From: Caecibacter massiliensis
GTDB lineage: Bacteria; Bacillota; Negativicutes; Veillonellales; Megasphaeraceae
DNA length: 64,000 nucleotides
Direction: 5' to 3'
NCBI GenBank assembly: GCA_900095875.1
Contig: LT608311.1
Location: 1 to 64,000 of the forward strand
Each line of letters begins with the position of its first letter. Within the stretch, counting starts at the first letter, position 1. Of this stretch, positions 1 through 64,000 are shown piece by piece. The position numbers and the translations under genes are program-made. Under the pieces are notes generated by a model. The model ran no database searches, had not been told where the DNA came from, and saw only the letters and a program-made list of their open reading frames with translations.

Positions 1-122
1 GTAGCATCGGCATTGCCCTTCAGATTCTTGAAGGTGATCTGACGGGTCTTTTCGTTGTCGTCGGCATCCCGGTAGGATACGACGAGTTTCAACTTATTGG
101 ATAAGTTACTACGTTCTGCCAT
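1..122 (-). CDS. DUF1659-like small protein (3' part cut off by window edge)
   Basis: Only the first 40 codons are in the window. They read MAERSNLSNKLKLVVSYRD and then a stretch containing TRQITFKNL. A short polar start, a KLKLV strand and a TFKNLK strand resemble small DUF1659-family proteins of Firmicutes, which have no known function and often sit near small phage-like genes and an amidase. The start is fixed by GGAGG about 8 bases upstream of the ATG. It lies downstream of the amidase gene in the direction of transcription, separated by repeat block A. Family assignment is tentative because most of the protein is missing. Confidence 0.55.
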   Translation of the reverse strand, partial: MAERSNLSNKLKLVVSYRDADDNEKTRQITFKNLKGNADA

Positions 123-138
123 TCCTTTTCCTCCTCTC

Positions 139-545
139 CGGCCGCACGGCTGGCGGCTTCTTTCACCTGCCTCACCCGATCTGGCACCATCTGCCGCGTC
201 GTCGTCAGTCGCCATAGCGCCGCTATGACTCCCTCCATCCTCCTTGCAGTTGGTACCATCTCGTGCGATTCAGATTAGAAAGCGCCGCCCGTCGTGTGGC
301 CTATATGCTGATTTTATTTGTATAAATAGTCGGTTCGACAAACCGGCTTTGATGAACGAACTACGAACCACAACCAACGGCCCCGCCGACGATTCAGGCG
401 GGAAACCGCCATCGGTCGTGGGTCCTAATTGCTAATTTTTGTATGAAAATATGCGGTTCGACGATCCGGCTTCGTCAAACTTCAAACATCAAACTTCAAA
501 CTGCCTTTTCTCTCCCTTTCCACTAACCACCAGCCGCTAACGGCG
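139..545. repeat. Mosaic palindromic repeat, block A
   Basis: This fills the gap between the amidase stop and the DUF1659-like start. It holds two partial units of a family that recurs at 1392-1738 and 2279-3040. Recognisable modules in plus-strand order are: a CATAGC-GCTATG stem near 222; CCATCCTCCTTGCA near 235; the word CATCTCGTGCGATTCAG; an AT stretch (ATTTTTGTATGAAAAT type); an inverted repeat of the CGGTTCGACGAACCGG type; and a tail of TCAAACATCAAAC and ACTAACCACCAGCC words. On the minus strand, the transcribed direction, the CGGTTCG stem is followed by TATTTTT, so each unit could end transcription. Short reading frames inside are spurious in my view. Confidence 0.85.
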
Positions 546-552
546 GCCCTTC

Positions 553-1089
553 CTACGCCGCTTTTCCTTCCACCTGGCCCATGTACTGGATGATGCCCGT
601 TGCTATGGCGTCGGCTGTCTGGCCTTTCCTGGCCTGATAACGCTGTATGTCGTCATCGTTGTCGATGAAGCAGACTTCTACGAGGACTGCCGGCATGGAT
701 GTGCTGTTGATGACCAGGAGGTTCATGTTTTCCTTAATGCCCCGGTCAGGCAGTTCCAGTGCGGCACAAACATTCTGCTGTATGGCATGGCCTGCCATGA
801 CGCTGTGCGGGGTATAGCTCACGAAGGTCTCCGTGCCCGTGGCGTGCCTGTTGAAGGCGTTGAAATGGATGGACACGAAGAGGTCGGCCTGCCAGCGGTT
901 GGCATTGCAGATGACGCCAAAGAGGTCGTCGTTCTGCTCGACGATATTGCGGATCCGGTGCTGGTCGAGGCGTTTCGAGACGAGCCAGGCAAGGTCCCGG
1001 GCCAGCTGTGCTTCTGTCAGGGCCAGATGGTCATTGACGGCTCCCGGGTCACGGAACATATCATGGCCGGGATTGAGGTAAACAAACAT
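553..1089 (-). CDS. N-acetylmuramoyl-L-alanine amidase (Amidase_3 type)
   Basis: A zinc amidase that would cut the bond between N-acetylmuramic acid and the stem peptide of peptidoglycan. The 178-residue protein is one Amidase_3 domain. The first zinc His is in LNPGHD near residue 9, a Glu follows in TEAQLARDL, the second His is in SIHFNA near 74, and the catalytic Glu is in VLVEVCFID near 137. There is no signal peptide, transmembrane segment or wall-binding domain, which fits a phage endolysin that needs a holin, or a domesticated relic, better than a housekeeping amidase. The start follows AAAGGAG by about 8 bases and overlaps the end of the upstream small gene by 29 bases, suggesting coupled translation. 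No holin was recognised nearby. Confidence 0.9.
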   Translation of the reverse strand: MFVYLNPGHDMFRDPGAVNDHLALTEAQLARDLAWLVSKRLDQHRIRNIVEQNDDLFGVICNANRWQADLFVSIHFNAFNRHATGTETFVSYTPHSVMAGHAIQQNVCAALELPDRGIKENMNLLVINSTSMPAVLVEVCFIDNDDDIQRYQARKGQTADAIATGIIQYMGQVEGKAA

Positions 1090-1336
1090 ATTCGCTCTCC
1101 TTTCTTCGGGGAAATTCGACGCGCCTGCGCTCAGCAGGCTTGCGGGAACGCATATTGAGTGTCACTTCATCGCCGATGGCAATGCCCGTCACCGGCCGGG
1201 ATGAAGCCGCCGGACAGGGACAGGTGGTACTGGTACGACAGGCCGCATAGGGCCTGAGCGATACCAGCATCTCGATAGCCTGACGCACGAAATAGACGAT
1301 GCGTTCTTTGGGAAAATGTCGGATAAATGGATTCAT
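1061..1336 (-). CDS. Hypothetical protein, 91 aa, upstream of the amidase
   Basis: I do not recognise this protein. It begins MNPFIRHFPKERIVYF, has a possible helix to about residue 27, a cysteine-containing stretch (AACRTSTTCPCP) and a basic end. The ATG at 1336 is chosen because GGAG lies 8 bases upstream; another in-frame ATG six bases earlier is too close to that site. The codons have G or C in most third positions like the neighbours, so it is probably translated. Its end overlaps the amidase start by 29 bases. In a phage lysis module this position could hold a holin or a regulator, but no transmembrane segment supports that, so function is open. Confidence 0.5.
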   Translation of the reverse strand: MNPFIRHFPKERIVYFVRQAIEMLVSLRPYAACRTSTTCPCPAASSRPVTGIAIGDEVTLNMRSRKPAERRRVEFPRRKESEYVCLPQSRP

Positions 1337-1391
1337 AAGCATGTCTCCTTTCACTCTATAAGGGGGACGGATTTCGTCACTTGGCAACCAA

Positions 1392-1738
1392 TCGGCCACA
1401 CGGCAGGAAACTTCTTTCCCCTGCCTCACCCAATCTGGCACCATCTGCCGCGTCGTCGTCGGTCACCATAGCCCCGCTATGGCTCCCTCCATCCTCCTTG
1501 CAGCTGATGCCATCTCGTGCGATTCAGGATAGAAAGCGTTTCCCGTCGTGTGGCCTGTAATGCTATTTTTTGTAAAGATAGTTGGTTCGACGAACCGGCA
1601 GTGTAGCAAGCTACCCCTGCGAAGGACCGCTTCTCAGGGACGGCAAAGATACCCTGCACGTCGAACCGGCTTCGTCAAACATCAAACTTCAAACTGCCTT
1701 TTCTATCCCTTCCCACTGACCACTAACCACTGACCGCG
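1392..1738. repeat. Mosaic palindromic repeat, block B
   Basis: Second block of the family, between the 162-residue gene and the 91-residue gene. Its first 190 bases align closely with block A, with the same CATAGC-GCTATGG stem, CCATCCTCCTTGCAGCTG and CATCTCGTGCGATTCAG words. Its middle then differs: GGTTCGACGAACCGGC is followed by a unique insert near 1597-1658 that contains a GTAGCAAGCTAC stem. It ends with the same TCAAACATCAAAC and ACTAACCACTGACC words. The block starts right after the 162-residue stop codon, as block A does after the amidase stop. Confidence 0.85.
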
Positions 1739-1743
1739 GTCCA

Positions 1744-2232
1744 TCACAACTCCAGCCTTCCTTCCTCGTACCGTGCATAGCGGCGTTGCTCGTGGTGGAG
1801 CAGGCGCAGGATGCGGATGATGTCGGCCTGCCATTTCCGGAGAGGCTGTTTCATCCGGTCGTACTCGCTCTGGCTGCGGTAGCCGTGCCCGCCGATGACG
1901 GGGCGGATGATGTAGCCATAGGCGGCATCGGGGATGAGGATAGCACCGCCGGCCCGCAAAAAGCACAGGCAGTCCGCCAGGTCCGTACTGACGAACATGG
2001 CGTGGAAGAAGAACCGTTCCCAGATGGCCGAGTCTCCGGGGTGGTATTGCCGGAAATCGTCCGTATATTCGCTGACCGGCCAGTCCTCCGGCTCTGCCAC
2101 GGCCTCGACTTTCTCGATAAGTTTTATTGTCAATGTGCGGATATCCCTGTCGGCACGCAGCCGGGACTGGCGCCGTGTCATGGCCTCCAGTACAATGGCA
2201 AATGCCGACCGGGCCCGCTGTTGCAGATCCAT
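1744..2232 (-). CDS. Hypothetical protein, 162 aa
   Basis: I do not recognise a family. The protein is a soluble, mostly helical-looking chain with many Arg, Asp and aromatic residues, including an AIWERFFFHAMFVSTDLADC stretch near the middle and a C-terminal helix rich in Arg and Leu. No membrane segment, metal motif or nucleotide-binding motif is visible. AGGAG lies 11 bases before the ATG. It is flanked by repeat block C upstream and block B downstream, and points the same way as the replication genes. Codon use looks like the neighbours, so I take it as a real gene of the phage- or plasmid-like module. Function unknown. Confidence 0.65.
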   Translation of the reverse strand: MDLQQRARSAFAIVLEAMTRRQSRLRADRDIRTLTIKLIEKVEAVAEPEDWPVSEYTDDFRQYHPGDSAIWERFFFHAMFVSTDLADCLCFLRAGGAILIPDAAYGYIIRPVIGGHGYRSQSEYDRMKQPLRKWQADIIRILRLLHHEQRRYARYEEGRLEL

Positions 2233-2278
2233 AATAATGCTACTCCTAACGTACCGCGGCGCCCGGCTTATTTACTAT

Positions 2279-3040
2279 GCCTCACCGCCGGAACCATCAT
2301 CTGCCGCGTCGTCGTCAGTCGCCATAGCCCTGCTATGACTCCTTCCATCCTCCTTGCATCTGACGGCCCCGTCGGCGATGCCTGACGTAAAACGCCGGCC
2401 GTCGCGGCACTATCTTGCTGATTTTTGTGTAAAAATAGTCGGTCCGGCGAACCGGCTTCGATGAATGACCAACGGCCCTTCGTAGCTCCACTACGCCTCC
2501 TTCTTCCGCCTTGCATCTGGTACCATCTCGTGCGATTCAGGTCGGAAAGCGTCTCCTGTCGTGCGGCCTAATGCTGATTTTTGTATAAAAATAGTCGGCC
2601 CGTCGAACCGGCTTCATCAAACATCAAACATCAAACTATCTCTTCCCACTAACCACCAGCCGCTAACGGCGGCCCTTCGTAGCTCCACTACGCCTCCTTC
2701 TTCCGCCTTGCATCTGGTACCATCTCGTGCGATTCAGGTCGGAAAGCGTCTCCTGTCGTGCGGCCTGTATGCTGATTTTTGTATTAAAACATGAGGTTCG
2801 ACGAACCGGCTTCGATAAACGAACTACGGCCCTTCGTAGCCCTGCTACGCCTCCTTCCATCCTCCTTGCATCTGACGGCCCCGTCGGCGATGCCGGATGG
2901 AAACCGTCATCGGTCGTGGGTCCTGTATGCTGATTTTTGTGTAAAAATAGTCGGTCCGTCGAACCGGCTTCATCAAACATCAAACATTAAACATCAAACT
3001 ATCTCTTCCCACTAACCACCAGCCGCTAACGGCGGCCCTT
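2279..3040. repeat. Mosaic palindromic repeat, block C (four tandem units)
   Basis: Four head-to-tail units of roughly 165-190 bases: about 2279-2465, 2470-2640, 2655-2820 and 2821-3000, plus a shared tail. Segments 2473-2569 and 2670-2766 are an apparently identical 97-base direct repeat. Each unit strings together small inverted repeats: a GTAGC-GCTAC or CATAGC-GCTATG stem; in some units GACGGCCCCGTC; an ATTTTTGTGTAAAAAT type stem; and GGTTCGACGAACC or variants such as GGTCCGTCGAACC. Variants of each module are shuffled between units, as in a mosaic. There is no long gene in these roughly 980 bases between the 162-residue gene and the primase; the short frames are spurious. Confidence 0.9.
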
Positions 3041-3060
3041 CCTTCCCTTTCCCCGCGCGG

Positions 3061-3128
3061 GCCAGTTCCCGTGACCGGGTTTGAGCGGGGGAGTCTCCAG
3101 CTCCCCGCTCTTCCCGTCCGGGACTGGC
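3061..3128. other. Nested long-range hairpin downstream of the primase gene
   Basis: Two nested inverted repeats. The outer arms are GCCAGTTCCCG at 3061-3071 and CGGGACTGGC at 3119-3128, pairing with one bulge. The inner arms are GAGCGGGG at 3083-3090 and CCCCGCTC at 3103-3110. No T-run follows on the minus strand, so it is not a classical terminator. It sits between the primase stop (3215) and repeat block C, next to an AT-rich stretch at about 3155-3260. A replication origin or processing site is possible but is inference only. Confidence 0.5.
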
Positions 3129-3214
3129 TGCCAATCTGCAGGGTGATACTGTCCATATCTATATATATGCCAATGTGGGCAGGTGTTTTGGGCAGGCATT
3201 TATTACGTTTCGAT

Positions 3215-5260
3215 TTATCTTTTTCTTATATATACGTTTCCTTTTTTATTCCTTTCTAAATCCGTGCTTTCGTCTATGTACCGTTTAATGGAACTGCGGC
3301 TCATGCCCATTTTTTTCATCAGGTCACCTATATAGACTTCTTCCTTTTCTTTCATAATTTCATCAAATACTTCCCGCATGAGCTGCTGGTTGCTGAGGCA
3401 TTTTTGTTTCTTTCCAGCCAGCATGTCTTCCCGTCCCCGGCCCAGGTTGTCCAGGTCTTCGTTATACGAAGCGATGAGGCCTGTGTAGTCTATATGGTGG
3501 ATAGGATAGTCGAAGGTGATGTAAAAGGGCAGCGGCGGGGCAAATTCGCGCAGGATGGCCTCAATCCGGAAGGCCGGCGGGGCTCCGATAGGGCTTTTGA
3601 CGTCGAGCATGTCGAGGATAGCGTCGGCGTCACGACTGAATACGCCTGAGCCCGATGCCCGGTCCTGTGCTTTTTTGACGGTCTGGCTGCCTTTGCTGTA
3701 GTGATGGCAATAGATGACAGCGCACTGTTTCACTGCCGCCAGTTTGTCCAGCTGGTTACAGAACTGCCCCATGTCAAAGGCACTGTTTTCGTCGCCATTG
3801 GTGATTTTGTATATAGGGTCGAGGACGATGGCCATGTAGTCTTTCCCGGCTGTCCGGCGGACGATATCGCGGACCAGTTGTTCCATGGGGCGGGCATGAC
3901 CGCGGCAGTTCCACAGGTCGATGGCGTCGTCATGGTCCCCGGCAAGGCCGAGGGCATTGTAGATCCGGCAGAAGCGGTCAATACAGGACGCTCTATTTAA
4001 TTCCAGATTGATATATAAAACATTGCCCCGGTGGCAGGGGAATTGTCCCAGCCAGGAGGTCCCTTCGGCTATGGCGATGCACAGTTCGATGAGGGCAAAG
4101 GATTTTCCCGCCTTGCTGGGCCCGGCAAGCATCATTTTATGGCCCTGCCGCAAAAGGCCGTCGATGAGTACCGGATCGAGAGGCGGCGGGTTGCGGCGCA
4201 GGCGGGACAGGTTTTCAATGGGCGTTTCCCCCTCTTTTTCATCGTCCAGCGCAGCCAGCCATTCCGTGTAGGACTGAAAGGGACTGTCATAGGGTATGAG
4301 GTACTGCCAGCTTTCGCCGCGGCGGATACCGGGCAGGCGCATGAGCCGCGCGGGGTTGCGGTTGGACACATCGACGTGATAGCCGTGTTCATGACAGGTC
4401 TTGTACAGGAAATCGACGCGCTGGCGGTACAGGTCATAATCCGTACCGGCATCGATATGTACGACGGCGTGCAGACTTTTTCCTCCACTGTAAACGAGCG
4501 CAGCCACGGGCAACTTCAGGCTGCATATCCGATCGAGCTGCTGCTGTAAAGTCTGGTCATCTGCTTCGGCCAGTACATAGGTAAATTCCCGCACGTTGCT
4601 GTTGCGCACTCCTTTTCCATCCAGCGGGTTGATGCGCACCCAGGCCCCGCCGCGGTAGTCGTAGTCCCCCAGGGCATAGCCCACATCGTGGCTGGCTTCG
4701 AGGGCTTTGATGATGTGGCGCTGTTTCCGGCCATATACGCCCCGTCCTGCCGGCACGCAGCGGTCTTTCTGTTCCATGGACTTCATGACGTATCCCACGT
4801 AATCATCAGGCGAAAAAAGCCGTTCCAGAAAGTCCCGTATATCCTGACAGGGGTCCCATTGGGGCGGCGGCTCCGTGAGAGGCCGCCGGCTTTCCCGAGG
4901 ACATGCGGCCGCCGGGGCGATGCGGATTGCCTGCGGCCCCGGGTCGATGTAGATGGCTTCGTCAAGGGAAATAGGGAGATTACCGCCCATTTCCCTGCCG
5001 TATCCCCGGTCCATGGCCATCTGCATGATGGTGCCGCCGGTCACGCAGGGCGTCCTCGTATTGGAAAAGGTCTGCCATTTCCGTTCGCATTCCCCGCTGT
5101 GATAGCGGGCCATGTCGCGGCGGCTCCAGCTGTCCCAGTCGCCAGCCGTACAGCCCTCGTATTTGAGGGCCATACCGACGTCGCACCATTCCTGATACGT
5201 ACAGGATGCCGGGTCGATCCACGACAGGGCCTCCAGAAGGTCCTGCCGGTCAGAAGGCAC
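3215..5260 (-). CDS. Phage/plasmid-type primase-helicase (PriCT-2 plus RecA-like AAA_25)
   Basis: A 681-residue replication protein. Residues 1-85 resemble the PriCT-2 primase C-terminal domain (WIDPASCTYQEWCDVGMALK). The middle (about 170-330) resembles an archaeo-eukaryotic-type primase fold, with YSGGKSLHAVVHID and NPARLMRLPG. Residues 370-570 form a RecA-like helicase of the RepA/AAA_25 kind: Walker A GPSKAGKS near 378, Walker B IVLDPIYKI near 480, and HHYSKG near 518. The last 60 residues look like a winged helix. Together they suggest one polypeptide that primes and unwinds DNA for a small replicon or prophage. The GTG start overlaps the end of the DUF669-type gene by 11 bases, so the two are co-translated. 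Active-site residues of the primase part were not verified. Confidence 0.85.
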   Translation of the reverse strand: MPSDRQDLLEALSWIDPASCTYQEWCDVGMALKYEGCTAGDWDSWSRRDMARYHSGECERKWQTFSNTRTPCVTGGTIMQMAMDRGYGREMGGNLPISLDEAIYIDPGPQAIRIAPAAACPRESRRPLTEPPPQWDPCQDIRDFLERLFSPDDYVGYVMKSMEQKDRCVPAGRGVYGRKQRHIIKALEASHDVGYALGDYDYRGGAWVRINPLDGKGVRNSNVREFTYVLAEADDQTLQQQLDRICSLKLPVAALVYSGGKSLHAVVHIDAGTDYDLYRQRVDFLYKTCHEHGYHVDVSNRNPARLMRLPGIRRGESWQYLIPYDSPFQSYTEWLAALDDEKEGETPIENLSRLRRNPPPLDPVLIDGLLRQGHKMMLAGPSKAGKSFALIELCIAIAEGTSWLGQFPCHRGNVLYINLELNRASCIDRFCRIYNALGLAGDHDDAIDLWNCRGHARPMEQLVRDIVRRTAGKDYMAIVLDPIYKITNGDENSAFDMGQFCNQLDKLAAVKQCAVIYCHHYSKGSQTVKKAQDRASGSGVFSRDADAILDMLDVKSPIGAPPAFRIEAILREFAPPLPFYITFDYPIHHIDYTGLIASYNEDLDNLGRGREDMLAGKKQKCLSNQQLMREVFDEIMKEKEEVYIGDLMKKMGMSRSSIKRYIDESTDLERNKKGNVYIRKR

Positions 5261-5672
5261 GGCACTCGTCCTCTTCGGGGATGATATACCGGTCTATCTG
5301 ATTATACAGGCGGTTCTTGTATTCCCGTGTCGAAATCCGCGCCCGTCCGCTGCGGCCGCGCAAGGCCGGCCAGTCGATTTTCAGGCGGTCCCCCACCCGG
5401 GCCAGTCCCAACGTCATGGCGAAACTCGATATCTTGAACAGCATTTTCCGGCAGAAATAAAACCGGTCGTGGACGATGGCATCACCGTCGGGCGTCTCTA
5501 CGAGGAGTTCCACATCCATTTCATGACAGGCAGGGATTTTGTCACTGCCGTCAAAATAGGACCGGGTGATATTCTGTACCGTAAAGGGATATTCTCCCGG
5601 CTCCAGTTCGATATAGTCCTGTTTGACGATTTCGATCTCGTCATCCCAGGAAAAGACTTCCTTGCTTTCCAT
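5250..5672 (-). CDS. DUF669-family phage protein (probable ssDNA-binding partner)
   Basis: This 140-residue protein resembles DUF669 proteins of phage replication and recombination modules: LEPGEYPFTVQNI near residue 23, then SDKIPACHEMDVEL, FYFCRKMLFKISSF, and a closing YNQIDRYIIPEE. DUF669 members commonly sit beside phage primases, helicases or recombination proteins, and a single-strand DNA-binding role has been suggested; that role is inference here. The ATG follows AAAGGAG by about 10 bases. It is the first gene of the minus-strand module, behind a promoter at 5748-5776, and overlaps the primase-helicase start by 11 bases. Family call is fairly firm from the pattern of conserved words; the biochemical role is not. 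Confidence 0.75.
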   Translation of the reverse strand: MESKEVFSWDDEIEIVKQDYIELEPGEYPFTVQNITRSYFDGSDKIPACHEMDVELLVETPDGDAIVHDRFYFCRKMLFKISSFAMTLGLARVGDRLKIDWPALRGRSGRARISTREYKNRLYNQIDRYIIPEEDECRAF

Positions 5673-5707
5673 GTCACAGATTCTCCTTTCAAGATGTAAA
5701 ATTTTTT

Positions 5708-5776
5708 TGCATGATGCATTTGCACTTCCTGCAAACGAACTGATTTGAGCCTAGCACAAAATCCAGCATATGTCAA
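5708..5776 (-). promoter_or_regulatory. Promoter of the replication module with operator-like palindromes
   Basis: On the minus strand TTGACA (5771-5776) and TAGGCT (5748-5753) are separated by 17 bases, a good sigma-A promoter. Just downstream are a perfect 11-base palindrome TGCATGATGCA (5708-5718) and an inverted repeat TTTGCA-N5-TGCAAA (5719-5735). Such palindromes at the start of a phage-type early operon suggest repressor operators. No repressor gene is in the module as seen. Confidence 0.6.
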
Positions 5777-5831
5777 AAAAATGCAGATTAGAAAATAGTG
5801 AGAAAATTTTAATCTGCAGGCAGTTTATATA

Positions 5832-5869
5832 GAAAAACTCCCCTCAGGAACGATTATCCTGAAGGGAGT
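5832..5869 (-). terminator. Terminator of the glycogen operon
   Basis: ACTCCCCTCAGGA (5837-5849) pairs with TCCTGAAGGGAGT (5857-5869), with one mismatch. On the minus strand the stem is followed by TTTTT. It lies about 85 bases past the stop of the GlgX/MalQ fusion gene and separates the glycogen operon from the phage-like module. Confidence 0.85.
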
Positions 5870-5952
5870 ATGTATGATAATGCTTATTTGTAAAATAAAC
5901 TAGTTTCTTCGTACGGGGCGGCTGGCACTGATGATCATGGCCCGTCTCCTTC

Positions 5953-8900
5953 TCAGCGGTGGTACGTATGACAGAGGCGGGAGAGCCAGCGGGCCAGGTC
6001 CAGGCGCATCTGGCCGTCTTTCAGCTGCCAGTGCCAGTTGCCTTCTACGGTCCCCGGCGTGTTCATCCGGCCCGATGACGGCAGGAACAGCAGGTCCTGG
6101 AAGGGCACGATGGCCGTTTCCGCCCGGCGGCTGTAGACGTATGCGATGAGGGCCGCCGTCACTTCGCTGGCCGTGGCATCATTAGACAGGTGCAGCATGA
6201 GGCACAGGCGCTGCTGCTGTTCTTCCGGCAGGGATTCGTACCAGCCCCGGGTAGTGTCATTGTCGTGAGTCCCCGTATAGGCGATGGAACACGGTTCCGT
6301 ATCGAAGGACAGCCGGCCGTCAGACCGTTCTTTCAGATGGAACGGCAGGACCCGCATCCCCGGCAGGGAGAAATGGCTGCGCAGGCGGCATACGTCGTCG
6401 GTGATGATGCCCAGGTCTTCGGCGATGAGCCGCACCGGCCCCAGTTCCTGATAGACCCGGCGCAGGATGTCTTCTCCCGGTGCCGGTTTCCACTGCCCTT
6501 CCCGGGCCGTCCTGGCTCCGGCAGGGATAGACCAGTATGCGGAAAATCCGCGGAAATGGTCGATCCGCACTTCATCGACCAGTGACAGGGTGTGGCGGAA
6601 GCGCTGGACCCACCAGTCGTATCCGTCTTTTGCCATTGCCTGGTAATCGTAGAGGGGGTTGCCCCAGAGCTGGCCTTCGGCACTGAAATAGTCAGGCGGC
6701 ACGCCGGCCACACTCCTGGGATTTCCTGCCTCATCGAGGTCGAACAGGTCCTGATGGGACCAGCAGTCGGCGCTGTCGTGGGCGACGAACATGGGGATAT
6801 CCCCCAGGATAGAGACGCCGTTGTCATGGGCATAGGTGCACACGTCCTGCCACTGACGGTGTACGATGTACTGAAGGAAGCGGTAATGATCGACCGCACC
6901 GGCCAGTTCCTTCCGGTAGCGCGCACAGGCCGCATCTTCGTGGCGGGCAATGTCTTCCGGCCATTCGGTCCAGGCCTTTCCTTTGAAGAAGTCACGGACA
7001 GCACAAAACAGGGCGTAGTCATCGAGCCAGCTCTTATTTTTTCTGCAGAATGTGTCAAAAGGCTGCCAGGGAATGACCAGGTCCGGGTCGTGGGACATAT
7101 CCCAGAGGGCGCGTTCCTTGCACTGCCAGGCTTCGTCCCAGGACGAGGTTCCCGCCGCCTCCTGGCGGTACTGGTCATAGCGTTCCCTTTTGAGCCAGCC
7201 TGCCCGGTACAGGAAATCGAGGGAGATGAGCCGTTCGTTCATGGCAAAGGCCGACCGCGAGTAATACGGCGAATCGCCGTCGAGAGGCGGTGTCAGCGGC
7301 AGGACCTGCCACAGGCTCTGGCCGGCGGTCTTGAGGAAATCGATGAAATGATAGGCTTGTTCCCCCAGGTCGCCACAGCCCCACGGCGACGGCAGGGACG
7401 TGGGATGCAGGAGGATGCCGGCCCGCCGTTTTCCCCCTTCTTGTCCGGCCAGGACGACGAGGCTGAGCGGCGGCAGGGTCAGATCGAGGCGGCTGCCCGT
7501 CGTTTCCAGCGGTTCCATATTGGGGATGAGGGCGTTGTACAATTTTCCGTACAGCAGTCCGTCCGTATAGAGGCTGATAGAATGGACGGCCGTCGTGCTG
7601 CGGTTGATGGCGATGACAAACAGTCCGTCCCGGGCGGGCTTATCAAAGACATCGCGGCCGCCTTCGATGGACCGGCAATATACGTAGACATCGCCCTTGC
7701 TGTACAGGGGGATGAACCGCCCCGTCTGCAGGGCATCGTGTTTGCGCCGCAGGGCTGTCAGCCGTTTCACCCAGCGCAGGAGGCTCATGTTTTCGTGGCC
7801 CCAGGGATAGGTACGGCGGTTATCCGGGTCTTTTCCCCCAGTGAGGCCGGCTTCGTCGCCATAGTAGATACAAGGCGCGCCCGGCATGGTCATCTGCCAG
7901 GCCATGAGCAGCTTCACCCGGCCTATGGCGACGGATTCGCCGCGCACGTCAGCATCACTGCTCTGGCAGACCGTGAGGATCCGTTCGATGTCGTGGCTGC
8001 TGATGAGGTTGAGCATGGCATACCAGTTTTCCGGCGGGTAGTTCTCCACCAGCTGCATGAGTTCCCGCCCCAGGCAGCCGCCGTCTTTCTGGCCCAGCAC
8101 GAAGGCCACGGCCATGGCTCGGAGGGCGTAATTCATGGCACTGTCTATATCGTAGCCGCAGAGGTATTCCCGCTGCTCGCTGTAAGCAATCTTATTGGAG
8201 GCGTCTTCCCAGACTTCGCCGATGAGGACGGCATCGGGATTTTCTTCTTTGAGCGTATGATAGAAACTGCGCAGAAACGGCACGGGCAGTTCGTCGATGA
8301 CGTCGAGGCGCCAGCCGCTGATGCCCTGGCTCAGCCAGTATTTGAGGACGCTGTTTTCACTGCGGATGATGAAATCCATATAGGACGGCGTCGTTTCTTC
8401 TACGTCCGGCAGGTCCTTGACACCCCACCACGATTCATAGTCGTCGGGGTAGTCCGTAAAGCGGTACCATTCATAGTACGGCGATTCTTTGGACTGATAG
8501 GCGCCCAGGGACGGATAATGGCCGAAGCGGTTGAAATAGATGCTGTCGGCGCCGGTATGGCTGAATACGCCGTCGAGGATGATGCGGATGCCCCGCTTGC
8601 GCGCTTTTTCGCACAGGGCAGAAAATTCGTCATTAGTCCCCAGGAAGGGGTCGATGCGGTGATAGTCTCCCGTGCCATAGCGGTGGTTGCTGCAGCTTTC
8701 AAAGACCGGGTTGAGATAGATGGCCGTAACGCCTAAATCTGCGAGGTAGTCGAGTTTCTTCCCGATGCCGGCCAGGTCGCCGCCAAAGAAATCGTACTGG
8801 ACCACATCACCTGTTTCCGTATTCTTGCAGTAATAGGGCCGGTCGTCCCAGGAGCTGTGGATGACGGCACCGGGTTTGCCCGCCAGGTGCTGCCAGTCCA

Positions 8901-9342
8901 TGCGGCCGCGGCAGAAGCGGTCGGGGAAAATCTGGTAGACGATGGCGTGTTTGAACCAGTCCGGCGTATGGGCGTTCTTGTCGTAGACGGTAATCTGGAA
9001 CGCCGGCGGCACCGTGTCATAGAGGGCTCCCACGCCGCCGAGGTGGTCCTGGTTATTGCCGTAGTACAGGCGTTTGCCGTCCCATTCGACGATGAAATAA
9101 TACCACAAGAGGCAGCCCTTCTGCGGTACCTGCCAGGTCGCGGCAAAGGTATCCCCTGCGGCTGTCATGGGGACGAGCGATTCCCCGGCATTGCTCTGCC
9201 AGAGCCGTACGGTGGCCTTACAAGAAGAGGCCGGCCGGCCGCTGACGGACAGGCGCAGGGTCAGCTCTGACCCGGACGGTACGGCGCCAAAGCGGGACCG
9301 GTAGTGGCTGTCGTGGGAATCATGATATAGGCGTAGTTCCAT
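5953..9342 (-). CDS. Bifunctional GH13 debranching/amylase-type enzyme fused to 4-alpha-glucanotransferase
   Basis: A 1129-residue fusion of two glucan enzymes. Residues 1-110 look like a beta-rich N-terminal module of neopullulanase-type enzymes. Residues 125-590 form a GH13 barrel with the nucleophile Asp in GWRLDVIDE, the acid/base Glu in LIGEVWED and the stabilising Asp in ISSHDIERI. From about residue 643 a complete GH77 (MalQ) domain follows: AGILLHPTSLPS, nucleophile in VRIDHFRGF, acid/base in IAEDLG, and YTGTHDNDTT. It should debranch or hydrolyse alpha-glucans and transfer short maltooligosaccharides. It is the last gene of the glycogen operon, about 65 bases after glgA, with a hairpin in between. 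Both catalytic sets appear intact. Whether the GH13 half acts as a true GlgX debrancher or as a neopullulanase cannot be told by eye. Confidence 0.93.
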   Translation of the reverse strand: MELRLYHDSHDSHYRSRFGAVPSGSELTLRLSVSGRPASSCKATVRLWQSNAGESLVPMTAAGDTFAATWQVPQKGCLLWYYFIVEWDGKRLYYGNNQDHLGGVGALYDTVPPAFQITVYDKNAHTPDWFKHAIVYQIFPDRFCRGRMDWQHLAGKPGAVIHSSWDDRPYYCKNTETGDVVQYDFFGGDLAGIGKKLDYLADLGVTAIYLNPVFESCSNHRYGTGDYHRIDPFLGTNDEFSALCEKARKRGIRIILDGVFSHTGADSIYFNRFGHYPSLGAYQSKESPYYEWYRFTDYPDDYESWWGVKDLPDVEETTPSYMDFIIRSENSVLKYWLSQGISGWRLDVIDELPVPFLRSFYHTLKEENPDAVLIGEVWEDASNKIAYSEQREYLCGYDIDSAMNYALRAMAVAFVLGQKDGGCLGRELMQLVENYPPENWYAMLNLISSHDIERILTVCQSSDADVRGESVAIGRVKLLMAWQMTMPGAPCIYYGDEAGLTGGKDPDNRRTYPWGHENMSLLRWVKRLTALRRKHDALQTGRFIPLYSKGDVYVYCRSIEGGRDVFDKPARDGLFVIAINRSTTAVHSISLYTDGLLYGKLYNALIPNMEPLETTGSRLDLTLPPLSLVVLAGQEGGKRRAGILLHPTSLPSPWGCGDLGEQAYHFIDFLKTAGQSLWQVLPLTPPLDGDSPYYSRSAFAMNERLISLDFLYRAGWLKRERYDQYRQEAAGTSSWDEAWQCKERALWDMSHDPDLVIPWQPFDTFCRKNKSWLDDYALFCAVRDFFKGKAWTEWPEDIARHEDAACARYRKELAGAVDHYRFLQYIVHRQWQDVCTYAHDNGVSILGDIPMFVAHDSADCWSHQDLFDLDEAGNPRSVAGVPPDYFSAEGQLWGNPLYDYQAMAKDGYDWWVQRFRHTLSLVDEVRIDHFRGFSAYWSIPAGARTAREGQWKPAPGEDILRRVYQELGPVRLIAEDLGIITDDVCRLRSHFSLPGMRVLPFHLKERSDGRLSFDTEPCSIAYTGTHDNDTTRGWYESLPEEQQQRLCLMLHLSNDATASEVTAALIAYVYSRRAETAIVPFQDLLFLPSSGRMNTPGTVEGNWHWQLKDGQMRLDLARWLSRLCHTYHR

Positions 9343-9366
9343 AGTCGTTCCTTTCTTTATCGCAAA

Positions 9367-9395
9367 ACCCCTGCCGCAGCATGCCGGGCAGGGGT
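9367..9395 (-). terminator. Terminator-like hairpin between glgA and the fusion gene
   Basis: ACCCCTGCC (9367-9375) pairs perfectly with GGCAGGGGT (9387-9395). On the minus strand it is followed by only four T, so it may attenuate rather than stop transcription into the fusion gene. Confidence 0.6.
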
Positions 9396-9406
9396 CCTTG
9401 GTGTCA

Positions 9407-10846
9407 TTATCTGTCTAATACGGTGTGATACAGATCCGCATAGGCCTGGGCCGATCGGTCCCATCCGTAATCGCTTTCCATGGCATTGCGGACGAGGTGT
9501 TCCCAGACGACGGGATCGGCGTAGTAGCTGAGGGCTCTCTTGACGGTAAACAGCAGTTCATGGGCATTGAAGTTCATGAATGTCAGGCCGTTGCCCTGAT
9601 TCGTATACTTATCGAAGGGGATGACCGTATCCTTGAGTCCCCCCGTTTCCCGGACGACCGGCACGGCCCCGTATTTGAGGGCGATGAGCTGGCTCAGGCC
9701 GCATGGTTCGTAGCGGGACGGCATCATGAAGATGTCGGCGGCAGCATATACCTGATGGGCCAGGCCTTCGTTGAAGAGGATGTTGGCCGACACCTTGGTC
9801 GGATAGCGCCGGGCCAGATTGCGGAAGGCATCTTCGTAGGCCCAGTCGCCGGTGCCGACGATGACCAGCTGGATATCTTCTTCGATGAGTTCATCCATGA
9901 TGCAGGTCACCAGATCCAGTCCCTTATCTGCTACCAGGCGGGTTACCATGGCGACGACGGGGATATTGCGGTTGACAGGAAGGCCCAGTTCCCGCTGCAG
10001 GGCTTCCTTGTTGATATGCTTCCTGGCCGGGAAGGTATCGGCCGTATAAGTCGCGGCGATATGCCTATCCGCCGCCGGGTTGTATTCATCTTCATCGAGG
10101 CCGTTGATGATGCCCGTGATGCGGTCCCGGGCCGAGCGGATATAGCCATCCAGACGTTCCCCGAAATAGGGATAGGTGATTTCCTGGGCATAGGTCTTGC
10201 TCACGGTCGTAATGTAGTCGGCATAGACCATGCCTGATTTCATGTAGTTGACGCAGCCATCACATTCCAGGTTGCCGTTGTCAAAGAGTTCCTGCGGCAG
10301 GCCGATGATGTCGCGCATGATGGATGGCGGGTAAATCCCCTGGTATTTGAGATTGTGGATGGTATAGATAATCTTCATGTGCTGGTAGAACGGGTCATGA
10401 TAGAAATCTTCTTTCAGGAAGACGCCCATGAGGCCCGTATGCCAGTCGTTGCAGTGGATGATGTCCGGCTGGAATCCCACTTTGGGGAGCATGGTCAGGA
10501 CAGCGCGGCAGAAATAGGCGAACCGTTCGTCGTCGTCATCAAATCCGTAGAGGCGGTCCCGCTTGAAATACCATTCGTTATCGATGAAGTAGACCGTGAC
10601 GCCGTTCCAGTCGATTTCTTCTACGCCATAGTAGAGCTGGCGCCAGGCCAGATTGACGATGCCGTGGGTGACCGGTTTCATCTGTGCCCGGAACGATTCG
10701 GCGATCTGGCTGTATTTGGGAATGACCAGACGCACATCCATCCCTTTGGATGCCAGTGCCTTCGGCAGCGCTCCCATGACATCTGCCAGGCCTCCGGTCT
10801 TGATAAAAGGAACGGCCTCGGAAGCCGCAAACAATACTTTTACCAT
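9407..10846 (-). CDS. glgA: Glycogen synthase (ADP-glucose type)
   Basis: Transfers glucose from ADP-glucose to the growing alpha-1,4-glucan chain. The 479-residue GT5 enzyme begins VKVLFAASEAVPFIKTGGLA, holding the KTGGLAD ADP-glucose-binding motif at about residues 17-23. IHCNDWHTGL lies near 125 and the GT5 C-terminal motif region PSRYEPCGLSQLIALKYG near 375. I take the ATG at 10846, which AAGGTGAT precedes at good spacing; an in-frame GTG nine bases earlier overlaps that site and is unlikely. It follows glgB by about 60 bases in the operon. Length and motifs are normal for the family. Confidence 0.97.
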   Translation of the reverse strand: MVKVLFAASEAVPFIKTGGLADVMGALPKALASKGMDVRLVIPKYSQIAESFRAQMKPVTHGIVNLAWRQLYYGVEEIDWNGVTVYFIDNEWYFKRDRLYGFDDDDERFAYFCRAVLTMLPKVGFQPDIIHCNDWHTGLMGVFLKEDFYHDPFYQHMKIIYTIHNLKYQGIYPPSIMRDIIGLPQELFDNGNLECDGCVNYMKSGMVYADYITTVSKTYAQEITYPYFGERLDGYIRSARDRITGIINGLDEDEYNPAADRHIAATYTADTFPARKHINKEALQRELGLPVNRNIPVVAMVTRLVADKGLDLVTCIMDELIEEDIQLVIVGTGDWAYEDAFRNLARRYPTKVSANILFNEGLAHQVYAAADIFMMPSRYEPCGLSQLIALKYGAVPVVRETGGLKDTVIPFDKYTNQGNGLTFMNFNAHELLFTVKRALSYYADPVVWEHLVRNAMESDYGWDRSAQAYADLYHTVLDR

Positions 10847-10907
10847 CTGTATCACCTTCTTAGTACACTCTTAAAATTATGATCCCATCGTATGATGATA
10901 ATGTCAT

Positions 10908-12929
10908 TCAACTTTGTTTTTTCCCGGTCCTCTTCTTGGAGGAAGCCTTGCCTGTCCGGGATTTTCCCCGGGCCGGGGCGCGCCGTTTCTGTACGGTGCC
11001 GCTCATAGCAGCCGATACGGTGCGGTGAGCTTCTGCCGCCGAATCGAGTTCGATGTATATGGCTGCCAGCGGTGGCAGCGTCAGGGACAGGGACTGGTCC
11101 ATGCCGTGCATGGAGATGTCTTCTGCCGTAAATTTTCCTTCATTGACCACGCCGGATCCGCCAAAGCGGCTGTCATCGCTGTTTAAGACTTCCACATAGG
11201 TGCCGGGCTGGGGCACGCCGAAGCGGTAATCGTGGCGCACGACAGGCGTGAAATTGCAGACGACGATGGTCAGGTCTTCCTTGTGGATCCCCTTGCGGAA
11301 GAAGGCGATGACGCTGTTGTCCCGGTCATCACAGCTGATCCAGGAAAAGCCGGACCAGTCGAAGTCTTCCTGCCAGAATTCGCAATGGGATGCATAGAAT
11401 CCGTTCAGTTCCCGTACGTAGTCGTGCAGTTTGCGGTGCATGTCGTAATCCAGGAGATGCCAGTCCAGGCTGTCATCGTATTTCCATTCGATGAACTGGC
11501 CGAAATCGCCGCCCATGAACAGGAGCTTCTTGCCCGGATGAGACATCCAGTAGCCGTAAAATGCCCGCAGGCCGGCAAATTTCTTCCAGTAATCGCCAGG
11601 CATCTTATCCAGGAGCGACCGTTTGCCATGGACGACTTCATCGTGGGACAGGGGCAGGACGAAATTTTCCGAAAAGGCATAGCACAGGGAAAAGGTAATG
11701 AGGTTCTGATGGTCTTTGCGGAACAAGGGATCCATGGACATATAGCGCAGCATGTCGTTCATCCAGCCCATATTCCATTTATAATTGAATCCCAGTCCGC
11801 CCACTTCGATGGGTTTCGTCACCAGCGGCCAGGCCGACGATTCTTCGGCGATCATCAGGGCCTGGGGGACTTCGGCGAAGACGGCTTTATTGAGGCGGCG
11901 GATGAAATCGATGGCTTCCAGGTTTTCCCGGCCGCCGTATTTATTGGGCTGCCACTGGCCGTCGCTGTGGCCGTAGTCGAGGTACAGCATGTTGGCCACG
12001 GCATCGATGCGCAGGCCATCGACGTGGAATTCCTTCAGGAAAAAGAGGGCGCTGGAAATGAGGAAGGACTGCACTTCCGTGCGGCCATAATCGAAATTCA
12101 TAGTGTCCCATTCCTTGTTTTCTGCCAGGATGGGATTGCCCGATTCGTAGCACGGTTCGCCATCAAAATATCGCAGGCCGTGGGCATCGCGGCAGAAATG
12201 GCCCGGTACCCAGTCTACGATGACGCCGATGCCGTTTTGGTGGCAGTGATCGACGAAATACATGAAATCTTCCGGCCTGCCGTAGCGGCTGGTCACGGAG
12301 AAATAGCCCGTCCCCTGATAGCCCCAGGAGCCGTCAAAAGGATATTCGCACAGCGGCATGAGCTCGATATGGGTATAATGCATATCTTTCACGTAGTCTA
12401 CCAGCTGGTCTGCCAGTTCCCGGTAGGTCAGCATATCGCCGTTTTCTCTGCGCCGCCACGAGCCCAGGTGGACTTCATAGGTCAGCATGGGCTGGGCGTA
12501 TGAATCGTAGTCTTTGCGGCTGGCCATCCATTTCTTGTCTTTCCACGTATAATGGAGCTTGGTCAGCTTCGATGCCGTATCGGGCCGGACTTCCGACCAG
12601 AAGGCATAGGGGTCGCTTTTGAGGATGACATCGCCCGAAGCCGTCGTGATGGCGTATTTGTAGTTATCCCCTTCGGAAAGACCGGAAATATAGCAGATCC
12701 AGATGCCATTTCCCTTGTCGCTGCGCGTCATGGGGTCGGCCGTTTCATTCCATTCATTGAAATCACCGACGACGCTGACGGCCTGTGCATGAGGTGCCCA
12801 CACGGCAAAGCGCACGCAGGCTTTGCGCCGGTACGCCGTAAAATGCGCGCCAAAGAGGCGGTAACTGCTGTCGTTCGTTCCCTGATGATACAGATAGGTA
12901 CTATAATCATCGATGGCACTGAGTTTCAT
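10908..12929 (-). CDS. glgB: 1,4-alpha-glucan branching enzyme
   Basis: Makes alpha-1,6 branch points in glycogen. The 673-residue protein has an N-terminal beta-sandwich (CBM48-like: VRFAVWAPHAQAVSVVGDFN), a GH13 barrel with the nucleophile Asp in VDGLRIDAVANML, the acid/base Glu in LMIAEESSAWP and the stabilising Asp in LPLSHDEVVHG, and a C-terminal beta domain. The last 40 residues are an unusual Lys/Arg/Ser-rich tail ending RTGKASSKKRTGKKQS, beyond the normal domain end. AAAGGAGG precedes the ATG. It lies between glgP and glgA in the operon. The enzyme call is firm; the purpose of the basic tail is unknown. Confidence 0.97.
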   Translation of the reverse strand: MKLSAIDDYSTYLYHQGTNDSSYRLFGAHFTAYRRKACVRFAVWAPHAQAVSVVGDFNEWNETADPMTRSDKGNGIWICYISGLSEGDNYKYAITTASGDVILKSDPYAFWSEVRPDTASKLTKLHYTWKDKKWMASRKDYDSYAQPMLTYEVHLGSWRRRENGDMLTYRELADQLVDYVKDMHYTHIELMPLCEYPFDGSWGYQGTGYFSVTSRYGRPEDFMYFVDHCHQNGIGVIVDWVPGHFCRDAHGLRYFDGEPCYESGNPILAENKEWDTMNFDYGRTEVQSFLISSALFFLKEFHVDGLRIDAVANMLYLDYGHSDGQWQPNKYGGRENLEAIDFIRRLNKAVFAEVPQALMIAEESSAWPLVTKPIEVGGLGFNYKWNMGWMNDMLRYMSMDPLFRKDHQNLITFSLCYAFSENFVLPLSHDEVVHGKRSLLDKMPGDYWKKFAGLRAFYGYWMSHPGKKLLFMGGDFGQFIEWKYDDSLDWHLLDYDMHRKLHDYVRELNGFYASHCEFWQEDFDWSGFSWISCDDRDNSVIAFFRKGIHKEDLTIVVCNFTPVVRHDYRFGVPQPGTYVEVLNSDDSRFGGSGVVNEGKFTAEDISMHGMDQSLSLTLPPLAAIYIELDSAAEAHRTVSAAMSGTVQKRRAPARGKSRTGKASSKKRTGKKQS

Positions 12930-12952
12930 CCGTGCACACCTCCTTTATTACA

Positions 12953-15385
12953 TCAACTCTTGACCGGTTTCAGGTGCCAGATTCCCGATGCGTACTGGCG
13001 GATGGTCCGGTCACTGGAAAAATAGCCCGAATGGGCGATATTGACGGCGCTGGAATGGAGCCATGGGAGGCGTTTGTTGTAGCGCCGTTCGATTTCCTGC
13101 TGTGCCTGACAGTAGGGTTTGAAATCTTTCAAGACGAAGAATTCATCGTTGCGGTCCAGGAGTGAATCGTAGAGCATGCCGAAGGATTCGCCATTTCCCA
13201 GGGATCCATCGACGAGGCTGTTCATGATCTGGCGGATATCCGCATCTTCGCTGTACATATTCCACGAGGAATAGCCGCCGTGGATATAATAATCCATGAC
13301 TTCGTTGGCCCGGAGGCCGAAGATGACGCAGTTGTCATCACCCACTTCGCGGTGGATTTCCACGTTGGCCCCGTCCATGGTGCCCAGGGTGATGGCCCCG
13401 TTCATCATGAATTTCATATTCCCCGTACCAGACGCTTCTTTTCCGGCCGTAGAGATCTGTTCGCTCACATCGGCAGCCGGAAACAGGAGCTGGCCCAGGG
13501 AGACGTTGTAGTTTTCCAGGAAGAGGACGCGCATCTGCTTGCGGATACGGCGGTCGTTGTTGACCAGCCGGGCCACGACGTTGATGAGCTTGATGGTCTG
13601 CTTGGCTTCCCCATAGCCGGCAGCTGCCTTGCCGCCAAAAAGGAAGGTCCTCGGCGTAATCTGCATCCGGGGATTGGCCTTGAGGACGTAATACAGGTGC
13701 AGGACGTGGAGAATATTGAGGAGCTGCCGTTTGTAGAGATGGATCCGCTTGATCTGGATATCAAAGATCGATGCCGGGTCTACCTTTATTTCATACTTCT
13801 GTTGGATATAATCGGCCAGGATATATTTGCGGGTCTGTTTCACCTGGGCCAGCCGTTCGAGGAAGGCCGGGTCTTTGGAAAATTTTTCCACGTCTATGAG
13901 GCGTTTGGCTTCCAGCCGCCAGTCCGGCCCGATGGTGTCATCGAGCAGTCCTGCCAGCTGCGGATTGGACTGGATGAGCCAGCGTCGGTGGGAGACGCCA
14001 TTGGTCTTATTGGAAAAACGCGACGGGAAACAGGTGTAGAACTGGTGCAGCGTCGAGTCCTTCAGGATCTGGGAGTGGATTTCCGCAACCCCGTTGACAC
14101 TGTGGCTGCCGAGGACAGCCAGATGGGCCATGTGGACCTGTCCATCCCAGAGGACGGCCACATCGCGGGCCTTGTCTTCGTCGCCGGGGAAGCGCTTGCG
14201 GACTTCGGCCAGCCAGCGCCGGTTCAGTTCTTCCACGATGAGATAGATCCGCGGCAGCAGGGACTTGAACATGGGAATGGACCAGCGTTCCATCGCTTCC
14301 GGCAGGATGGTGTGGTTCGTATAAGCCACGGTGCGGACGGTCACATTCCAGGCCGCATCCCACGAAAGTCCTTCTTCATCCATGAGGATGCGCATGAGTT
14401 CGGGGATGACCAGGGCCGGATGGGTATCGTTGATATGGATAGCGATGTACTGATCGAATTTATACAGGCTTTCTTTGATTTTTTTCTTGTAATAGCGCAC
14501 GATGGACTGCAGGCCCGCCGATACCATGAAGTATTCCTGCATGAGCCGCAGCTTGCGCCCTTCTTCCGTGCTGTCTTCGGGATAGAGGAAACGGGAAATG
14601 AGCTGCACGCTGTTCTTATAGTGGAAGGCCCGGTGCCGGTCGCCCAGGGACAATTCGCGGTACATATCTTCCCGTGAATATTCGGCCCGCCACAGGCGCA
14701 GGGTGTTCACCGTATGGTTGTGATAGCCTACGATGGGGACATCGTAGGGCACGGCACGGACAGAAGAATATTTTTCGTAGACACATTCCAGGCCGCCGTC
14801 TTCGGAAGGGCGCATGTAGGCGTTGCCGCCGAAGCGTACGTTGACGGCCTTATCGACCTTCTTGACTTCCCAGGGGAATCCGTCGGCCAGCCAGCTGTCA
14901 GGCAGTTCGACCTGCTGATCGTCGATGATGCGCTGATTGAAGAGTCCGTACTGATAGCGGATACTGCAGCCATGGCCGGGAAGCTGGAGCGCTGCCAGGG
15001 AATCGATGAAGCAGGCAGCCAGTCTGCCCAGGCCCCCGTTTCCCAGTCCCGGATCCCGTTCTTCCGGGATGATCCGGTCCAGGTCCCAGCCCAGGTCCTT
15101 GAGCCCGGCCCGGCAGACATCTTCCATGCCCAGGCCGATGAGGTTGGAATCGAGCAGCCGCCCCAGGAGGAACTCGATGGAAAAATAGTAGACCTGTTTC
15201 GCCTTTTCTTCGGCATAGGTTTCATTCGTGCGGATCCAGTCTTCACTTACCAAATCACGGACCATGAAGGCTACGGTCTGATATACTTCGTTCGGTGTCA
15301 GATCGGGCAGATCCTTTTCCCACAAAATGTGTGCTTTTTTGGTAAATTCACTTTTGAATTCTTCTTTATCCTGCCACGTGTTCAC
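12953..15385 (-). CDS. glgP: Glycogen/alpha-glucan phosphorylase
   Basis: Releases glucose-1-phosphate from glycogen chain ends using phosphate and pyridoxal phosphate. The 810-residue length is typical for GT35. Recognisable parts are GNGGLGRLAACFIDSLA near residue 115, HINDTHPALVIPELMRIL near 325, and the pyridoxal phosphate lysine in EASGTGNMKFMMNGA near 655. The start is a GTG with AAGGAG about 10 bases upstream. It is third in the operon, after glgD and before glgB. No Ser-rich N-terminal control extension like that of animal phosphorylases is present. Confidence 0.97.
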   Translation of the reverse strand: MNTWQDKEEFKSEFTKKAHILWEKDLPDLTPNEVYQTVAFMVRDLVSEDWIRTNETYAEEKAKQVYYFSIEFLLGRLLDSNLIGLGMEDVCRAGLKDLGWDLDRIIPEERDPGLGNGGLGRLAACFIDSLAALQLPGHGCSIRYQYGLFNQRIIDDQQVELPDSWLADGFPWEVKKVDKAVNVRFGGNAYMRPSEDGGLECVYEKYSSVRAVPYDVPIVGYHNHTVNTLRLWRAEYSREDMYRELSLGDRHRAFHYKNSVQLISRFLYPEDSTEEGRKLRLMQEYFMVSAGLQSIVRYYKKKIKESLYKFDQYIAIHINDTHPALVIPELMRILMDEEGLSWDAAWNVTVRTVAYTNHTILPEAMERWSIPMFKSLLPRIYLIVEELNRRWLAEVRKRFPGDEDKARDVAVLWDGQVHMAHLAVLGSHSVNGVAEIHSQILKDSTLHQFYTCFPSRFSNKTNGVSHRRWLIQSNPQLAGLLDDTIGPDWRLEAKRLIDVEKFSKDPAFLERLAQVKQTRKYILADYIQQKYEIKVDPASIFDIQIKRIHLYKRQLLNILHVLHLYYVLKANPRMQITPRTFLFGGKAAAGYGEAKQTIKLINVVARLVNNDRRIRKQMRVLFLENYNVSLGQLLFPAADVSEQISTAGKEASGTGNMKFMMNGAITLGTMDGANVEIHREVGDDNCVIFGLRANEVMDYYIHGGYSSWNMYSEDADIRQIMNSLVDGSLGNGESFGMLYDSLLDRNDEFFVLKDFKPYCQAQQEIERRYNKRLPWLHSSAVNIAHSGYFSSDRTIRQYASGIWHLKPVKS

Positions 15386-15403
15386 TATTTCAGGACTCCT
15401 TTT

Positions 15404-16516
15404 TTAGATGACGGAACATTTGCCGATGCAAAGCGGTGTTTCTCGTGTTCCCGAAAGTTCAGCCTCCGGCTGGATGACGGCGTTTTTGTCGCATACGACA
15501 TAATCCAGATTGGCATCGGCACCAACGACGGAGTGCTGCATGACAATACTATTGCGGATAACGGCATTCTTCCCTACCCGCACTTTGCGGAAGAGAATCG
15601 AATTTTCGACTTTGCCTTCGATGATGCAGCCGTTGGCCACAAGGGAATTGGTGACGTGCGATTCTTCCATGTATTTTGCCGGCGCTTCGTCCTTGATTTT
15701 CGTATAGATGTGGCGCTGGTTCTGGAGGAATATGTCCCGCCAGGTATGGACGTCGAGGAAATCCATATTGGTTTCAAAATAAGACTGGATGGAATCGACG
15801 CGTTTTACGTACCCCTTATAATTATAGCCAAAAATCCGCAGGCGGTCTACATTGCGCTTGAGGACGTCGGTGATAAAATCTTTATAGCCTTTGGCGTAAG
15901 CCCGGCGGACGCAGTGCTGATAGATTTCCGTGTCGATGAGGATCTGGCGCTGGTACAGGTTGTCCCCGGCCTGGATTTCCGCCTTGGAATTGATGCCCGT
16001 GATCCGGTCCTTGTCGTTGATTTCCAGGACGTAGCCTTCTTTTTCCTTGCCTTTCGGCACCTGCGTATAAATCATAGTCACGTCGGCATTATGACGGCGG
16101 TGGAAATGGAGCACTTCCTCGTAATCGATATTCTGCACCAGATCGCAGCTGGTCGCCAGGATGTACGGGCTGTGGCCGCGCTTGACGAAAAGCAGATTCT
16201 TGTAAAAAGAATGGATATCCCCTTCTACGGGATGGATGATGTCTTCCACGTCAGCCGGCAGATAGAACAGGCCGTCCCGTTTGCGGGCCAGTCCCCATTC
16301 CTTCCCCGAGCGGATGTGGTCCAATACGGAGCGGGACTGGGACGACAGGAGGATACCTACGTTGCCGATCCCGGCGTTTACCATATTGGAAAGAGTGAAA
16401 TCAATGAGGCGGAACTTGCCTCCCATAGGCACGGTCGCCAGCGGGCGGTGTTCATTGAGTTCAGGGAGTGTCTTGCTGTCCTGTAAATTGATAAGACCCA
16501 TCATTTCGCTGCCCAT
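15404..16516 (-). CDS. glgD: Glucose-1-phosphate adenylyltransferase, GlgD subunit
   Basis: A 370-residue paralog of GlgC that in Firmicutes forms a hetero-oligomer with GlgC and raises its activity. It keeps the nucleotidyltransferase-like N-terminal fold (PMGGKFRLIDFTLSNMVNAG) and the left-handed beta-helix C-terminal part with hexapeptide-like turns (VANGCIIEGKVENSILF). However, the Gly-rich GGGxGxRL pyrophosphorylase loop at the start is replaced by INLQDSKTLPEL, as expected for a non-catalytic regulatory subunit. The stop of glgC lies two bases upstream of its ATG, so the two are tightly coupled. GGAGATG precedes the start. Call is firm from context and sequence. Confidence 0.95.
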   Translation of the reverse strand: MGSEMMGLINLQDSKTLPELNEHRPLATVPMGGKFRLIDFTLSNMVNAGIGNVGILLSSQSRSVLDHIRSGKEWGLARKRDGLFYLPADVEDIIHPVEGDIHSFYKNLLFVKRGHSPYILATSCDLVQNIDYEEVLHFHRRHNADVTMIYTQVPKGKEKEGYVLEINDKDRITGINSKAEIQAGDNLYQRQILIDTEIYQHCVRRAYAKGYKDFITDVLKRNVDRLRIFGYNYKGYVKRVDSIQSYFETNMDFLDVHTWRDIFLQNQRHIYTKIKDEAPAKYMEESHVTNSLVANGCIIEGKVENSILFRKVRVGKNAVIRNSIVMQHSVVGADANLDYVVCDKNAVIQPEAELSGTRETPLCIGKCSVI

Positions 16517-16518
16517 AC

Positions 16519-17676
16519 TTATGCATCTCCTTTGCTGGTTGCTGCAGCGGTCACTTCGCCATGACGGCCCAGTACGGCGACGGACCCGTCTTTTTTGTGT
16601 ACGACCGCACCGCTGTGGATGATGCAGTCTTCGCCGATGATGGCCTTGTCTACGACAGCGCCGGCTTCGACGACGGTTCCCGGCATGATGACCGAATTGG
16701 TGACCCGGGCGCCTTCTTCGACGGTGACATTATAGAATATGACCGAATCCGATACCTGGCCCAGGATGGCCGCGCCTTCTGCGATGAGGGCACTCTTGGC
16801 GCTGCCTTTTGGCCCGATGAAATGAGGCGGCATGGACTGGTTGCCGGCATAGATGCGCCAGTCGGGATCGCTCAGGTCCAGAGGCGGTTCATCGGCCAGA
16901 AGGTCCATATTGGCCTGCCAGAGGCTGTCAATGGTACCGACGTCTTTCCAGTATCCTTCAAAGGGATAGGCATAGAGTGCTATCTGATCACGTAACATGG
17001 CCGGGATGACGTTCTTGCCAAAATCGTGTTCCGACGTTTCATCCTTAGCATCGGCCCGGAGATACCGTTCCAGCACCGGCCGGTCAAAAATATAGATGCC
17101 CATGGAGGCCAGGTTGCTTTCGGGCTGCTTCGGTTTTTCCTGGAATTTCGTGATACGCATGTTGTCATCGGCTACCATGATGCCAAAGCGGCTCGCTTCA
17201 TCCCAGGGCACGCGGATGGTGCCGATGGTGACTTTCGCCTGATGTTTCTTATGGAAATCCAGCATTTTGGAATAATCCATGGAATAAATGTGGTCGCCTG
17301 ACAGGATGAGCACGTAGTCATCCCCTATCATTTCGACGAAGTTCAGATTCTGATAAATGGCATCGGCCGTCCCGCGGTACCAGTTCGTGCCATTGCCATT
17401 GGTGTACGGCGGCAGTACGAAGGTTCCACCCGTGTCATTGTCGAGGTCCCAGGAGCTGCCGTTTCCGACGTACCAGTTAAGTTCCAACGGCTGGTACTGG
17501 GTCAGGATGCCGACCGTCCCGATGCCGGAATGGCGGCAGTTGCTCAGGGTAAAATCAATGATACGGTATTTACCGCCAAAGAGCAGCCCAGGCTTGGCTT
17601 GATCTTTCGTCAGGACACCGAGGCGGCTGCCTTTGCCGCCTGCCAGTATCATGGCCAGACAATTCGATTTTCTCAT
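16519..17676 (-). CDS. glgC: Glucose-1-phosphate adenylyltransferase, catalytic subunit
   Basis: Makes ADP-glucose from ATP and glucose-1-phosphate, the committed step of glycogen synthesis. The 385-residue protein has an intact nucleotide loop ([20 protein letters not shown]), then [17 protein letters not shown], a metal Asp in [13 protein letters not shown], the sugar-phosphate region FQEKPKQP, and a C-terminal beta-helix from about residue 290. GGAGGAAATCGT leads to the ATG. It is the first gene of the operon, behind a promoter at 17806-17834 and a leader of roughly 120 bases. Confidence 0.97.
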
Positions 17677-17805
17677 ACGATTTCCTCCTCACGCAGGAAA
17701 CAGCTGCATCGATACCGGTCTGCTCCCATCGTACCGGGGCAGCCGTTCCTCTATTTGTCTTCCTATCTAAGCTTTGGCAGATTAACAAAATCCTTGTATG
17801 CAAAT

Positions 17806-17834
17806 ATTATACACTACTTAAAATATTTTTTTAA
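17806..17834 (-). promoter_or_regulatory. Promoter of the glgC operon
   Basis: Minus-strand TTAAAA (17829-17834) and TATAAT (17806-17811) are 17 bases apart. The leader to the glgC start is about 120 bases; I saw no known riboswitch in it. The rest of the 17677-17984 gap holds only this promoter and the terminator at 17894-17941. Confidence 0.65.
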
Positions 17835-17893
17835 GGGTTTGTTATCCCTATTTACGGAAATTTCACGAAAAACGTACTAAATATAGAATACCA

Positions 17894-17941
17894 CAAAAAA
17901 ACACACCTTCATCTGGTAGTTGACAAAGATGAAAGGTGTGT
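17894..17941 (-). terminator. Terminator of the mltG-trmR-trhP-DUF4911 operon
   Basis: ACACACCTTCATCT (17901-17914) pairs with AGATGAAAGGTGTGT (17928-17941) with a single bulge. On the minus strand seven T follow. Confidence 0.9.
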
Positions 17942-17984
17942 CCGCAATGGCAGTCCGTACCATACAGGCCGCCGGCTGTTTATT

Positions 17985-18227
17985 CTATTTTTCTGTTTCT
18001 TTCAGTGCTTCTTCCCTCGTCAGGAGCGTCACCATAAAGGGCAGGGCCAGAAGGATGCGCCGTGCTGCATCGGCCGTGTCCGCCGTAGTGCGCACGAAGC
18101 CGATGCCCTTTTTCCCATCGAGGGCCGTGACGACGCCGACGTATTCAAATCCTTCCATGATACGGGTGACGAAGGTCATATTGCCGGGATCGATCTTGAA
18201 ATACACCCAGTCGGCATCAAGCATCAT
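17985..18227 (-). CDS. DUF4911 domain protein
   Basis: An 80-residue protein of the DUF4911 family of small Firmicute proteins, with no known reaction. It reads WVYFKIDPGNMTFVTRIMEG near residue 7, then GVVTALDGKKGIGFVRTT, and a short C-terminal helix. The compact alpha/beta pattern of a regulator-like fold is inference. Its start overlaps the end of the U32 protein gene by 11 bases, and it is the last gene before a strong terminator. Coupling to the U32 gene suggests a helper role in the same tRNA-modification or peptidase-like process, but nothing in the sequence proves it. Confidence 0.75.
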   Translation of the reverse strand: MMLDADWVYFKIDPGNMTFVTRIMEGFEYVGVVTALDGKKGIGFVRTTADTADAARRILLALPFMVTLLTREEALKETEK

Positions 18228-19452
18228 GACGGATCACCTCGCGGCGCATCATACTGTACTCTTCCAGCGGCGTATCGCAGGGGATGCCTACGAGCTGCTG
18301 GGCATGGGGGGCCGCCGTGATGGTGTTGCCGTCACCATCGGTCATGGCCGGCAGGGTAAGGGTGACCAGCGGTCCTTTCGGCTGGAGAAATTCTACGGTC
18401 TGACCGGTCTTGAAATGATTCCGCTGTTCGACCCAGACGATGTGCTTTTCCCGGTCATAGGAACGGACGAGGCCGATGAATTCGTGAGTCTGGGTATTGC
18501 TGGAATGGCTGTATACCTGATCGGCTTCGGTCGGACGGGACACGGAGAAGCCCCGCGTATAGGGCCGGTGGGAAATCTTTTCCAGCTCCTGAAGCCATTC
18601 GGGGCGCACGTGGAAATGTTCCGGGTCACGTTCGTAAGCATCGATAGCCTGGCGGTATACCTTGACGACCGTAGCTACGTAATGGACGCTCTTCATACGG
18701 CCTTCGATTTTCAGACTGCACAGGCCGGCATCGTACAGATCCGGCAGGTACGGCAGGAGGCAGAGGTCTTTGGAGTTGAAGATATATGTCCCCCGTTCGT
18801 CCTCTACGACGGGGAAATACTGGCCCGGCCGCTTTTCTTCGACTACGTTATATTTAAACCGGCAGCACTGGACGCACTGGCCCCGGTTGGAGTCGCGGTT
18901 CTGGGTGAAGTAATTGCTCAACAGGCAGCGGCCGGAATAGGAAATACACATGGCACCGTGGACGAATCCTTCCAGTTCGACAGGGACGCGGCGGTGGATT
19001 TCCCTGACATCGGCCAGGCTCACTTCCCGGGCCATGACGACGCGGCTGGCACCGAGGTCATGCCAGAACTGGACACTGGCCCAGTTGGTCGTATTGGCCT
19101 GGGTCGAAATGTGGATGGGCAGTTCCGGCACGAGCTTGCGGGCCAGACTGAAAATCCCCGGATCGGCGATGAGCAGGGCGTCTACGCCTATATCCCGCAA
19201 AAAGCGCAGGTAATCCGGCAGAGCCGTGAGGTCTTCATTGTGAGGGAAAATATTGACCGTCACATGGATCCGTTTTCCCCGTTCATGGGCATAGGCCACG
19301 GCTTCTTTCAGCTCATCCCGGGAGAAATTGTCACTGAAGGCGCGGAGACCGAATAATTTTCCGCCGAGATATACTGCATCGGCACCATAGAGAAATGCCA
19401 TCTTCATTTTATCCATATTGCCGGCCGGAGCCAGCAATTCCATCTTTTGCAT
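18217..19452 (-). CDS. U32 family protein, probable tRNA ho5U hydroxylation protein (YrrO/TrhP type)
   Basis: Annotated in many genomes as a collagenase-like peptidase, but U32 proteins with this neighbourhood take part in prephenate-dependent hydroxylation of tRNA wobble uridine. The 411-residue chain starts MQKMELLAPAGNMDKMKMAF and has the Cys cluster CISYSGRCLLSNYF then GQCVQCCRFKY near residues 170-200, which binds iron-sulfur in studied members. The ATG at 19452 is preceded by AAAGGA; the upstream TTG is disfavoured. It follows trmR and mltG, the same order as yrrL-yrrM-(yrrN)-yrrO in Bacillus subtilis, where TrmR methylates the ho5U product. Only one U32 gene is present here; Bacillus has two. 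Confidence 0.8.
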   Translation of the reverse strand: MQKMELLAPAGNMDKMKMAFLYGADAVYLGGKLFGLRAFSDNFSRDELKEAVAYAHERGKRIHVTVNIFPHNEDLTALPDYLRFLRDIGVDALLIADPGIFSLARKLVPELPIHISTQANTTNWASVQFWHDLGASRVVMAREVSLADVREIHRRVPVELEGFVHGAMCISYSGRCLLSNYFTQNRDSNRGQCVQCCRFKYNVVEEKRPGQYFPVVEDERGTYIFNSKDLCLLPYLPDLYDAGLCSLKIEGRMKSVHYVATVVKVYRQAIDAYERDPEHFHVRPEWLQELEKISHRPYTRGFSVSRPTEADQVYSHSSNTQTHEFIGLVRSYDREKHIVWVEQRNHFKTGQTVEFLQPKGPLVTLTLPAMTDGDGNTITAAPHAQQLVGIPCDTPLEEYSMMRREVIRHDA

Positions 19453-19454
19453 AC

Positions 19455-20045
19455 TTATCCTTTCCAACGGGATACGGTCAGGCCATCCCCATTTTCAAAA
19501 AACACAGAATCAAAATACCGCCTATCGTCGATGAGCGACAGGAACTGGCGCAGCCGCGTCACGGCCGTCCGGTGCTTGTGCGGCAGCGTCCCCTTTATAT
19601 AAATCATATCGTGATAGCGCAGGTTATCTGCTACGATGAGCGCACCGGGCGAGAGGTGTGGCATCAGCAGCTGCAGATAGCGCACATACTGTCCCTTGGG
19701 GCCGTCGAGGAAGACAAAATCCCACGGCCCTTCCAGGCGGCTCAGCCACTGGGCCGCATCTCCCTGAAGAGCCGTGATGACCCTCGCGTAGGGAGAGCGT
19801 GAAAAATACTCCTTGGCCGTCCGGTACCGCTCTTTGTTGAGCTCGATCGTCGTCAGCATCCCTCCCTCTGCCAGAAAGGGAGCCATGATCAGGGCAGAAT
19901 AGCCGATACAGGTGCCGATTTCCAGCAGCCGGGCCGGTTTCGTCTGCTGGAGGATCCGGGTCAATAGTGGCAGTTCCGGATCCCGCAGGATAGGCAGCTG
20001 TTCCCGCGCAGCCTGACTGCGTATTTCTTCCAGAAGGTCCGTCAT
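19455..20045 (-). CDS. trmR: SAM-dependent O-methyltransferase, probable tRNA 5-hydroxyuridine methyltransferase
   Basis: A 196-residue class I methyltransferase. The SAM-binding motif I is LLEIGTCIGYSALIMA near residue 40, followed by TTIELNKERY and the metal/catalytic region DFVFLDGPKGQYVRYL and ALIVADNLRYH near 140, as in the cation-dependent O-methyltransferase group. In Bacillus the equivalent, YrrM/TrmR, turns 5-hydroxyuridine at the tRNA wobble base into 5-methoxyuridine. Its place between mltG and the U32 gene is the same, which supports the call. Its start overlaps the mltG stop by four bases. Without the synteny it would be just an O-methyltransferase. Confidence 0.8.
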   Translation of the reverse strand: MTDLLEEIRSQAAREQLPILRDPELPLLTRILQQTKPARLLEIGTCIGYSALIMAPFLAEGGMLTTIELNKERYRTAKEYFSRSPYARVITALQGDAAQWLSRLEGPWDFVFLDGPKGQYVRYLQLLMPHLSPGALIVADNLRYHDMIYIKGTLPHKHRTAVTRLRQFLSLIDDRRYFDSVFFENGDGLTVSRWKG

Positions 20046-21130
20046 GGCATATGTTCCTTTACATTCTTCATATGGTCCTCGTAGGTTGTGGCAAAATAGT
20101 TATGTCCGTCTTTATCAGCAACAAAATAGAGATAGGACGTATCGGGCGCTTCCAGGATGGCTTTCATGCAGTCCATCCCCGGATTGGCAATCGGTCCCGG
20201 CGGCAGTCCTTCATAGCGATATGTATTATAGGGCGAGTCGTATTCCGTTTCGCTGATACTGTACGCCGCCTTGTGGGTTCCCATGGCATAGGAAATGCTG
20301 GCATCAGACTGGAGTTTCATGTGCCGGGACAGGCGGTTCAGGAATACCGACGCGATGAGCGGCCGGTCTTTATCGTATTTTGCTTCCTTTTCTATGAGTG
20401 ATGCCAGGGTGACGAACTGGTAGATAGACATATTCCGCTCTGCAATCTGCTGGCGCATGTCGTCTGTCAGGTGACGGTCGAAATTTTTCAGCATCATGGT
20501 GACGACATCCTCTGCCGTCGCATCCTTCCCGATGAGGTACGTATCGGGAAAGAGGAAGCCTTCCGTCACAAGTGTCACCTTGCGGTTCCCTTTCATATAT
20601 GGATACAGCAGGCTCGTATCGTTGGCTGCACGGAGAAAATCCTCTTCTTTGACGATGCCCAGCTTATCCAGGGCCTGAGCCGTCTGACGCACCGTATAGC
20701 CTTCGGGTACGACCAGCCGGGCTGCTTCTGATTTGCCGCTTTTTAGTTTTGCCAGGATCTGCTGGAGACTCATGTCGGACCGGATGGTATATTCCCCCTG
20801 TTTGAGATCATCGGCCTGGCCGGTGACGCGTGCCACCAGGCGGAACCAGCCGGGATTGACGATGAGTCCGTCGTCGTAGAGCTGATCGGCAATATCGGTG
20901 GCAGTCATCTGTTCCCGCACATGGACGTATGCTTCCCTTTCGGGAAGGAAATAATTTGGCAGGTAATATGATGCAATGCCCGCTGCGCCGGCTATGAAAA
21001 GACACGCCGCGGCCGCTATGCCCCAGAAGCGCCTGCGGTGCCTTGCCGCCGACTGCCGTATTTCCCGGGCATCCTGCACGACTTCCTGTTCTACATATTC
21101 AATTGTCTCTTCTATTTTTTTCTTGTTCAT
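20042..21130 (-). CDS. mltG: Endolytic transglycosylase MltG
   Basis: Cuts nascent peptidoglycan strands and so sets glycan chain length. A basic cytoplasmic segment (1-32) precedes one transmembrane helix (about 33-53, WGIAAAACLFIAGAAGIASYY), then a LysM-like stretch and the YceG domain. The catalytic Glu is in ASLIEKEAKYDKDRPLIAS near residue 245. The YEGLPPGPIANPG signature follows near 310. The ATG at 21130 starts MNKKKIEETIEY. There is no Shine-Dalgarno site; instead a TATAAT box sits six bases upstream, so the mRNA may be leaderless. A longer GTG start at 21178 lies within that promoter and also lacks a ribosome site. First gene of the four-gene operon. Confidence 0.93.
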   Translation of the reverse strand: MNKKKIEETIEYVEQEVVQDAREIRQSAARHRRRFWGIAAAACLFIAGAAGIASYYLPNYFLPEREAYVHVREQMTATDIADQLYDDGLIVNPGWFRLVARVTGQADDLKQGEYTIRSDMSLQQILAKLKSGKSEAARLVVPEGYTVRQTAQALDKLGIVKEEDFLRAANDTSLLYPYMKGNRKVTLVTEGFLFPDTYLIGKDATAEDVVTMMLKNFDRHLTDDMRQQIAERNMSIYQFVTLASLIEKEAKYDKDRPLIASVFLNRLSRHMKLQSDASISYAMGTHKAAYSISETEYDSPYNTYRYEGLPPGPIANPGMDCMKAILEAPDTSYLYFVADKDGHNYFATTYEDHMKNVKEHMP

Positions 21131-21136
21131 CCGTCT

Positions 21137-21166
21137 ATTATACGGCAAGAACCGGTCCTGACGCAA
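21137..21166 (-). promoter_or_regulatory. Promoter of mltG placed for a leaderless transcript
   Basis: Minus-strand TTGCGT (21161-21166), 18 bases, TATAAT (21137-21142), then six bases to the ATG. The normal start point would fall on or next to the A of the ATG. The rest of the 21131-21479 gap holds the recombinase promoter and two direct copies of CGTGTATCCC (near 21303 and 21320). Confidence 0.55.
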
Positions 21167-21349
21167 TAGGCACGACACAGCAGGCTCTTATAGCGGTTGA
21201 CATCTTCTTTCCGAAGGCCAAGCCTAGTCCGCATCTGGATCCGTAATACCGCAAGGCGTATACAGAAAAGAACCCTGTCAGAGGAACCAGACTTTTTTCT
21301 TTCGTGTATCCCCGATAGACGTGTATCCCGGAGAGAATGATACAAATGT

Positions 21350-21378
21350 TTGGTATTTGTCTTTTTATATGATACAAT
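21350..21378 (+). promoter_or_regulatory. Promoter of the tyrosine recombinase gene
   Basis: TTGGTA (21350-21355) and TACAAT (21373-21378) with 17-base spacing, about 100 bases before the start codon. Confidence 0.6.
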
Positions 21379-21479
21379 ACATTATACAGGGTATCGTATA
21401 TGATATGATAAAGGAAATACATGCAGTATGACCGTACCGTCTCATGCGGTAAAATAGCACCTATTCCAGGAGGATTGTC

Positions 21480-22469
21480 ATGGCTTCTGAACCGGCAGAT
21501 CATTTTTATCTCGGCAACGCCGACGTATTGGCAAATAATGAAAAATTAACAGACAAGGCCCGGCAGAGTATCTATGTATCACGGGCCGACAACACTATTG
21601 ACGCATACCGGTCCGACTGGAAGGATTTCTGCGACTGGTGTGCCTATCATGACGAAACAGCCTTTCCGGCATCGCCGGAAACGATCGTCAACTATATCAA
21701 CGACCTGGCAGACAATGCCAAGGCCAATACGATTGCCCGGCGCATCTCTGCCCTGACGGAAAACTTTGCCGCTGCCGGCATCAAAGACAACCCCTGCCGC
21801 TTCCCTATCGTAAAAGACGCCGTCCGCGGCATCAAACGCATGAAAGGGACCCAGCAGCACGGTAAAGCCCCCATCCTCTTCGATGACATCCGGGAAATGC
21901 TCCACTACCTCGACGGGGACGAACTCCGCCAGGCCCGCGATAAAGCCGTCCTTCTCGTCGGCTTTTACGGTGCCATGCGCCGTTCGGAAATTGCCGGGCT
22001 GGATGTGGAAGACCTGAACTTCAACCGCCTGGGGCTGCTCATCACATTGCGCAAATCCAAGACCGACCAGTTCGATCAGGGGCAGACCGTCGCCATCCCT
22101 TATATTGAAGATAAGGACCTCTGTGCCGTCCGTGCACTCCAGCACTGGCTGGATCTCAGCGGAATTACTACAGGACCGGTCTTTCGCAGTTTCACCAAAG
22201 GCCACCATATCCGCAAGACCCGTATCTCCGACAAGACTATCGCCCTCATCGTCAAACGGTATGTCGGACTCATGGGAATGGATCCGGCTGAATTCGGCGC
22301 CCACAGCCTGCGCCACGGCTTTGCCACTTCGGCTGCAATGGAACACGTGGAAGAACGGGAAATCATGCGCCAGACGCGTCACCGGTCTACAGCGGTCGTC
22401 CGCAAGTACATCGACGAAGCAGACCGCCTCATCGATAATCCTATCTTAAAGATCGCCCGGAAAAAATGA
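21480..22469 (+). CDS. Tyrosine recombinase / phage-type integrase
   Basis: A 329-residue site-specific recombinase. Residues 35-115 form the SAM-like core-binding domain (AYRSDWKDFCDWCAYH). The catalytic domain has the first Arg in YGAMRRSEIAGLD near residue 172, a Lys in TLRKSKTDQ, the HxxR box in AHSLRHGFATS near 275, the second His in RQTRHRSTAVV, and the nucleophile Tyr in RKYIDEAD near 310. All catalytic positions appear present. AGGAGG precedes the ATG by six bases, and it has its own promoter. It stands alone between mltG and the SOS genes, with no excisionase or phage genes next to it, so its target is unknown. It is shorter than typical phage integrases with arm-binding domains. Confidence 0.9.
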   Translation: MASEPADHFYLGNADVLANNEKLTDKARQSIYVSRADNTIDAYRSDWKDFCDWCAYHDETAFPASPETIVNYINDLADNAKANTIARRISALTENFAAAGIKDNPCRFPIVKDAVRGIKRMKGTQQHGKAPILFDDIREMLHYLDGDELRQARDKAVLLVGFYGAMRRSEIAGLDVEDLNFNRLGLLITLRKSKTDQFDQGQTVAIPYIEDKDLCAVRALQHWLDLSGITTGPVFRSFTKGHHIRKTRISDKTIALIVKRYVGLMGMDPAEFGAHSLRHGFATSAAMEHVEEREIMRQTRHRSTAVVRKYIDEADRLIDNPILKIARKK

Positions 22470-22478
22470 CCCGTTCCT

Positions 22479-22820
22479 TTATTTCTGTACGTGCAGGACT
22501 TCTTTTACCGTATCGGCCCGCCCCGTTTCAACGGGCACCTGAAGGACCTGCCCCGGATAAATGTCATCGGAATGGCGGATATGATTGATATCCATGATTT
22601 CATCGACGACGTCGCGGACATCCGTCCCGGGCGCGGCAGCAGCGGACGCGATGCGCCATACCGTATCCCCGCTGTGTATCTTGACGGAGATATACGTTTC
22701 ATCCGTATGATATACCATCCCCATCTGGGTACATGCGGCGATGACGACAACCAGCGCTGCAATCAGCCGGATTATCCAGGTATAGTTTCTTTTTCTTTTC
22801 ATAGCCATCGTGCGTTTCAT
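22479..22820 (-). CDS. YneA-like LysM protein, probable SOS cell-division inhibitor
   Basis: A 113-residue protein with a basic start, one transmembrane helix (about 15-36) and an extracytoplasmic LysM domain (about 43-95: IHSGDTVWRIAS ... IYPGQVLQVP). In Bacillus the equivalent YneA, divergent from lexA, delays division during the SOS response. Here too the gene is divergent from lexA, and its promoter (TTGACA-17-TATAAT) carries a perfect GAAC-N4-GTTC LexA box between the two hexamers. The ATG at 22820 follows GGGGTGA. Function as a division inhibitor is inferred from domain layout and this arrangement, not from detailed identity. Confidence 0.82.
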   Translation of the reverse strand: MKRTMAMKRKRNYTWIIRLIAALVVVIAACTQMGMVYHTDETYISVKIHSGDTVWRIASAAAAPGTDVRDVVDEIMDINHIRHSDDIYPGQVLQVPVETGRADTVKEVLHVQK

Positions 22821-22844
22821 ACTCTGTCACCCCATAGCCGTTTA

Positions 22845-22977
22845 GAACGAATGTTTTGAGAACACATGTTTGTTTGATGGTTTTATTATATCGGCGAACG
22901 TCCGTTCTGTCAATAGGGTGAGAGAACAAATTTTCGATGAACAAACGTTTGAATTTTTTTCCATAGTACCGTATAAT
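22845..22977. promoter_or_regulatory. Divergent SOS promoters with four LexA boxes
   Basis: Four sites of the form GAAC-N4-GTTY: 22845-22856, 22860-22871, 22896-22907 and 22939-22950. The yneA-like promoter on the minus strand is TTGACA (22908-22913), 17 bases, TATAAT (22885-22890); the third box lies within the spacer. The lexA promoter on the plus strand is TTGAAT (22949-22954), 17 bases, TATAAT (22972-22977); the fourth box overlaps its -35. A weaker half-site is at 22924-22935. Confidence 0.85.
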
Positions 22978-23009
22978 AGAAGTGTATATTTACTTGGGAG
23001 TGATACCGA

Positions 23010-23627
23010 ATGATGAACAGTGAAAAAATGCTTACAACCCGGCAAAAACAAATCCTTGAATACATCCGTGACTGCGTGCATAAATATGGGTATCCCCCAT
23101 CGGTCCGGGAAATCTGCCAGTCCGTCGGCCTCAGCTCTACTTCGACGGTCCACGGCTATCTGCACCGCCTGGAAGAACTGGGATTTATCCGCCGCGACCC
23201 GGCAAAGAACCGGACGATAGAACTCCTGGATGAAGGATCCTGGCGGTCCAAAAAAATCGTTCCCCTGCCACTGATCGGCCAGGTCCGGGCCGGCCAGCCG
23301 GTATTTGCCGAAGAATACATCGAAGATGTCTATCCCTTTCCGGCTGATATTATCGGAAACGACGACTGCTTTATGCTGACCGTCCGCGGCGACAGCATGA
23401 TCCAGGCCGGTATCTTCGACGGGGATTATCTTATCGTCCGCCGTCAGGATACGGCAGAAAACGGGGATATCGTCGTCGCGATGATCGACGATGAAGCGAC
23501 GGTCAAGCGGTATTTCCTGGAAAAGGACCGGGTACGTCTGCAGCCGGAAAATCCCGATTATGAACCGATTTACACGCGCAATTGCAAAATCCTGGGAAAA
23601 GTCACCAACCTGTTCCGCCGCTATTGA
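23010..23627 (+). CDS. lexA: LexA repressor of the SOS response
   Basis: Represses DNA-damage genes until RecA filaments trigger its self-cleavage. The 205-residue protein has a winged-helix N-terminal domain (TTRQKQILEYIRD, then YPPSVREICQSVGLSSTSTV), the Ala94-Gly95 cleavage site in GQVRAGQPVFA, the catalytic Ser129 in VRGDSMIQAGI, and Lys166 in DEATVKRYFL. GGGAGTGAT precedes the ATG. The recognition helix fits the Firmicute-type GAAC-N4-GTTC boxes found upstream, one of which overlaps its own promoter, so it should be autoregulated. Confidence 0.98.
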   Translation: MMNSEKMLTTRQKQILEYIRDCVHKYGYPPSVREICQSVGLSSTSTVHGYLHRLEELGFIRRDPAKNRTIELLDEGSWRSKKIVPLPLIGQVRAGQPVFAEEYIEDVYPFPADIIGNDDCFMLTVRGDSMIQAGIFDGDYLIVRRQDTAENGDIVVAMIDDEATVKRYFLEKDRVRLQPENPDYEPIYTRNCKILGKVTNLFRRY

Positions 23628-23649
23628 TGCCTGTCATACGTACAGCCAG

Positions 23650-23699
23650 AAAAAGAGGATGCCCCATGAAAAAATGGTTTCATGAGACATCCTCTTTTT
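23650..23699. terminator. Bidirectional terminator between lexA and leuB
   Basis: AAAAAGAGGATG and CATCCTCTTTTT form the outer stem, with ATGAAA/TTTCAT pairing inside. T-runs lie on both strands, so it can end lexA (plus) and leuB (minus) transcripts. Confidence 0.9.
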
Positions 23700-23747
23700 G
23701 CTGTTATACCAAGGGATATATGAAAAACGCAGAAAGATGCGTTTCCA

Positions 23748-24815
23748 TCAGATGTGGGACAGGATTTCCTGTGTCATCGTTTCCGTATCGGCTTTTTTGA
23801 ATCCGTCTTTATAGAGATCGGGCGTCCGCCAGCCATCGGCCAGTGTCTGGTCAACCGCCTCTTCTATGGCACGGGCCGCTTCTTCTTCTCCAAAGGAATA
23901 GCGCAGCATCATGGCCGCCGAGAGGATCGTTGCCGACGGATTGGCAATCCCTTTTCCGGCAATATCCGGCGCCGACCCATGGATGGGTTCGTAGAAGCTG
24001 GTCTCTTCCCCGATGCTGGCTGACGGCATCATGCCGATGGATCCGCCGAGAACAGCCGCTTCATCGCTGAGGATATCGCCGAAGAGATTTCCCGTGACGA
24101 TGACGTCGAACTGCCGGGGATTGATAGCCAGCTGCATGGCACAGTTATCGACATAATAGTGATTGAGGGTCACATCGGGATAACGGGAAGCCGTATCAAT
24201 GACCGTCCGCCGCCAGAGGCGGGATGTCGCCAGGACATTGGCCTTATCGACAGAAGTCACCTTGTGACGCCGTTTCTGCGCCGCTTCCATGGCAAAGCGG
24301 GTTATGCGCCTGACTTCGGGGACGCTGTAGTTTTCCAGATCCCAGGCCCGTTCTGCCCCGTTGTGGATTTCCGATTCACATTTATCACCAAAGTAAATGC
24401 CGCCGATGAGTTCCCGCACGATGAGGATGTCCGTCCCGGTTACGATATCGGGTTTAAGAGGAGAATACTCTGCCAGGACATCGGGCACCGTAACCGGCCG
24501 CAGATTGGCATACAGCCCCAGGGCCTTGCGCAGTCCCAGGAGTGCCCGTTCCGGCCGCAGGGACGGTTCGACATGATCCCATTTGTCCCCGCCGACAGCG
24601 CCAAACAGGATGGCGTCGGCATGGCGGGCAGCGTCGACGGTCTTATCCGGCAGCGGCGTGCCCGTGTGGTCGTAGGCAGTTCCGCCGGCTTCCTGCTTTT
24701 CATAGGTCATGCCGATGTGGAATTTTTCATCTATTTTTTGGAGAACCCGTACGGCGGCAGCCGTAATTTCTTCGCCGATTCCGTCTCCGGGAATGACTAC
24801 AATATGGTTTGACAT
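23748..24815 (-). CDS. leuB: 3-isopropylmalate dehydrogenase
   Basis: Oxidises and decarboxylates 3-isopropylmalate to 2-ketoisocaproate, using NAD, in leucine synthesis. The 355-residue protein starts HIVVIPGDGIGEEITAAAV, has the substrate Arg region RPVTVPD and IVRELIGGIYFG near residue 130, SVDKANVLATSRLWR near 188, the metal Asp region GNLFGDILSDEAAVLGGSIG near 245, and the adenosine-binding EPIHGSAPDIAGKGIANPSA near 280. It is the last gene of leuA-leuC-leuD-leuB, two bases after the leuD stop. Confidence 0.97.
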   Translation of the reverse strand: MSNHIVVIPGDGIGEEITAAAVRVLQKIDEKFHIGMTYEKQEAGGTAYDHTGTPLPDKTVDAARHADAILFGAVGGDKWDHVEPSLRPERALLGLRKALGLYANLRPVTVPDVLAEYSPLKPDIVTGTDILIVRELIGGIYFGDKCESEIHNGAERAWDLENYSVPEVRRITRFAMEAAQKRRHKVTSVDKANVLATSRLWRRTVIDTASRYPDVTLNHYYVDNCAMQLAINPRQFDVIVTGNLFGDILSDEAAVLGGSIGMMPSASIGEETSFYEPIHGSAPDIAGKGIANPSATILSAAMMLRYSFGEEEAARAIEEAVDQTLADGWRTPDLYKDGFKKADTETMTQEILSHI

Positions 24816-24817
24816 GG

Positions 24818-25303
24818 TTATTTCCCCTTTACGTATTCGATTAATCCGCCTGCTTTGGCAATATCCTGGATAAACCCTGGCAGAGGCGGAGCCTGGAAGG
24901 TATCACCAGTCGTTTCATTGACAATGGTGCCACTGGCTATATCGACGCGCAGGCGGTCTTTCCCATGGATGCGTTCGACAGCGTCGCCGATTTCCAGTAC
25001 GGGCAGGCCCACGTTGATGGCATTGCGATAAAAGATACGGGCAAAACTGGCAGCGATGACGACGGGGACGCCCGATGCCTTGATAGCAACCGGCGCGTGT
25101 TCCCGGGACGATCCGCAGCCGAAATTACGGCCGCCGACCATGATATCGCCATCCTGTACGTTGGGTGCAAAGGATTCGTCGATATCGACCATACAATGAG
25201 ACGCCAGTTCTTTTGGGTCAAAACTGTTGAGATACCGTGCAGGGATGATGACATCTGTATCAATATTGTCGCCGTAGCGCCATACGTTTCCTTCTAATAT
25301 CAT
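24818..25303 (-). CDS. leuD: 3-isopropylmalate dehydratase small subunit
   Basis: The swivel-domain subunit that, with LeuC, isomerises 2- to 3-isopropylmalate. The 161-residue chain has the hallmark DNIDTDVIIPARYLN near residue 12 and GGRNFGCGSSREHAP near 57, and an Arg-containing ASFARIFYRNAINVGLP near 85. The length fits the short, archaeal/anaerobe-type LeuD rather than the roughly 200-residue enterobacterial form. AGGAGG lies before the ATG. It begins two bases after the leuC stop. Confidence 0.97.
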   Translation of the reverse strand: MILEGNVWRYGDNIDTDVIIPARYLNSFDPKELASHCMVDIDESFAPNVQDGDIMVGGRNFGCGSSREHAPVAIKASGVPVVIAASFARIFYRNAINVGLPVLEIGDAVERIHGKDRLRVDIASGTIVNETTGDTFQAPPLPGFIQDIAKAGGLIEYVKGK

Positions 25304-25305
25304 GA

Positions 25306-26565
25306 TTACCGGACCTCCTTAGGTTCTGCGATTTTGCCGAGAATGGCACTGGCTGCTGCCACCTGGGGCCCTGCCAGATATACTTCACTGTCTACGTGGC
25401 CCATGCGGCCGCGGAAATTGCGGTTCGTCGTCGAAACGCACCGTTCACCGGCTGCCAGGATTCCCATATAGCCTCCCAGGCAGGGGCCGCAGGTCGGTGT
25501 CGATACAGCGGCACCGGCTTCGATGAACGTATCAATATAACCGGCATGCATGGCATCCTGATAGACCTGCTGGCTTCCCGGAATGATGATGCAGCGTACA
25601 CGGGGATGGACCTTATGGCCTTTCAAAATGTCTGCGGCAATGCGCAGATCTTCCAACCGTCCATTGGTGCAGGAACCGATGACGACCTGGTCGATTTCGA
25701 TATCACCGAAGGTCCCGACGGCTTTGGTATTGCCCGGCAGATGCGGGAAGGCGACGACGGGCCGGATCTGGGACAAATCGATGGAGACGACCCGGCTGTA
25801 CGAGGCATCAGGATCGGCTTTGTAGACCGTATAAGGATGGGAAATCCGGCCCTTTTCGTAGGCTGCCGTCTGTTCATCAACGGGGAAAATCCCGTTCTTG
25901 GCACCGGCTTCGATAGCCATATTGGCGATGGTGAAGCGGTCTGTCATGGACAGGGACGCCACGCCGGGACCGGTAAATTCCAATGACTGGTATAAGGCGC
26001 CATCGACACCGATCATGCCTATCAGGGTCAGCATGACATCCTTTCCCGTAATGTCTTCCGCCTTTTCCCCGGTAAGCTCGACCTTAATGGCATCGGGGAC
26101 TTTGAACCACGCTTCGCCCGTCGCCATGGCCGCTCCCAGGTCGGTAGAGCCGACTCCTGTCGAGAATCCTCCCAGCGCCCCGTAGGTGCAGGTGTGGGAA
26201 TCGGCACCTATGGTGAGCATGCCCGGCGCGACGATTCCCTGCTCCGGCAGGAGGACGTGTTCGATGCCGACGCGGCCTACTTCATAATAGTGGGTGATGT
26301 GGTGCTTTCTGGCAAAATCGCGGACAATCTTTGCCAGGCCTGCCGATTTGATATCTTTATTCGGCGTGAAATGGTCCGGAATCAGAGAAATCCGGTCTTT
26401 ATCGAATACGGGCTTGCCGATCTTTTCAAAAGCGGCGATGGCCGGCGGTGCTGTAATATCGTTGGCCAGTACCATATCGAGGCGGCAGTTGATGAGGTCC
26501 CCCGCCTTGACGAATGCGACGCCGGCGTGGGCGGCCAAAATTTTCTGTGACATTGTCATTCCCAT
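25306..26565 (-). CDS. leuC: 3-isopropylmalate dehydratase large subunit
   Basis: The iron-sulfur aconitase-type subunit of isopropylmalate isomerase. The 419-residue chain begins [11 protein letters not shown] after two in-frame Met codons; GGAGG lies nine bases before the first. Cluster ligands are the Cys in [13 protein letters not shown] near residue 298 and the pair in [11 protein letters not shown] near 360. [20 protein letters not shown] near 118 is the substrate and activation region. The shorter LeuC2 length matches the short LeuD. It lies between leuA and leuD in the operon. Confidence 0.97.
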
Positions 26566-26604
26566 AATATATATCCTCCAGTTTTACAACATATCTTATA
26601 GTTA

Positions 26605-28347
26605 TTAATGATGACTAGCTGAACGGCGGAAATCGTGAATCTGGTCATAACTGCTGCTCAGATTGCGGAAGGTAATCCGTTCTGCCATGCCCGGCATGCG
26701 GTTGATAGCTGAAACGAAGGCCCGGACAGATGCGGTCATCGTATCGGTGTCGATGCCAGCTCCCCATGTTGTCTGGCCTTTTTCGTCAGTGAGACCGAAA
26801 TAGGCAATGCCCCGGGAACTGGGATCACGGTCCAGATCGTGTTCACTGTATTCCAGATGGCTGACCGTAATGCCGTAGGCATCACAGATGGCATGGGCCA
26901 CGGCTGCCAGCTGTCCATTTCCTTCTCCCTGGAAAATGATGTCTTTGCCACCCACCCGCATGAGGATCTGGCCTTTCCAGTGCCCATGCTGCTTTTTAAT
27001 CATGAAATCTTCCATTTCGAGCGGTTTCGTGACGTCGAGATAATGGTCTGTAAAGAGACGGTAGATTTCGTCGGGCTTCAATTCCTGATGGCGGTGATCC
27101 GATACGCTTTTGACAAAATAGCTGAAATTTTCCCGCATCTTCTTCGGCATGCGGATGCCGTAATTGTGTTCCATGATAAAGCCTACACCGCCCTTGCCGG
27201 ACTGGCTGTTGATGCGGATGACATCGGCTTCGTATTCGCGGCCTACATCTTTCGGATCGATGAGCAGATACGGAACGGTCCAGTACGGTTCACGATGATC
27301 TTCCCGGAACTGCATGCCCTTGGCGATGGCATCCTGATGGGAACCGGAAAAGGCAGCGAACACCAGCTTCCCTGCATAGGGCTGCCGTTCATGGACATGC
27401 ATCCGCGTCACCCGTTCATACATTTCGACGACTTCCGGCATATAAGAGAAATCGATGCCCGGATCGATACCCATGGCATACATGTTCATGCCGATGGTAA
27501 TGACATCGACATTGCCCGTCCGTTCGCCGTTGCCAAAGAGCGTCCCTTCGATGCGGTCGGCCCCGGCCAGCAATCCCATTTCGGCATCGGCAACGCCCGT
27601 TCCCCGGTCGTTGTGCGGGTGCAGAGACAAAACGACGTTATCGCGGTACTTCAGATTCCGGGACATGTAGGCGATCTGGGAGGCGTACACATGAGGCATG
27701 GACATCTGCACCGTCGAAGGCAGATTGATGATTGCCTTACGGTCGGCGGTGGGCTTCCATACGTCGAGGACGGCATTGCAGACATCGAGGGCAAATTCCG
27801 GTTCCGTCCCGGTGAAGCTTTCCGGTGAATATTCGAAGCGGTAATTCGCCCCGGCTTCTTCGGTCAGACGCTGCAACAATTTCGCGCCATCGACGGCGAT
27901 CTGTTTAATCTCTTCCTTCGATTTGCGGAATACCTGCTGCCGCTGTGCATACGACGTGGAATTGTACAAATGGACAATGGCATGTTTGACCCCTTCCAAT
28001 GCTTTGAAGGTCTTCTGGATGATGTGTTCCCGCGCCTGTGTCAGGACCTGTACGGTCACATCGTCGGGAATCATGTTCCGTTCTACCAGCGTGCGGAGAA
28101 ATTCGAATTCCGTTTCCGATGCCGCCGGAAACCCTACTTCGATTTCTTTAAATCCCATGCGGATCAGCATTTTGTAGAATTCCAGTTTTTCTTCAAGGCT
28201 CATGGGGATGACCAGTGCCTGATTGCCATCGCGCAGATCGACACTGCACCAGATTGGCGCCTTATCGGGGTACTCTTTGCTTGTCCAGCTCATATCCACC
28301 TGGGGCGGCATAAAATATCCTTTTTTGTACTTTTCAACGTTTTTCAT
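26605..28347 (-). CDS. leuA: 2-isopropylmalate synthase
   Basis: Condenses acetyl-CoA with 2-ketoisovalerate, the first leucine-specific step. The protein has a metal-dependent HMGL-like barrel opening with CSVDLRDGNQALVIPM (catalytic Arg, metal Asp), HLYNSTS near residue 145, and the metal-binding LHPHNDRGTGVADAE near 255. A C-terminal LeuA regulatory domain (about 430-580) should bind leucine for feedback inhibition. At 580 residues it belongs to the longer LeuA type. The ATG at 28347 is preceded by AGGAG; an upstream GTG overlaps that site. Expression is controlled by the T-box leader just upstream. Confidence 0.96.
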   Translation of the reverse strand: MKNVEKYKKGYFMPPQVDMSWTSKEYPDKAPIWCSVDLRDGNQALVIPMSLEEKLEFYKMLIRMGFKEIEVGFPAASETEFEFLRTLVERNMIPDDVTVQVLTQAREHIIQKTFKALEGVKHAIVHLYNSTSYAQRQQVFRKSKEEIKQIAVDGAKLLQRLTEEAGANYRFEYSPESFTGTEPEFALDVCNAVLDVWKPTADRKAIINLPSTVQMSMPHVYASQIAYMSRNLKYRDNVVLSLHPHNDRGTGVADAEMGLLAGADRIEGTLFGNGERTGNVDVITIGMNMYAMGIDPGIDFSYMPEVVEMYERVTRMHVHERQPYAGKLVFAAFSGSHQDAIAKGMQFREDHREPYWTVPYLLIDPKDVGREYEADVIRINSQSGKGGVGFIMEHNYGIRMPKKMRENFSYFVKSVSDHRHQELKPDEIYRLFTDHYLDVTKPLEMEDFMIKKQHGHWKGQILMRVGGKDIIFQGEGNGQLAAVAHAICDAYGITVSHLEYSEHDLDRDPSSRGIAYFGLTDEKGQTTWGAGIDTDTMTASVRAFVSAINRMPGMAERITFRNLSSSYDQIHDFRRSASHH

Positions 28348-28385
28348 CCGAATCACTCCTGATCATGTATTTTTAACACAATCAA

Positions 28386-28665
28386 AATAAAAAAATCTTC
28401 CGCCTCAGAAGAGACGGAAGATTTACTCGCGCGTTACCACTCTTATTCATATCCCAAAGGATATGCTCTTTACAGGTACGGACTCGTGTCGATACCCTCC
28501 TGTCTGTTAACGGCCAGGCCCCGGCCCCGCCTACTCTGCCCATGGCATTTCAGCTGGCTGCTTAGAGACGAGTTCACTTCCATTCCGCTGCTGCCTCGCA
28601 CCTGCCGGCAGCTCTCTGAAAGCTTTCTGGAACCTACTGTTTCCCTTCAACGCATTTTTATTTTG
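28386..28665 (-). ncRNA. T-box leader of the leucine operon (CUC specifier)
   Basis: A tRNA-sensing leader in front of leuA. On the minus strand the T-box core AGAGTGGTAACGCGCG (28428-28443) pairs with uncharged tRNA. It is followed by a terminator: AAATCTTCCG stem arms at 28394-28424 and a T-run at 28386-28395. In the 5' stem I region the sequence GTGAACTCGTC holds a likely specifier codon CTC (Leu) at 28570-28572, preceded by GAA as in many T-boxes. The leader should read uncharged leucine tRNA and allow leuACDB transcription when leucine is short. Exact stem boundaries were not folded. Confidence 0.92.
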
Positions 28666-28679
28666 ACTTGTTGATTGAG

Positions 28680-28708
28680 ATAATACCATAGTCATCTCAG
28701 AAATGCAA
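28680..28708 (-). promoter_or_regulatory. Promoter of the leucine operon
   Basis: Minus-strand TTGCAT (28703-28708), 17 bases, TATTAT (28680-28685), directly before the T-box leader. The rest of the gap to 28796 is AT-rich with nothing recognised. Confidence 0.7.
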
Positions 28709-28796
28709 GAGAATTTTTAAAAGAATTTGGAAAAATATAAAGTTAAACCTTTTACTTGCTGAAATATATACGGATTGTTCTTTATAAGTTAAACGT

Positions 28797-29216
28797 TTAT
28801 GCTTTCATTCCCTTATCCCATTCCTGATACACACCTTCGTGGCGCTTTTTTTCGGCTCCCTTGGACAGATACGATCCGAGGACGACGGGAAATCCCTTTC
28901 GTTCGACAATAGACTTGATGTAATTGCGGAAGGGACAGGGCGGGCGGTGGTAATTGTCTGAACAGATGCACGATGCCAGATGAACGACCACGTCGCCTTT
29001 TTCTTCTCCATAGCGTTTCAGTTTGTGGTTCAGGTCTTCCAATTTTGCCGCAATGCCCGCCCCACAGCAGCCGCCACAGGTCAGCGTCATGTAGCGTGTC
29101 TGGTCGTCATACCCGGCAAACGGGCCCGTCCGGTCATAGAACGATTTCATGCAGCCGTATCCGGCACAGCGTTTGGAAACAATATCACATTGAATAATAA
29201 CTACTAAACGAGACAT
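28797..29216 (-). CDS. CGGC domain protein (putative metal-binding)
   Basis: A 139-residue member of the CGGC family (named for its motif), proposed to bind metal through conserved Cys and His. Visible Cys clusters are RCAGYGC near residue 17, LTCGGCCGAGIA near 46, HLASCICSDNYHRPPCPF near 79-96. The fold looks like an alternating alpha/beta domain (VVIIQCDIV at the start, GDVVVHLAS in the middle). Biological role is unknown; some members lie near redox or metal genes. GGGGGAG precedes the ATG. It stands alone, with a 13-base direct repeat in its leader that could be an operator. Confidence 0.85.
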   Translation of the reverse strand: MSRLVVIIQCDIVSKRCAGYGCMKSFYDRTGPFAGYDDQTRYMTLTCGGCCGAGIAAKLEDLNHKLKRYGEEKGDVVVHLASCICSDNYHRPPCPFRNYIKSIVERKGFPVVLGSYLSKGAEKKRHEGVYQEWDKGMKA

Positions 29217-29237
29217 AGGATCACTCCCCCTTTTTAC

Positions 29238-29265
29238 TGCTCATCATTACGATGCTCATCATTAC
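29238..29265. repeat. 13-base direct repeat in the CGGC gene leader
   Basis: TGCTCATCATTAC occurs at 29238-29250 and again at 29253-29265, period 15. It lies 22-49 bases before the CGGC start codon and just downstream of a TATAGT -10 candidate (minus strand, about 29264-29269). Confidence 0.7.
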
Positions 29266-29323
29266 TATACCACAGGGGAGCGGGGAAATACTATAGAGAA
29301 ATTTTCTCTGTCTCCGCATATGC

Positions 29324-30697
29324 CTAACCGGTCCGGGCCTTCGTAAAGCCGTTCTGCCGGCGCATAGTCTGCAGGATCCGCTCAAAATATACGATTTCCC
29401 ATTTCGCATACCGGTTACACAGCCGCCTGGTATGGCCGTTCTGCAGGACCTGTGCAATATCGCGGAGGACTCGTACTTTCTTTTCTGTCATGAACGAGTC
29501 GTACTGGCGGGATCGCATCACCTGCTTCAACTGGCTGGCCGCTTCTTCGTAACGCCCTTGTGTAATCGCCTGGCGGATGAGGATGAGCGTTTTAAGCCCC
29601 GGCGGGAAAGACAACTTGCGCAGATACGCAAGCCATGGCGGCACGCCAGGACGATGGCGGGACGAATGATGATAGAGGCGGAACAATGCTGCATACATAT
29701 GCATATAGCCGGAAACGGACAGGTGCAGCTGCCGGCGCCGGTAATCAATATCACAGGCATAGGTATAGTATCGTTCCGCCCGGCGCAGCGCATCTTCTGG
29801 CCAGGGACACAGCTGCTGTTCATAGGCGCATTCATACAACTGCCCCATCAGGTAAAACCAGTCACAGGCATAGGGAAATTCCGTTCTCGGCCGCCGGGCC
29901 AGTTCCTCGATGAGCGGGACATCCCCGTCTAAGCCGCAGTGCCGGCAAATGCGGTTAGCCATGCGCTGGAGCGTGTGGAATCGTCCCAGCTTTTCCACGC
30001 GGCGGGATTGGGGCAGCGTGATGCCGAACAAGAGGAACGCCTCCTGGCCCAGCCGGGAATGGGACTTAATCAAAGACAGGCTGGCACGGCAGAAATAATA
30101 TCCCGTCTTTAAGCGCATCTGCTTTCCTTCCCCGGTCAATTCATCATGAGCACTGTGATCCAGGATCCTTTTGTACAGTGCACAGGCCTTTTTCAGCTGC
30201 ATCTGCCGCCGTGTCCTGACAATGGGAAGATAGATATCGTCTGCTGATTTAAACAAAATCGTAGCATAATGATACATATCAGATACCGTATAGTCTGCCT
30301 GCATCAGTTTTTCATAGTACGAAATGGCCTGAATGACCAGGCTCAATTTGTCCGGCCGGTGACAGGCAAAGCCTTTCTTTCCCACCGGGCCATACAAGAT
30401 ATATTCCATATGAGCCTTAAACGCCCGGCAGCGCAGGACCATCACCGATGTACGACATCCTGCCAGCCGTTGTGCCGTATCCAGCGCATAGCCTGCCATA
30501 TACATATACCAGTCATAACAAGGCCCCTGAATAGCTGCCATGACGTAAATCTCTGCCAACTGGCACAACCGTTCCGGTGAGTCGAGCAATACTTCTGGGA
30601 TACTATTCCGCGCTTCCATCGCCGCCAGGGTCAATTCCCATGTTTTGTGTGACTTTGCCGTATCGAGTTGATGGATGATTTCTTTTTTCTCTTTCAC
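29324..30697 (-). CDS. Hypothetical alpha-helical repeat (TPR-like) protein, 457 aa
   Basis: I do not recognise a family. The 457-residue protein has no signal peptide or membrane helix and reads as a long series of amphipathic helices with TPR-like pairs, such as LCQLAEIYVMAAIQG, LSLVIQAISYYEKLMQ, LKKACALYKRIL, ALRRAERYYTYACDI and LILIRQAITQGRYEEAASQL. It is rich in Arg, Tyr and His. The start is GTG with GGGAGG eight bases upstream. Upstream is a striking array of 11-base-phased motifs, suggesting control by an OmpR/PhoB-type regulator. No neighbour hints at the job: leucine genes lie downstream past the CGGC gene, and ispG lies upstream behind a terminator. A scaffold or adaptor role is the most that structure suggests. 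Confidence 0.7.
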   Translation of the reverse strand: MKEKKEIIHQLDTAKSHKTWELTLAAMEARNSIPEVLLDSPERLCQLAEIYVMAAIQGPCYDWYMYMAGYALDTAQRLAGCRTSVMVLRCRAFKAHMEYILYGPVGKKGFACHRPDKLSLVIQAISYYEKLMQADYTVSDMYHYATILFKSADDIYLPIVRTRRQMQLKKACALYKRILDHSAHDELTGEGKQMRLKTGYYFCRASLSLIKSHSRLGQEAFLLFGITLPQSRRVEKLGRFHTLQRMANRICRHCGLDGDVPLIEELARRPRTEFPYACDWFYLMGQLYECAYEQQLCPWPEDALRRAERYYTYACDIDYRRRQLHLSVSGYMHMYAALFRLYHHSSRHRPGVPPWLAYLRKLSFPPGLKTLILIRQAITQGRYEEAASQLKQVMRSRQYDSFMTEKKVRVLRDIAQVLQNGHTRRLCNRYAKWEIVYFERILQTMRRQNGFTKARTG

Positions 30698-30740
30698 GTC
30701 TCAATCCTCCCTTGTATCAGGTCTGTCTGATTCATACCTA

Positions 30741-30825
30741 ATAGTATGAAGGGGAAAGATTAAAACAATATTAAAGCAGTCTTAAAATACAGTAAGAATT
30801 TGATTAAAAATATATTAAAAAAGGT
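30741..30825 (-). promoter_or_regulatory. Six-fold 11-bp-phased motif array in front of the TPR-like gene
   Basis: On the plus strand TTAAA-type motifs start at 30760, 30771, 30782, 30804 and 30815, exactly 11 bases apart, with a degenerate member (TAAGA) at 30793. A further TTACAT lies at 30825, one base out of phase. A -10 candidate TACTAT (minus strand, 30741-30746) sits 13 bases from the array, with no good -35. This is the layout of promoters activated by PhoB/OmpR-family dimers bound to direct repeats one helical turn apart. Confidence 0.6.
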
Positions 30826-30854
30826 TACATAATCTGTAATTATTATTGATGACA

Positions 30855-30899
30855 CAAAAAAAGCACTGTCAATCAGCTATAATCTGTCTGTCAGTGCTT
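30855..30899 (-). terminator. Terminator of the rpsB-ispG operon
   Basis: AAGCACTG (30861-30868) pairs with CAGTGCTT (30892-30899), and partial pairing continues inside. On the minus strand seven T follow, right after the ispG stop. Confidence 0.8.
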
Positions 30900-30905
30900 C
30901 TCTTG

Positions 30906-31970
30906 TTACGACGATATAGATTTGTTAATTTCTTCCAGCAGGGCATCTACCAGTTTATCTTCTGGCACAGTCCTTAGTACCTGTCCGTGGGAAAAGATGA
31001 TTCCCTTTCCGTTTCCGCCGGCAATGCCGAAATCAGCCTCACGCGCCTCGCCGGGGCCGTTGACGACACAGCCCATGACGGCAATTTTCAGAGGGACCGT
31101 AATCCCTGTCAGAGCTGCTTCAACCTCTTTTGCCAGTTCGATGAGGTGGACCTGGGTCCGGCCACACGTCGGGCAGGAAATGAGGACCGGTCCGAACTGG
31201 CGCAGGCCGAGGGCGCTCAGGATATCCTGGCCCACCTTAATTTCTTCAGCCGGATCGTCCGTGAGGGAAACGCGTATCGTATCTCCGATTCCTTTATAAA
31301 GAAGAGTCCCGATGCCGATGGCCGATTTAATCGTACCGACGCGGGCCAGCCCCGCTTCGGTAACGCCAAGGTGAAACGCATAGGGAACCTTTTCTGCCAG
31401 CTTTTCATAAGCTTCGATCATGAGCGGCACCTGGGAGGATTTGAGAGAAATCACCATATTCCGGTAATCCATCTTTTCCAGGATGCGTATATGGCGCAGC
31501 GCCCCTTCTACCATGCCGTCGGCAGTAGGATGACCGCCATACTCCTGTAATATATCTTCCGGAAGAGAGCCGCTGTTGATGCCGATGCGGATGGGAATAC
31601 CCGAGGGGCGCACCTTTTCCACGACTTTGACGACGTGTTCATCGGCACCGATATTGCCGGGGTTGATCCGCAATGCCTGCACGCCGCTTTCTACAGACAG
31701 GAGTGCCAGGCGATAATCGAAATGAATGTCCGCCACAAGGGGAACGGGCGATGACGCTACGATGTCTTTCAGGGCCAGGGCCGCCGCCTTGTCCGGTACG
31801 GCAAAGCGTATGATTTCTGCTCCCAGGCGGGAAAGACGCTGTACGTCGGCAATAGCCCGGTCCGTATCGGCCGGATTGACCGTAGACATGGTCTGCACCG
31901 AAACAGGCGCCGTACCGCCGACCGTCACCGTTCCCAGCATCACCGGACGCGATGTTCTTCGTGTAATCAT
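30906..31970 (-). CDS. ispG: 4-hydroxy-3-methylbut-2-enyl diphosphate synthase
   Basis: The iron-sulfur enzyme that reduces methylerythritol cyclodiphosphate in the non-mevalonate isoprenoid pathway. The 354-residue short (bacterial) form has a TIM barrel with SVQTMSTVNPADT near residue 24, VPLVADIHFDYRLAL near 76 and LRINPGNIG near 100. The cluster ligands are in LISCPTCGRTQVHL near 262 and VMGCVVNGPGEA near 297. It is the last gene of the rpsB operon, nine bases after rseP. Confidence 0.97.
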   Translation of the reverse strand: MITRRTSRPVMLGTVTVGGTAPVSVQTMSTVNPADTDRAIADVQRLSRLGAEIIRFAVPDKAAALALKDIVASSPVPLVADIHFDYRLALLSVESGVQALRINPGNIGADEHVVKVVEKVRPSGIPIRIGINSGSLPEDILQEYGGHPTADGMVEGALRHIRILEKMDYRNMVISLKSSQVPLMIEAYEKLAEKVPYAFHLGVTEAGLARVGTIKSAIGIGTLLYKGIGDTIRVSLTDDPAEEIKVGQDILSALGLRQFGPVLISCPTCGRTQVHLIELAKEVEAALTGITVPLKIAVMGCVVNGPGEAREADFGIAGGNGKGIIFSHGQVLRTVPEDKLVDALLEEINKSISS

Positions 31971-31979
31971 ATACTACCT

Positions 31980-33008
31980 CTAAATACTAAAACGACTGAT
32001 GTCCTGTATCATGGCAAATAAAAACAGCGATCCCAGTATGATGATACCGGCAATCTGGATATAATACAGGGCCCGCTTGGGCAGCCGGCGTCCCGTAATG
32101 CCTTCGAGGATCAGCATGATGATGTATCCCCCATCCAGAAGCGGAATGGGAAGGAGATTGAGGATACCCAGATTGATGCTGAGAAATGCCGTAAACATGA
32201 GCAGATTGACAAATCCGACGGAGGCTACCTGTCCTGCCAGCTGGGCTACTCCCAGGGGACCTGCCAGGTCAGCCTTTTCGGTGCCGCGGATCATACCATA
32301 CATCCCCATGGTCATCGTATAGCAGATCTGCCCTGTCCGTTCTATGGCCATGTACGACGATTCAAAAAAGCCATGCTGCCTGCGCGTAACGACGGGAACG
32401 ACGCCGATGAGTGCCCGCTTCGACTGGGTATCATACGTAGGGACCATGGTCAGATTCACATCTTCCCCGTCCCGGTTGACGACGACCGTGAGGACGTCCC
32501 GGCTGTGGTCATTGACAGTACGGGAAATATCCTTCCATTCTCCGATTGGCACGCCGCTGATGCTGACGATACGGTCGCCCGGTTTCATGCCGCCCTGGGC
32601 TGCCGCCGAATTTTCCACGATCGATCCAACGACCGGTTCTTTCGAAACGTCGTGCGTACCCACGGTAAACATGACGCCCCATATGATGACGACGGCCAGG
32701 ACGAAATTCATGAATGCCCCGGCAGCGATGACGATGAGACGGTAACGGACTTTTTTATTCAGGAAGGATTTTTCATTCAATTCTTCCTGTTCTGTCATTC
32801 CCTGGATGCGGTTGAACCCGCCCAGGGGGATTGCCCGTAATGAATACAACGTAGATCCATATTGATAGCTATAGATTTTAGGACCAAAGCCGATAGCAAA
32901 TTCATCTACCTGCATGCCCGACAATTTCGCCGTAATGAAATGGCCGAATTCGTGGACAAACACGATAAGGCTGAAGACAAAAATCGTTGCTGCGATTGTA
33001 ATACCCAA
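31980..33008 (-). CDS. rseP: Site-2 metalloprotease RseP
   Basis: A membrane-embedded zinc protease that cuts within membranes, acting on anti-sigma factors and signal-peptide remnants in studied bacteria. The 342-residue chain has the zinc motif HEFGH at about residues 18-22 inside the first helix, a PDZ domain at about 115-200 (GGMKPGDRIVSISGVPIGEW), and the third ligand region NLLPIPLLDGGYI near 288. The start is TTG, preceded by AAAGGTGA. No sigma or anti-sigma gene is near. It lies between cdsA and ispG; dxr, often found here, is absent. Confidence 0.95.
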   Translation of the reverse strand: MGITIAATIFVFSLIVFVHEFGHFITAKLSGMQVDEFAIGFGPKIYSYQYGSTLYSLRAIPLGGFNRIQGMTEQEELNEKSFLNKKVRYRLIVIAAGAFMNFVLAVVIIWGVMFTVGTHDVSKEPVVGSIVENSAAAQGGMKPGDRIVSISGVPIGEWKDISRTVNDHSRDVLTVVVNRDGEDVNLTMVPTYDTQSKRALIGVVPVVTRRQHGFFESSYMAIERTGQICYTMTMGMYGMIRGTEKADLAGPLGVAQLAGQVASVGFVNLLMFTAFLSINLGILNLLPIPLLDGGYIIMLILEGITGRRLPKRALYYIQIAGIIILGSLFLFAMIQDISRFSI

Positions 33009-33052
33009 ACTTCATTCACCTTTCGTTCACGGCAGGAACTCTGTCCTGACGC

Positions 33053-33880
33053 TTATGCTACGAGCATAAGATATGCATACACAGCCGGTGCGGCAAAGAG
33101 CAGACTGTCAAAACGGTCTAGGATGCCGCCATGACCGGGGATGATATTCCCCGAATCTTTGATGCCGCAGGTCCGTTTGAGGACCGATTCTACCAGATCT
33201 CCCAGAGGAGCCATGATGGCAACAATCAATCCGATAGCCAGGCCGTGAAGAAGTGAAAATTTAAAAATCAAAGAGAAAATCAGTGCTACGACGATTGTGC
33301 CGATACACCCGCCCAGTGCGCCTTCCCGGGTCTTTCCCGGACTGATGGATGGGCAGAGCTTATTCTTTCCCACGGCTTTTCCGGCCGCAAAGGCAAAGGT
33401 ATCGCTCGCCCAGGTGGAAAAGACGAGGAGAAAGACGAAAAAGCGGGCCGGTTCGAGCATGACATTCTGGAACGCGCCGGTCAGATACGATGCCAGCATA
33501 CCGTTCCGGAGAGCCAGCATAGCCAGGAATCCGCCTCCTATATAGAGCAGTCCGTACAGCGAATAAGCACTGTCCGAAAGGGATACCCTCTTGTGGCAGA
33601 CCACCGTGCGCAGGAGAATCCAGCTCATCATGACGACGCACAGTAAAAAAAGCAGTTTAATCCCGGCAAACCACCAGGACCCAAATACGGCGGCGAGCCA
33701 TACGTAGCCGGCATATTCTGTCAGATCAGCTTTGACGGCGTGGAGCATGCGCACGTATTCACGCCAGCCCAGGAGAGCCAGCAGGGTCATCATGATAAAG
33801 AAGAGCCAGTTCCCTTCGTAAATAATAAATATCGTCAGGCCTCCGCCTACGATACCCGTAATGATTCGTTTAGCCAACAT
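33053..33880 (-). CDS. cdsA: Phosphatidate cytidylyltransferase
   Basis: Makes CDP-diacylglycerol from phosphatidic acid and CTP for phospholipid synthesis, in the cytoplasmic membrane. The 275-residue protein has about eight transmembrane helices and the C-terminal CDS signature: a Ser-Pro region SPGKTREGALGG near 183 and LGDLVESVLKRTCGIKDSGNIIPGHGGILDRFDSL at about 223-257, given in part by SVLKRTCGIKDSG. AAGGAAGG precedes the ATG. It follows uppS by 16 bases. Confidence 0.95.
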   Translation of the reverse strand: MLAKRIITGIVGGGLTIFIIYEGNWLFFIMMTLLALLGWREYVRMLHAVKADLTEYAGYVWLAAVFGSWWFAGIKLLFLLCVVMMSWILLRTVVCHKRVSLSDSAYSLYGLLYIGGGFLAMLALRNGMLASYLTGAFQNVMLEPARFFVFLLVFSTWASDTFAFAAGKAVGKNKLCPSISPGKTREGALGGCIGTIVVALIFSLIFKFSLLHGLAIGLIVAIMAPLGDLVESVLKRTCGIKDSGNIIPGHGGILDRFDSLLFAAPAVYAYLMLVA

Positions 33881-33896
33881 TGTTTGTCTACCTTCC

Positions 33897-34679
33897 TTAT
33901 TTCAAGCCGCCAAACCGGCGTTCCCGGCCCTGGAAAGATAAGATGGCTTCTATGAGAGTGTCCTTCGTAAAATCAGGCCAGCACAGGTCCGTATACCAGA
34001 ATTCGGCATAGGCCATCTGCCAGAGCAGGAAATTGCTGACCCGCTTGTCCGAACCGGGGCGGATCAAAAGATCCACATCATTTTCCGGAGCCGTATACAG
34101 GTAATCAGCCAGCGTATCCTCCGTAATATCGGCCGGACTGAGAAGGCCTTTCTGGACATCTTCTGCCAAAAGGCGCGCTGCCCGGGCCAGTTCCATGCGC
34201 CCGCCGTAGTTGACGGCTACATTGAGTTTAAGGCCCGTATTATCTTTCATTTCTTCTTCGGCCTTGCGGAATGACTCCTGGAGGATTGGATGGAGGCGGC
34301 TCATATCGCCAAGGAAATGAAGGCGTACGTTGTGTTCGTCCAGTTCCAGGAGGTTTTTGCTCAGATATTCGTTCATGAGCTTCATAATATACGAAACTTC
34401 CGTTTCCGGGCGCTTCCAGTTTTCCGTCGAAAAGGCATATACCGTCAGGACCTGGATTCCCAATTCCCCCGCGGCGATGACGATGCGCTTGAGCGTATCA
34501 GCGCCGGCATGATGGCCGTACGTGCGGGGTTTTCCCTGTCGTTTTGCCCAGCGGCCATTGCCATCCATGATGATGGCCACATGGTGAGGAATATTCTGGC
34601 GGTCCAGCTGAGCTTCCAGAGAAGACGACTCTCCTGCACCAGCCTGACGGCCACTATTTTTAAAAAATGTATCAAACAT
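33897..34679 (-). CDS. uppS: Isoprenyl transferase (undecaprenyl diphosphate synthase)
   Basis: Extends farnesyl diphosphate in cis to the C55 carrier lipid needed for peptidoglycan. The 260-residue protein has a polar N-terminal extension of about 33 residues, then the catalytic HVAIIMDGNGRWAKRQGK (Asp near 40), YAFSTENWKRP near 91, and the C-terminal DLLIRPGSDKRVSNFLLWQ and EFWYTDLCWPDF that bind diphosphate. GGAGG precedes the ATG closely. It lies three bases after the small 79-residue gene. Confidence 0.96.
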   Translation of the reverse strand: MFDTFFKNSGRQAGAGESSSLEAQLDRQNIPHHVAIIMDGNGRWAKRQGKPRTYGHHAGADTLKRIVIAAGELGIQVLTVYAFSTENWKRPETEVSYIMKLMNEYLSKNLLELDEHNVRLHFLGDMSRLHPILQESFRKAEEEMKDNTGLKLNVAVNYGGRMELARAARLLAEDVQKGLLSPADITEDTLADYLYTAPENDVDLLIRPGSDKRVSNFLLWQMAYAEFWYTDLCWPDFTKDTLIEAILSFQGRERRFGGLK

Positions 34680-34682
34680 ATC

Positions 34683-34922
34683 CTATCCTCCATCGTGAAG
34701 AGCCTGCTGCACACTGTCACTCGCTTTCAGGCTGTAATTGTACACCAGGTGGACGACGCCGTCTCTTTCTACAGCCCGGATGACATAGATTTCCTGGTCG
34801 TCACAAGAGAAATAATGACTCCGCGAGACAGTCTGCTCCAGGACATAGGGGATATTTTTACCCTCTAATACAGATTTGGCATACCATAACGGCATGCCAA
34901 TGAGAATCCGTATATCCATCAT
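34683..34922 (-). CDS. Conserved-looking small protein between frr and uppS, 79 aa
   Basis: I do not recognise a family. The protein begins MMDIRILIGMPLWYAKSVLEG, a helix next to a hydrophobic patch, and then appears to form a small beta sheet (YFSCDDQEIYVIRAVERDGVVHLVYNYSL). The opening, a short stretch followed by LEGKNIPYVLEQT, recalls a single PASTA-like or I78-inhibitor-like small domain, but not enough to assign it. Its ATG overlaps the frr stop (ATGA), so the two are translated together, and uppS follows three bases after. Tight packing within an essential operon argues for a real, functional gene. Confidence 0.75.
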   Translation of the reverse strand: MMDIRILIGMPLWYAKSVLEGKNIPYVLEQTVSRSHYFSCDDQEIYVIRAVERDGVVHLVYNYSLKASDSVQQALHDGG

Positions 34923-35479
34923 ACTTCCATGACTTCTTTAGTCTTTTTATCTTTCAAAGCGTCGATATCTTTGATTTTCTGATCTGTCATTTTCTGGATT
35001 TTGGTCTGAGCTTCCTTACTTTCATCTTCCGTTATTTCTTTTTTCTTTTCTGCTTTTTTGAACAGATCATTGCAGTCCCGGCGCAGATTGCGGATAGCGA
35101 CTTTAGCTTCTTCGGCGTGTTTGCTTACCTTTTTGCCAAACTCTTTACGCCGTTCTTCCGTCAGCTGCGGGATTTCCAGGCGGATCATCGTTCCGTCGTT
35201 ATTCGGGTTGAGACCCAGGTCGGATTTCAGGATAGCTTTTTCGATTTCTTTCAGCATGTTCCGTTCCCAGGGAACGATGGTAATCAGCCGCGGTTCCGGA
35301 GCCGATACGTTGGCCACCTGTTTGACCGGCGTCTGCGAACCGTAGTAATCGACCATGACCCGGTCCAGGAGAGACGTGCTGGCACGGCCCGTACGGATAG
35401 AAGCCAGATCACGCTTCAGGGCTTCTATGCATTTGTTCATCTTTTCTTCGTGTTGTGTCAATGTATTCTGTACATCCAT
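34919..35479 (-). CDS. frr: Ribosome recycling factor
   Basis: With EF-G, splits ribosomes after termination. The 186-residue protein has the standard three-helix bundle and small beta domain: MNKCIEALKRDLASIRTGRA, then YYGSQTPVKQVANVSAPEPR, MLKEIEKAILKSDLGLNPNN and IRNLRRDCNDLFKKAEK. I start at the ATG at 35479 (MDVQNTL); an upstream GTG overlaps the ribosome site. It sits between pyrH and the small 79-residue gene, a usual order. Confidence 0.97.
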   Translation of the reverse strand: MDVQNTLTQHEEKMNKCIEALKRDLASIRTGRASTSLLDRVMVDYYGSQTPVKQVANVSAPEPRLITIVPWERNMLKEIEKAILKSDLGLNPNNDGTMIRLEIPQLTEERRKEFGKKVSKHAEEAKVAIRNLRRDCNDLFKKAEKKKEITEDESKEAQTKIQKMTDQKIKDIDALKDKKTKEVMEV

Positions 35480-35555
35480 GAAAATCACTTCCTCATCATA
35501 TTTTTAGTTAACTATATCATACAGCTTTTATGTCTTTTTGTCTACGCAGGAACGA

Positions 35556-36278
35556 TTATCCTTCTTTATCGACAAGAGTCCCGATTTCTTCCCCGCTGCA
35601 GGCAGCGACGATATTTCCCTTCGTGTCAATGTTGAATACGACGATGGGAATGTTGTTGTTCATGCACAGCGTCGTCGCCGTCGCATCCATGACGCCCAGC
35701 TGTTTCTGGATGACATCGAGGAAAGAAAGGTGGGTGTACATTTTAGCGTCGGGATTAACCTTGGGATCGCTGTCGTATACGCCATCGACGCCATTTTTTG
35801 CCATGAGGATGGCATCGGCATCGATTTCAGCTGCACGCAGAGCGGCCGTCGTATCTGTCGAAAAATAGGGATTTCCCGTACCGGCACCGAAGATAACGAC
35901 ACGGCCCTTTTCCATATGGCGGATAGCCCGGCGGCGGATATACGGTTCTGCTACCTGCTGCATAGTAATGGCCGTCTGGACGCGGGTGACAACGCCGTTC
36001 TTTTCGATGGCATCCTGCAGGGCCAGGGCATTCATGACCGTTGCCAGCATGCCCATATAGTCGGCCGATACGCGGTCCATGCCTTTGGCTTTGCCAGAAA
36101 GGCCGCGCCAGATATTGCCGCCGCCTACGACGATGGCTACCTGGATACCTTTGTTGGCAACTTCAACGACCTGTTTGGAAATGACATCGACCGTAACGGG
36201 ATCAATGCCGTATCCCTGTGATCCGGCAAGAGCTTCACCGCTCAATTTCAGTACAACGCGTTTGTATTTTCTGTTCAT
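35556..36278 (-). CDS. pyrH: UMP kinase
   Basis: Phosphorylates UMP to UDP, essential for pyrimidine nucleotides. The 240-residue amino-acid-kinase fold has [13 protein letters not shown] near residue 7, [11 protein letters not shown] near 50, the UMP region [20 protein letters not shown] near 65, and [20 protein letters not shown] near 130. The start at 36278 is set by AGGAGG seven bases upstream; a longer frame runs back into the terminator-like hairpin at 36296-36332. Usual order tsf-pyrH-frr. Confidence 0.97.
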
Positions 36279-36295
36279 AATGGCTCCTCCTGTTA

Positions 36296-36332
36296 GAAAA
36301 TAAGAGAACACTGAAAACCGGTGTTCTCTTAT
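36296..36332 (-). terminator. Terminator or attenuator between tsf and pyrH
   Basis: AAGAGAACAC (36302-36311) pairs perfectly with GTGTTCTCTT (36321-36330), followed by ATTTTC on the minus strand. It would lower transcription of pyrH and later genes relative to rpsB-tsf. Confidence 0.75.
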
Positions 36333-36348
36333 AGGAATCGTATTAAAC

Positions 36349-36996
36349 TTATTTAACCTGTGCCATTACTTCAGAAACGAAATCATCACTGCGCTTCTGG
36401 AGGCCTTCACCGAGTTCATAACGTGTATAGCGGCGGATATCGATTTTTTCACCAATCTTAGCGATGGCTTCATTGACGACCTGCTGAACCGTCTTGTCGG
36501 AATCTTTGATGAATTCCTGATCGAGGAGGCAGTTTTCTTTGTAGAATTTTTCAATCCGGCCGACGATCATCTTTTCAACGATCTTTTCCGGTTTGCCTTC
36601 GTTCAGAGCCTGCTGACGGAGAACTTCTTTTTCATGTTCGAGGACATCTGCCGGTACTTCTTCTCTCTTGAGGTAAGCCGGTTTGGCAGCGGCAATCTGC
36701 ATAGCAATATCTTTGCAGAGGGATTTGAAATTGTCTGTCTGGGCAACAAAGTCTGTTTCGCAGTTTACTTCGACGAGGACGCCGATGCGGCCATTGCCAT
36801 GGATATAAGAATAAACTAACCCTTCAGCAGCGATACGGCTTGCTTTTTTAGCTGCTGCAGCCAGGCCATGTTCACGAAGCAGATCGATTGCTTTTTCCAT
36901 ATCACCGTTGCTTTCGGTCAGTGCCTTTTTGCAGTCCATCATGCCTGCACCCGTTTTTGTTCTTAATTCTTTTACCATTGCTGCTGTAATAGCCAT
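36349..36996 (-). CDS. tsf: Elongation factor Ts
   Basis: Guanine-nucleotide exchange factor for EF-Tu. The 215-residue short form has the N-terminal UBA-like domain with [20 protein letters not shown], the conserved [19 protein letters not shown] near residue 76, and a C-terminal subdomain. It lacks the second coiled-coil core part of longer enterobacterial forms, as many Firmicute versions do. AGGAGG precedes the ATG. It follows rpsB past a strong hairpin. Confidence 0.97.
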
Positions 36997-37077
36997 GAGT
37001 ATTCCTCCTAAACGTGAAATGTAATAATATAGTCAAATATAGTGCGGTATACTACCGGGACAGCCTGTCATGCGGTC

Positions 37078-37113
37078 TAAAAAGGAGCTGCCTTTGTGCG
37101 ACAGCTCCTCTTT
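37078..37113 (-). terminator. Terminator or attenuator between rpsB and tsf
   Basis: AAAGGAGCTG (37081-37090) pairs with CAGCTCCTCTTT (37102-37113, one bulge), followed by TTTTT on the minus strand. Confidence 0.8.
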
Positions 37114-37140
37114 GCATACCACGCAGGACTGTCCTGGGTA

Positions 37141-37893
37141 TTAGTTTTCTTCAGCTGTTTCTTCTGCTTCTTCTGCCGGAGCTTCTGCTTCAGCGCCTTC
37201 TTCGGTCTGTTCACCCTGGTTGCCTTCGAGAACAGCATCAGCAACTTTGCCTGTCAGGAGTTTGACGGCACGGATTGCGTCATCGTTGGCCGGGATCGGA
37301 TAATCGATGACATCGGGATCGCAGTTCGTGTCTACCGTTGCGATAATGGGGATATTCAGTTTGCGCGCTTCTTTGACAGCGATTTCTTCTTTCTTCGGAT
37401 CGATGATGAACAGAGCATCAGGCAGCTTCTTCATATCTTTGATGCCGCCGAGGTATTTCTGAAGTTTATCCATTTCATGTTTGAGCAGGGTAACTTCTTT
37501 TTTCGGCAATACTTCGAATGTGCCGTCTTCAGCCATCTTTTCCAGGGATTTCAGGCGTTTTACCCGTTTTTCAATCGTCTGGAAGTTGGTGAGCATACCG
37601 CCGAGCCAGCGTTCGTTGACATAGAACTGGTTGCAGCGTTCTGCTTCGTTTTTAATGGATTCCTGAGCCTGTTTCTTCGTGCCTACGAAAAGGACTTTGC
37701 CGCCTTCTGCAGCGAGGTCGCGGACGAAATTGTAAGCTTCATCCATTTTCTTAACGGTCTTCTGCAGGTCGATGATGTAGATGCCATTGCGTTCCGTGAA
37801 GATGAACCGTGCCATCTTAGGGTTCCAACGGCGGGTCTGATGACCGAAATGTACGCCTGCTTCTAATAATTGTTTCATTGATACTACTGCCAT
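37141..37893 (-). CDS. rpsB: 30S ribosomal protein S2
   Basis: Binds the junction of the 30S head and body. The 250-residue protein shows the family signature: [20 protein letters not shown] at residue 5, [12 protein letters not shown] near 77, [13 protein letters not shown] near 101, and [20 protein letters not shown] near 178. The last 30 residues are a Glu/Ala-rich acidic tail, common in this group. It is the first gene of a nine-gene operon; its leader of about 100 bases has an imperfect hairpin that might bind S2, unproven. Confidence 0.97.
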
Positions 37894-38000
37894 AATTGTG
37901 ATTCCTCCTGTTTTTTCCTCCGCCCGGTCATCACTTGTGAAAACCGCGCAAACGGCACAGTTACAAGCTCGACGGTGCGTGTGTATTTTGAACCTTTCAT

Positions 38001-38029
38001 ATTATATCACAAGACGTATAGGGCCACAA
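38001..38029 (-). promoter_or_regulatory. Promoter of the rpsB operon
   Basis: Minus-strand TTGTGG (38024-38029), 17 bases, TATAAT (38001-38006). The other half of the 37894-38199 gap holds the divergent mobA-like promoter. Confidence 0.75.
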
Positions 38030-38073
38030 GCTTTTTTTGCGACTTCGTCTTTCAAGTTTTTATGGATAAATAT

Positions 38074-38105
38074 ATGACAATATGGTAGAATAATGTTATA
38101 TTGTC
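38074..38105 (+). promoter_or_regulatory. Promoter of the MobA-like gene with an overlapping inverted repeat
   Basis: ATGACA (38074-38079), 17 bases, TATATT (38097-38102). A perfect 8-base inverted repeat, GACAATAT (38076-38083) and ATATTGTC (38098-38105), overlaps both hexamers and looks like an operator. Confidence 0.55.
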
Positions 38106-38199
38106 TTCTGGGTGCAGATGTCCCGGACGGAGCAGTACCCTTGCCGTGAAGACATAATAGTAAGGCCACAGAAAGGACTATTTTAAGGAGGTACGGCTC

Positions 38200-38877
38200 A
38201 TGTTTGAACAAATGGAAACCCTGCAACCTGTCATCTTAGCTGGCGGCGATGATTCCCGTATGGGATACAACAAGGCCCTGGCTTCGTTTGAAGGGACGAC
38301 ACTGATTGAAACGATTTACACCCTGCTCGATTTCGTCTTTGACAAATCTCCTATGGTCGTAACCAACGACAAGGCTATTTTCAAGGACATCGACTGTCTG
38401 AAAGATGCCCTCATCGTAGAAGACGTGTATAAAGGCGCCCAGACACTGGGGGCTGTAGCAACGGCCTTCCAGTATACCGATGCGGAAAATATCTTCGTCA
38501 TCGGCGTCAACATGCCTTTCGTTTCCGTTCCCATGATTGAAAAGATGTCCTTCCACATCCAGGCGGCCGATGCCGTCGTTCCCGTCCAGGATGGAACCGA
38601 CATCTGTCTCCATGCCGTGTATAACCGCCGGCTCATGCCTCTCATGCGGAAGAAAATCGTCGAAGGCAATCACCTTCTCCACTCGTTCTTCCCCCAGATC
38701 GACCTGGTACAGATCCCGGTCCGCAAGGATAAGCAGGAAGATGCCATATTCTTCGATGTCCACACACCGATGGACCTCAAGATGGCCGAAGAACAGTACG
38801 AATCAATCAAGGAAACGGAACCGGAAGCATTCCAGCCCCTTCTGGAAACAGATCCCATAGCTCTCAAAAAAGACTGA
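38200..38877 (+). CDS. MobA-like nucleotidyltransferase (molybdenum cofactor guanylyltransferase family)
   Basis: MobA joins GMP to molybdopterin. The 225-residue protein has the nucleotide loop VILAGGDDSRMGYNKAL at residue 11 and a central VIGVNMPFVSVPMIEKM near 108, where many relatives have CDMPF; here the metal-binding Asp of that motif is replaced by Asn or Val. A C-terminal FFDVHTPMDLKMAEEQ near 186 matches the DINTPEDL-type end of the family. AAGGAGG precedes the ATG. It is a single gene with its own promoter and terminator, without moa, moe or molybdate genes nearby. It could be MobA or a related NTP-transferase; substrate uncertain. Confidence 0.75.
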   Translation: MFEQMETLQPVILAGGDDSRMGYNKALASFEGTTLIETIYTLLDFVFDKSPMVVTNDKAIFKDIDCLKDALIVEDVYKGAQTLGAVATAFQYTDAENIFVIGVNMPFVSVPMIEKMSFHIQAADAVVPVQDGTDICLHAVYNRRLMPLMRKKIVEGNHLLHSFFPQIDLVQIPVRKDKQEDAIFFDVHTPMDLKMAEEQYESIKETEPEAFQPLLETDPIALKKD

Positions 38878-38913
38878 TCATAAAAATATACGCGCCCTAT
38901 AAGCGGATGCAGA

Positions 38914-38960
38914 CAGGCGCTGCAAGATCTCTTGTTACGATCTTGCAGCGCCTGTTTTTT
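38914..38960 (+). terminator. Terminator of the MobA-like gene
   Basis: CAGGCGCTGCAAGAT (38914-38928) pairs perfectly with ATCTTGCAGCGCCTG (38940-38954), followed by six T. Confidence 0.95.
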
Positions 38961-38983
38961 GTCCCGCCGGTGCGGGAACAGCG

Positions 38984-39961
38984 TTATTCCAATATGTAAA
39001 CCAGCACAGTCCGGCGTCCGAACTGCATGCACTGGTTATAATCGAGCATGCACAGGTCCACCCGGTTCCCCAGGATATCACTGCCCGTATCTTCCGCCCG
39101 GGCAATACCGTAGCCGGGGATGTAGACTGTCGTGCCTAAGGGGATGACGTTGGGATCGACGGCAATTTCACCATAGCGGGCACGCGTCCCCATCTTGGTG
39201 ATGCCTTCGCCGTTGCCATCAGTCGGCAGATAGGCCGTGGCAACCATCGTATAGACAGCTTTGTACTTGGATATGGTGCCCGTATTGATTTCTACCGTTT
39301 CCTTCGTGCCTACATGGCGGATGAGCGGCTGCATCTCTGCCACCAGTGTCGTAGAAATGTGCTCTTTGCCGACGACCTGACCATCGAGGCTGACCAGATA
39401 ATTCCTGACTGTCTTGCGGCCATTGACACCCTGCTGCAGGACCTGTTCTTCGCCCTGGCCCAGTGTTTCATCGGGAATGCTTTCGATGGCATAGGGGACC
39501 ACTTCGTCTTCCGTGATTTCCTTGCGGGACAATACGCCCACCCTGATGGTCATGTTTTCTTTGACAGGAGCCGATACATCTCCATATGCCCGGTAGTTCT
39601 CACTATCGTACCCGGCCTGTTCGACTGCTTCCTGCACCGTCTTTTTCGCAGTGCGGATGGTCTTTTTCTGATTCTTATATTCTATCGTCACCGGTACGGC
39701 CCGGCGCACAGTCGCCGTCGTCCCTTCTTTCAGCGTATCGGTCGAAAGCTCTACTTCGTCATGATGACCGAGGGAAATATTGTTTTCCCGCAGGAGTGCT
39801 TCCGCATTGATCGCATGGGTATAGACGGTATGCGTCCGGCCATCTGCTTCTATGGTCACTGCCCTGCCCCGGTCCACGAACCCCGTCAGAGATACCAGTA
39901 CCAGCAAAGCAATCAGAGTCACATACATGCGCGTAATGCGCTGGGAAATACGTTTTCTCAT
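38984..39961 (-). CDS. Cell-wall protein with DUF348, G5 and 3D domains (YabE-like)
   Basis: A 325-residue exported protein likely to act on or bind peptidoglycan. An N-terminal membrane helix (about 12-30) is followed by two ubiquitin-like DUF348 repeats (about 35-130), a G5 domain (about 145-220, TLVAEMQPLIRHVGTKETVE near its end) and a C-terminal 3D domain (about 235-325). The 3D name-giving aspartates are seen in AEDTGSDILGNRVDLCM. The 3D domain resembles the MltA lytic transglycosylase fold, and Bacillus YabE and resuscitation-promoting-type factors share this layout. It has its own promoter at 39998-40027 and AAGGAGG before the ATG. Enzymatic activity is inferred from family only. Confidence 0.88.
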   Translation of the reverse strand: MRKRISQRITRMYVTLIALLVLVSLTGFVDRGRAVTIEADGRTHTVYTHAINAEALLRENNISLGHHDEVELSTDTLKEGTTATVRRAVPVTIEYKNQKKTIRTAKKTVQEAVEQAGYDSENYRAYGDVSAPVKENMTIRVGVLSRKEITEDEVVPYAIESIPDETLGQGEEQVLQQGVNGRKTVRNYLVSLDGQVVGKEHISTTLVAEMQPLIRHVGTKETVEINTGTISKYKAVYTMVATAYLPTDGNGEGITKMGTRARYGEIAVDPNVIPLGTTVYIPGYGIARAEDTGSDILGNRVDLCMLDYNQCMQFGRRTVLVYILE

Positions 39962-39997
39962 CCATATCCTCCTTATTTCAAATACACCATTCTCTTG

Positions 39998-40027
39998 ATT
40001 TTATCAGAAAGTGGGGGCATATGTCAA
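39998..40027 (-). promoter_or_regulatory. Promoter of the YabE-like gene
   Basis: Minus-strand TTGACA (40022-40027), 18 bases, TAAAAT (39998-40003). Confidence 0.7.
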
Positions 40028-40056
40028 AATAAGGCCGGATTTGTAACTAAAATGTG

Positions 40057-42177
40057 TCATTTATCCCCAGAAGTCCGCCGGAGCACCCTGGTCTTGATAT
40101 CTTTTTTCTGCAGCTGCCGCGTATGGTCTTCCGCTTCTTTCTGCAGCATCGCCTGGGCATGAACGGGTTCTCCTTTACGCGTATCAGCCAGATAGCGGTA
40201 TGTCCCGTCGCCGTTCATGGCATAGGCTTTAACGTTATCATGGAAATACAGGTTCAGGATTCCCTTGATCCGTTCTTTATGAGGTTCGTATTCGACCGGC
40301 GTCATCAGTTCTACCCGTTCGTTCAGATTCCGCGGCATCCAGTCGGCGGAGGAAATGAATACATCTTCCCGGCCATTATTATAGAAATAAAAGAGGCGGC
40401 TGTGTTCCAGATATCGTCCTACGATGCTGTGGACTTCGATATTATCACTGAGGCCGGGTACTTCCGGACGGAGCACGCAGATGCCGCGGACGATGAGCTT
40501 GATTTTGACGCCAGCCTGCGACGCTTCATAGAGGCGGGCGATGACTTTCTTATCAAGGAGCGAGTTCATCTTGGCGATGATCAAAGCTTTCTTCCCTTGC
40601 CGGGCCCAGGCCGTTTCCTGATCGATTTCTTCATAAATCCGCTGACGCAGATTGAGCGGAGCTACGGCCAGTTTGTTCCAATATGGAGGATCGGAATAAC
40701 CGGACAGGAGGTTGAAGAAGGCCGAAGCATCGACGCCGATCAGCGGGTCGGAAGTCAGAATACCGACATCCGTATAGATGCGGGCCGTCTTGCCGTTGTA
40801 GTTCCCCGTCGCCAGATGGACATAGCGTTTGATGCCGTCTTCTTCGCGGCGCACGACGAGGGTAATCTTGGAATGGGTCTTGAGGCCCATGATACCGTAA
40901 ATGACGTGACAGCCGGCTTTTTCCAGCTTCGCCGCCATGTGGATATTATTTTCTTCATCAAACCGGGCCTTAACTTCCATGAGGACCGTGACCTGTTTGC
41001 CGTTTTCCGCAGCCTGAGCCAGAGCCGCAATAATCGGCGACTTGCTGCTGACCCGGTATAAGGTCTGCTTGATGGCCAGGACACTGGGATCGGTCGCAGC
41101 CAGGCGAACGAAGTTTTCGATAGTTTCAAAGGTTTCATACGGGTGATGGACCATGATATCGCGCTGCGAAATAGCGGTCCACATATCCGGAGCATGGAGG
41201 TTTTCTAATTCGTACGCCGGCTGCGGGAAAGCCGGTGCATAGCGCAGATAGTCGTAGCCTTCGATACCCGTGAAGGAGAAAAACACCTTGCAGTCCAAGG
41301 GGCCTGGAATCATGTACACATCGCGGTCTTCCAGAGACAGTTCGGTCATGAGCAGGGTCTTCACCATACGGCTTGCCGAATCAGCCAGTTCCAGACGGAC
41401 GGCAGCACCTTTTTTCCGCTTTTTCAGCGATTTGACAACTTCTGCCAGGAGATCTTCCGCATCATCGTCAATATCCAGGTCGGCATCGCGGGTCACGCGG
41501 AATGGCGTGACTTCCAGGATTTCACAGCCCAGGAAGAAACGTTCAGCAAAGGTACTGAGCACGTCTTCCAGGAAGAGGAACTGCTGTGGTCCCGTTTCGC
41601 CCGGCACTTTGATAATCCGATTGATGACCGACGACGGTACGGGCAGGATAGCTGTCTTGACGCTGCTATCCCCTTCGCGGCGGCGCAGGAGGACAGCCAG
41701 GTTGAGGCTCAGACTGGAAAGGAAGGGGAACGGGTGACTCGAATCGACGGCCATCGGCGTGACGACCGGGTAGATTTCCCGTTCAAAGAAATTTTCCAGC
41801 CATAACTGCTGTTTTTCATTCAATTCAGACGGCTTGATGAAATACAGGCCTTCGCCACGCAAGCGGTCGCGCAGGTCATTCAGATAGGCATACTGCTGCC
41901 GTACCTGTTCGTGTACCATCTGTTCGATAGCTGAAAACTGTTCCTGCGGCGTCATGCCGGCAATATCATGGTGCGGCACGCCGCTTTCGATGAGATGCTT
42001 GACACCGGCCACGCGGATCATAAAGAATTCGTCGAGATTCGATGCGCTGATGGCCACAAAATTGAGCTGTTCCAGGAGCGGGTTCGACGGCACTGCCGAT
42101 TCGCGCAGCACCCGTTCATTGAATTTGATCCACGTGCATTCCCGGTTCAGATAGTTCTGGGGGTTTAAAAAGTCCAC
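40057..42177 (-). CDS. ppk1: Polyphosphate kinase 1
   Basis: Makes and can degrade polyphosphate using ATP/ADP. The 706-residue protein has the N-terminal domain (YLNRECTWIKFNERVLRE), the head domain, and two phospholipase-D-like catalytic domains. The phosphorylated His is expected in YGIMGLKTHSKITLVV near residue 436, and FYFYNNGREDVFISSADWMP near 590 carries the second conserved region. It follows the degenerate Ppx/GppA-like gene by three bases in a two-gene operon, and the intact exopolyphosphatase is divergent from it. Size and motifs are normal. Confidence 0.97.
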   Translation of the reverse strand: MDFLNPQNYLNRECTWIKFNERVLRESAVPSNPLLEQLNFVAISASNLDEFFMIRVAGVKHLIESGVPHHDIAGMTPQEQFSAIEQMVHEQVRQQYAYLNDLRDRLRGEGLYFIKPSELNEKQQLWLENFFEREIYPVVTPMAVDSSHPFPFLSSLSLNLAVLLRRREGDSSVKTAILPVPSSVINRIIKVPGETGPQQFLFLEDVLSTFAERFFLGCEILEVTPFRVTRDADLDIDDDAEDLLAEVVKSLKKRKKGAAVRLELADSASRMVKTLLMTELSLEDRDVYMIPGPLDCKVFFSFTGIEGYDYLRYAPAFPQPAYELENLHAPDMWTAISQRDIMVHHPYETFETIENFVRLAATDPSVLAIKQTLYRVSSKSPIIAALAQAAENGKQVTVLMEVKARFDEENNIHMAAKLEKAGCHVIYGIMGLKTHSKITLVVRREEDGIKRYVHLATGNYNGKTARIYTDVGILTSDPLIGVDASAFFNLLSGYSDPPYWNKLAVAPLNLRQRIYEEIDQETAWARQGKKALIIAKMNSLLDKKVIARLYEASQAGVKIKLIVRGICVLRPEVPGLSDNIEVHSIVGRYLEHSRLFYFYNNGREDVFISSADWMPRNLNERVELMTPVEYEPHKERIKGILNLYFHDNVKAYAMNGDGTYRYLADTRKGEPVHAQAMLQKEAEDHTRQLQKKDIKTRVLRRTSGDK

Positions 42178-42180
42178 TCA

Positions 42181-43734
42181 TCACACCTGCCCTTTCAGTA
42201 ATCGGGGAGTAATACCGAATATTTCTTCAAAATTCCGGCTGGCCTGAATAAACGACCACCGTTCGAGAGAAATATCCAGTTCCGACTGATAATACAATCT
42301 GAGTTCCTTGTCGCCTAAAACGGCGCGAATCTGCTTGATTTTTCCCGTATGACTCTTATCGATAGCATCTGCCAGGGAAAAGATAGCCTGCAGTTTAGAA
42401 ATCAATACTTCCAGTCCCGGCGTTGGATTCCGGTCAACCCAGTCCGCATGTTCTGAAGGCATGTACGGGTCAATATAGGAAGCGACGCTGGCGACGATTT
42501 CTTTTTCTTCGTCTGTAATACTGAATAAATCAGTCTGCCGGATCAATTCGTACGAACAGACACGATGCTTGCGCATGTTAATAAATTTACCGGTTTCGTG
42601 CAAAATTGCAGCCAGCCGCAGCAGATAGCCCGTATGATAAGCAAGGCCACAGCGTTGATACAGAGCCTGGAAAATTTTTGCAGCATACGATTCGACGCGA
42701 GCCGAATGATCCGGATTATACAGGTAGCGGCCGGCGATGGTCCGGGCCAGGTCAAGCAGCAGTCCCCGCTGGTGATTCACATAGGGATCTGCTGTCTGTT
42801 CGGCTACGTAATACAGGGAATAGCCTTCCGTAAAGGTCGTACTCATCAATACGATCATGTCGATTTCAATAGTCCGGAACAGTTCATAGTACAGCATAAA
42901 CGTCGGCATGAGCACATTGGCCAGGCCTTCGGATAATTTGAAGCGCTGCATGAGCTTAAGCGGCGTCAGGCCGTGGAAGGATTCGACAAAATCGCGGAAC
43001 ATCTGCGGCCGGATCAGCGTGGCCCCATTCTGTGGCTCGATGTGCATCAGCTTGCCCAGGAGGACGGCGCTTTTGCCGGAAAGGACGATATAGCGGATGT
43101 CATGTTCGCGCACATTAGCCCAGAGCGGTGCCAGACTGCCATGAATGAATTCCCGCGCTGCTGTCGGAAACGAAATGTCTTCGCGCTGACGCTGTGTAAA
43201 GTTTTCCATAATCCGCAGTGAACCAAGATAGACATTCTGCTGGAACAGAAGATGGTCATCCTGCCAGCAGGTCAGGCCCATACCGCCAGAGGTAATGTCT
43301 ACCAGCAGCACAGCATGACCAGCAAAATTAAAGGTCCCTTTCAGGACATGATAATAGAGGCCAAAAAACTTGTAGTAAATTTCTTTGGTCATGTGAACGA
43401 CTTCGACTTTAAAGCCCGTGCGTACTTTAATCTGGTCGAGCGCATTCAGCATATTGTCGGCTTCCCGTATGGCTGTCGTCGTAATGACCCGTACGTCCTG
43501 TACATCATAGTCACGCAGCAATTGTTTGAAGCCGTTCAGAATGCGGCAGATTTCATTTAAGGAACGGAAACTGACGTGATGTGTCTTAAATACTTCTTCA
43601 CCGTATTCCACTTCCTGGGATACATTTTCTATGATTGTCATATCATCCATCGCCGTGTACGATATGATTTTCATTGCCATATTTACAGTACCGATATGAA
43701 TGATACCGGCATACTGCCTTACCCTGTTCTCCAT
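42181..43734 (-). CDS. Degenerate Ppx/GppA-HD homolog in the ppk1 operon
   Basis: A 517-residue protein with the same domain order as the intact exopolyphosphatase at 43946: an actin-like Ppx/GppA part, then an HD-type helical part. Key sites differ. The first phosphate loop, IDLGSNSIRF in the intact copy, is here IHIGTVNMAM (metal Asp lost). The second loop, FDLGGASVEL, is LVDITSGGMGL. The HD dyad LHDVGKII is LHETGKFI. The Glu region reads MTKEIYYKF. This suggests a non-catalytic or altered protein, perhaps regulating Ppk1 or sensing polyphosphate or (p)ppGpp. The ATG at 43734 is preceded by GAGGG; a TTG six bases earlier is unlikely. It lies three bases before ppk1. Confidence 0.8.
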   Translation of the reverse strand: MENRVRQYAGIIHIGTVNMAMKIISYTAMDDMTIIENVSQEVEYGEEVFKTHHVSFRSLNEICRILNGFKQLLRDYDVQDVRVITTTAIREADNMLNALDQIKVRTGFKVEVVHMTKEIYYKFFGLYYHVLKGTFNFAGHAVLLVDITSGGMGLTCWQDDHLLFQQNVYLGSLRIMENFTQRQREDISFPTAAREFIHGSLAPLWANVREHDIRYIVLSGKSAVLLGKLMHIEPQNGATLIRPQMFRDFVESFHGLTPLKLMQRFKLSEGLANVLMPTFMLYYELFRTIEIDMIVLMSTTFTEGYSLYYVAEQTADPYVNHQRGLLLDLARTIAGRYLYNPDHSARVESYAAKIFQALYQRCGLAYHTGYLLRLAAILHETGKFINMRKHRVCSYELIRQTDLFSITDEEKEIVASVASYIDPYMPSEHADWVDRNPTPGLEVLISKLQAIFSLADAIDKSHTGKIKQIRAVLGDKELRLYYQSELDISLERWSFIQASRNFEEIFGITPRLLKGQV

Positions 43735-43740
43735 AGTCAA

Positions 43741-43945
43741 CCCTCACTCGTATCTAGTTTTAATATCTATATTATACATGATTTCAAGAGGTCATTTACC
43801 TATTTTCTGTATAATCTTTGTAAAAGATTTCTCTATTTTACTATAAAAAATTTCCGGCCCTTCTTTTTTTCTGATATAATATGTATTTAGCGACAAGTTG
43901 GTATTGCCCTTCGTCAGTCTGATTGAATATAAAGAGAGGTATGTT
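43741..43945. promoter_or_regulatory. Divergent promoter region of the ppk1 operon and ppx
   Basis: An AT-rich gap. On the plus strand TATAAT at 43875-43880 serves ppx, with only a weak -35. On the minus strand a TATAAT lies near 43773-43778 for the ppk1 operon, again without a good -35. No phased array like that at 30760 was seen. Confidence 0.45.
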
Positions 43946-45475
43946 ATGGAAAAAATAGCCATCATTGATCTGGGATCGAACTCCATCCGATTCGTAGCCC
44001 TGCAGATAGCAGATAATGGTGCGTATTCGTTTATGTATCAGGAAAAAGAAGCCATCCGTCTCGGCCACGGTCTGAGCGAAACGCAGATGCTGAGTGAAAA
44101 AGGCATGGAACGAGCCATGACCTGTCTTAAAGTCTACAAACACATGATGGATGTCGGTCATATCGAACATTGTATTGCCGTAGCCACAGCGGCTGTCCGC
44201 AATGCTTCCAACGGCGATGATTTTCTAAAGCGGATCAATAAAGAAACAGGCATTACCATGAATGTCATCACCGGTGAACGGGAAGCCTACCTGGGTTATC
44301 TGGGTGTCATCAATACGATCAACGTCCGTGATTTTGTTCTCTTCGACCTGGGCGGCGCCAGTGTTGAATTAACTCTCGTCCGCAATGGAGAAATTAAAAA
44401 ATCTGTATCCGTGCCCATTGGTGCCGTAACGCTGACGGAAAAATTCAATACCTCCGGTGACCCCGACCCGGATGCCCTGGAAGCCTGTCAGAAATACGTC
44501 GGCAACCAGTTGGAAGAAGTCTCCTTTATCGCTGATGCAGGCCTGCCTCTCATCGGTATAGGCGGGACGGCTCGTAATTTTGCCAAGATGGACCAGCGCA
44601 TCACAGGCTATGATTTATCCAAAATCCATAATTATATTCTATCATATGACAACTTCGAAAATTTATTCATCGAAATTACGACCCGTACGGCAGTAAATCG
44701 GAAAAAGATACCCGGTCTTTCTTCCGATCGTTCTGATTTAATCATCGCCGGGGCCCTGGTCATCGATACCTTATTTTCTCTCACGCGCAGTCAGGAACTC
44801 ATCGTCAGCGGCTGCGGCCTGCGTGAAGGCCTGTTCTTCGAATACTACGCCGCTTATGCCAATATGGAAAAACCACGCTTCGACGATATCCTGGAACAAA
44901 GCATTTCTAATTTCCTCAAGGCCCTGCCCAACACGAACTACCAGCATATCCAGCAGGTAGAACGGGTAGCGACAATGCTCTTCGACCAGCTGCAGCCCCT
45001 GCACGGCTACGGTCCCAAGGAACGGCGGCTTTTGGTCACGGCAGCCCGCCTGCACGATGTGGGAAAAATCATCAACTATTACGATCATGCCCGTCATTCG
45101 GCTTTCATCATCGGCCATGCACCGATTTACGGCCTGACTCAGATGGAACAAATCGACGCCTCGTTCATCGCCGGATTCCATCATGGTATCAGCCGTAAAA
45201 TCATGCGGTCCTATCGGTATGCCCATATGCCATCGGAAGAAGAATGGACGATGATCCGTCGCCTCTCTACCCTGCTGGCCCTGGCTGAAGCGTCGGACCT
45301 GACCTACGAACAGCTCGTGGATAATATCGAAGTAGCTCATGCAGAAAACGTCATCGTCCTCATCCTGACGGTCACACCGGGAGCTACCTACAATGCGGCC
45401 GATTATGAAATGAAGCAGCTTCTCAGTCAATTCAAGAAAGAATTCGGAGCATCTCTGCTGCTGGTATGGAAATAA
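43946..45475 (+). CDS. ppx: Exopolyphosphatase / guanosine pentaphosphatase (Ppx/GppA family) with HD domain
   Basis: Removes phosphate from the ends of polyphosphate, or from pppGpp. The 509-residue protein has the ASKHA-type phosphate loops IIDLGSNSIRFVAL at residue 5 and FDLGGASVELTLV near 132, the catalytic Glu region VITGEREAYLGYLG near 105, and the C-terminal HD-type domain with RLHDVGKIINYYDHARHSA near 368. The ATG at 43946 is chosen because GAGAGG lies upstream and the conserved IIDLGSN begins at once; the frame continues upstream without a good start. It is divergent from ppk1 and the degenerate paralog. All motifs look intact. Confidence 0.93.
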   Translation: MEKIAIIDLGSNSIRFVALQIADNGAYSFMYQEKEAIRLGHGLSETQMLSEKGMERAMTCLKVYKHMMDVGHIEHCIAVATAAVRNASNGDDFLKRINKETGITMNVITGEREAYLGYLGVINTINVRDFVLFDLGGASVELTLVRNGEIKKSVSVPIGAVTLTEKFNTSGDPDPDALEACQKYVGNQLEEVSFIADAGLPLIGIGGTARNFAKMDQRITGYDLSKIHNYILSYDNFENLFIEITTRTAVNRKKIPGLSSDRSDLIIAGALVIDTLFSLTRSQELIVSGCGLREGLFFEYYAAYANMEKPRFDDILEQSISNFLKALPNTNYQHIQQVERVATMLFDQLQPLHGYGPKERRLLVTAARLHDVGKIINYYDHARHSAFIIGHAPIYGLTQMEQIDASFIAGFHHGISRKIMRSYRYAHMPSEEEWTMIRRLSTLLALAEASDLTYEQLVDNIEVAHAENVIVLILTVTPGATYNAADYEMKQLLSQFKKEFGASLLLVWK

Positions 45476-45580
45476 AAGGCAAAGCTCCTTTCATAGTTCG
45501 TTTGACGCTTGTCAAAAATTAAATAATATACAAAATGCACCATTCATGATACATCAAACTTTCCCTATCATACTCTAAGG

Positions 45581-45630
45581 AAAACGGGACTGCCTGTGCT
45601 GGTACAAACCTTCACAGGCAATCCCGTTTT
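45581..45630. terminator. Bidirectional terminator between ppx and thiC
   Basis: AAAACGGGACTGCCTGTG (45581-45598) pairs with CACAGGCAATCCCGTTTT (45613-45630), with one internal mismatch. It serves both converging genes. Confidence 0.9.
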
Positions 45631-45661
45631 CTTTATCTATGAGAAATACTATCTGCTGCTA

Positions 45662-46972
45662 TCAGCATTCATCGAGAAGAGATACGTCTTCTCCGGCCAG
45701 GATTTTCTTCATCGTCCGTGCCGGGCACATACGGCCGCACATGGAGCAAGTTCCTTCACATTCTGGTTTGCTCGATTCATAATATTTTCTGGCTTTGACC
45801 GGGTCAATGGCCAGGGAAATCATCTTTTCGAAGTCAACATCGACACGAGCCTTGCTCATGGCGTCGTCCCATTCCTGAGCACCCGGGATACCTTTAGCAA
45901 GATCTGCCGCATGAGCAGCCAGACGGGTAGCGATGATCCCTTCCTTGACGTCTTCTACGGACGGCAGGCGCAGATGTTCAGCCGGTGTGACATAGCAGAG
46001 GAAGTCAGCGCCGCAGGAACCAGCAATGGCACCGCCGATGGCACTGGTAATGTGGTCATAGCCCGGCGCGATATCGGTAACCAATGGCCCCAATACATAG
46101 AAAGGCGCTTCGTGACAGAGCCGCTTTTCAATCTTCATATTGGCAGCGATTTCTGTGAGAACCATGTGGCCCGGGCCTTCGATCATGACCTGTACGTTGT
46201 GGTCCCAGGCGCGTTTGGTCAGTTCGCCGAGCGTAATCAGTTCTTCAATCTGAGCGGCATCGGTCGAATCGTGTGTACAGCCAGGACGGCAGGCATCGCC
46301 CAGGCTCAGGGTAACATCATATTTTTCACAGATGTCGAGGAGACGATCGTAATATTCATAGAACGGATTTTCTTTCTTATTCATTTCCATCCAGGCAAAG
46401 AGCAGTGAACCGCCACGGGAAACGACGTTCGTCAGACGCGGATTGCGTTTAATCCGTTCTGCTGTTTTCTGGTTCATGCCACAGTGGATAGTCATGAAAT
46501 CTACACCATCTTCAGCATGTTGTTCGACGACTGAGAAAAATTCGTCGACCGTGATATCTTTCAGGTCTTTATCGAGCATACCGACGGCATCGTACATCGG
46601 TACCGTACCGATCATAGCCGTAGACATGCCAACCAGTTTGCGGCGGAAATCACGGGTCTTGCCGAAGTTGGACAAATCCATGATGGCTTCGGCTTTCATA
46701 TCGATAGCACTCTGGACTTTCTGCAGTTCTTCTTCATGGTTATTATGTTCCGGCGATACACCGAGATTGACGTTGATTTTGGTGCGGCAGTTCTTGCCAA
46801 TGCCTTCCGGGCTGAGTGCCGTATGCAGTTTGTTGGCAGGGATAGCTACCTTGCCGCTGGCAACGAGTTCCATCAGTTTTTCAACAGGCATCTGTTCCTT
46901 TTTAGCAACGATTTCCATCTGCGGCGTAACAATGCCTTTACGTGCTGCATCCATCTGTGTGGTGTAGTTCAT
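45662..46972 (-). CDS. thiC: Phosphomethylpyrimidine synthase ThiC
   Basis: A radical SAM enzyme that rearranges aminoimidazole ribotide to the pyrimidine of thiamine. The 436-residue protein is of the short bacterial type. It has the barrel ([46 protein letters not shown]) and the unusual C-terminal cluster [14 protein letters not shown], Cys-X2-Cys-X4-Cys, near 412. The ATG at 46972 is set by AGGAGG about seven bases upstream; the frame continues back into the riboswitch but is not coding. A TPP riboswitch with terminator precedes it. No other thiamine gene is in the window. Confidence 0.97.
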
Positions 46973-47007
46973 GACACATCCTCCTAAACATATCCAAAAA
47001 TACATAA

Positions 47008-47036
47008 CAAAAAAGCCCACCCCCGCAGGGTGAGCT
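47008..47036 (-). terminator. Riboswitch-controlled terminator upstream of thiC
   Basis: AAGCCCACCCCCGCAGGGTGAGCT folds as a GC-rich stem (47012-47035) and is followed by TTTTTT on the minus strand, between the TPP riboswitch and thiC. Control is likely by premature termination. Confidence 0.85.
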
Positions 47037-47052
47037 ATCATATCCGGTAACA

Positions 47053-47120
47053 GCTTCCCTACGTCGGCATTACCCGAATCAGGTTAAAGGGTCATTCTCA
47101 GCCTTGCGGCTCCCCTAGCT
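47053..47120 (-). ncRNA. TPP riboswitch (THI element)
   Basis: On the minus strand the conserved THI words are present in order: GGGGAGCC near 47113, GGCTGAGAATGACCC (CTGAGA core), ACCTGATTCGGGTAATGCC, and CGTAGGGAAGC. It should bind thiamine pyrophosphate and favour the terminator at 47008-47036, turning off thiC. Confidence 0.97.
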
Positions 47121-47135
47121 TTTTATCCTTCGCTT

Positions 47136-47164
47136 ATTATAGTACACCCTGTTCATAATTACAA
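47136..47164 (-). promoter_or_regulatory. Promoter of thiC
   Basis: Minus-strand TTGTAA (47159-47164), 17 bases, TATAAT (47136-47141), just ahead of the riboswitch. Confidence 0.75.
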
Positions 47165-47278
47165 GTCATATTTTTATGCAGACCAGTAAATCGCCGTGGC
47201 AGCAGAGAGGCTATGCAGGACGAATATCACAGTTTCTTCACAATTTGAAACTAATTGCTCTATATATCGTTTGTCGTA

Positions 47279-47307
47279 TTTTCAAAAGAGACATTTTACT
47301 GTATAAT
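47279..47307 (+). promoter_or_regulatory. Promoter of the SIMPL gene
   Basis: TTTTCA (47279-47284), 17 bases, TATAAT (47302-47307). Confidence 0.65.
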
Positions 47308-47362
47308 ATTCTTATCAGAAATCCAATATGAGGATACAATAAAGTAAGGAGGTACTCTACAT

Positions 47363-48085
47363 ATGAAATATCGTTTCTTAAAAGCTCTGACCCTGACAGT
47401 CCTGCTGGCAACAGCCAGCGCTGCTGCTCCTGCCGTTACAGAAGCAGCCGAACAGGCCCCATCAGTCATTAATGTGACGGGATACGCAGAACAACAGGTC
47501 GCCCCGGATACAGCCTACATCACCATTGGCATGGAAAGCACGGCCAGCAATGCCCAGAAAGCCCGCAGTGACAATAACCTGGTCATGAACCAGGTTGCCA
47601 ATGCCGTCAAGGCTCTTGGGGTCACTAAGGATGATCTGAAGACGACAAACTTCAATATGACCCCGAATTATGATACGAATGGCAGGAAGATTGTCTCTTA
47701 CACCGTGACAAACAATCTGCGCATCCGCGTTTCTGATTTTGATCTTATCCCGCGCATCATCGAAAAAGCAGGCCAGGCCGGTGCCAACCGCGTCATGGGA
47801 ATGACGTTTACCAATGAGCACGCCGATACCATTAAAAACAACCTGATAAAGGAAGCTGTCCATAACGGCCGCAGTGCCGCTGAAGCTGCCGCTACGGCTG
47901 CAGGCGGACAGCTCGGAAAAGTAAAAGAAATCAATATCAGCGGCCGTACGCCATCTTATTCCAGCGTTTATGCCGGAGCTATGAATGCCCGCCTGATGAA
48001 AGCCGAATCGGCCGATATGGCACCGGTCGAAGCCGGTACAAACACGCTGAGTGAAACCGTCAGCATGACCTTCTATATCCAGTAA
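47363..48085 (+). CDS. SIMPL domain (DUF541) secreted protein
   Basis: A 240-residue protein of the SIMPL/DUF541 family (also BP26/OMP28-like). Residues 1-29 are a signal peptide (KALTLTVLLATASAAAPAVT). The domain opens with VINVTGYAEQQVAPDTAYI, has a central DLKTTNFNMTPNYD, and ends with TLSETVSMTFYIQ, the standard layout. Relatives form large oligomers at the cell surface or periplasm; function is uncertain, though some protect against oxidative stress. AAGGAGG precedes the ATG. Single gene with own promoter and strong terminator. Confidence 0.93.
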   Translation: MKYRFLKALTLTVLLATASAAAPAVTEAAEQAPSVINVTGYAEQQVAPDTAYITIGMESTASNAQKARSDNNLVMNQVANAVKALGVTKDDLKTTNFNMTPNYDTNGRKIVSYTVTNNLRIRVSDFDLIPRIIEKAGQAGANRVMGMTFTNEHADTIKNNLIKEAVHNGRSAAEAAATAAGGQLGKVKEINISGRTPSYSSVYAGAMNARLMKAESADMAPVEAGTNTLSETVSMTFYIQ

Positions 48086-48145
48086 GAGACTATATAGTCT
48101 TCCTGATAGAGGCGGATCTATGCATCCCCTGACAGGGATATCCAT

Positions 48146-48197
48146 AAGAGGCGGCGATGAAATGAACCCAATCGTTCATTTCGTCGCCGCCTCTTTT
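48146..48197 (+). terminator. Terminator of the SIMPL gene
   Basis: A perfect 22-base stem with arms at 48146-48167 and 48174-48195 (AAGAGGCGGCG at its foot), followed by TTTT. Confidence 0.92.
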
Positions 48198-48291
48198 CGT
48201 TTATGGAAAACACGGATGTCTCCATTCCAGCGCACAGGCATTTACATAACAGTTATAAATAGTAAATAACCGTTTTTAACTCTTTATAACT

Positions 48292-49569
48292 CTATATTTT
48301 TATCTGCTTCTGACAATATAGAACTGCCAGAATCGGAGTAAACAGGCTCGTATCGGTGGTGTACTCCTCTGCCGACAGGAATCTCCCCTGCTGATCGTAT
48401 ATATGCCGGGATACGCTGATGCAGTATGTATGCTCTTCTTCTTTCCGCTTTTGTACCGTAATATATTCCTGCATGATATACGGCTTGTGCAGCCGTGCTG
48501 CGGCCCGGCACGATTCAGCCATAGACTCGCCAAAGGCCGGTGAAAAAGCCGCTCCATTGATAGAACGATACAAGGTATGATGAATGACGGCCCGCATATA
48601 CGGCATATCATCCTGGATATCTTCATCAAGGGTGAACACAGGCGGCGCCACGTATATATCAGAATGGACGACAGGGTGTCGTTCAATGAAAACCGGGCTG
48701 CCGGTCTGCTGTTCATACGCCCACAAACTATCATAATAGTTACGGAGTGCTGCATCGGCATAGACGATCATGCGATGGCGGAAATGATACGAATCAGGAC
48801 TATCCTTCCAGACAATTTTCGTTCCAAACTGATCATACGGTGTATGCAGCGCCTGTAAGATATGCTGGACCGGATCTCCTTCTATGACAACGCGTTCCAG
48901 ATTCATGGCCTGTCCATAGGCATCTGCAAAGGCCTGGTTTCCTACAGCAGGCGCACCAAAGGAGATAACGTGTATATCTCCCGGTGAATAACCACGATCT
49001 GCCATACGGGCACCGATGAGCGCGGCGGCAGCACCACCCAGGCTGTGACCCGTCACAAGCAGTTCAGCTTGCCTGTTGGCGATGAGGGAAGACAATGTAT
49101 CTGCTACTTTTTTTCCCCCGAGATCCGCATCAAGGATTGTCCGGGCGTAGTCATCGAAGCCTTTGTGTACTGACGGGATTTCCCGTCCGGACTCCAGTCC
49201 GTCTTCCCGGTGAAAGGGAACTGAGTGGGTTCGCAAATCACTTTTGATATCTTTTTTGTCTACTGTTCCCGATATAGCCAGGATATAGCGGGCCGGGTGT
49301 TCTTCTACGGCTTTTTTGTGCAAGACGATAAATTCAACCTGTGAGGACTTATTGATACGGGTAACGCTCTCCAGCTGCCATCCTTCATCCCGGTATTCCG
49401 ACTTTGCCAGTTGTCCCGGCTTATCGTCGTACGATGCCAGCGATGCCATAGCCGCTTCATACCGGACTTTAGACTGAAGATATGCGTTTTGCCCATCTGC
49501 CGCCAGCACACTGGAGCACATACCTGCAAAAAAAAGGCAGCTCGTCACTGCCTTTACGATTGGATTCAT
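48292..49569 (-). CDS. Secreted class 3 lipase-like alpha/beta hydrolase
   Basis: A 425-residue protein with a signal peptide (residues 1-23, cleavage likely after SSVLA) and a Lipase_3 domain. The catalytic Ser is in LLVTGHSLGGAAAALIG near 174; the Asp is likely in GDPVQHIL near 236 and the His near HFRHRM around 262. After about residue 270 a further 150 residues of unknown type follow (ending SLFTPILAVLYC). It would hydrolyse acylglycerols or other esters outside the cytoplasm. It lies 15 bases after rng with AAGGAGG, so it is probably the last gene of the long mreB-side operon; a lipase there is unusual. Confidence 0.85.
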   Translation of the reverse strand: MNPIVKAVTSCLFFAGMCSSVLAADGQNAYLQSKVRYEAAMASLASYDDKPGQLAKSEYRDEGWQLESVTRINKSSQVEFIVLHKKAVEEHPARYILAISGTVDKKDIKSDLRTHSVPFHREDGLESGREIPSVHKGFDDYARTILDADLGGKKVADTLSSLIANRQAELLVTGHSLGGAAAALIGARMADRGYSPGDIHVISFGAPAVGNQAFADAYGQAMNLERVVIEGDPVQHILQALHTPYDQFGTKIVWKDSPDSYHFRHRMIVYADAALRNYYDSLWAYEQQTGSPVFIERHPVVHSDIYVAPPVFTLDEDIQDDMPYMRAVIHHTLYRSINGAAFSPAFGESMAESCRAAARLHKPYIMQEYITVQKRKEEEHTYCISVSRHIYDQQGRFLSAEEYTTDTSLFTPILAVLYCQKQIKI

Positions 49570-49584
49570 ATGAGACGCCTCCTT

Positions 49585-51021
49585 TTATGGATGCCACGAT
49601 AAGATAGAAAAGACTTCCCGGTTCGGATGATCGGACACTTCGAAGTGGAGGGTCCGCGATAATTCTTGTTCCAGTCTTTCCCGCCGTTTCCGTTCCTTCA
49701 GAAAATCCACCACGTCCTGGTGGGCACTAATCAGGAAATCTCCTTTTACGTGACGCACCTGTACCATATGGCGAAGGCGCCGGATAATCTGGATAGCTAC
49801 CGTTTCAGGAGAATAGAGATATCCCGAACCACCGCAGACGTTACACGGACTGAACTGGACCTGATGAAGTCCCTGGCGTGATTTCTTCCGCGTAATTTCT
49901 ACCAGATTCAATGCGGTCATGCCCATGACATGGGTTTTGGTACAATCCTGGGCGGTTTCCCGTTCGAGGATGTCCAGGATTTCCTTTCTCCGGTTCGACT
50001 GGGCCATATCGATGAAATCAATGATGATGATGCCTCCAATATCACGGAGACGCAGCTGGCGCGCAATTTCCACGGCAGCCTCTTTATTGACGTGAAAAAT
50101 CGTATCCTGAAGAGTGCTGCTCCCCGTATACCGGCTGCTGTTGACATCAATGACAGTCAATGCTTCGGTCCTGTCAAATATGAGATTGCCGCCGGAAGGA
50201 AGAGGCACTTCCCGGGCCATCAGGCAGCGGAGTTGTTCTTCCAGATGGTACAATTCAAATACGGGCTCATCACCCTGATACAGACTGACCCGTTGTCTCC
50301 AGCCGTCATCGGGCAGGACCTGACATATCCTGTCATAGGCTTCTTTGTCATCGACAATGATTTTTTTTACATCATCCGTACAATAGTCACGGATTGTCCT
50401 CATGACCAGGTCGGCTTCGCGGTACAGCAATTTGGGCTTGCGTGCCAGTTCGTACCGGCGCAGTACACTTTGCCACGTATGCAGGAGATACGTAATATCC
50501 GCCGTGAGGTCCTTTTCTGCTATATCTCTGGCGACGGTCCGGATAATGATGCCCATGCCTTCCGGTTTCAACTGGCTGGCTATGGCACGCAGGCGGTCCC
50601 GTTCCTTTTCATCGCGGATTTTCTTGGAAACGCCGATATAATCCACTGTCGGCATCAGCACGGCATAGCGGCCGGCCAGACTGATATTGGCCGTCACTTT
50701 CGGGCCCTTGCTGCCCTGTTCTTCCTTTACGACCTGGACGAGAACACTCTGACCGACAGAAATGCGGGTCTGCTGGATCTGTTCCTTCGTCGCTGCCCGC
50801 GGGAATAGGTCGCCAAGGAAGAGAAAGGCATTTTTCCTGCGTCCTATATTGACAAAGGCGGCCTGCATAGCCGGCAGGATATTCTGTATCGTCCCTCTGT
50901 ATATATGATTGACAATGTGATTTTCATCATTCCGCTCTACGGAAAAGTCACGCAGCATCCCTTCTTCCAGAATGGCTATCCTCGTTTCCTCCGGCATGAT
51001 ATTGCCAATAATTGTCTTCAT
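49585..51021 (-). CDS. rng: Ribonuclease E/G family endoribonuclease
   Basis: An endoribonuclease for rRNA and mRNA processing. The 478-residue protein lacks the long scaffold tail of RNase E and so is RNase G-like. An S1 domain (about 38-125, YRGTIQNILPAMQAAFVNIG) precedes the DNase-I-like catalytic part with metal Asp residues in TVIDVNSSRYTG near 303 and IIIIDFIDMAQSNRR near 346, and a zinc-link CNVCGGSGY near 404. It follows the DUF2344 gene by about 50 bases. The ribosomal genes rplU and rpmA that often follow it are not here. Confidence 0.95.
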   Translation of the reverse strand: MKTIIGNIMPEETRIAILEEGMLRDFSVERNDENHIVNHIYRGTIQNILPAMQAAFVNIGRRKNAFLFLGDLFPRAATKEQIQQTRISVGQSVLVQVVKEEQGSKGPKVTANISLAGRYAVLMPTVDYIGVSKKIRDEKERDRLRAIASQLKPEGMGIIIRTVARDIAEKDLTADITYLLHTWQSVLRRYELARKPKLLYREADLVMRTIRDYCTDDVKKIIVDDKEAYDRICQVLPDDGWRQRVSLYQGDEPVFELYHLEEQLRCLMAREVPLPSGGNLIFDRTEALTVIDVNSSRYTGSSTLQDTIFHVNKEAAVEIARQLRLRDIGGIIIIDFIDMAQSNRRKEILDILERETAQDCTKTHVMGMTALNLVEITRKKSRQGLHQVQFSPCNVCGGSGYLYSPETVAIQIIRRLRHMVQVRHVKGDFLISAHQDVVDFLKERKRRERLEQELSRTLHFEVSDHPNREVFSILSWHP

Positions 51022-51072
51022 CCGTCTTCACCTGCCTTTGCAATGACGCTGCCTTCCGTCTTTTACTATATG

Positions 51073-51783
51073 CTATACACCATCAAACAGCGAATAATTC
51101 GTTCCATTTTTGCGGACATAGATGCCTCGCCGCCAGGCCAGAACGAGATCTGCCTGTACAGGCAGACCGAACTGTGCCATCAGCACGTCCCATAACTGCT
51201 GCGGCTTGATAGCCCCGTCTTCCGTCTCCAGAATTCCCGCACGAAGGCAGATGCCATCCTTTTCTACTATGCCAGACACCGGTTCGACGATATGGTTTTT
51301 CACGGCTATAAGGCGTACTTTGTGGCCTTTCTTGACTGATACCTTTTCATAGGTCACATCGGACGCTTCATTGAATGCCTGGAGAATACCGTCCAGTTCA
51401 TCCTGACTTACCGGGCGCGCAGCGGGTCCTTTGATATCATACACGGCATAGTTGGCAACTGCCATGAGTTTGGGAGCTTTGGCATCGATGTACTTTCCGT
51501 CCCGGACGGAAAAGCCATCGGGCGAAGCAGCGTTCATCCGTTCTATGACATCGGCGACGGGTACGGGTTCTGCCAGTTCCATATCGAGGTATTCCACATC
51601 GGCACCGACGCCGACGCCCAGAGCCGAAGCAAAGCTCAGTTTCATATGGGGGTTGAACCCTTCGGAATACAAAACAGGCAGTCCGGCACGGATGATGATG
51701 TAGCGCACACAGCGGGCAAAATCCAGATGAGAAAGAAATTGCAGTGCCCCTTCTTTTTTAACAGCTAAACGTAATCTTTCCAT
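51073..51783 (-). CDS. TIGR03936-type radical-SAM-associated protein (DUF2344)
   Basis: A 236-residue DUF2344 protein that always travels with a TIGR03960 radical SAM protein, sometimes fused to it. It opens MERLRLAVKKEGALQFLSHL, then EGFNPHMKLSFASALGVGVG near residue 40 and the EYLDMELAEPV strand. The start at 51783 follows AAGGAGAC; the longer frame overlaps too far into the upstream gene. It overlaps the end of the radical SAM gene by 26 bases, indicating coupled translation. The pair is of unknown function, proposed to modify RNA or a ribosome component, given its constant position beside rng. Confidence 0.88.
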   Translation of the reverse strand: MERLRLAVKKEGALQFLSHLDFARCVRYIIIRAGLPVLYSEGFNPHMKLSFASALGVGVGADVEYLDMELAEPVPVADVIERMNAASPDGFSVRDGKYIDAKAPKLMAVANYAVYDIKGPAARPVSQDELDGILQAFNEASDVTYEKVSVKKGHKVRLIAVKNHIVEPVSGIVEKDGICLRAGILETEDGAIKPQQLWDVLMAQFGLPVQADLVLAWRRGIYVRKNGTNYSLFDGV

Positions 51784-53647
51784 GGCTGTCTCCTTCCTTA
51801 TAGTCTTTGACATGGACACCGAGCGAAGGACAGACGCCACAGCCAGTACAGCTCAGATGGCGGCAGTCATGAGTCAGGCTGCCTTCGACAGCTTTCTGCC
51901 ATTCTTTCTTGAGAAAGGCTTTACCCGCCCCATCGGAGAGATGATCCCAGGGAAGTGGTTCTTCCGTAGACCGCGTACGGGCGGCATAATAATCGGGATC
52001 GATGCCGGCATTCTTAAAGGCCTGCATCCATTTATCATAGTCAAACAATTCTGTCCAGCCATCAAATTTACAGCCCAGTTTCCACGCTTCATAGAGCACG
52101 CGGCCCATGCGGCGGTCTCCCCGGGCAAAGGTGGCTTCCATACGGCCCGTTTTGGCATCATGGTAGTGATAGGATATATGTTTGTCCCGGATCAGCCCTT
52201 TGAGATATTGCTGACGGCGCTGGATTTCTTCAACCGGCAGCTGGCCATACCACTGGAAGGCCGTATGCGATTTGGGTACAAAACTGGATACGGAAACGGT
52301 CACTTTCCCATTATTTTTATGGGTAATCTGGCGGTATAGATTCAATACTTTATAGGCCAGGTCGGCAATGCCGGCCAGGTCTTCATCGGTTTCCGTAGGA
52401 AGGCCCATCATGAAATATAACTTGACCGTAGACCAGCCATTCTTAAACGCATTTTCGCAGGCCTGCATGAGGTTTTCTTCAGTGACGCCTTTATTGATGA
52501 CATCGCGCAGCCGCTGCGTCCCCGCTTCCGGTGCCAGTGTCAGGCCGCTTTTACGGACCTGCTGTACCTTTTTGGCAATATCGATGGAAAAACTGTCAAT
52601 GCGCAAAGATGGCAGGCTGACACTGACTTTCTGGTCTTTGAAGGCATCCAGCAGTTGATCCACCAGTTCAGGAAGACAGGAATAATCCGCTGAACTCAGA
52701 CTCATAAGGGATATTTCGTTGTATCCGGAATTTTTTATAATATCCTTCGCCAGTTGCACCAGCCGCTGCGGCGATTTTTCCCGCACCGGGCGATAGAGCA
52801 TCCCGGCCTGACAGAAGCGGCAGCCACGGCTGCAGCCACGGAACAGCTCCAGCACGGCCCGGTTATGGACGATGTCGATATTGGGCACGATAGGTTTCGT
52901 CGGAAAATACACATGTTCCACATCCGATACGACACACTTCTCAATCTGGGCCGGAACGCCTTCTTCCACGACCGTAAGTCCCTGATACTGGCCGTCACTA
53001 CCATACTTTGGTTCATAAAAGGCGGGAACATAATTTCCCTGCTGGCCGGCCAGCTGCTTCAACAGTCCCTTCTTGCCGCCGGGTTTCCCCGCTTCTTTCC
53101 AGGCGATGATCGTGTCGGCCAGGAGCTGTACCGATTCTTCCGATTCGCCCAGGCAGAACAAGTCAATATAATCAGCCAGTGGTTCGGCATTATAGGCACA
53201 AGGGCCACCGGCAACGACGAGAGGCATGTCTTCTCCCCGGTCCCGGGAAAACAGTGGGATTCCTGCCAGATCCATCATATTGAGGATATTGGTAAAGCTC
53301 ATTTCATATTGCAGTGTAAATCCTACGAAGTCAAAATCAATGACCGGCGTCTTCGTTTCCAGTGAAAAAAGCGGATATCCTTTACTGCGCATGAGCTCTT
53401 CCATATCCGGCCAGGGGGCATAGACCCGTTCAGCCGCCACGTCCTGCCGTTCGTTGAGCAGGGCATAGAGGATGCGCAGTCCCAGATGGCTCATGGCCAC
53501 TTCATACACATCGGGGAAACAATAGGCTACCGTCAGTTTGACGTCTTCATGATTTTTTACGACACTATTCCATTCTCCTCCCACGTAGCGGGCGGGTTTA
53601 CTGACTTTGCTCAGCAGGACAGGATCGATTACAACAGTTCGTGACAA
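51758..53647 (-). CDS. TIGR03960 family B12-binding-like radical SAM protein
   Basis: A 629-residue radical SAM protein. The N-terminal 230 residues resemble a cobalamin-binding-type domain (VKLTVAYCFPDVYEVAMSHL). The radical SAM barrel has the Cys-X3-Cys-X2-Cys cluster LFRGCSRGCRFCQAG near 270, followed by SLSSADYSCLPELVDQL and TLAPEAGTQRLRDVINKG. The end carries a second Cys group, HLSCTGCGVCPSLGV near 606, which may hold another metal cluster. Its substrate is unknown. It precedes the DUF2344 partner with overlap, and follows rodA by 31 bases, an order shared by many Firmicutes. Confidence 0.9.
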   Translation of the reverse strand: MSRTVVIDPVLLSKVSKPARYVGGEWNSVVKNHEDVKLTVAYCFPDVYEVAMSHLGLRILYALLNERQDVAAERVYAPWPDMEELMRSKGYPLFSLETKTPVIDFDFVGFTLQYEMSFTNILNMMDLAGIPLFSRDRGEDMPLVVAGGPCAYNAEPLADYIDLFCLGESEESVQLLADTIIAWKEAGKPGGKKGLLKQLAGQQGNYVPAFYEPKYGSDGQYQGLTVVEEGVPAQIEKCVVSDVEHVYFPTKPIVPNIDIVHNRAVLELFRGCSRGCRFCQAGMLYRPVREKSPQRLVQLAKDIIKNSGYNEISLMSLSSADYSCLPELVDQLLDAFKDQKVSVSLPSLRIDSFSIDIAKKVQQVRKSGLTLAPEAGTQRLRDVINKGVTEENLMQACENAFKNGWSTVKLYFMMGLPTETDEDLAGIADLAYKVLNLYRQITHKNNGKVTVSVSSFVPKSHTAFQWYGQLPVEEIQRRQQYLKGLIRDKHISYHYHDAKTGRMEATFARGDRRMGRVLYEAWKLGCKFDGWTELFDYDKWMQAFKNAGIDPDYYAARTRSTEEPLPWDHLSDGAGKAFLKKEWQKAVEGSLTHDCRHLSCTGCGVCPSLGVHVKDYKEGDSHGKITFSC

Positions 53648-53678
53648 AGAGAAACCTCCTATCAGGTGCAGACCGGCA

Positions 53679-54779
53679 TCAGAAAATCATCGTCTGCTGC
53701 CGCATGTAAATACTCATCAACAGGCCCATAGCCAGCATGTTCGTCGTCAGGGCACTGACACCATAACTCATGAATGGCAGCGGAATCCCCGTGACAGGCA
53801 TGATACCGCAGGTCATACCTACATTGACCAGTATCTGGAAGGCCCACATGGAAACAATCCCCGTTGCCAGAAGCATGCCAAAGGGGTCTTTGCACTCTTT
53901 AGCCGTGACAAGTCCCCGGTAGACGAGCAGGAAATATAAGAATAAAATGACGATACAGCCCATAAAGCCCAGTTCTTCCCCAATGACTGAAAAGATAAAG
54001 TCCGTGTGGTTTTCCGGCAGGAAATTCAGCTGGCTCTGGGTCCCCTGGAAGAGGCCTTTGCCAAATAATTCACCGGAACCAATGGCGATTTTGGACTGGA
54101 TGATATGATATCCGGCACCAAACGGATCGGCATTGGGATCGAGGAAGACGAGAATACGGGATTTCTGATAATCTTTCATGAAATGCCAGCCTATCGGCGC
54201 CAGAACGACGCCGGCGGCAAAGATATTCCGCAGCAGGGACATTTTGACATTGGAAACAAAGAGCATGCCAAAAGTAATAGCCAGAAATACCAGGCTGGTC
54301 CCCAGGTCTGGCTGTTTCAGTACCAGCAGGAAGGGAATCCCGACAAACAGACCGATAGGAAGCAGGCTTTTAAAAGAATTCAGTTTATCTACTTTATTGG
54401 ATAACAAGGCTGCCGTGCAGATGATCATAATCAGCTTGGAAAATTCCGACGGCTGGATGGTAATCGGGCCGACCTGGATCCAGCGCTGCGCCCCCAGGGC
54501 CGATGTACCGACGAACATGACCGCCAGCAGGATGAGCAGATTCAGCACATAGAGAGGCTTGGCAAAAAGCTTCAGCCGTGTGTAATCAAAGCGGCTGAAA
54601 AACAAAACTATCAGGAGATTCAGCACGAATGCCCCGCCCTGCTTGGCCACGAAATCGTAATTGATGACCCCTTTGTTTATGTGAGTTGCACTGCCAATGA
54701 TACACAGACTGCAGCAGACAATCAGGATTGTCGAAAATAACATGACTTTATCTAAATTTTTCCATTCTCTTTTAAACAT
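53679..54779 (-). CDS. rodA: Peptidoglycan glycosyltransferase RodA
   Basis: A SEDS-family glycosyltransferase that polymerises glycan strands for cell elongation with PBP2. The 366-residue protein has about ten transmembrane helices. SEDS hallmarks are RWIQVGPITIQPSEFSKL near 110, the large loop with FLDPNADPFGAGYHIIQS near 214, and FLPENHTDFIFSVIGEELGF near 255 holding the catalytic Asp. The end PVTGIPLPFMSYGVSA is typical. It follows minD-like by 12 bases; the partner mrdA lies two genes upstream. Confidence 0.95.
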   Translation of the reverse strand: MFKREWKNLDKVMLFSTILIVCCSLCIIGSATHINKGVINYDFVAKQGGAFVLNLLIVLFFSRFDYTRLKLFAKPLYVLNLLILLAVMFVGTSALGAQRWIQVGPITIQPSEFSKLIMIICTAALLSNKVDKLNSFKSLLPIGLFVGIPFLLVLKQPDLGTSLVFLAITFGMLFVSNVKMSLLRNIFAAGVVLAPIGWHFMKDYQKSRILVFLDPNADPFGAGYHIIQSKIAIGSGELFGKGLFQGTQSQLNFLPENHTDFIFSVIGEELGFMGCIVILFLYFLLVYRGLVTAKECKDPFGMLLATGIVSMWAFQILVNVGMTCGIMPVTGIPLPFMSYGVSALTTNMLAMGLLMSIYMRQQTMIF

Positions 54780-54791
54780 TCTTACTGACTC

Positions 54792-55880
54792 CTATCGGCG
54801 GTACTGACGCCACATGCGGGACTGGCTGCGCCGCTGCTTCAATGATATGCGCATCGGGGAAGGGACAGGCTGATTCTTGTCACTGATCGTCTCTGTCCCG
54901 GGACCGCCGTTTTCAGACTCCCTATCCTCCTGTTCCTGCGGGACTGTTTCCAGTCCATCCGCCATGTTTCTGCACCCGGGGATAACGTGGGCCGCGGCCT
55001 TTGCCAGTTCTTCCACTGCGCCGGCAGGAATAGCTTCGTCCACGCCTGTGCTCTCACCGCATATTGCAATTTCTCCTGTCTTCCCTTCCCCTGTCTTCCC
55101 TTCCCCTGCTGCAGGCATTGCCTTTTCTTCATGAGGCAGGCCGGCTATGAGCTCCGCGACAGGGACAGGTTCGTTTTCCGTAAGATAGGCTGTGGTCCGC
55201 TCCATGGCCTGGTAAAAAGGAAGGCCTTCATCCATATGGATCATATCCCCTTCCTGGGCCAGCCGGTTGATTGCACGGTCATGGGGAAGGATACCGGCAA
55301 CATGCTCTGCCGGCAATGATTCCAATGCTTCATCAGCAGAGACAAAACCATCGGAATGGCCGTAAAAATTATTGAGCAGCGCCGCATAATGGAACTGTTT
55401 ATGCTTATTACAGAACTGCATGACCCGGGATGCATCACGGATGGAAGACCAGGACGGTTCGACGACAAAGAGGATTTTGTCGGCGATCGCTACGGCATAT
55501 TTGTAAGCTTTCCCGCGCCCTGGCGGACAATCAATGAGGATATAGTCATAATCCGGAGCCAGTGACTCCAATGTATATTGAAAGGTCGGGGCATCTACTT
55601 TTTCCCATGTATGTTTCTGACTGGCCGCCAGGAAATCAAGGTGCGGCATGACCGGTATAATAGCGTCTTCTGCTTTGCAGCGCTGCTTCATGACATCGAC
55701 GGCATCATACAGGACCTCATCCTGTACGCCAAAAAGCAAATCGAGGTCACGCAGACCCATATCAGCATCGGCTGCCAGCACCGTATATCCCTTTTTGGCT
55801 AATGAGACAGCCAGAGCGGCCGTGACCAGAGTCTTGCCGACGCCGCCTTTACCTGAGGCAACAGCGATTATATAGGACAT
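54792..55880 (-). CDS. MinD-like ATPase with an unusual C-terminal extension
   Basis: A 362-residue deviant-Walker ATPase. ASGKGGVGKTLVTAALAVSL at residue 8 carries the signature Lys, and AADADMGLRDLDLLFGV near 35 matches MinD closely. The Walker B-like LIDCPPGRGKA lies near 118; MinD usually has SPAGIE there. After about residue 250 the normal short amphipathic membrane-targeting helix is replaced by 110 residues of low-complexity, acidic sequence ending in a basic ISLKQRRSQSRMWRQYRR. Two in-frame 15-base repeats encode GEGKT twice. Neither minC nor minE is beside it. It may still place the septum, but it could have been adapted to another localisation task in the elongation cluster. Confidence 0.8.
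   Translation of the reverse strand: MSYIIAVASGKGGVGKTLVTAALAVSLAKKGYTVLAADADMGLRDLDLLFGVQDEVLYDAVDVMKQRCKAEDAIIPVMPHLDFLAASQKHTWEKVDAPTFQYTLESLAPDYDYILIDCPPGRGKAYKYAVAIADKILFVVEPSWSSIRDASRVMQFCNKHKQFHYAALLNNFYGHSDGFVSADEALESLPAEHVAGILPHDRAINRLAQEGDMIHMDEGLPFYQAMERTTAYLTENEPVPVAELIAGLPHEEKAMPAAGEGKTGEGKTGEIAICGESTGVDEAIPAGAVEELAKAAAHVIPGCRNMADGLETVPQEQEDRESENGGPGTETISDKNQPVPSPMRISLKQRRSQSRMWRQYRR
55075..55104. repeat. 15-base tandem repeat inside the minD-like gene
   Basis: CCTGTCTTCCCTTCC occurs twice head to tail, encoding GEGKT-type residues on the minus strand. Copy-number change would be in frame. Confidence 0.9.
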
Positions 55881-55901
55881 GGGAAATAGCTCCTTTCTCT
55901 A

Positions 55902-57737
55902 TCAATTCTTTTTATCTTTCCCATCATGAGCAGGGCTCTTGCCATCAGCATAAGCGCCTACCTGGAAAAATTCTTCCAGCATGCTCTTGGCGACCGGGCC
56001 GGAAGCCAGGGCACCAAAACCGCCTTGTTCCGTCAGGACGGCTATGACGATGCGGGGATGATCAAAGGGGGCATAGGCGACAAACCAGGCATGATCGGCA
56101 CCGCCAAAATTTTCTGCCGTCCCGGTCTTGCCGGCTACCTGGATGGGGAATCCGGCAAACAAGGAACCGGCTGTCCCCGATTCTTCCGCAACGTTGCGCA
56201 TCCCTTCCCGGACCAGGTCCAGGGTGGATTTGGAAACAGGCAGCGTTCCCACCTGTTCAGGTGCAAAAATCTTATAGGGCGTGCCATCGAGATTGTCGAT
56301 GCGGCTGACCAGGAATGGTTTGTACTGGATGCCGCCATTGGCGACTTCACTGACAATCATGGCAGCCTGCAGGGGGGTAACCAGCTGGAACCCCTGTCCG
56401 ATTGCCGAGTTGAATGTATCGCCGAGATACCAGTCCTGATTGAAATTCTTCTTCTTATATTCTTCACTGGCAACCAGCCCTGTCGCTTCACCGCGCAGGG
56501 CAATACCCGTTTTTTTACCCATGCCGAACATGCGGGCATATTCGGCCAGTTTATCGATGCCGACACGACGCCCTAATTCATAGAAATAGACGTTATCCGA
56601 TTTGGCCAGTGCTTCCGTAAAATTCAGCCAGCCCAGCGCTTCGCCGCCGGCGTTGCGCATATCGACCAGCCAGTGACGGCCACTATCGAAAATCAATTCA
56701 TCAGGCGTGACCTTCTTCAGTTCCAGAGCGGCCGTACCGGTAATCAGTTTGAAGGTTGAACCGGGAGGATATTCGCCGGCGATGACACGGTTTTCCATGG
56801 GATGAGCCGGATTATTATTGATCTGGGCCCATTCCTTTTCTGTAATTCCCCGGGTAAACCAGTTCGGATTATAGGAGGGACGGCTGGCCATAGCCAGGAC
56901 AGCTCCCGTATTGGGGTCGATAGCCACGGCGGCAATCCCATGCGTACCGATACCGTTGGCAACCTGCCGGTCCAGGGCATCTTCTGTTGCTTTCTGTAAA
57001 TTGAGATCAATAGTCAGATGAAAATTATGCCCCGGTACAGGGTTTTTGCGTTCCATTTCCTTGACCGGCGTACCGCTGGCATCGACCTCGACCTGACGGC
57101 CGCCATCCTTGCCGCGCAGCAGGTCATCATAGTACGCTTCCAGACCGGCCCGGCCAATCTGGGTGATGCTGGAAACGCCTTCCTGTCCCTTGAGCCGTTT
57201 CATATCTTCTTCGTCGATCTGCCCGACATAGCCGAATACCTGCGCCGCCATGGAATTGTACGGATAATAGCGGATTGGCTGGACATCGACAGATACGCCC
57301 GGCAGGTCATTGCGCCGTTCTTCCACCCGGGTGACGATATCCTGTGTCAGGTCCTGGGCCAGGATTGTCGGTTCAAAGGAGTTTTTCCCCTTGGCAATCT
57401 TTTCCTGCAGCTTATCTTTGGGAACATTGAGCAGTTTGGACAGAGAATCCAGTTCAGCGTCCGATATTCCCTTTTTTGTCGGGACGTAAGTAACCATGAA
57501 ACTGGGTCGGGAACCGACGAGGATCTGACCATTGCGGTCATACATGACACCACGCATGGCGGCTATGGGGATAGCCCGCAGGCGGTTGCCGTCTGCCAGT
57601 CCATGATAATAGCTGCCTTCAAACAACTGCAGGTACACTAGTCGGCAGATCAGGGCCGCAAAGATAAAAATGACAATCCAGTACAGATAGCGGAACCGCC
57701 CGTCCTGGTTCTTTTTTTTCATTAAAGCTTCTAGCAT
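55902..57737 (-). CDS. mrdA: Penicillin-binding protein 2
   Basis: A class B transpeptidase that cross-links peptidoglycan during elongation. The 611-residue protein has a short cytoplasmic segment, one membrane helix (about 17-37), the dimerisation/pedestal domain, and a transpeptidase domain with SxxK in YPPGSTFKLITG near 331, SxN in ALAKSDNVYFYE near 388, and KTG in VAGKTGTAENFGG near 543. AGGAG lies eight bases before the ATG. It lies between mreD and the minD-like gene, and works with RodA in the same cluster. Confidence 0.96.
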   Translation of the reverse strand: MLEALMKKKNQDGRFRYLYWIVIFIFAALICRLVYLQLFEGSYYHGLADGNRLRAIPIAAMRGVMYDRNGQILVGSRPSFMVTYVPTKKGISDAELDSLSKLLNVPKDKLQEKIAKGKNSFEPTILAQDLTQDIVTRVEERRNDLPGVSVDVQPIRYYPYNSMAAQVFGYVGQIDEEDMKRLKGQEGVSSITQIGRAGLEAYYDDLLRGKDGGRQVEVDASGTPVKEMERKNPVPGHNFHLTIDLNLQKATEDALDRQVANGIGTHGIAAVAIDPNTGAVLAMASRPSYNPNWFTRGITEKEWAQINNNPAHPMENRVIAGEYPPGSTFKLITGTAALELKKVTPDELIFDSGRHWLVDMRNAGGEALGWLNFTEALAKSDNVYFYELGRRVGIDKLAEYARMFGMGKKTGIALRGEATGLVASEEYKKKNFNQDWYLGDTFNSAIGQGFQLVTPLQAAMIVSEVANGGIQYKPFLVSRIDNLDGTPYKIFAPEQVGTLPVSKSTLDLVREGMRNVAEESGTAGSLFAGFPIQVAGKTGTAENFGGADHAWFVAYAPFDHPRIVIAVLTEQGGFGALASGPVAKSMLEEFFQVGAYADGKSPAHDGKDKKN

Positions 57738-57765
57738 GTATTACACTCCTCGTGCTTCAGGCCTG

Positions 57766-58272
57766 TCAGCGGAAATCGGCAAAACTATAATACATTTCCT
57801 TACGGCGCAGCTTCCAGACCAGATGGTTCACCGGCAGCGCCAGGATTCCGTGATAGATAAGCATGGGCACACTGAATTCAACAAGATATGCGATGATATT
57901 GATATACTGCCCGGAAACGAGCAGGACAAGGCAGGTCAGGACCAGGTCCAGGAAAGTCGCTGCCAGCACAACCAGCAAGGTAAGCAGCCATTGTTCTTCT
58001 TCTATGTACTGGCCGATGTAGCTGGCTATGCAGGCGATGATCAGATACGGCAGCAAGTGGATGCCAAAGAAATTGCCAAGGACGACATCCTGGGCAAATC
58101 CGCCTAAGAGCGCCGTATAGATTGCCACTTTTTTTCCGTGATGGAGCGACATGAGCACCACAAATAGAAAAATCAGATTGGGCTGGGTCACGCCGCCGAA
58201 AAGGAAGGGAAGCACCGATCCCTGCAGTATGAATACGACGAAGGCCGTAACCAGACAGGCTAATTTTCTCAT
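57766..58272 (-). CDS. mreD: Rod shape-determining protein MreD
   Basis: A 168-residue membrane protein with about five transmembrane helices (LACLVTAFVVFILQGSVLPF, then LIFLFVVLMSLHHGKK and others). MreD bridges MreC and other parts of the elongation machine. The sequence is poorly conserved in this family, so the call rests on size, topology and its place between mreC and mrdA. Its start overlaps the mreC stop by four bases. Confidence 0.88.
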   Translation of the reverse strand: MRKLACLVTAFVVFILQGSVLPFLFGGVTQPNLIFLFVVLMSLHHGKKVAIYTALLGGFAQDVVLGNFFGIHLLPYLIIACIASYIGQYIEEEQWLLTLLVVLAATFLDLVLTCLVLLVSGQYINIIAYLVEFSVPMLIYHGILALPVNHLVWKLRRKEMYYSFADFR

Positions 58273-59189
58273 AGTGTAGCAGCTCCTTTGACTCCTTCTA
58301 CTTTATCGCGTTGTGTCTGCGGCACGAGCTTCGGTGAAACATCGGGTTTTTCATAAGAGGAATTGTCTGTCGAATGAGTAATGACAAACACCTCTTCCAG
58401 TTTCGAAAAATCGACGCCGGGACGGATGACGGCATATTTGACGAAATCATTGTCATCCTGGTGAATGGACACGATGGTGCCAATATACAATCCCTTTGGA
58501 TAAATGGATCCGAAACCGGACGTTACGAGCGTATCGCCTTCGAGAATGTCAGCGTCTTTGGCAATATTGACAAACTGTGGTTCTGTCGGGACGTTGCCAT
58601 TCCCGCGGACTACGGATGAAACGCGGGATTCCGGGCGCTGTACAATAGCCCCGATGCTCGTTCTGGGATCAGTCAGGAGCTGTACCCGCGACGAATGGGG
58701 ATACACGTCGCTGATGAATCCTACGACGCCAGCCGGGGTCACGACGGCCATATTTTCTTCAATGCCGTCTTCACTGCCGATATCGATGACCATCGTATTG
58801 CTCCACGTCCCATAATCACGGGAAATGACCGAACCGGCCCGCACATTGAACTGACGGTGGGCAGCTTTAAAATCCAGAAGCTCGCGATACCGCTTATTTT
58901 CGGCCAGGATTTCATCATAATCGACGCTGCGTTCCTTTAATTCAGCATTTTCTTTTTCCAGAGATTCCCATTCAATGCGGTTTTTCAGGCTGATATCTAC
59001 GATGTGGAACGTAGAAGACAGAGTATCCATGATGCGGCTGGCACCGTATTCAAACGGCGCCGCTACAATCTGCAGCGGTTTGGTAATAAAAGGCAGGGAA
59101 TCCCGTTGGCGCCAGGCCCAGCCGACAACAGCTATGATAATGAATAATACGAGTACGACGATGATACTCTTTTTACCGAACGAATACAA
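58269..59189 (-). CDS. mreC: Rod shape-determining protein MreC
   Basis: A 306-residue bitopic membrane protein that organises PBP2 and RodA outside the cytoplasmic membrane. One N-terminal membrane helix (about 8-26) is followed by a coiled coil (about 68-105, NRIEWESLEKENAELKERS) and a beta-rich domain with GSVISRDYGTWSNTMVIDIG near 125 and GIEENMAVVTPAGVVGFISD near 147. The last 35 residues are a polar tail. It lies two bases after mreB. Confidence 0.94.
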   Translation of the reverse strand: MYSFGKKSIIVVLVLFIIIAVVGWAWRQRDSLPFITKPLQIVAAPFEYGASRIMDTLSSTFHIVDISLKNRIEWESLEKENAELKERSVDYDEILAENKRYRELLDFKAAHRQFNVRAGSVISRDYGTWSNTMVIDIGSEDGIEENMAVVTPAGVVGFISDVYPHSSRVQLLTDPRTSIGAIVQRPESRVSSVVRGNGNVPTEPQFVNIAKDADILEGDTLVTSGFGSIYPKGLYIGTIVSIHQDDNDFVKYAVIRPGVDFSKLEEVFVITHSTDNSSYEKPDVSPKLVPQTQRDKVEGVKGAATL

Positions 59190-59191
59190 TG

Positions 59192-60232
59192 TTAAAATCT
59201 CCTTCTGTAAATACGTTCTGCCCCTTCGATGAGAGCACCTAATTTTTCTCTGTCATGGAGAGCCTTGCCGGTTCCGCGGGCGACGGCCAGCTCAGGTTCA
59301 GCCGCCAATACTACGGGCACCCCCAGTTCCTGGGAAAAGAGCTGATCCATGCCGTGAAGCATAGAGCCTCCCCCGGTCAGGACGATACCGCGTTCCATAA
59401 TATCTGCTGCCAGTTCCGGCGGCGTTTCTCTCAGGACATCCTGGGCCAGATCCAGTATCTTGACCAGCGGTTTTCCCATGACCCGGTAGATTTCACTGGA
59501 TTTGACGCCCACTTCCTGCTGCAGGCCGTCGTCTATGCCACGGCCTGTAAAGTAGTACCCCCGGTCTTCCAGTGGCAGAACGGCTGAGCCATTATGTATC
59601 TTCATTTCTTCCAGTGTCGAATCTTCTGTGACAATGGCATACTGCTGGCGTATATATTCTTTAATGGCATCATCGAAATCGAGGCTGCCCAGATGAATAG
59701 AACGGGACAGGACAATGCCTCCCAGGGAAATAATGGCTATATTCGTCGTTCCTCCGCCGATATCGATGACCATATTCCCCACGGGATCATAGACAGGCAG
59801 ACCGGCACCGATTGCTGCAGCAGCTGCCGTTTCAATCAGATACGCTTCTTTGGCACCGGCCTGGAAAATAGCTTCCATGACAGCTCTTTTTTCTACATTT
59901 GATGCAGCCGCCGGTACACCCACCATGATGCGCAGACGCTGCACACTGCGGACACACTTGCTGAGCAGGTACCCCAGCATGGTGCGCGTCACATTATAAT
60001 CGGCTATGACGCCGTTTAAAAGGGGCCTGTGGATCTTAACCGTTTCTGGTGACTTGGCAAGCAGCTGTTCTGCTGCATGACCGACGGCAATCGTCTTGCG
60101 GTTGCGTTCGTCTGTCGCCAAAATGGACGGTTCCGACATGACAATGCCCCGTCCTTCTACGAATACCTGTGTCGTACAGGTTCCCAAATCTATCCCAATA
60201 TTTTTCGTTAATGGTGAAAACATCGACCCCAT
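59192..60232 (-). CDS. mreB: Actin-like cell shape protein MreB
   Basis: An actin-like ATPase forming membrane-bound filaments that guide side-wall synthesis. The 346-residue protein has the phosphate-1 loop IGIDLGTCTTQVFVEGRG near residue 12, EAYLIETAAAAAIGAGLPV near 135, the phosphate-2 loop MVIDIGGGTTNIAIISLG near 160, and the adenosine motif GIVLTGGGSMLHGMDQL near 287. AAAGGAAATG precedes the first ATG; the initial MFSPL hydrophobic residues could be the membrane-contact helix. It is the first gene of the cluster, with a -10 TATAAT at 60268-60273. Confidence 0.96.
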   Translation of the reverse strand: MGSMFSPLTKNIGIDLGTCTTQVFVEGRGIVMSEPSILATDERNRKTIAVGHAAEQLLAKSPETVKIHRPLLNGVIADYNVTRTMLGYLLSKCVRSVQRLRIMVGVPAAASNVEKRAVMEAIFQAGAKEAYLIETAAAAAIGAGLPVYDPVGNMVIDIGGGTTNIAIISLGGIVLSRSIHLGSLDFDDAIKEYIRQQYAIVTEDSTLEEMKIHNGSAVLPLEDRGYYFTGRGIDDGLQQEVGVKSSEIYRVMGKPLVKILDLAQDVLRETPPELAADIMERGIVLTGGGSMLHGMDQLFSQELGVPVVLAAEPELAVARGTGKALHDREKLGALIEGAERIYRRRF

Positions 60233-60267
60233 GTCATTTCCTTTCGCTGCACACCTTACCGGTATGT

Positions 60268-60273
60268 ATTATA
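60268..60273 (-). promoter_or_regulatory. Probable -10 element of the mreB promoter
   Basis: Minus-strand TATAAT 35 bases before the mreB start, without a convincing -35. Confidence 0.45.
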
Positions 60274-60342
60274 TTTCATTGCTACAGTCATCCATATATT
60301 TTATCACAAACCCTGCTTATGAACCAGTGTCATACAGAAAAA

Positions 60343-60368
60343 AGCGGCCGGGAATTTTCCGGGCCGCT
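60343..60368 (-). terminator. Terminator of the mtnA-ahcY-mtaD genes
   Basis: AGCGGCCGGGAA and TTCCGGGCCGCT form a GC-rich stem with one mismatch, followed by TTTTTT on the minus strand. It separates these genes from mreB. Confidence 0.9.
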
Positions 60369-60471
60369 CACTTTTCCTGTCTCCGTTGCGAAGATACATC
60401 CGATAATCCGCAACGAAGCCATATATCTTGAAACACCCTGCAGTCACAGCTGCAGAATGTCCTTTACAGTG

Positions 60472-61761
60472 TTATAAGGAAGCAAATAGTTTAATTTTTG
60501 TCCGTTCTGCCTCGGATTTGACTTTTTCAATATCAATAGTCGTAAATTCTTTGTTCCGCAACAAAACTTTGCCATTGACCAGGACCGTATCGACATCCAT
60601 GCTGTTAGCCGCATATGCCAGAAGCGACAGCATATCATGACGCGGATACCAGTGAAGGCCGCTGCGGTCTATGAGGGTAATATCAGCCTTATACCCCGTT
60701 TCCAGCCGGCCTATATCACGATAGCCCAGTGCTCTCGCTCCACCTTCGGTTAGCATCTGGACAGCTGTTTCCGCAGGAATGACCAGTGGATCCAGCGTAT
60801 TGGCCTTATGTACCAGTACAGCCAGACGCATTTCTTCCATAATATCCAGATTATTATTGCTTGAGGCGCCATCGGTCCCGAGACCGACGACAATGCCTTT
60901 ATCCAGCATCTTGTGAATCGGGGCAAAACCACTGGCCAGTTTCAAGTTGCTGCCCGGATTATGGGCAACACGGACGTGCTTCCTGGCCATGATATCCAGG
61001 TCATCATCGTCCACCCAGACACAATGAGCCGCCAGGCATCCCGTATCGAACAACCCCAGTTCGTCAAACCAGGCAATAGGCGATTTGCCGTACTGCTTTT
61101 TGATATTTTCCACTTCCCCTTTCGTTTCTGAAAGGTGGGTGTGGATTTCTGCTCCCAGTTCATGGGCCAGATCAACGACCCGGTGCAGATAGTCCGGCGT
61201 GTTCGTGTATGGCGCATGAGGGCCGAGCATGACCGTGATGCGGCCATCTCCTTTTTTATGCCAGTCCAGGAATAATTGTTTACTTTCTTTAAGCGCCGTT
61301 TCCGCGCTGGGCGTGATGCCCGTCATCCCCCGGGACAGGCAGGCCCGGATGCCCGATTCTTCAACGGCCCGGGCCGTATCGTCCATGAAGAAATACATAT
61401 CGGCAAAACTCGTCGTGCCACAGCGGATCATTTCGGCAATCCCCAGCATGGTCTGAGCATAGACGACATCGCCGTCGAGGTGGTCTTCAGCTGGCCATAT
61501 TTTATGTTGCAGCCAGTCCATGAGATCCATGTCGTCGGCATAGCTGCGGAACACCGTCATGGCAATATGATTATGAGCATTGACAAATCCTGGCAGAGCC
61601 AGCATATTGTGACCATCGATTACTTCGTCATAGGCACAGAATAATACGTCTTTATCCTTTGGGAAACCTGTGATTTTGTCATCGGTGATTTCGATGTTCT
61701 GGTGTTCGCTGACCGTATGATTCTGATATATGCCGACATTTTTAATCAGTGTCTTTTTCAT
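60472..61761 (-). CDS. mtaD: 5-methylthioadenosine/S-adenosylhomocysteine deaminase (amidohydrolase)
   Basis: A metal-dependent amidohydrolase that deaminates methylthioadenosine and S-adenosylhomocysteine to the inosine forms. The 429-residue protein has the metal His pair in GFVNAHNHIAMTVF near 60, PHAPYTNTP near 185, the catalytic Glu in IHTHLSETKGE near 212, a His in HCVWVDDDD and the Asp in VGLGTDGASSNNNLDIM near 297. The ATG at 61761 is set by the conserved MKKTLIKNV beginning; the frame extends upstream without a site. It lies 16 bases after ahcY. Substrate preference is inferred from the family and the ahcY/mtnA neighbours. Confidence 0.9.
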   Translation of the reverse strand: MKKTLIKNVGIYQNHTVSEHQNIEITDDKITGFPKDKDVLFCAYDEVIDGHNMLALPGFVNAHNHIAMTVFRSYADDMDLMDWLQHKIWPAEDHLDGDVVYAQTMLGIAEMIRCGTTSFADMYFFMDDTARAVEESGIRACLSRGMTGITPSAETALKESKQLFLDWHKKGDGRITVMLGPHAPYTNTPDYLHRVVDLAHELGAEIHTHLSETKGEVENIKKQYGKSPIAWFDELGLFDTGCLAAHCVWVDDDDLDIMARKHVRVAHNPGSNLKLASGFAPIHKMLDKGIVVGLGTDGASSNNNLDIMEEMRLAVLVHKANTLDPLVIPAETAVQMLTEGGARALGYRDIGRLETGYKADITLIDRSGLHWYPRHDMLSLLAYAANSMDVDTVLVNGKVLLRNKEFTTIDIEKVKSEAERTKIKLFASL

Positions 61762-61777
61762 CCCTGTCACAGCCCCC

Positions 61778-63025
61778 TTAGTCCAGATTGAGGTATTTCC
61801 GCTGTTCTTCCGACAACGTATCGATGGCATATCCCATAGATGCTAACTTAATCTTGGCAATTTCCGTATCAATTTCATGAGGCAGGACATATACGTGATT
61901 TCCCAGTTCGCCATGATGTTCCAGGATATATTTGGCAGCCAGAGCCTGGACGGCAAAGGATAAATCCATGATTTCTGCCGGATGTCCGTCACCGGCAGCC
62001 AGGTTGACCAGACGTCCTTCAGCCAGAAGGTTGATAACATGGCCATTGGGAAGTTCATATCCTTCAATATTGTGGCGGGCTTCAAAATGACGTACCGCTA
62101 ACGCTTCCAGTTCCGGCTTGTTGATTTCTACATCAAAGTGACCGGCATTGGCCAGAACGACACCGTCTTTCATGTTCTTCATATGTTCTCCGCGGATGAC
62201 ATCCTTATCACCCGTGAGGGTAACAAAAATATCCCCGACTTTTGCCGCTTCAGCCATAGGCATAACTTCAAACCCGTCAAAAACGGCTTCAATCGCTTTA
62301 ATGGGATCGACTTCCGTAACAATGACATGGGCGCCCAGTCCCTTGGCACGCATGGCGCAGCCTTTGCCGCACCAGCCATAGCCGGCGACGACGACGCGCT
62401 TGCCGACGACGGTCAGATTGGTCGTGCGCATGATGCCGTCCCACGTAGACTGACCTGTGCCATAACGGTTGTCAAACAAATATTTGCAGTACGAATCGTT
62501 AGCCGCAATCATAGGGAATTTTAATGCCCCCGCTTTATCCAGACCGTGGAGGCGGTTGACCCCCGTCGTCGTTTCTTCCGTGCCGCCGAGAAGATGTTCC
62601 ATCGCATCGGCCCGGGTCGTATGCAGGAGATGTACCTGATCGCCGCCATCATCGATGATGATGTCCGGATGGTGATCCAGAGATTTATTGAGGAAACCGA
62701 AATATTCTTCATCTGTCGCACCGTACCAGGCATAGACGGTCAGCCCGTCTTCTACGAGCGCCGCCGCTACATCATCCTGTGTAGACAGGGGATTGCTGCC
62801 CGTAACGATGACATTGGCTCCGGCCCGGTGCAATACTTCGGCCAGGTAAGCCGTCTTGGCTTCCAGATGGACACTGACGCATATTGTCTTCCCCTTAAAG
62901 GTCTGGTCTTTCTTCAATTGATTGCCAATGGCATTTAATGCCGGCATATGCTGGTCTACCCAGCTGATTTTTTCATGACCACTTTTAGCAAGTGAGATGT
63001 CGCGAATAACAGATTCCATAATCAT
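61778..63025 (-). CDS. ahcY: Adenosylhomocysteinase
   Basis: Splits S-adenosylhomocysteine into adenosine and homocysteine using bound NAD. The 415-residue protein is the short archaeal/thermophile-type form lacking the extra loop of eukaryotic enzymes. Motifs are LEAKTAYLAEVL near 54, IIDDGGDQVHLLH near 125, NDSYCKYLFDNRYGTGQS near 185, the NAD loop GYGWCGKGCAMR near 215, and NAGHFDVEI near 290. The start overlaps the mtnA stop by one base. Having both AhcY and an MTA/SAH deaminase offers two routes from SAH. Confidence 0.96.
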   Translation of the reverse strand: MIMESVIRDISLAKSGHEKISWVDQHMPALNAIGNQLKKDQTFKGKTICVSVHLEAKTAYLAEVLHRAGANVIVTGSNPLSTQDDVAAALVEDGLTVYAWYGATDEEYFGFLNKSLDHHPDIIIDDGGDQVHLLHTTRADAMEHLLGGTEETTTGVNRLHGLDKAGALKFPMIAANDSYCKYLFDNRYGTGQSTWDGIMRTTNLTVVGKRVVVAGYGWCGKGCAMRAKGLGAHVIVTEVDPIKAIEAVFDGFEVMPMAEAAKVGDIFVTLTGDKDVIRGEHMKNMKDGVVLANAGHFDVEINKPELEALAVRHFEARHNIEGYELPNGHVINLLAEGRLVNLAAGDGHPAEIMDLSFAVQALAAKYILEHHGELGNHVYVLPHEIDTEIAKIKLASMGYAIDTLSEEQRKYLNLD

Positions 63026-64000
63026 TAACCCTCTTTTCTAAAAAATGTCGCCAGGATAGCGCCATCCGGATGGTGGATGACGCCTTTTTCTGTGATAATA
63101 CCTGTAATATAGTCATGAGGCGTAACGTCAAAGGCGGGGTTGAACACGTCTACGTCAGGACGTGTCGTCACGATGCCGCCCAGGCGGCGCACTTCATCAT
63201 GATTCCGTTCTTCTATAGGGATAGCCGCCCCGTCGGGTATGGTCAGATCGAAAGTAGAAGCAGGCGCTGCTACATAAAAAGGAACATTGTGGGCACGGGC
63301 CAGGACAGCGACGCCATACGTGCCGATCTTATTGGCCGTATCGCCGTTGGCGGCAATGCGGTCCGCCCCGACGACGACGGCGTCGATTCCCTTTGTCTTC
63401 ATGACCCAGGCTGCCATGTTATCAGTAATCAGTGTAACCGGGATATGGTCGTCCATGAGTTCGGTCACAGTCAGGCGTGCTCCCTGCAATAATGGTCTCG
63501 TTTCATCGGCATAGACCTGGCGGACAAGCCCCTGACTGTGCAGAGTACGGATGACCCCCAGGGCCGTACCGATTCCGGCTGTAGCCAATGCCCCGGCATT
63601 GCAATGAGTCAGGATCGTCAATGGCTGCCGGGATTTTCCCAACTCGCCGGCACCGTAACGGCCTATACGACGGTCCATTTCCGCATCATCCCGTTCAATA
63701 GTACAAGCACCTTGTTCCAGTAACTCCACCGTTTCTGCCACCGTATGAGAGGACAAAGCCCTTCTCGCCAGATTCATCTGCTGTTGTACGGCCCAGTGGA
63801 GATTGACTGCCGTAGGCCTGGCCCCGTCCAGTCCCCTTCCGGCTTCAGCCAGCCGGATTTCAAATTGTGTTTTATCCGGCTCATCGGCTGCAATATCCCG
63901 GGCGGCCAGAACCATGGCATAAGCAGCTGCTACCCCGATAGCAGGAGCTCCCCGGACGGCCAGTATGCGGATGGCATCGCGTACTTCCTGCCAGCGGGTA
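63025..64000 (-). CDS. mtnA: S-methyl-5-thioribose-1-phosphate isomerase (5' end cut by window edge)
   Basis: Converts methylthioribose-1-phosphate to the ribulose form in methionine salvage. The visible 325 codons include VRGAPAIGVAAAYAMVLAAR close to the truncated start, HCNAGALATAGIGTALGV (catalytic Cys) in the middle, and GADRIAANGDTANKIGTYG (catalytic Asp), as in MtnA. The open frame continues to the window end at 64000 without a start codon of the right kind; the Met at 63915 is internal. It is the first visible gene of mtnA-ahcY-mtaD. It could also be read as an eIF-2B-like protein, but the neighbours favour MtnA. Confidence 0.94.
   Translation of the reverse strand, partial: TRWQEVRDAIRILAVRGAPAIGVAAAYAMVLAARDIAADEPDKTQFEIRLAEAGRGLDGARPTAVNLHWAVQQQMNLARRALSSHTVAETVELLEQGACTIERDDAEMDRRIGRYGAGELGKSRQPLTILTHCNAGALATAGIGTALGVIRTLHSQGLVRQVYADETRPLLQGARLTVTELMDDHIPVTLITDNMAAWVMKTKGIDAVVVGADRIAANGDTANKIGTYGVAVLARAHNVPFYVAAPASTFDLTIPDGAAIPIEERNHDEVRRLGGIVTTRPDVDVFNPAFDVTPHDYITGIITEKGVIHHPDGAILATFFRKEG

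Follow-up and report, generated by a model that had tools for sequence, protein, structure and literature searches.

The window analysed here, a stretch of 64,000 nucleotides of Caecibacter massiliensis DNA, carries on its (-) strand the gene of a 457-aa protein preceded by an array of short repeats. The gene and the elements upstream of it are:

29324..30697, (-) strand: gene of a 457-aa helical-repeat (TPR-like) protein, GTG start (open reading frame, orthologs, alignment, fold model)
30706..30713, (-) strand: ribosome-binding site AAGGGAGG, 8 nt ahead of the GTG (read from the sequence)
30743..30748, (-) strand: -10 element CATACT (same hexamer 10 nt past a unit in orthologs L007, L008 and L009)
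30759..30765, (-) strand: array unit 1, promoter-proximal, TTTTAAT (sequence)
30770..30776, (-) strand: array unit 2, CTTTAAT (sequence)
30781..30787, (-) strand: array unit 3, TTTTAAG (sequence)
30792..30798, (-) strand: array unit 4, degenerate, TTCTTAC (sequence)
30803..30809, (-) strand: array unit 5, TTTTAAT (sequence)
30814..30820, (-) strand: array unit 6, distal, TTTTAAT (sequence)
30861..30899, (-) strand: inverted repeat AAGCACTG...CAGTGCTT, then a T-run (read from the sequence; the loop exceeds a simple scan)

The inverted repeat is probably the terminator of the upstream ispG gene and parts ispG from the array promoter. With ispG closed by the inverted repeat and its T-run, the array would serve the 457-aa gene alone. 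A 139-aa protein whose Cys/Gly motifs look metal-binding is encoded between leuA and the TPR-like gene (28797-29216, (-) strand), a T-box leader (28407-28659, (-) strand) lies upstream of leuA-leuC-leuD-leuB, and a TPP riboswitch was seen at 47039-47126 on the (-) strand. A link to leucine or branched-chain amino acids, for which the neighbouring leu operon and an array at brnQ might speak, was dropped, as the leuA leader is a T-box and the set of arrayed genes is wider.

The preliminary description of this DNA had reported a six-fold motif array in exact 11-bp register, and the letters agree with it throughout: TTAAA starts at 30760, 30771, 30782, 30804 and 30815, the degenerate copy (TAAGA) at 30793, and every step is 11 bp. 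Written on the coding (-) strand, the array consists of six 7-bp units of the TTTTAAT type, each followed by N4, which together span 30759-30820. Five exact TTAAA across six slots were found in none of 5000 dinucleotide-preserving shuffles, either of the intergenic region or of its 78% AT core, so that AT bias, the trivial explanation named at the outset, was not upheld. The six-unit score was 38 at period 11, compared with 24-28 at the remaining periods within 7 to 15.

The promoter-proximal unit is separated from CATACT by 10 nt in the window. The same hexamer stands at this distance in ortholog L011 as well (read by eye), and L010 has GACAAT there. No -35 element was visible by eye at the array promoter, and a scan with the sigma-70 consensus found no promoter there, in accordance with the earlier reading of a -10 lacking a good -35. 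Direct repeats at 11 bp, a proximal repeat about 10 nt from the -10 and a missing -35 are the features of an OmpR/PhoB-type array.

The 457-aa reading frame is real: 10 of 16 other family genomes have orthologs, at 21-26% identity and with 19 invariant alignment columns. The ortholog loci belong to Megasphaera cerevisiae, M. paucivorans, M. micronuciformis, Colibacter, Anaeroglobus and Megasphaera MAGs. A search of genome contigs with the ortholog alignment gave matches in Megasphaera, Anaeroglobus and Colibacter only, and a contig scan with the single 457-aa sequence as query found nothing. No known family was found for the protein in Pfam, NCBIfam, PHROGs or PDB sequences. Its earlier designation as TPR-like stands at the level of fold and falls at the level of profiles: the AlphaFold2 model is an all-helical solenoid of predicted antiparallel helix pairs, as in TPR proteins (pLDDT 83, pTM 0.80), and no Pfam TPR model reached its curated cut-off. 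The model's weak structural matches are to designed TPR, LGN and Rap structures, none with E<=0.001. The protein thus shares the all-helical solenoid with TPR proteins including Rap; it differs from them in lacking a match at that threshold, a Pfam TPR and a visible Phr-type peptide gene.

Reading the window together with the ortholog upstream sequences yielded the refined unit TTYTMAT-N4. Since this unit was read from the tested sequences, the unbiased tests are those with the original, unrefined TTTAA motif and with reversed-pattern controls. With TTTAA, period 11 was best for the promoters of the TPR-gene orthologs, of comEA and of the regulator described below; the phase is therefore kept at the orthologs, where its loss would have spoken against a functional array. 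Individually, 6 of the 10 orthologs reached p<0.02 within 160 nt upstream (L003, L005, L008 and L011 fell short). The genome-wide results are pattern searches paired with reversed-pattern controls. In 17 family genomes (summed per-genome columns), a pattern of three units, one mismatch allowed, matched 45 times versus 3 for the control, and a pattern of two units without mismatch 119 times versus 25. Outside the family, the summed count was 8 matches versus 9 in the control, with no excess, which, at this stringency, confines the element to the Megasphaera family.

A search at 11-bp steps had been proposed as a check, and it showed that arrays recur before competence and type IV pilus, amino-acid transport and regulator genes. 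The recurrent arrayed genes are the pilB/pilT type IV pilus operon, comEA-comEC, yraN-comM, DUF4321-maf-radC, brnQ, the TPR-like gene and one OmpR-family regulator/kinase operon. Elsewhere in this genome, arrays were located as follows:

292 kb: yraN-comM
674 kb: OmpR-family regulator-kinase operon
1348 kb: pyruvate:ferredoxin oxidoreductase gene
1363.5 kb (G000:C2:1363473-1363512): OPT transporter gene, array on its 3' side
1967 kb: aminotransferase gene
2088.7 kb: pilB-pilT pilus operon, two arrays
2397.7 kb: brnQ
2436 kb: DUF4321-maf-radC

In the relatives the same arrayed genes recur, with comEA-comEC in addition; CstA-like genes are also arrayed. The main gene names were checked by NCBIfam and Pfam, and the rest, including this genome's radC, pilC and pilins, by eye only. 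The OPT array is strong, lies directly past the stop codon and faces a convergent gene in this genome, unlike a normal promoter; it is retained on the 3' side in M. cerevisiae and in G013 (L173, L199). Two small sigma-70-family genes also have an upstream array (L113:1709-2284 and L187:2569-3159, in G014 and G005). The arrays of comEA, pilB, brnQ and the regulator are oriented opposite to that at 30759-30820. Reversed arrays could mediate repression, and forward ones, such as that at 30759-30820, would mediate activation. In the published CiaR regulon of streptococci, opposite-strand sites accompany up- as well as down-regulation, so the sign at the reversed arrays here cannot be told from orientation.

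The shared element is present at the DNA-uptake genes pilB, comEA-comEC, yraN-comM and the radC operon, this genome's own comEA being without it. A triple of units upstream of comEA reached p<=0.009 in eight genomes, all in one orientation (G001, G003, G008, G011, G012, G013, G015 and G016); among 109 control upstreams, the background rate at p<=0.05 was 3.7%. No triple was found upstream of comEA in G002, G004, G005, G006, G009 or this genome. Arrayed comEA occurred in 8 of 9 genomes with the TPR-like gene versus 0 of 5 without it, a comparison that phylogeny confounds.

In seven comEA promoters, only in genomes with the TPR-like gene, the array is followed by GCAGGA. The motif GCAGGA(A/T)T stands about 12 nt (or 12+11) past the array, and an RGCGAA-like motif comes next (L204, L207, L213, L214, L215, L216 and L219). 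The pair is possibly an alternative-sigma promoter, GCAGGAAT-N12-RGCGAA at comEA of several relatives resembling the SigH consensus. In this it is like the SigH/ComX competence operons of Firmicutes (S. aureus SigH, PMC3486894), from which the comEA element here differs in having a response-regulator array ahead of it.

This genome encodes seven OmpR-family regulators, of which only the one at 674 kb has its gene preceded by an array. It contains both PF00072 and PF00486, its gene adjoins that of a histidine kinase (674-677 kb), and it scored below the cut-off of all NCBIfam equivalogs. This autoregulatory array is visible in most orthologs; none can be seen upstream of those in G013 and G014, two genomes that have arrays elsewhere. 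In L092-L103, a conserved AAGATAGGGGTGTTCGAGGGG... element and then a hairpin-like stretch lie upstream of the regulator gene; together they are possibly an RNA, with no match in Rfam.

The recognition helix of the 674-kb regulator, VVDVYIRYIRGKI, resembles VVEVYVSKVRKKL of CiaR. The CiaR box is TTTAAG-N5-TTTAAG, 10 nt from the -10, and its half-site demands the final G (PMC3091779). Common to the element here and CiaRH of streptococci are a near-identical half-site, the 11-bp phase, a 10-nt gap to the -10, the occurrence of sites in either orientation and a link to competence. In contrast, the unit here is TTYTMAT, with T rather than G as the final base in most units, there are up to six units per array instead of two, and the sites lie at the DNA-uptake genes themselves. 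The likeness falls short of established CiaR orthology.

Our preferred explanation, which we hold to be reasonably likely, is a competence-centred Megasphaera regulon, with the 457-aa protein among its members, under the control of a CiaR-like two-component system that also regulates its own operon. The array would be a tandem site for a CiaR-type response regulator of the OmpR/PhoB family, most likely the one encoded beside its histidine kinase at 674-677 kb. Dimers would occupy adjacent 11-bp repeats from one side of the helix, with the repeat closest to the -10 standing in for the -35 element. The preliminary description had pointed to such a replacement of -35 contacts, and both the phase kept at the orthologs and the array of an OmpR-family operon itself support it. 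The regulator would also bind the arrays of its own operon, pilB/pilT, yraN-comM, DUF4321-maf-radC and brnQ; with these loci bound, the regulon would centre on DNA uptake and natural transformation. In Veillonella parvula, a relative for which transformability has been demonstrated, transformation requires a pilB/pilT locus laid out in a similar way, which likewise begins with genes for two traffic ATPases, the second of them resembling PilT (PMC5397411).

The arrays at the pyruvate:ferredoxin oxidoreductase, aminotransferase and brnQ genes leave room for a broader regulon, responding to stress or nutrients, of which competence would be a single branch. Together with those at the OPT transporter and CstA-like genes, they lend some weight to a general regulon under an OmpR-family regulator, responding to envelope stress or to amino-acid or redox state, in which competence genes are only one component and the TPR-like protein is not involved in DNA uptake. 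We regard this as possible and clearly the less probable reading, because competence operons recur in several genomes beyond chance expectation for so few matches and arrayed comEA follows the presence of the TPR-like gene.

A phosphate regulon, with PhoB/PhoP binding the array, had been suggested in the preliminary description as the possible identity of a two-component regulon. The half-sites of the E. coli pho box likewise consist of 7 bp and a 4-bp spacer, repeat every 11 bp and stand about 10 nt from the -10, and the array here shares with it direct repeats in place of a -35. However, the half-site sequence differs, and no array was found in the pst-phoBR region (1796-1809 kb), the first place where phosphate control would be expected, or upstream of the PhoB-like gene; nor is there a phosphate-linked gene among the identified arrayed genes. 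The main support for the phosphate idea is thereby gone, and we rejected it as improbable; the OmpR/PhoB-family array is what stands of the suggestion. Possession of ppk1 and ppx, to which that description appealed, would make no difference here. Least credible of all is an array arising from AT-rich chance or phased DNA curvature with no dedicated protein: the region is 70-78% A+T, but shuffling does not reproduce the array, the unit is specific, conserved at orthologs and in excess of reversed-pattern controls, and TTAA steps differ from bent A-tracts.

The motif before competence genes and one regulator gene across the genus thus places the TPR-like protein probably in a previously undescribed DNA-uptake regulon and not in a phosphate regulon. 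Its role, as read from co-regulation, would be that of a cytosolic adaptor. More tentatively, and with doubt as to the whole, the protein may be a new, clade-specific component of natural competence in diderm Firmicutes, or a feedback regulator of it. It would then be a Rap-like adaptor whose target is either the two-component system or the pilus/ComE machinery, in lineages where the two-component system directly controls the DNA-uptake operons, joined in some relatives by a SigH-like sigma factor.

Our literature search found no paper describing a direct-repeat regulon under a two-component system in Megasphaera, nor one on competence regulation in Negativicutes; the papers found do not say how competence is switched on in this class (Veillonella, Megasphaera). 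A conserved element found both at DNA-uptake operons and at one two-component system provides a directly testable regulator. It also makes an uncharacterised protein family a candidate component of competence in anaerobes of the gut and rumen, which are difficult to work with genetically.
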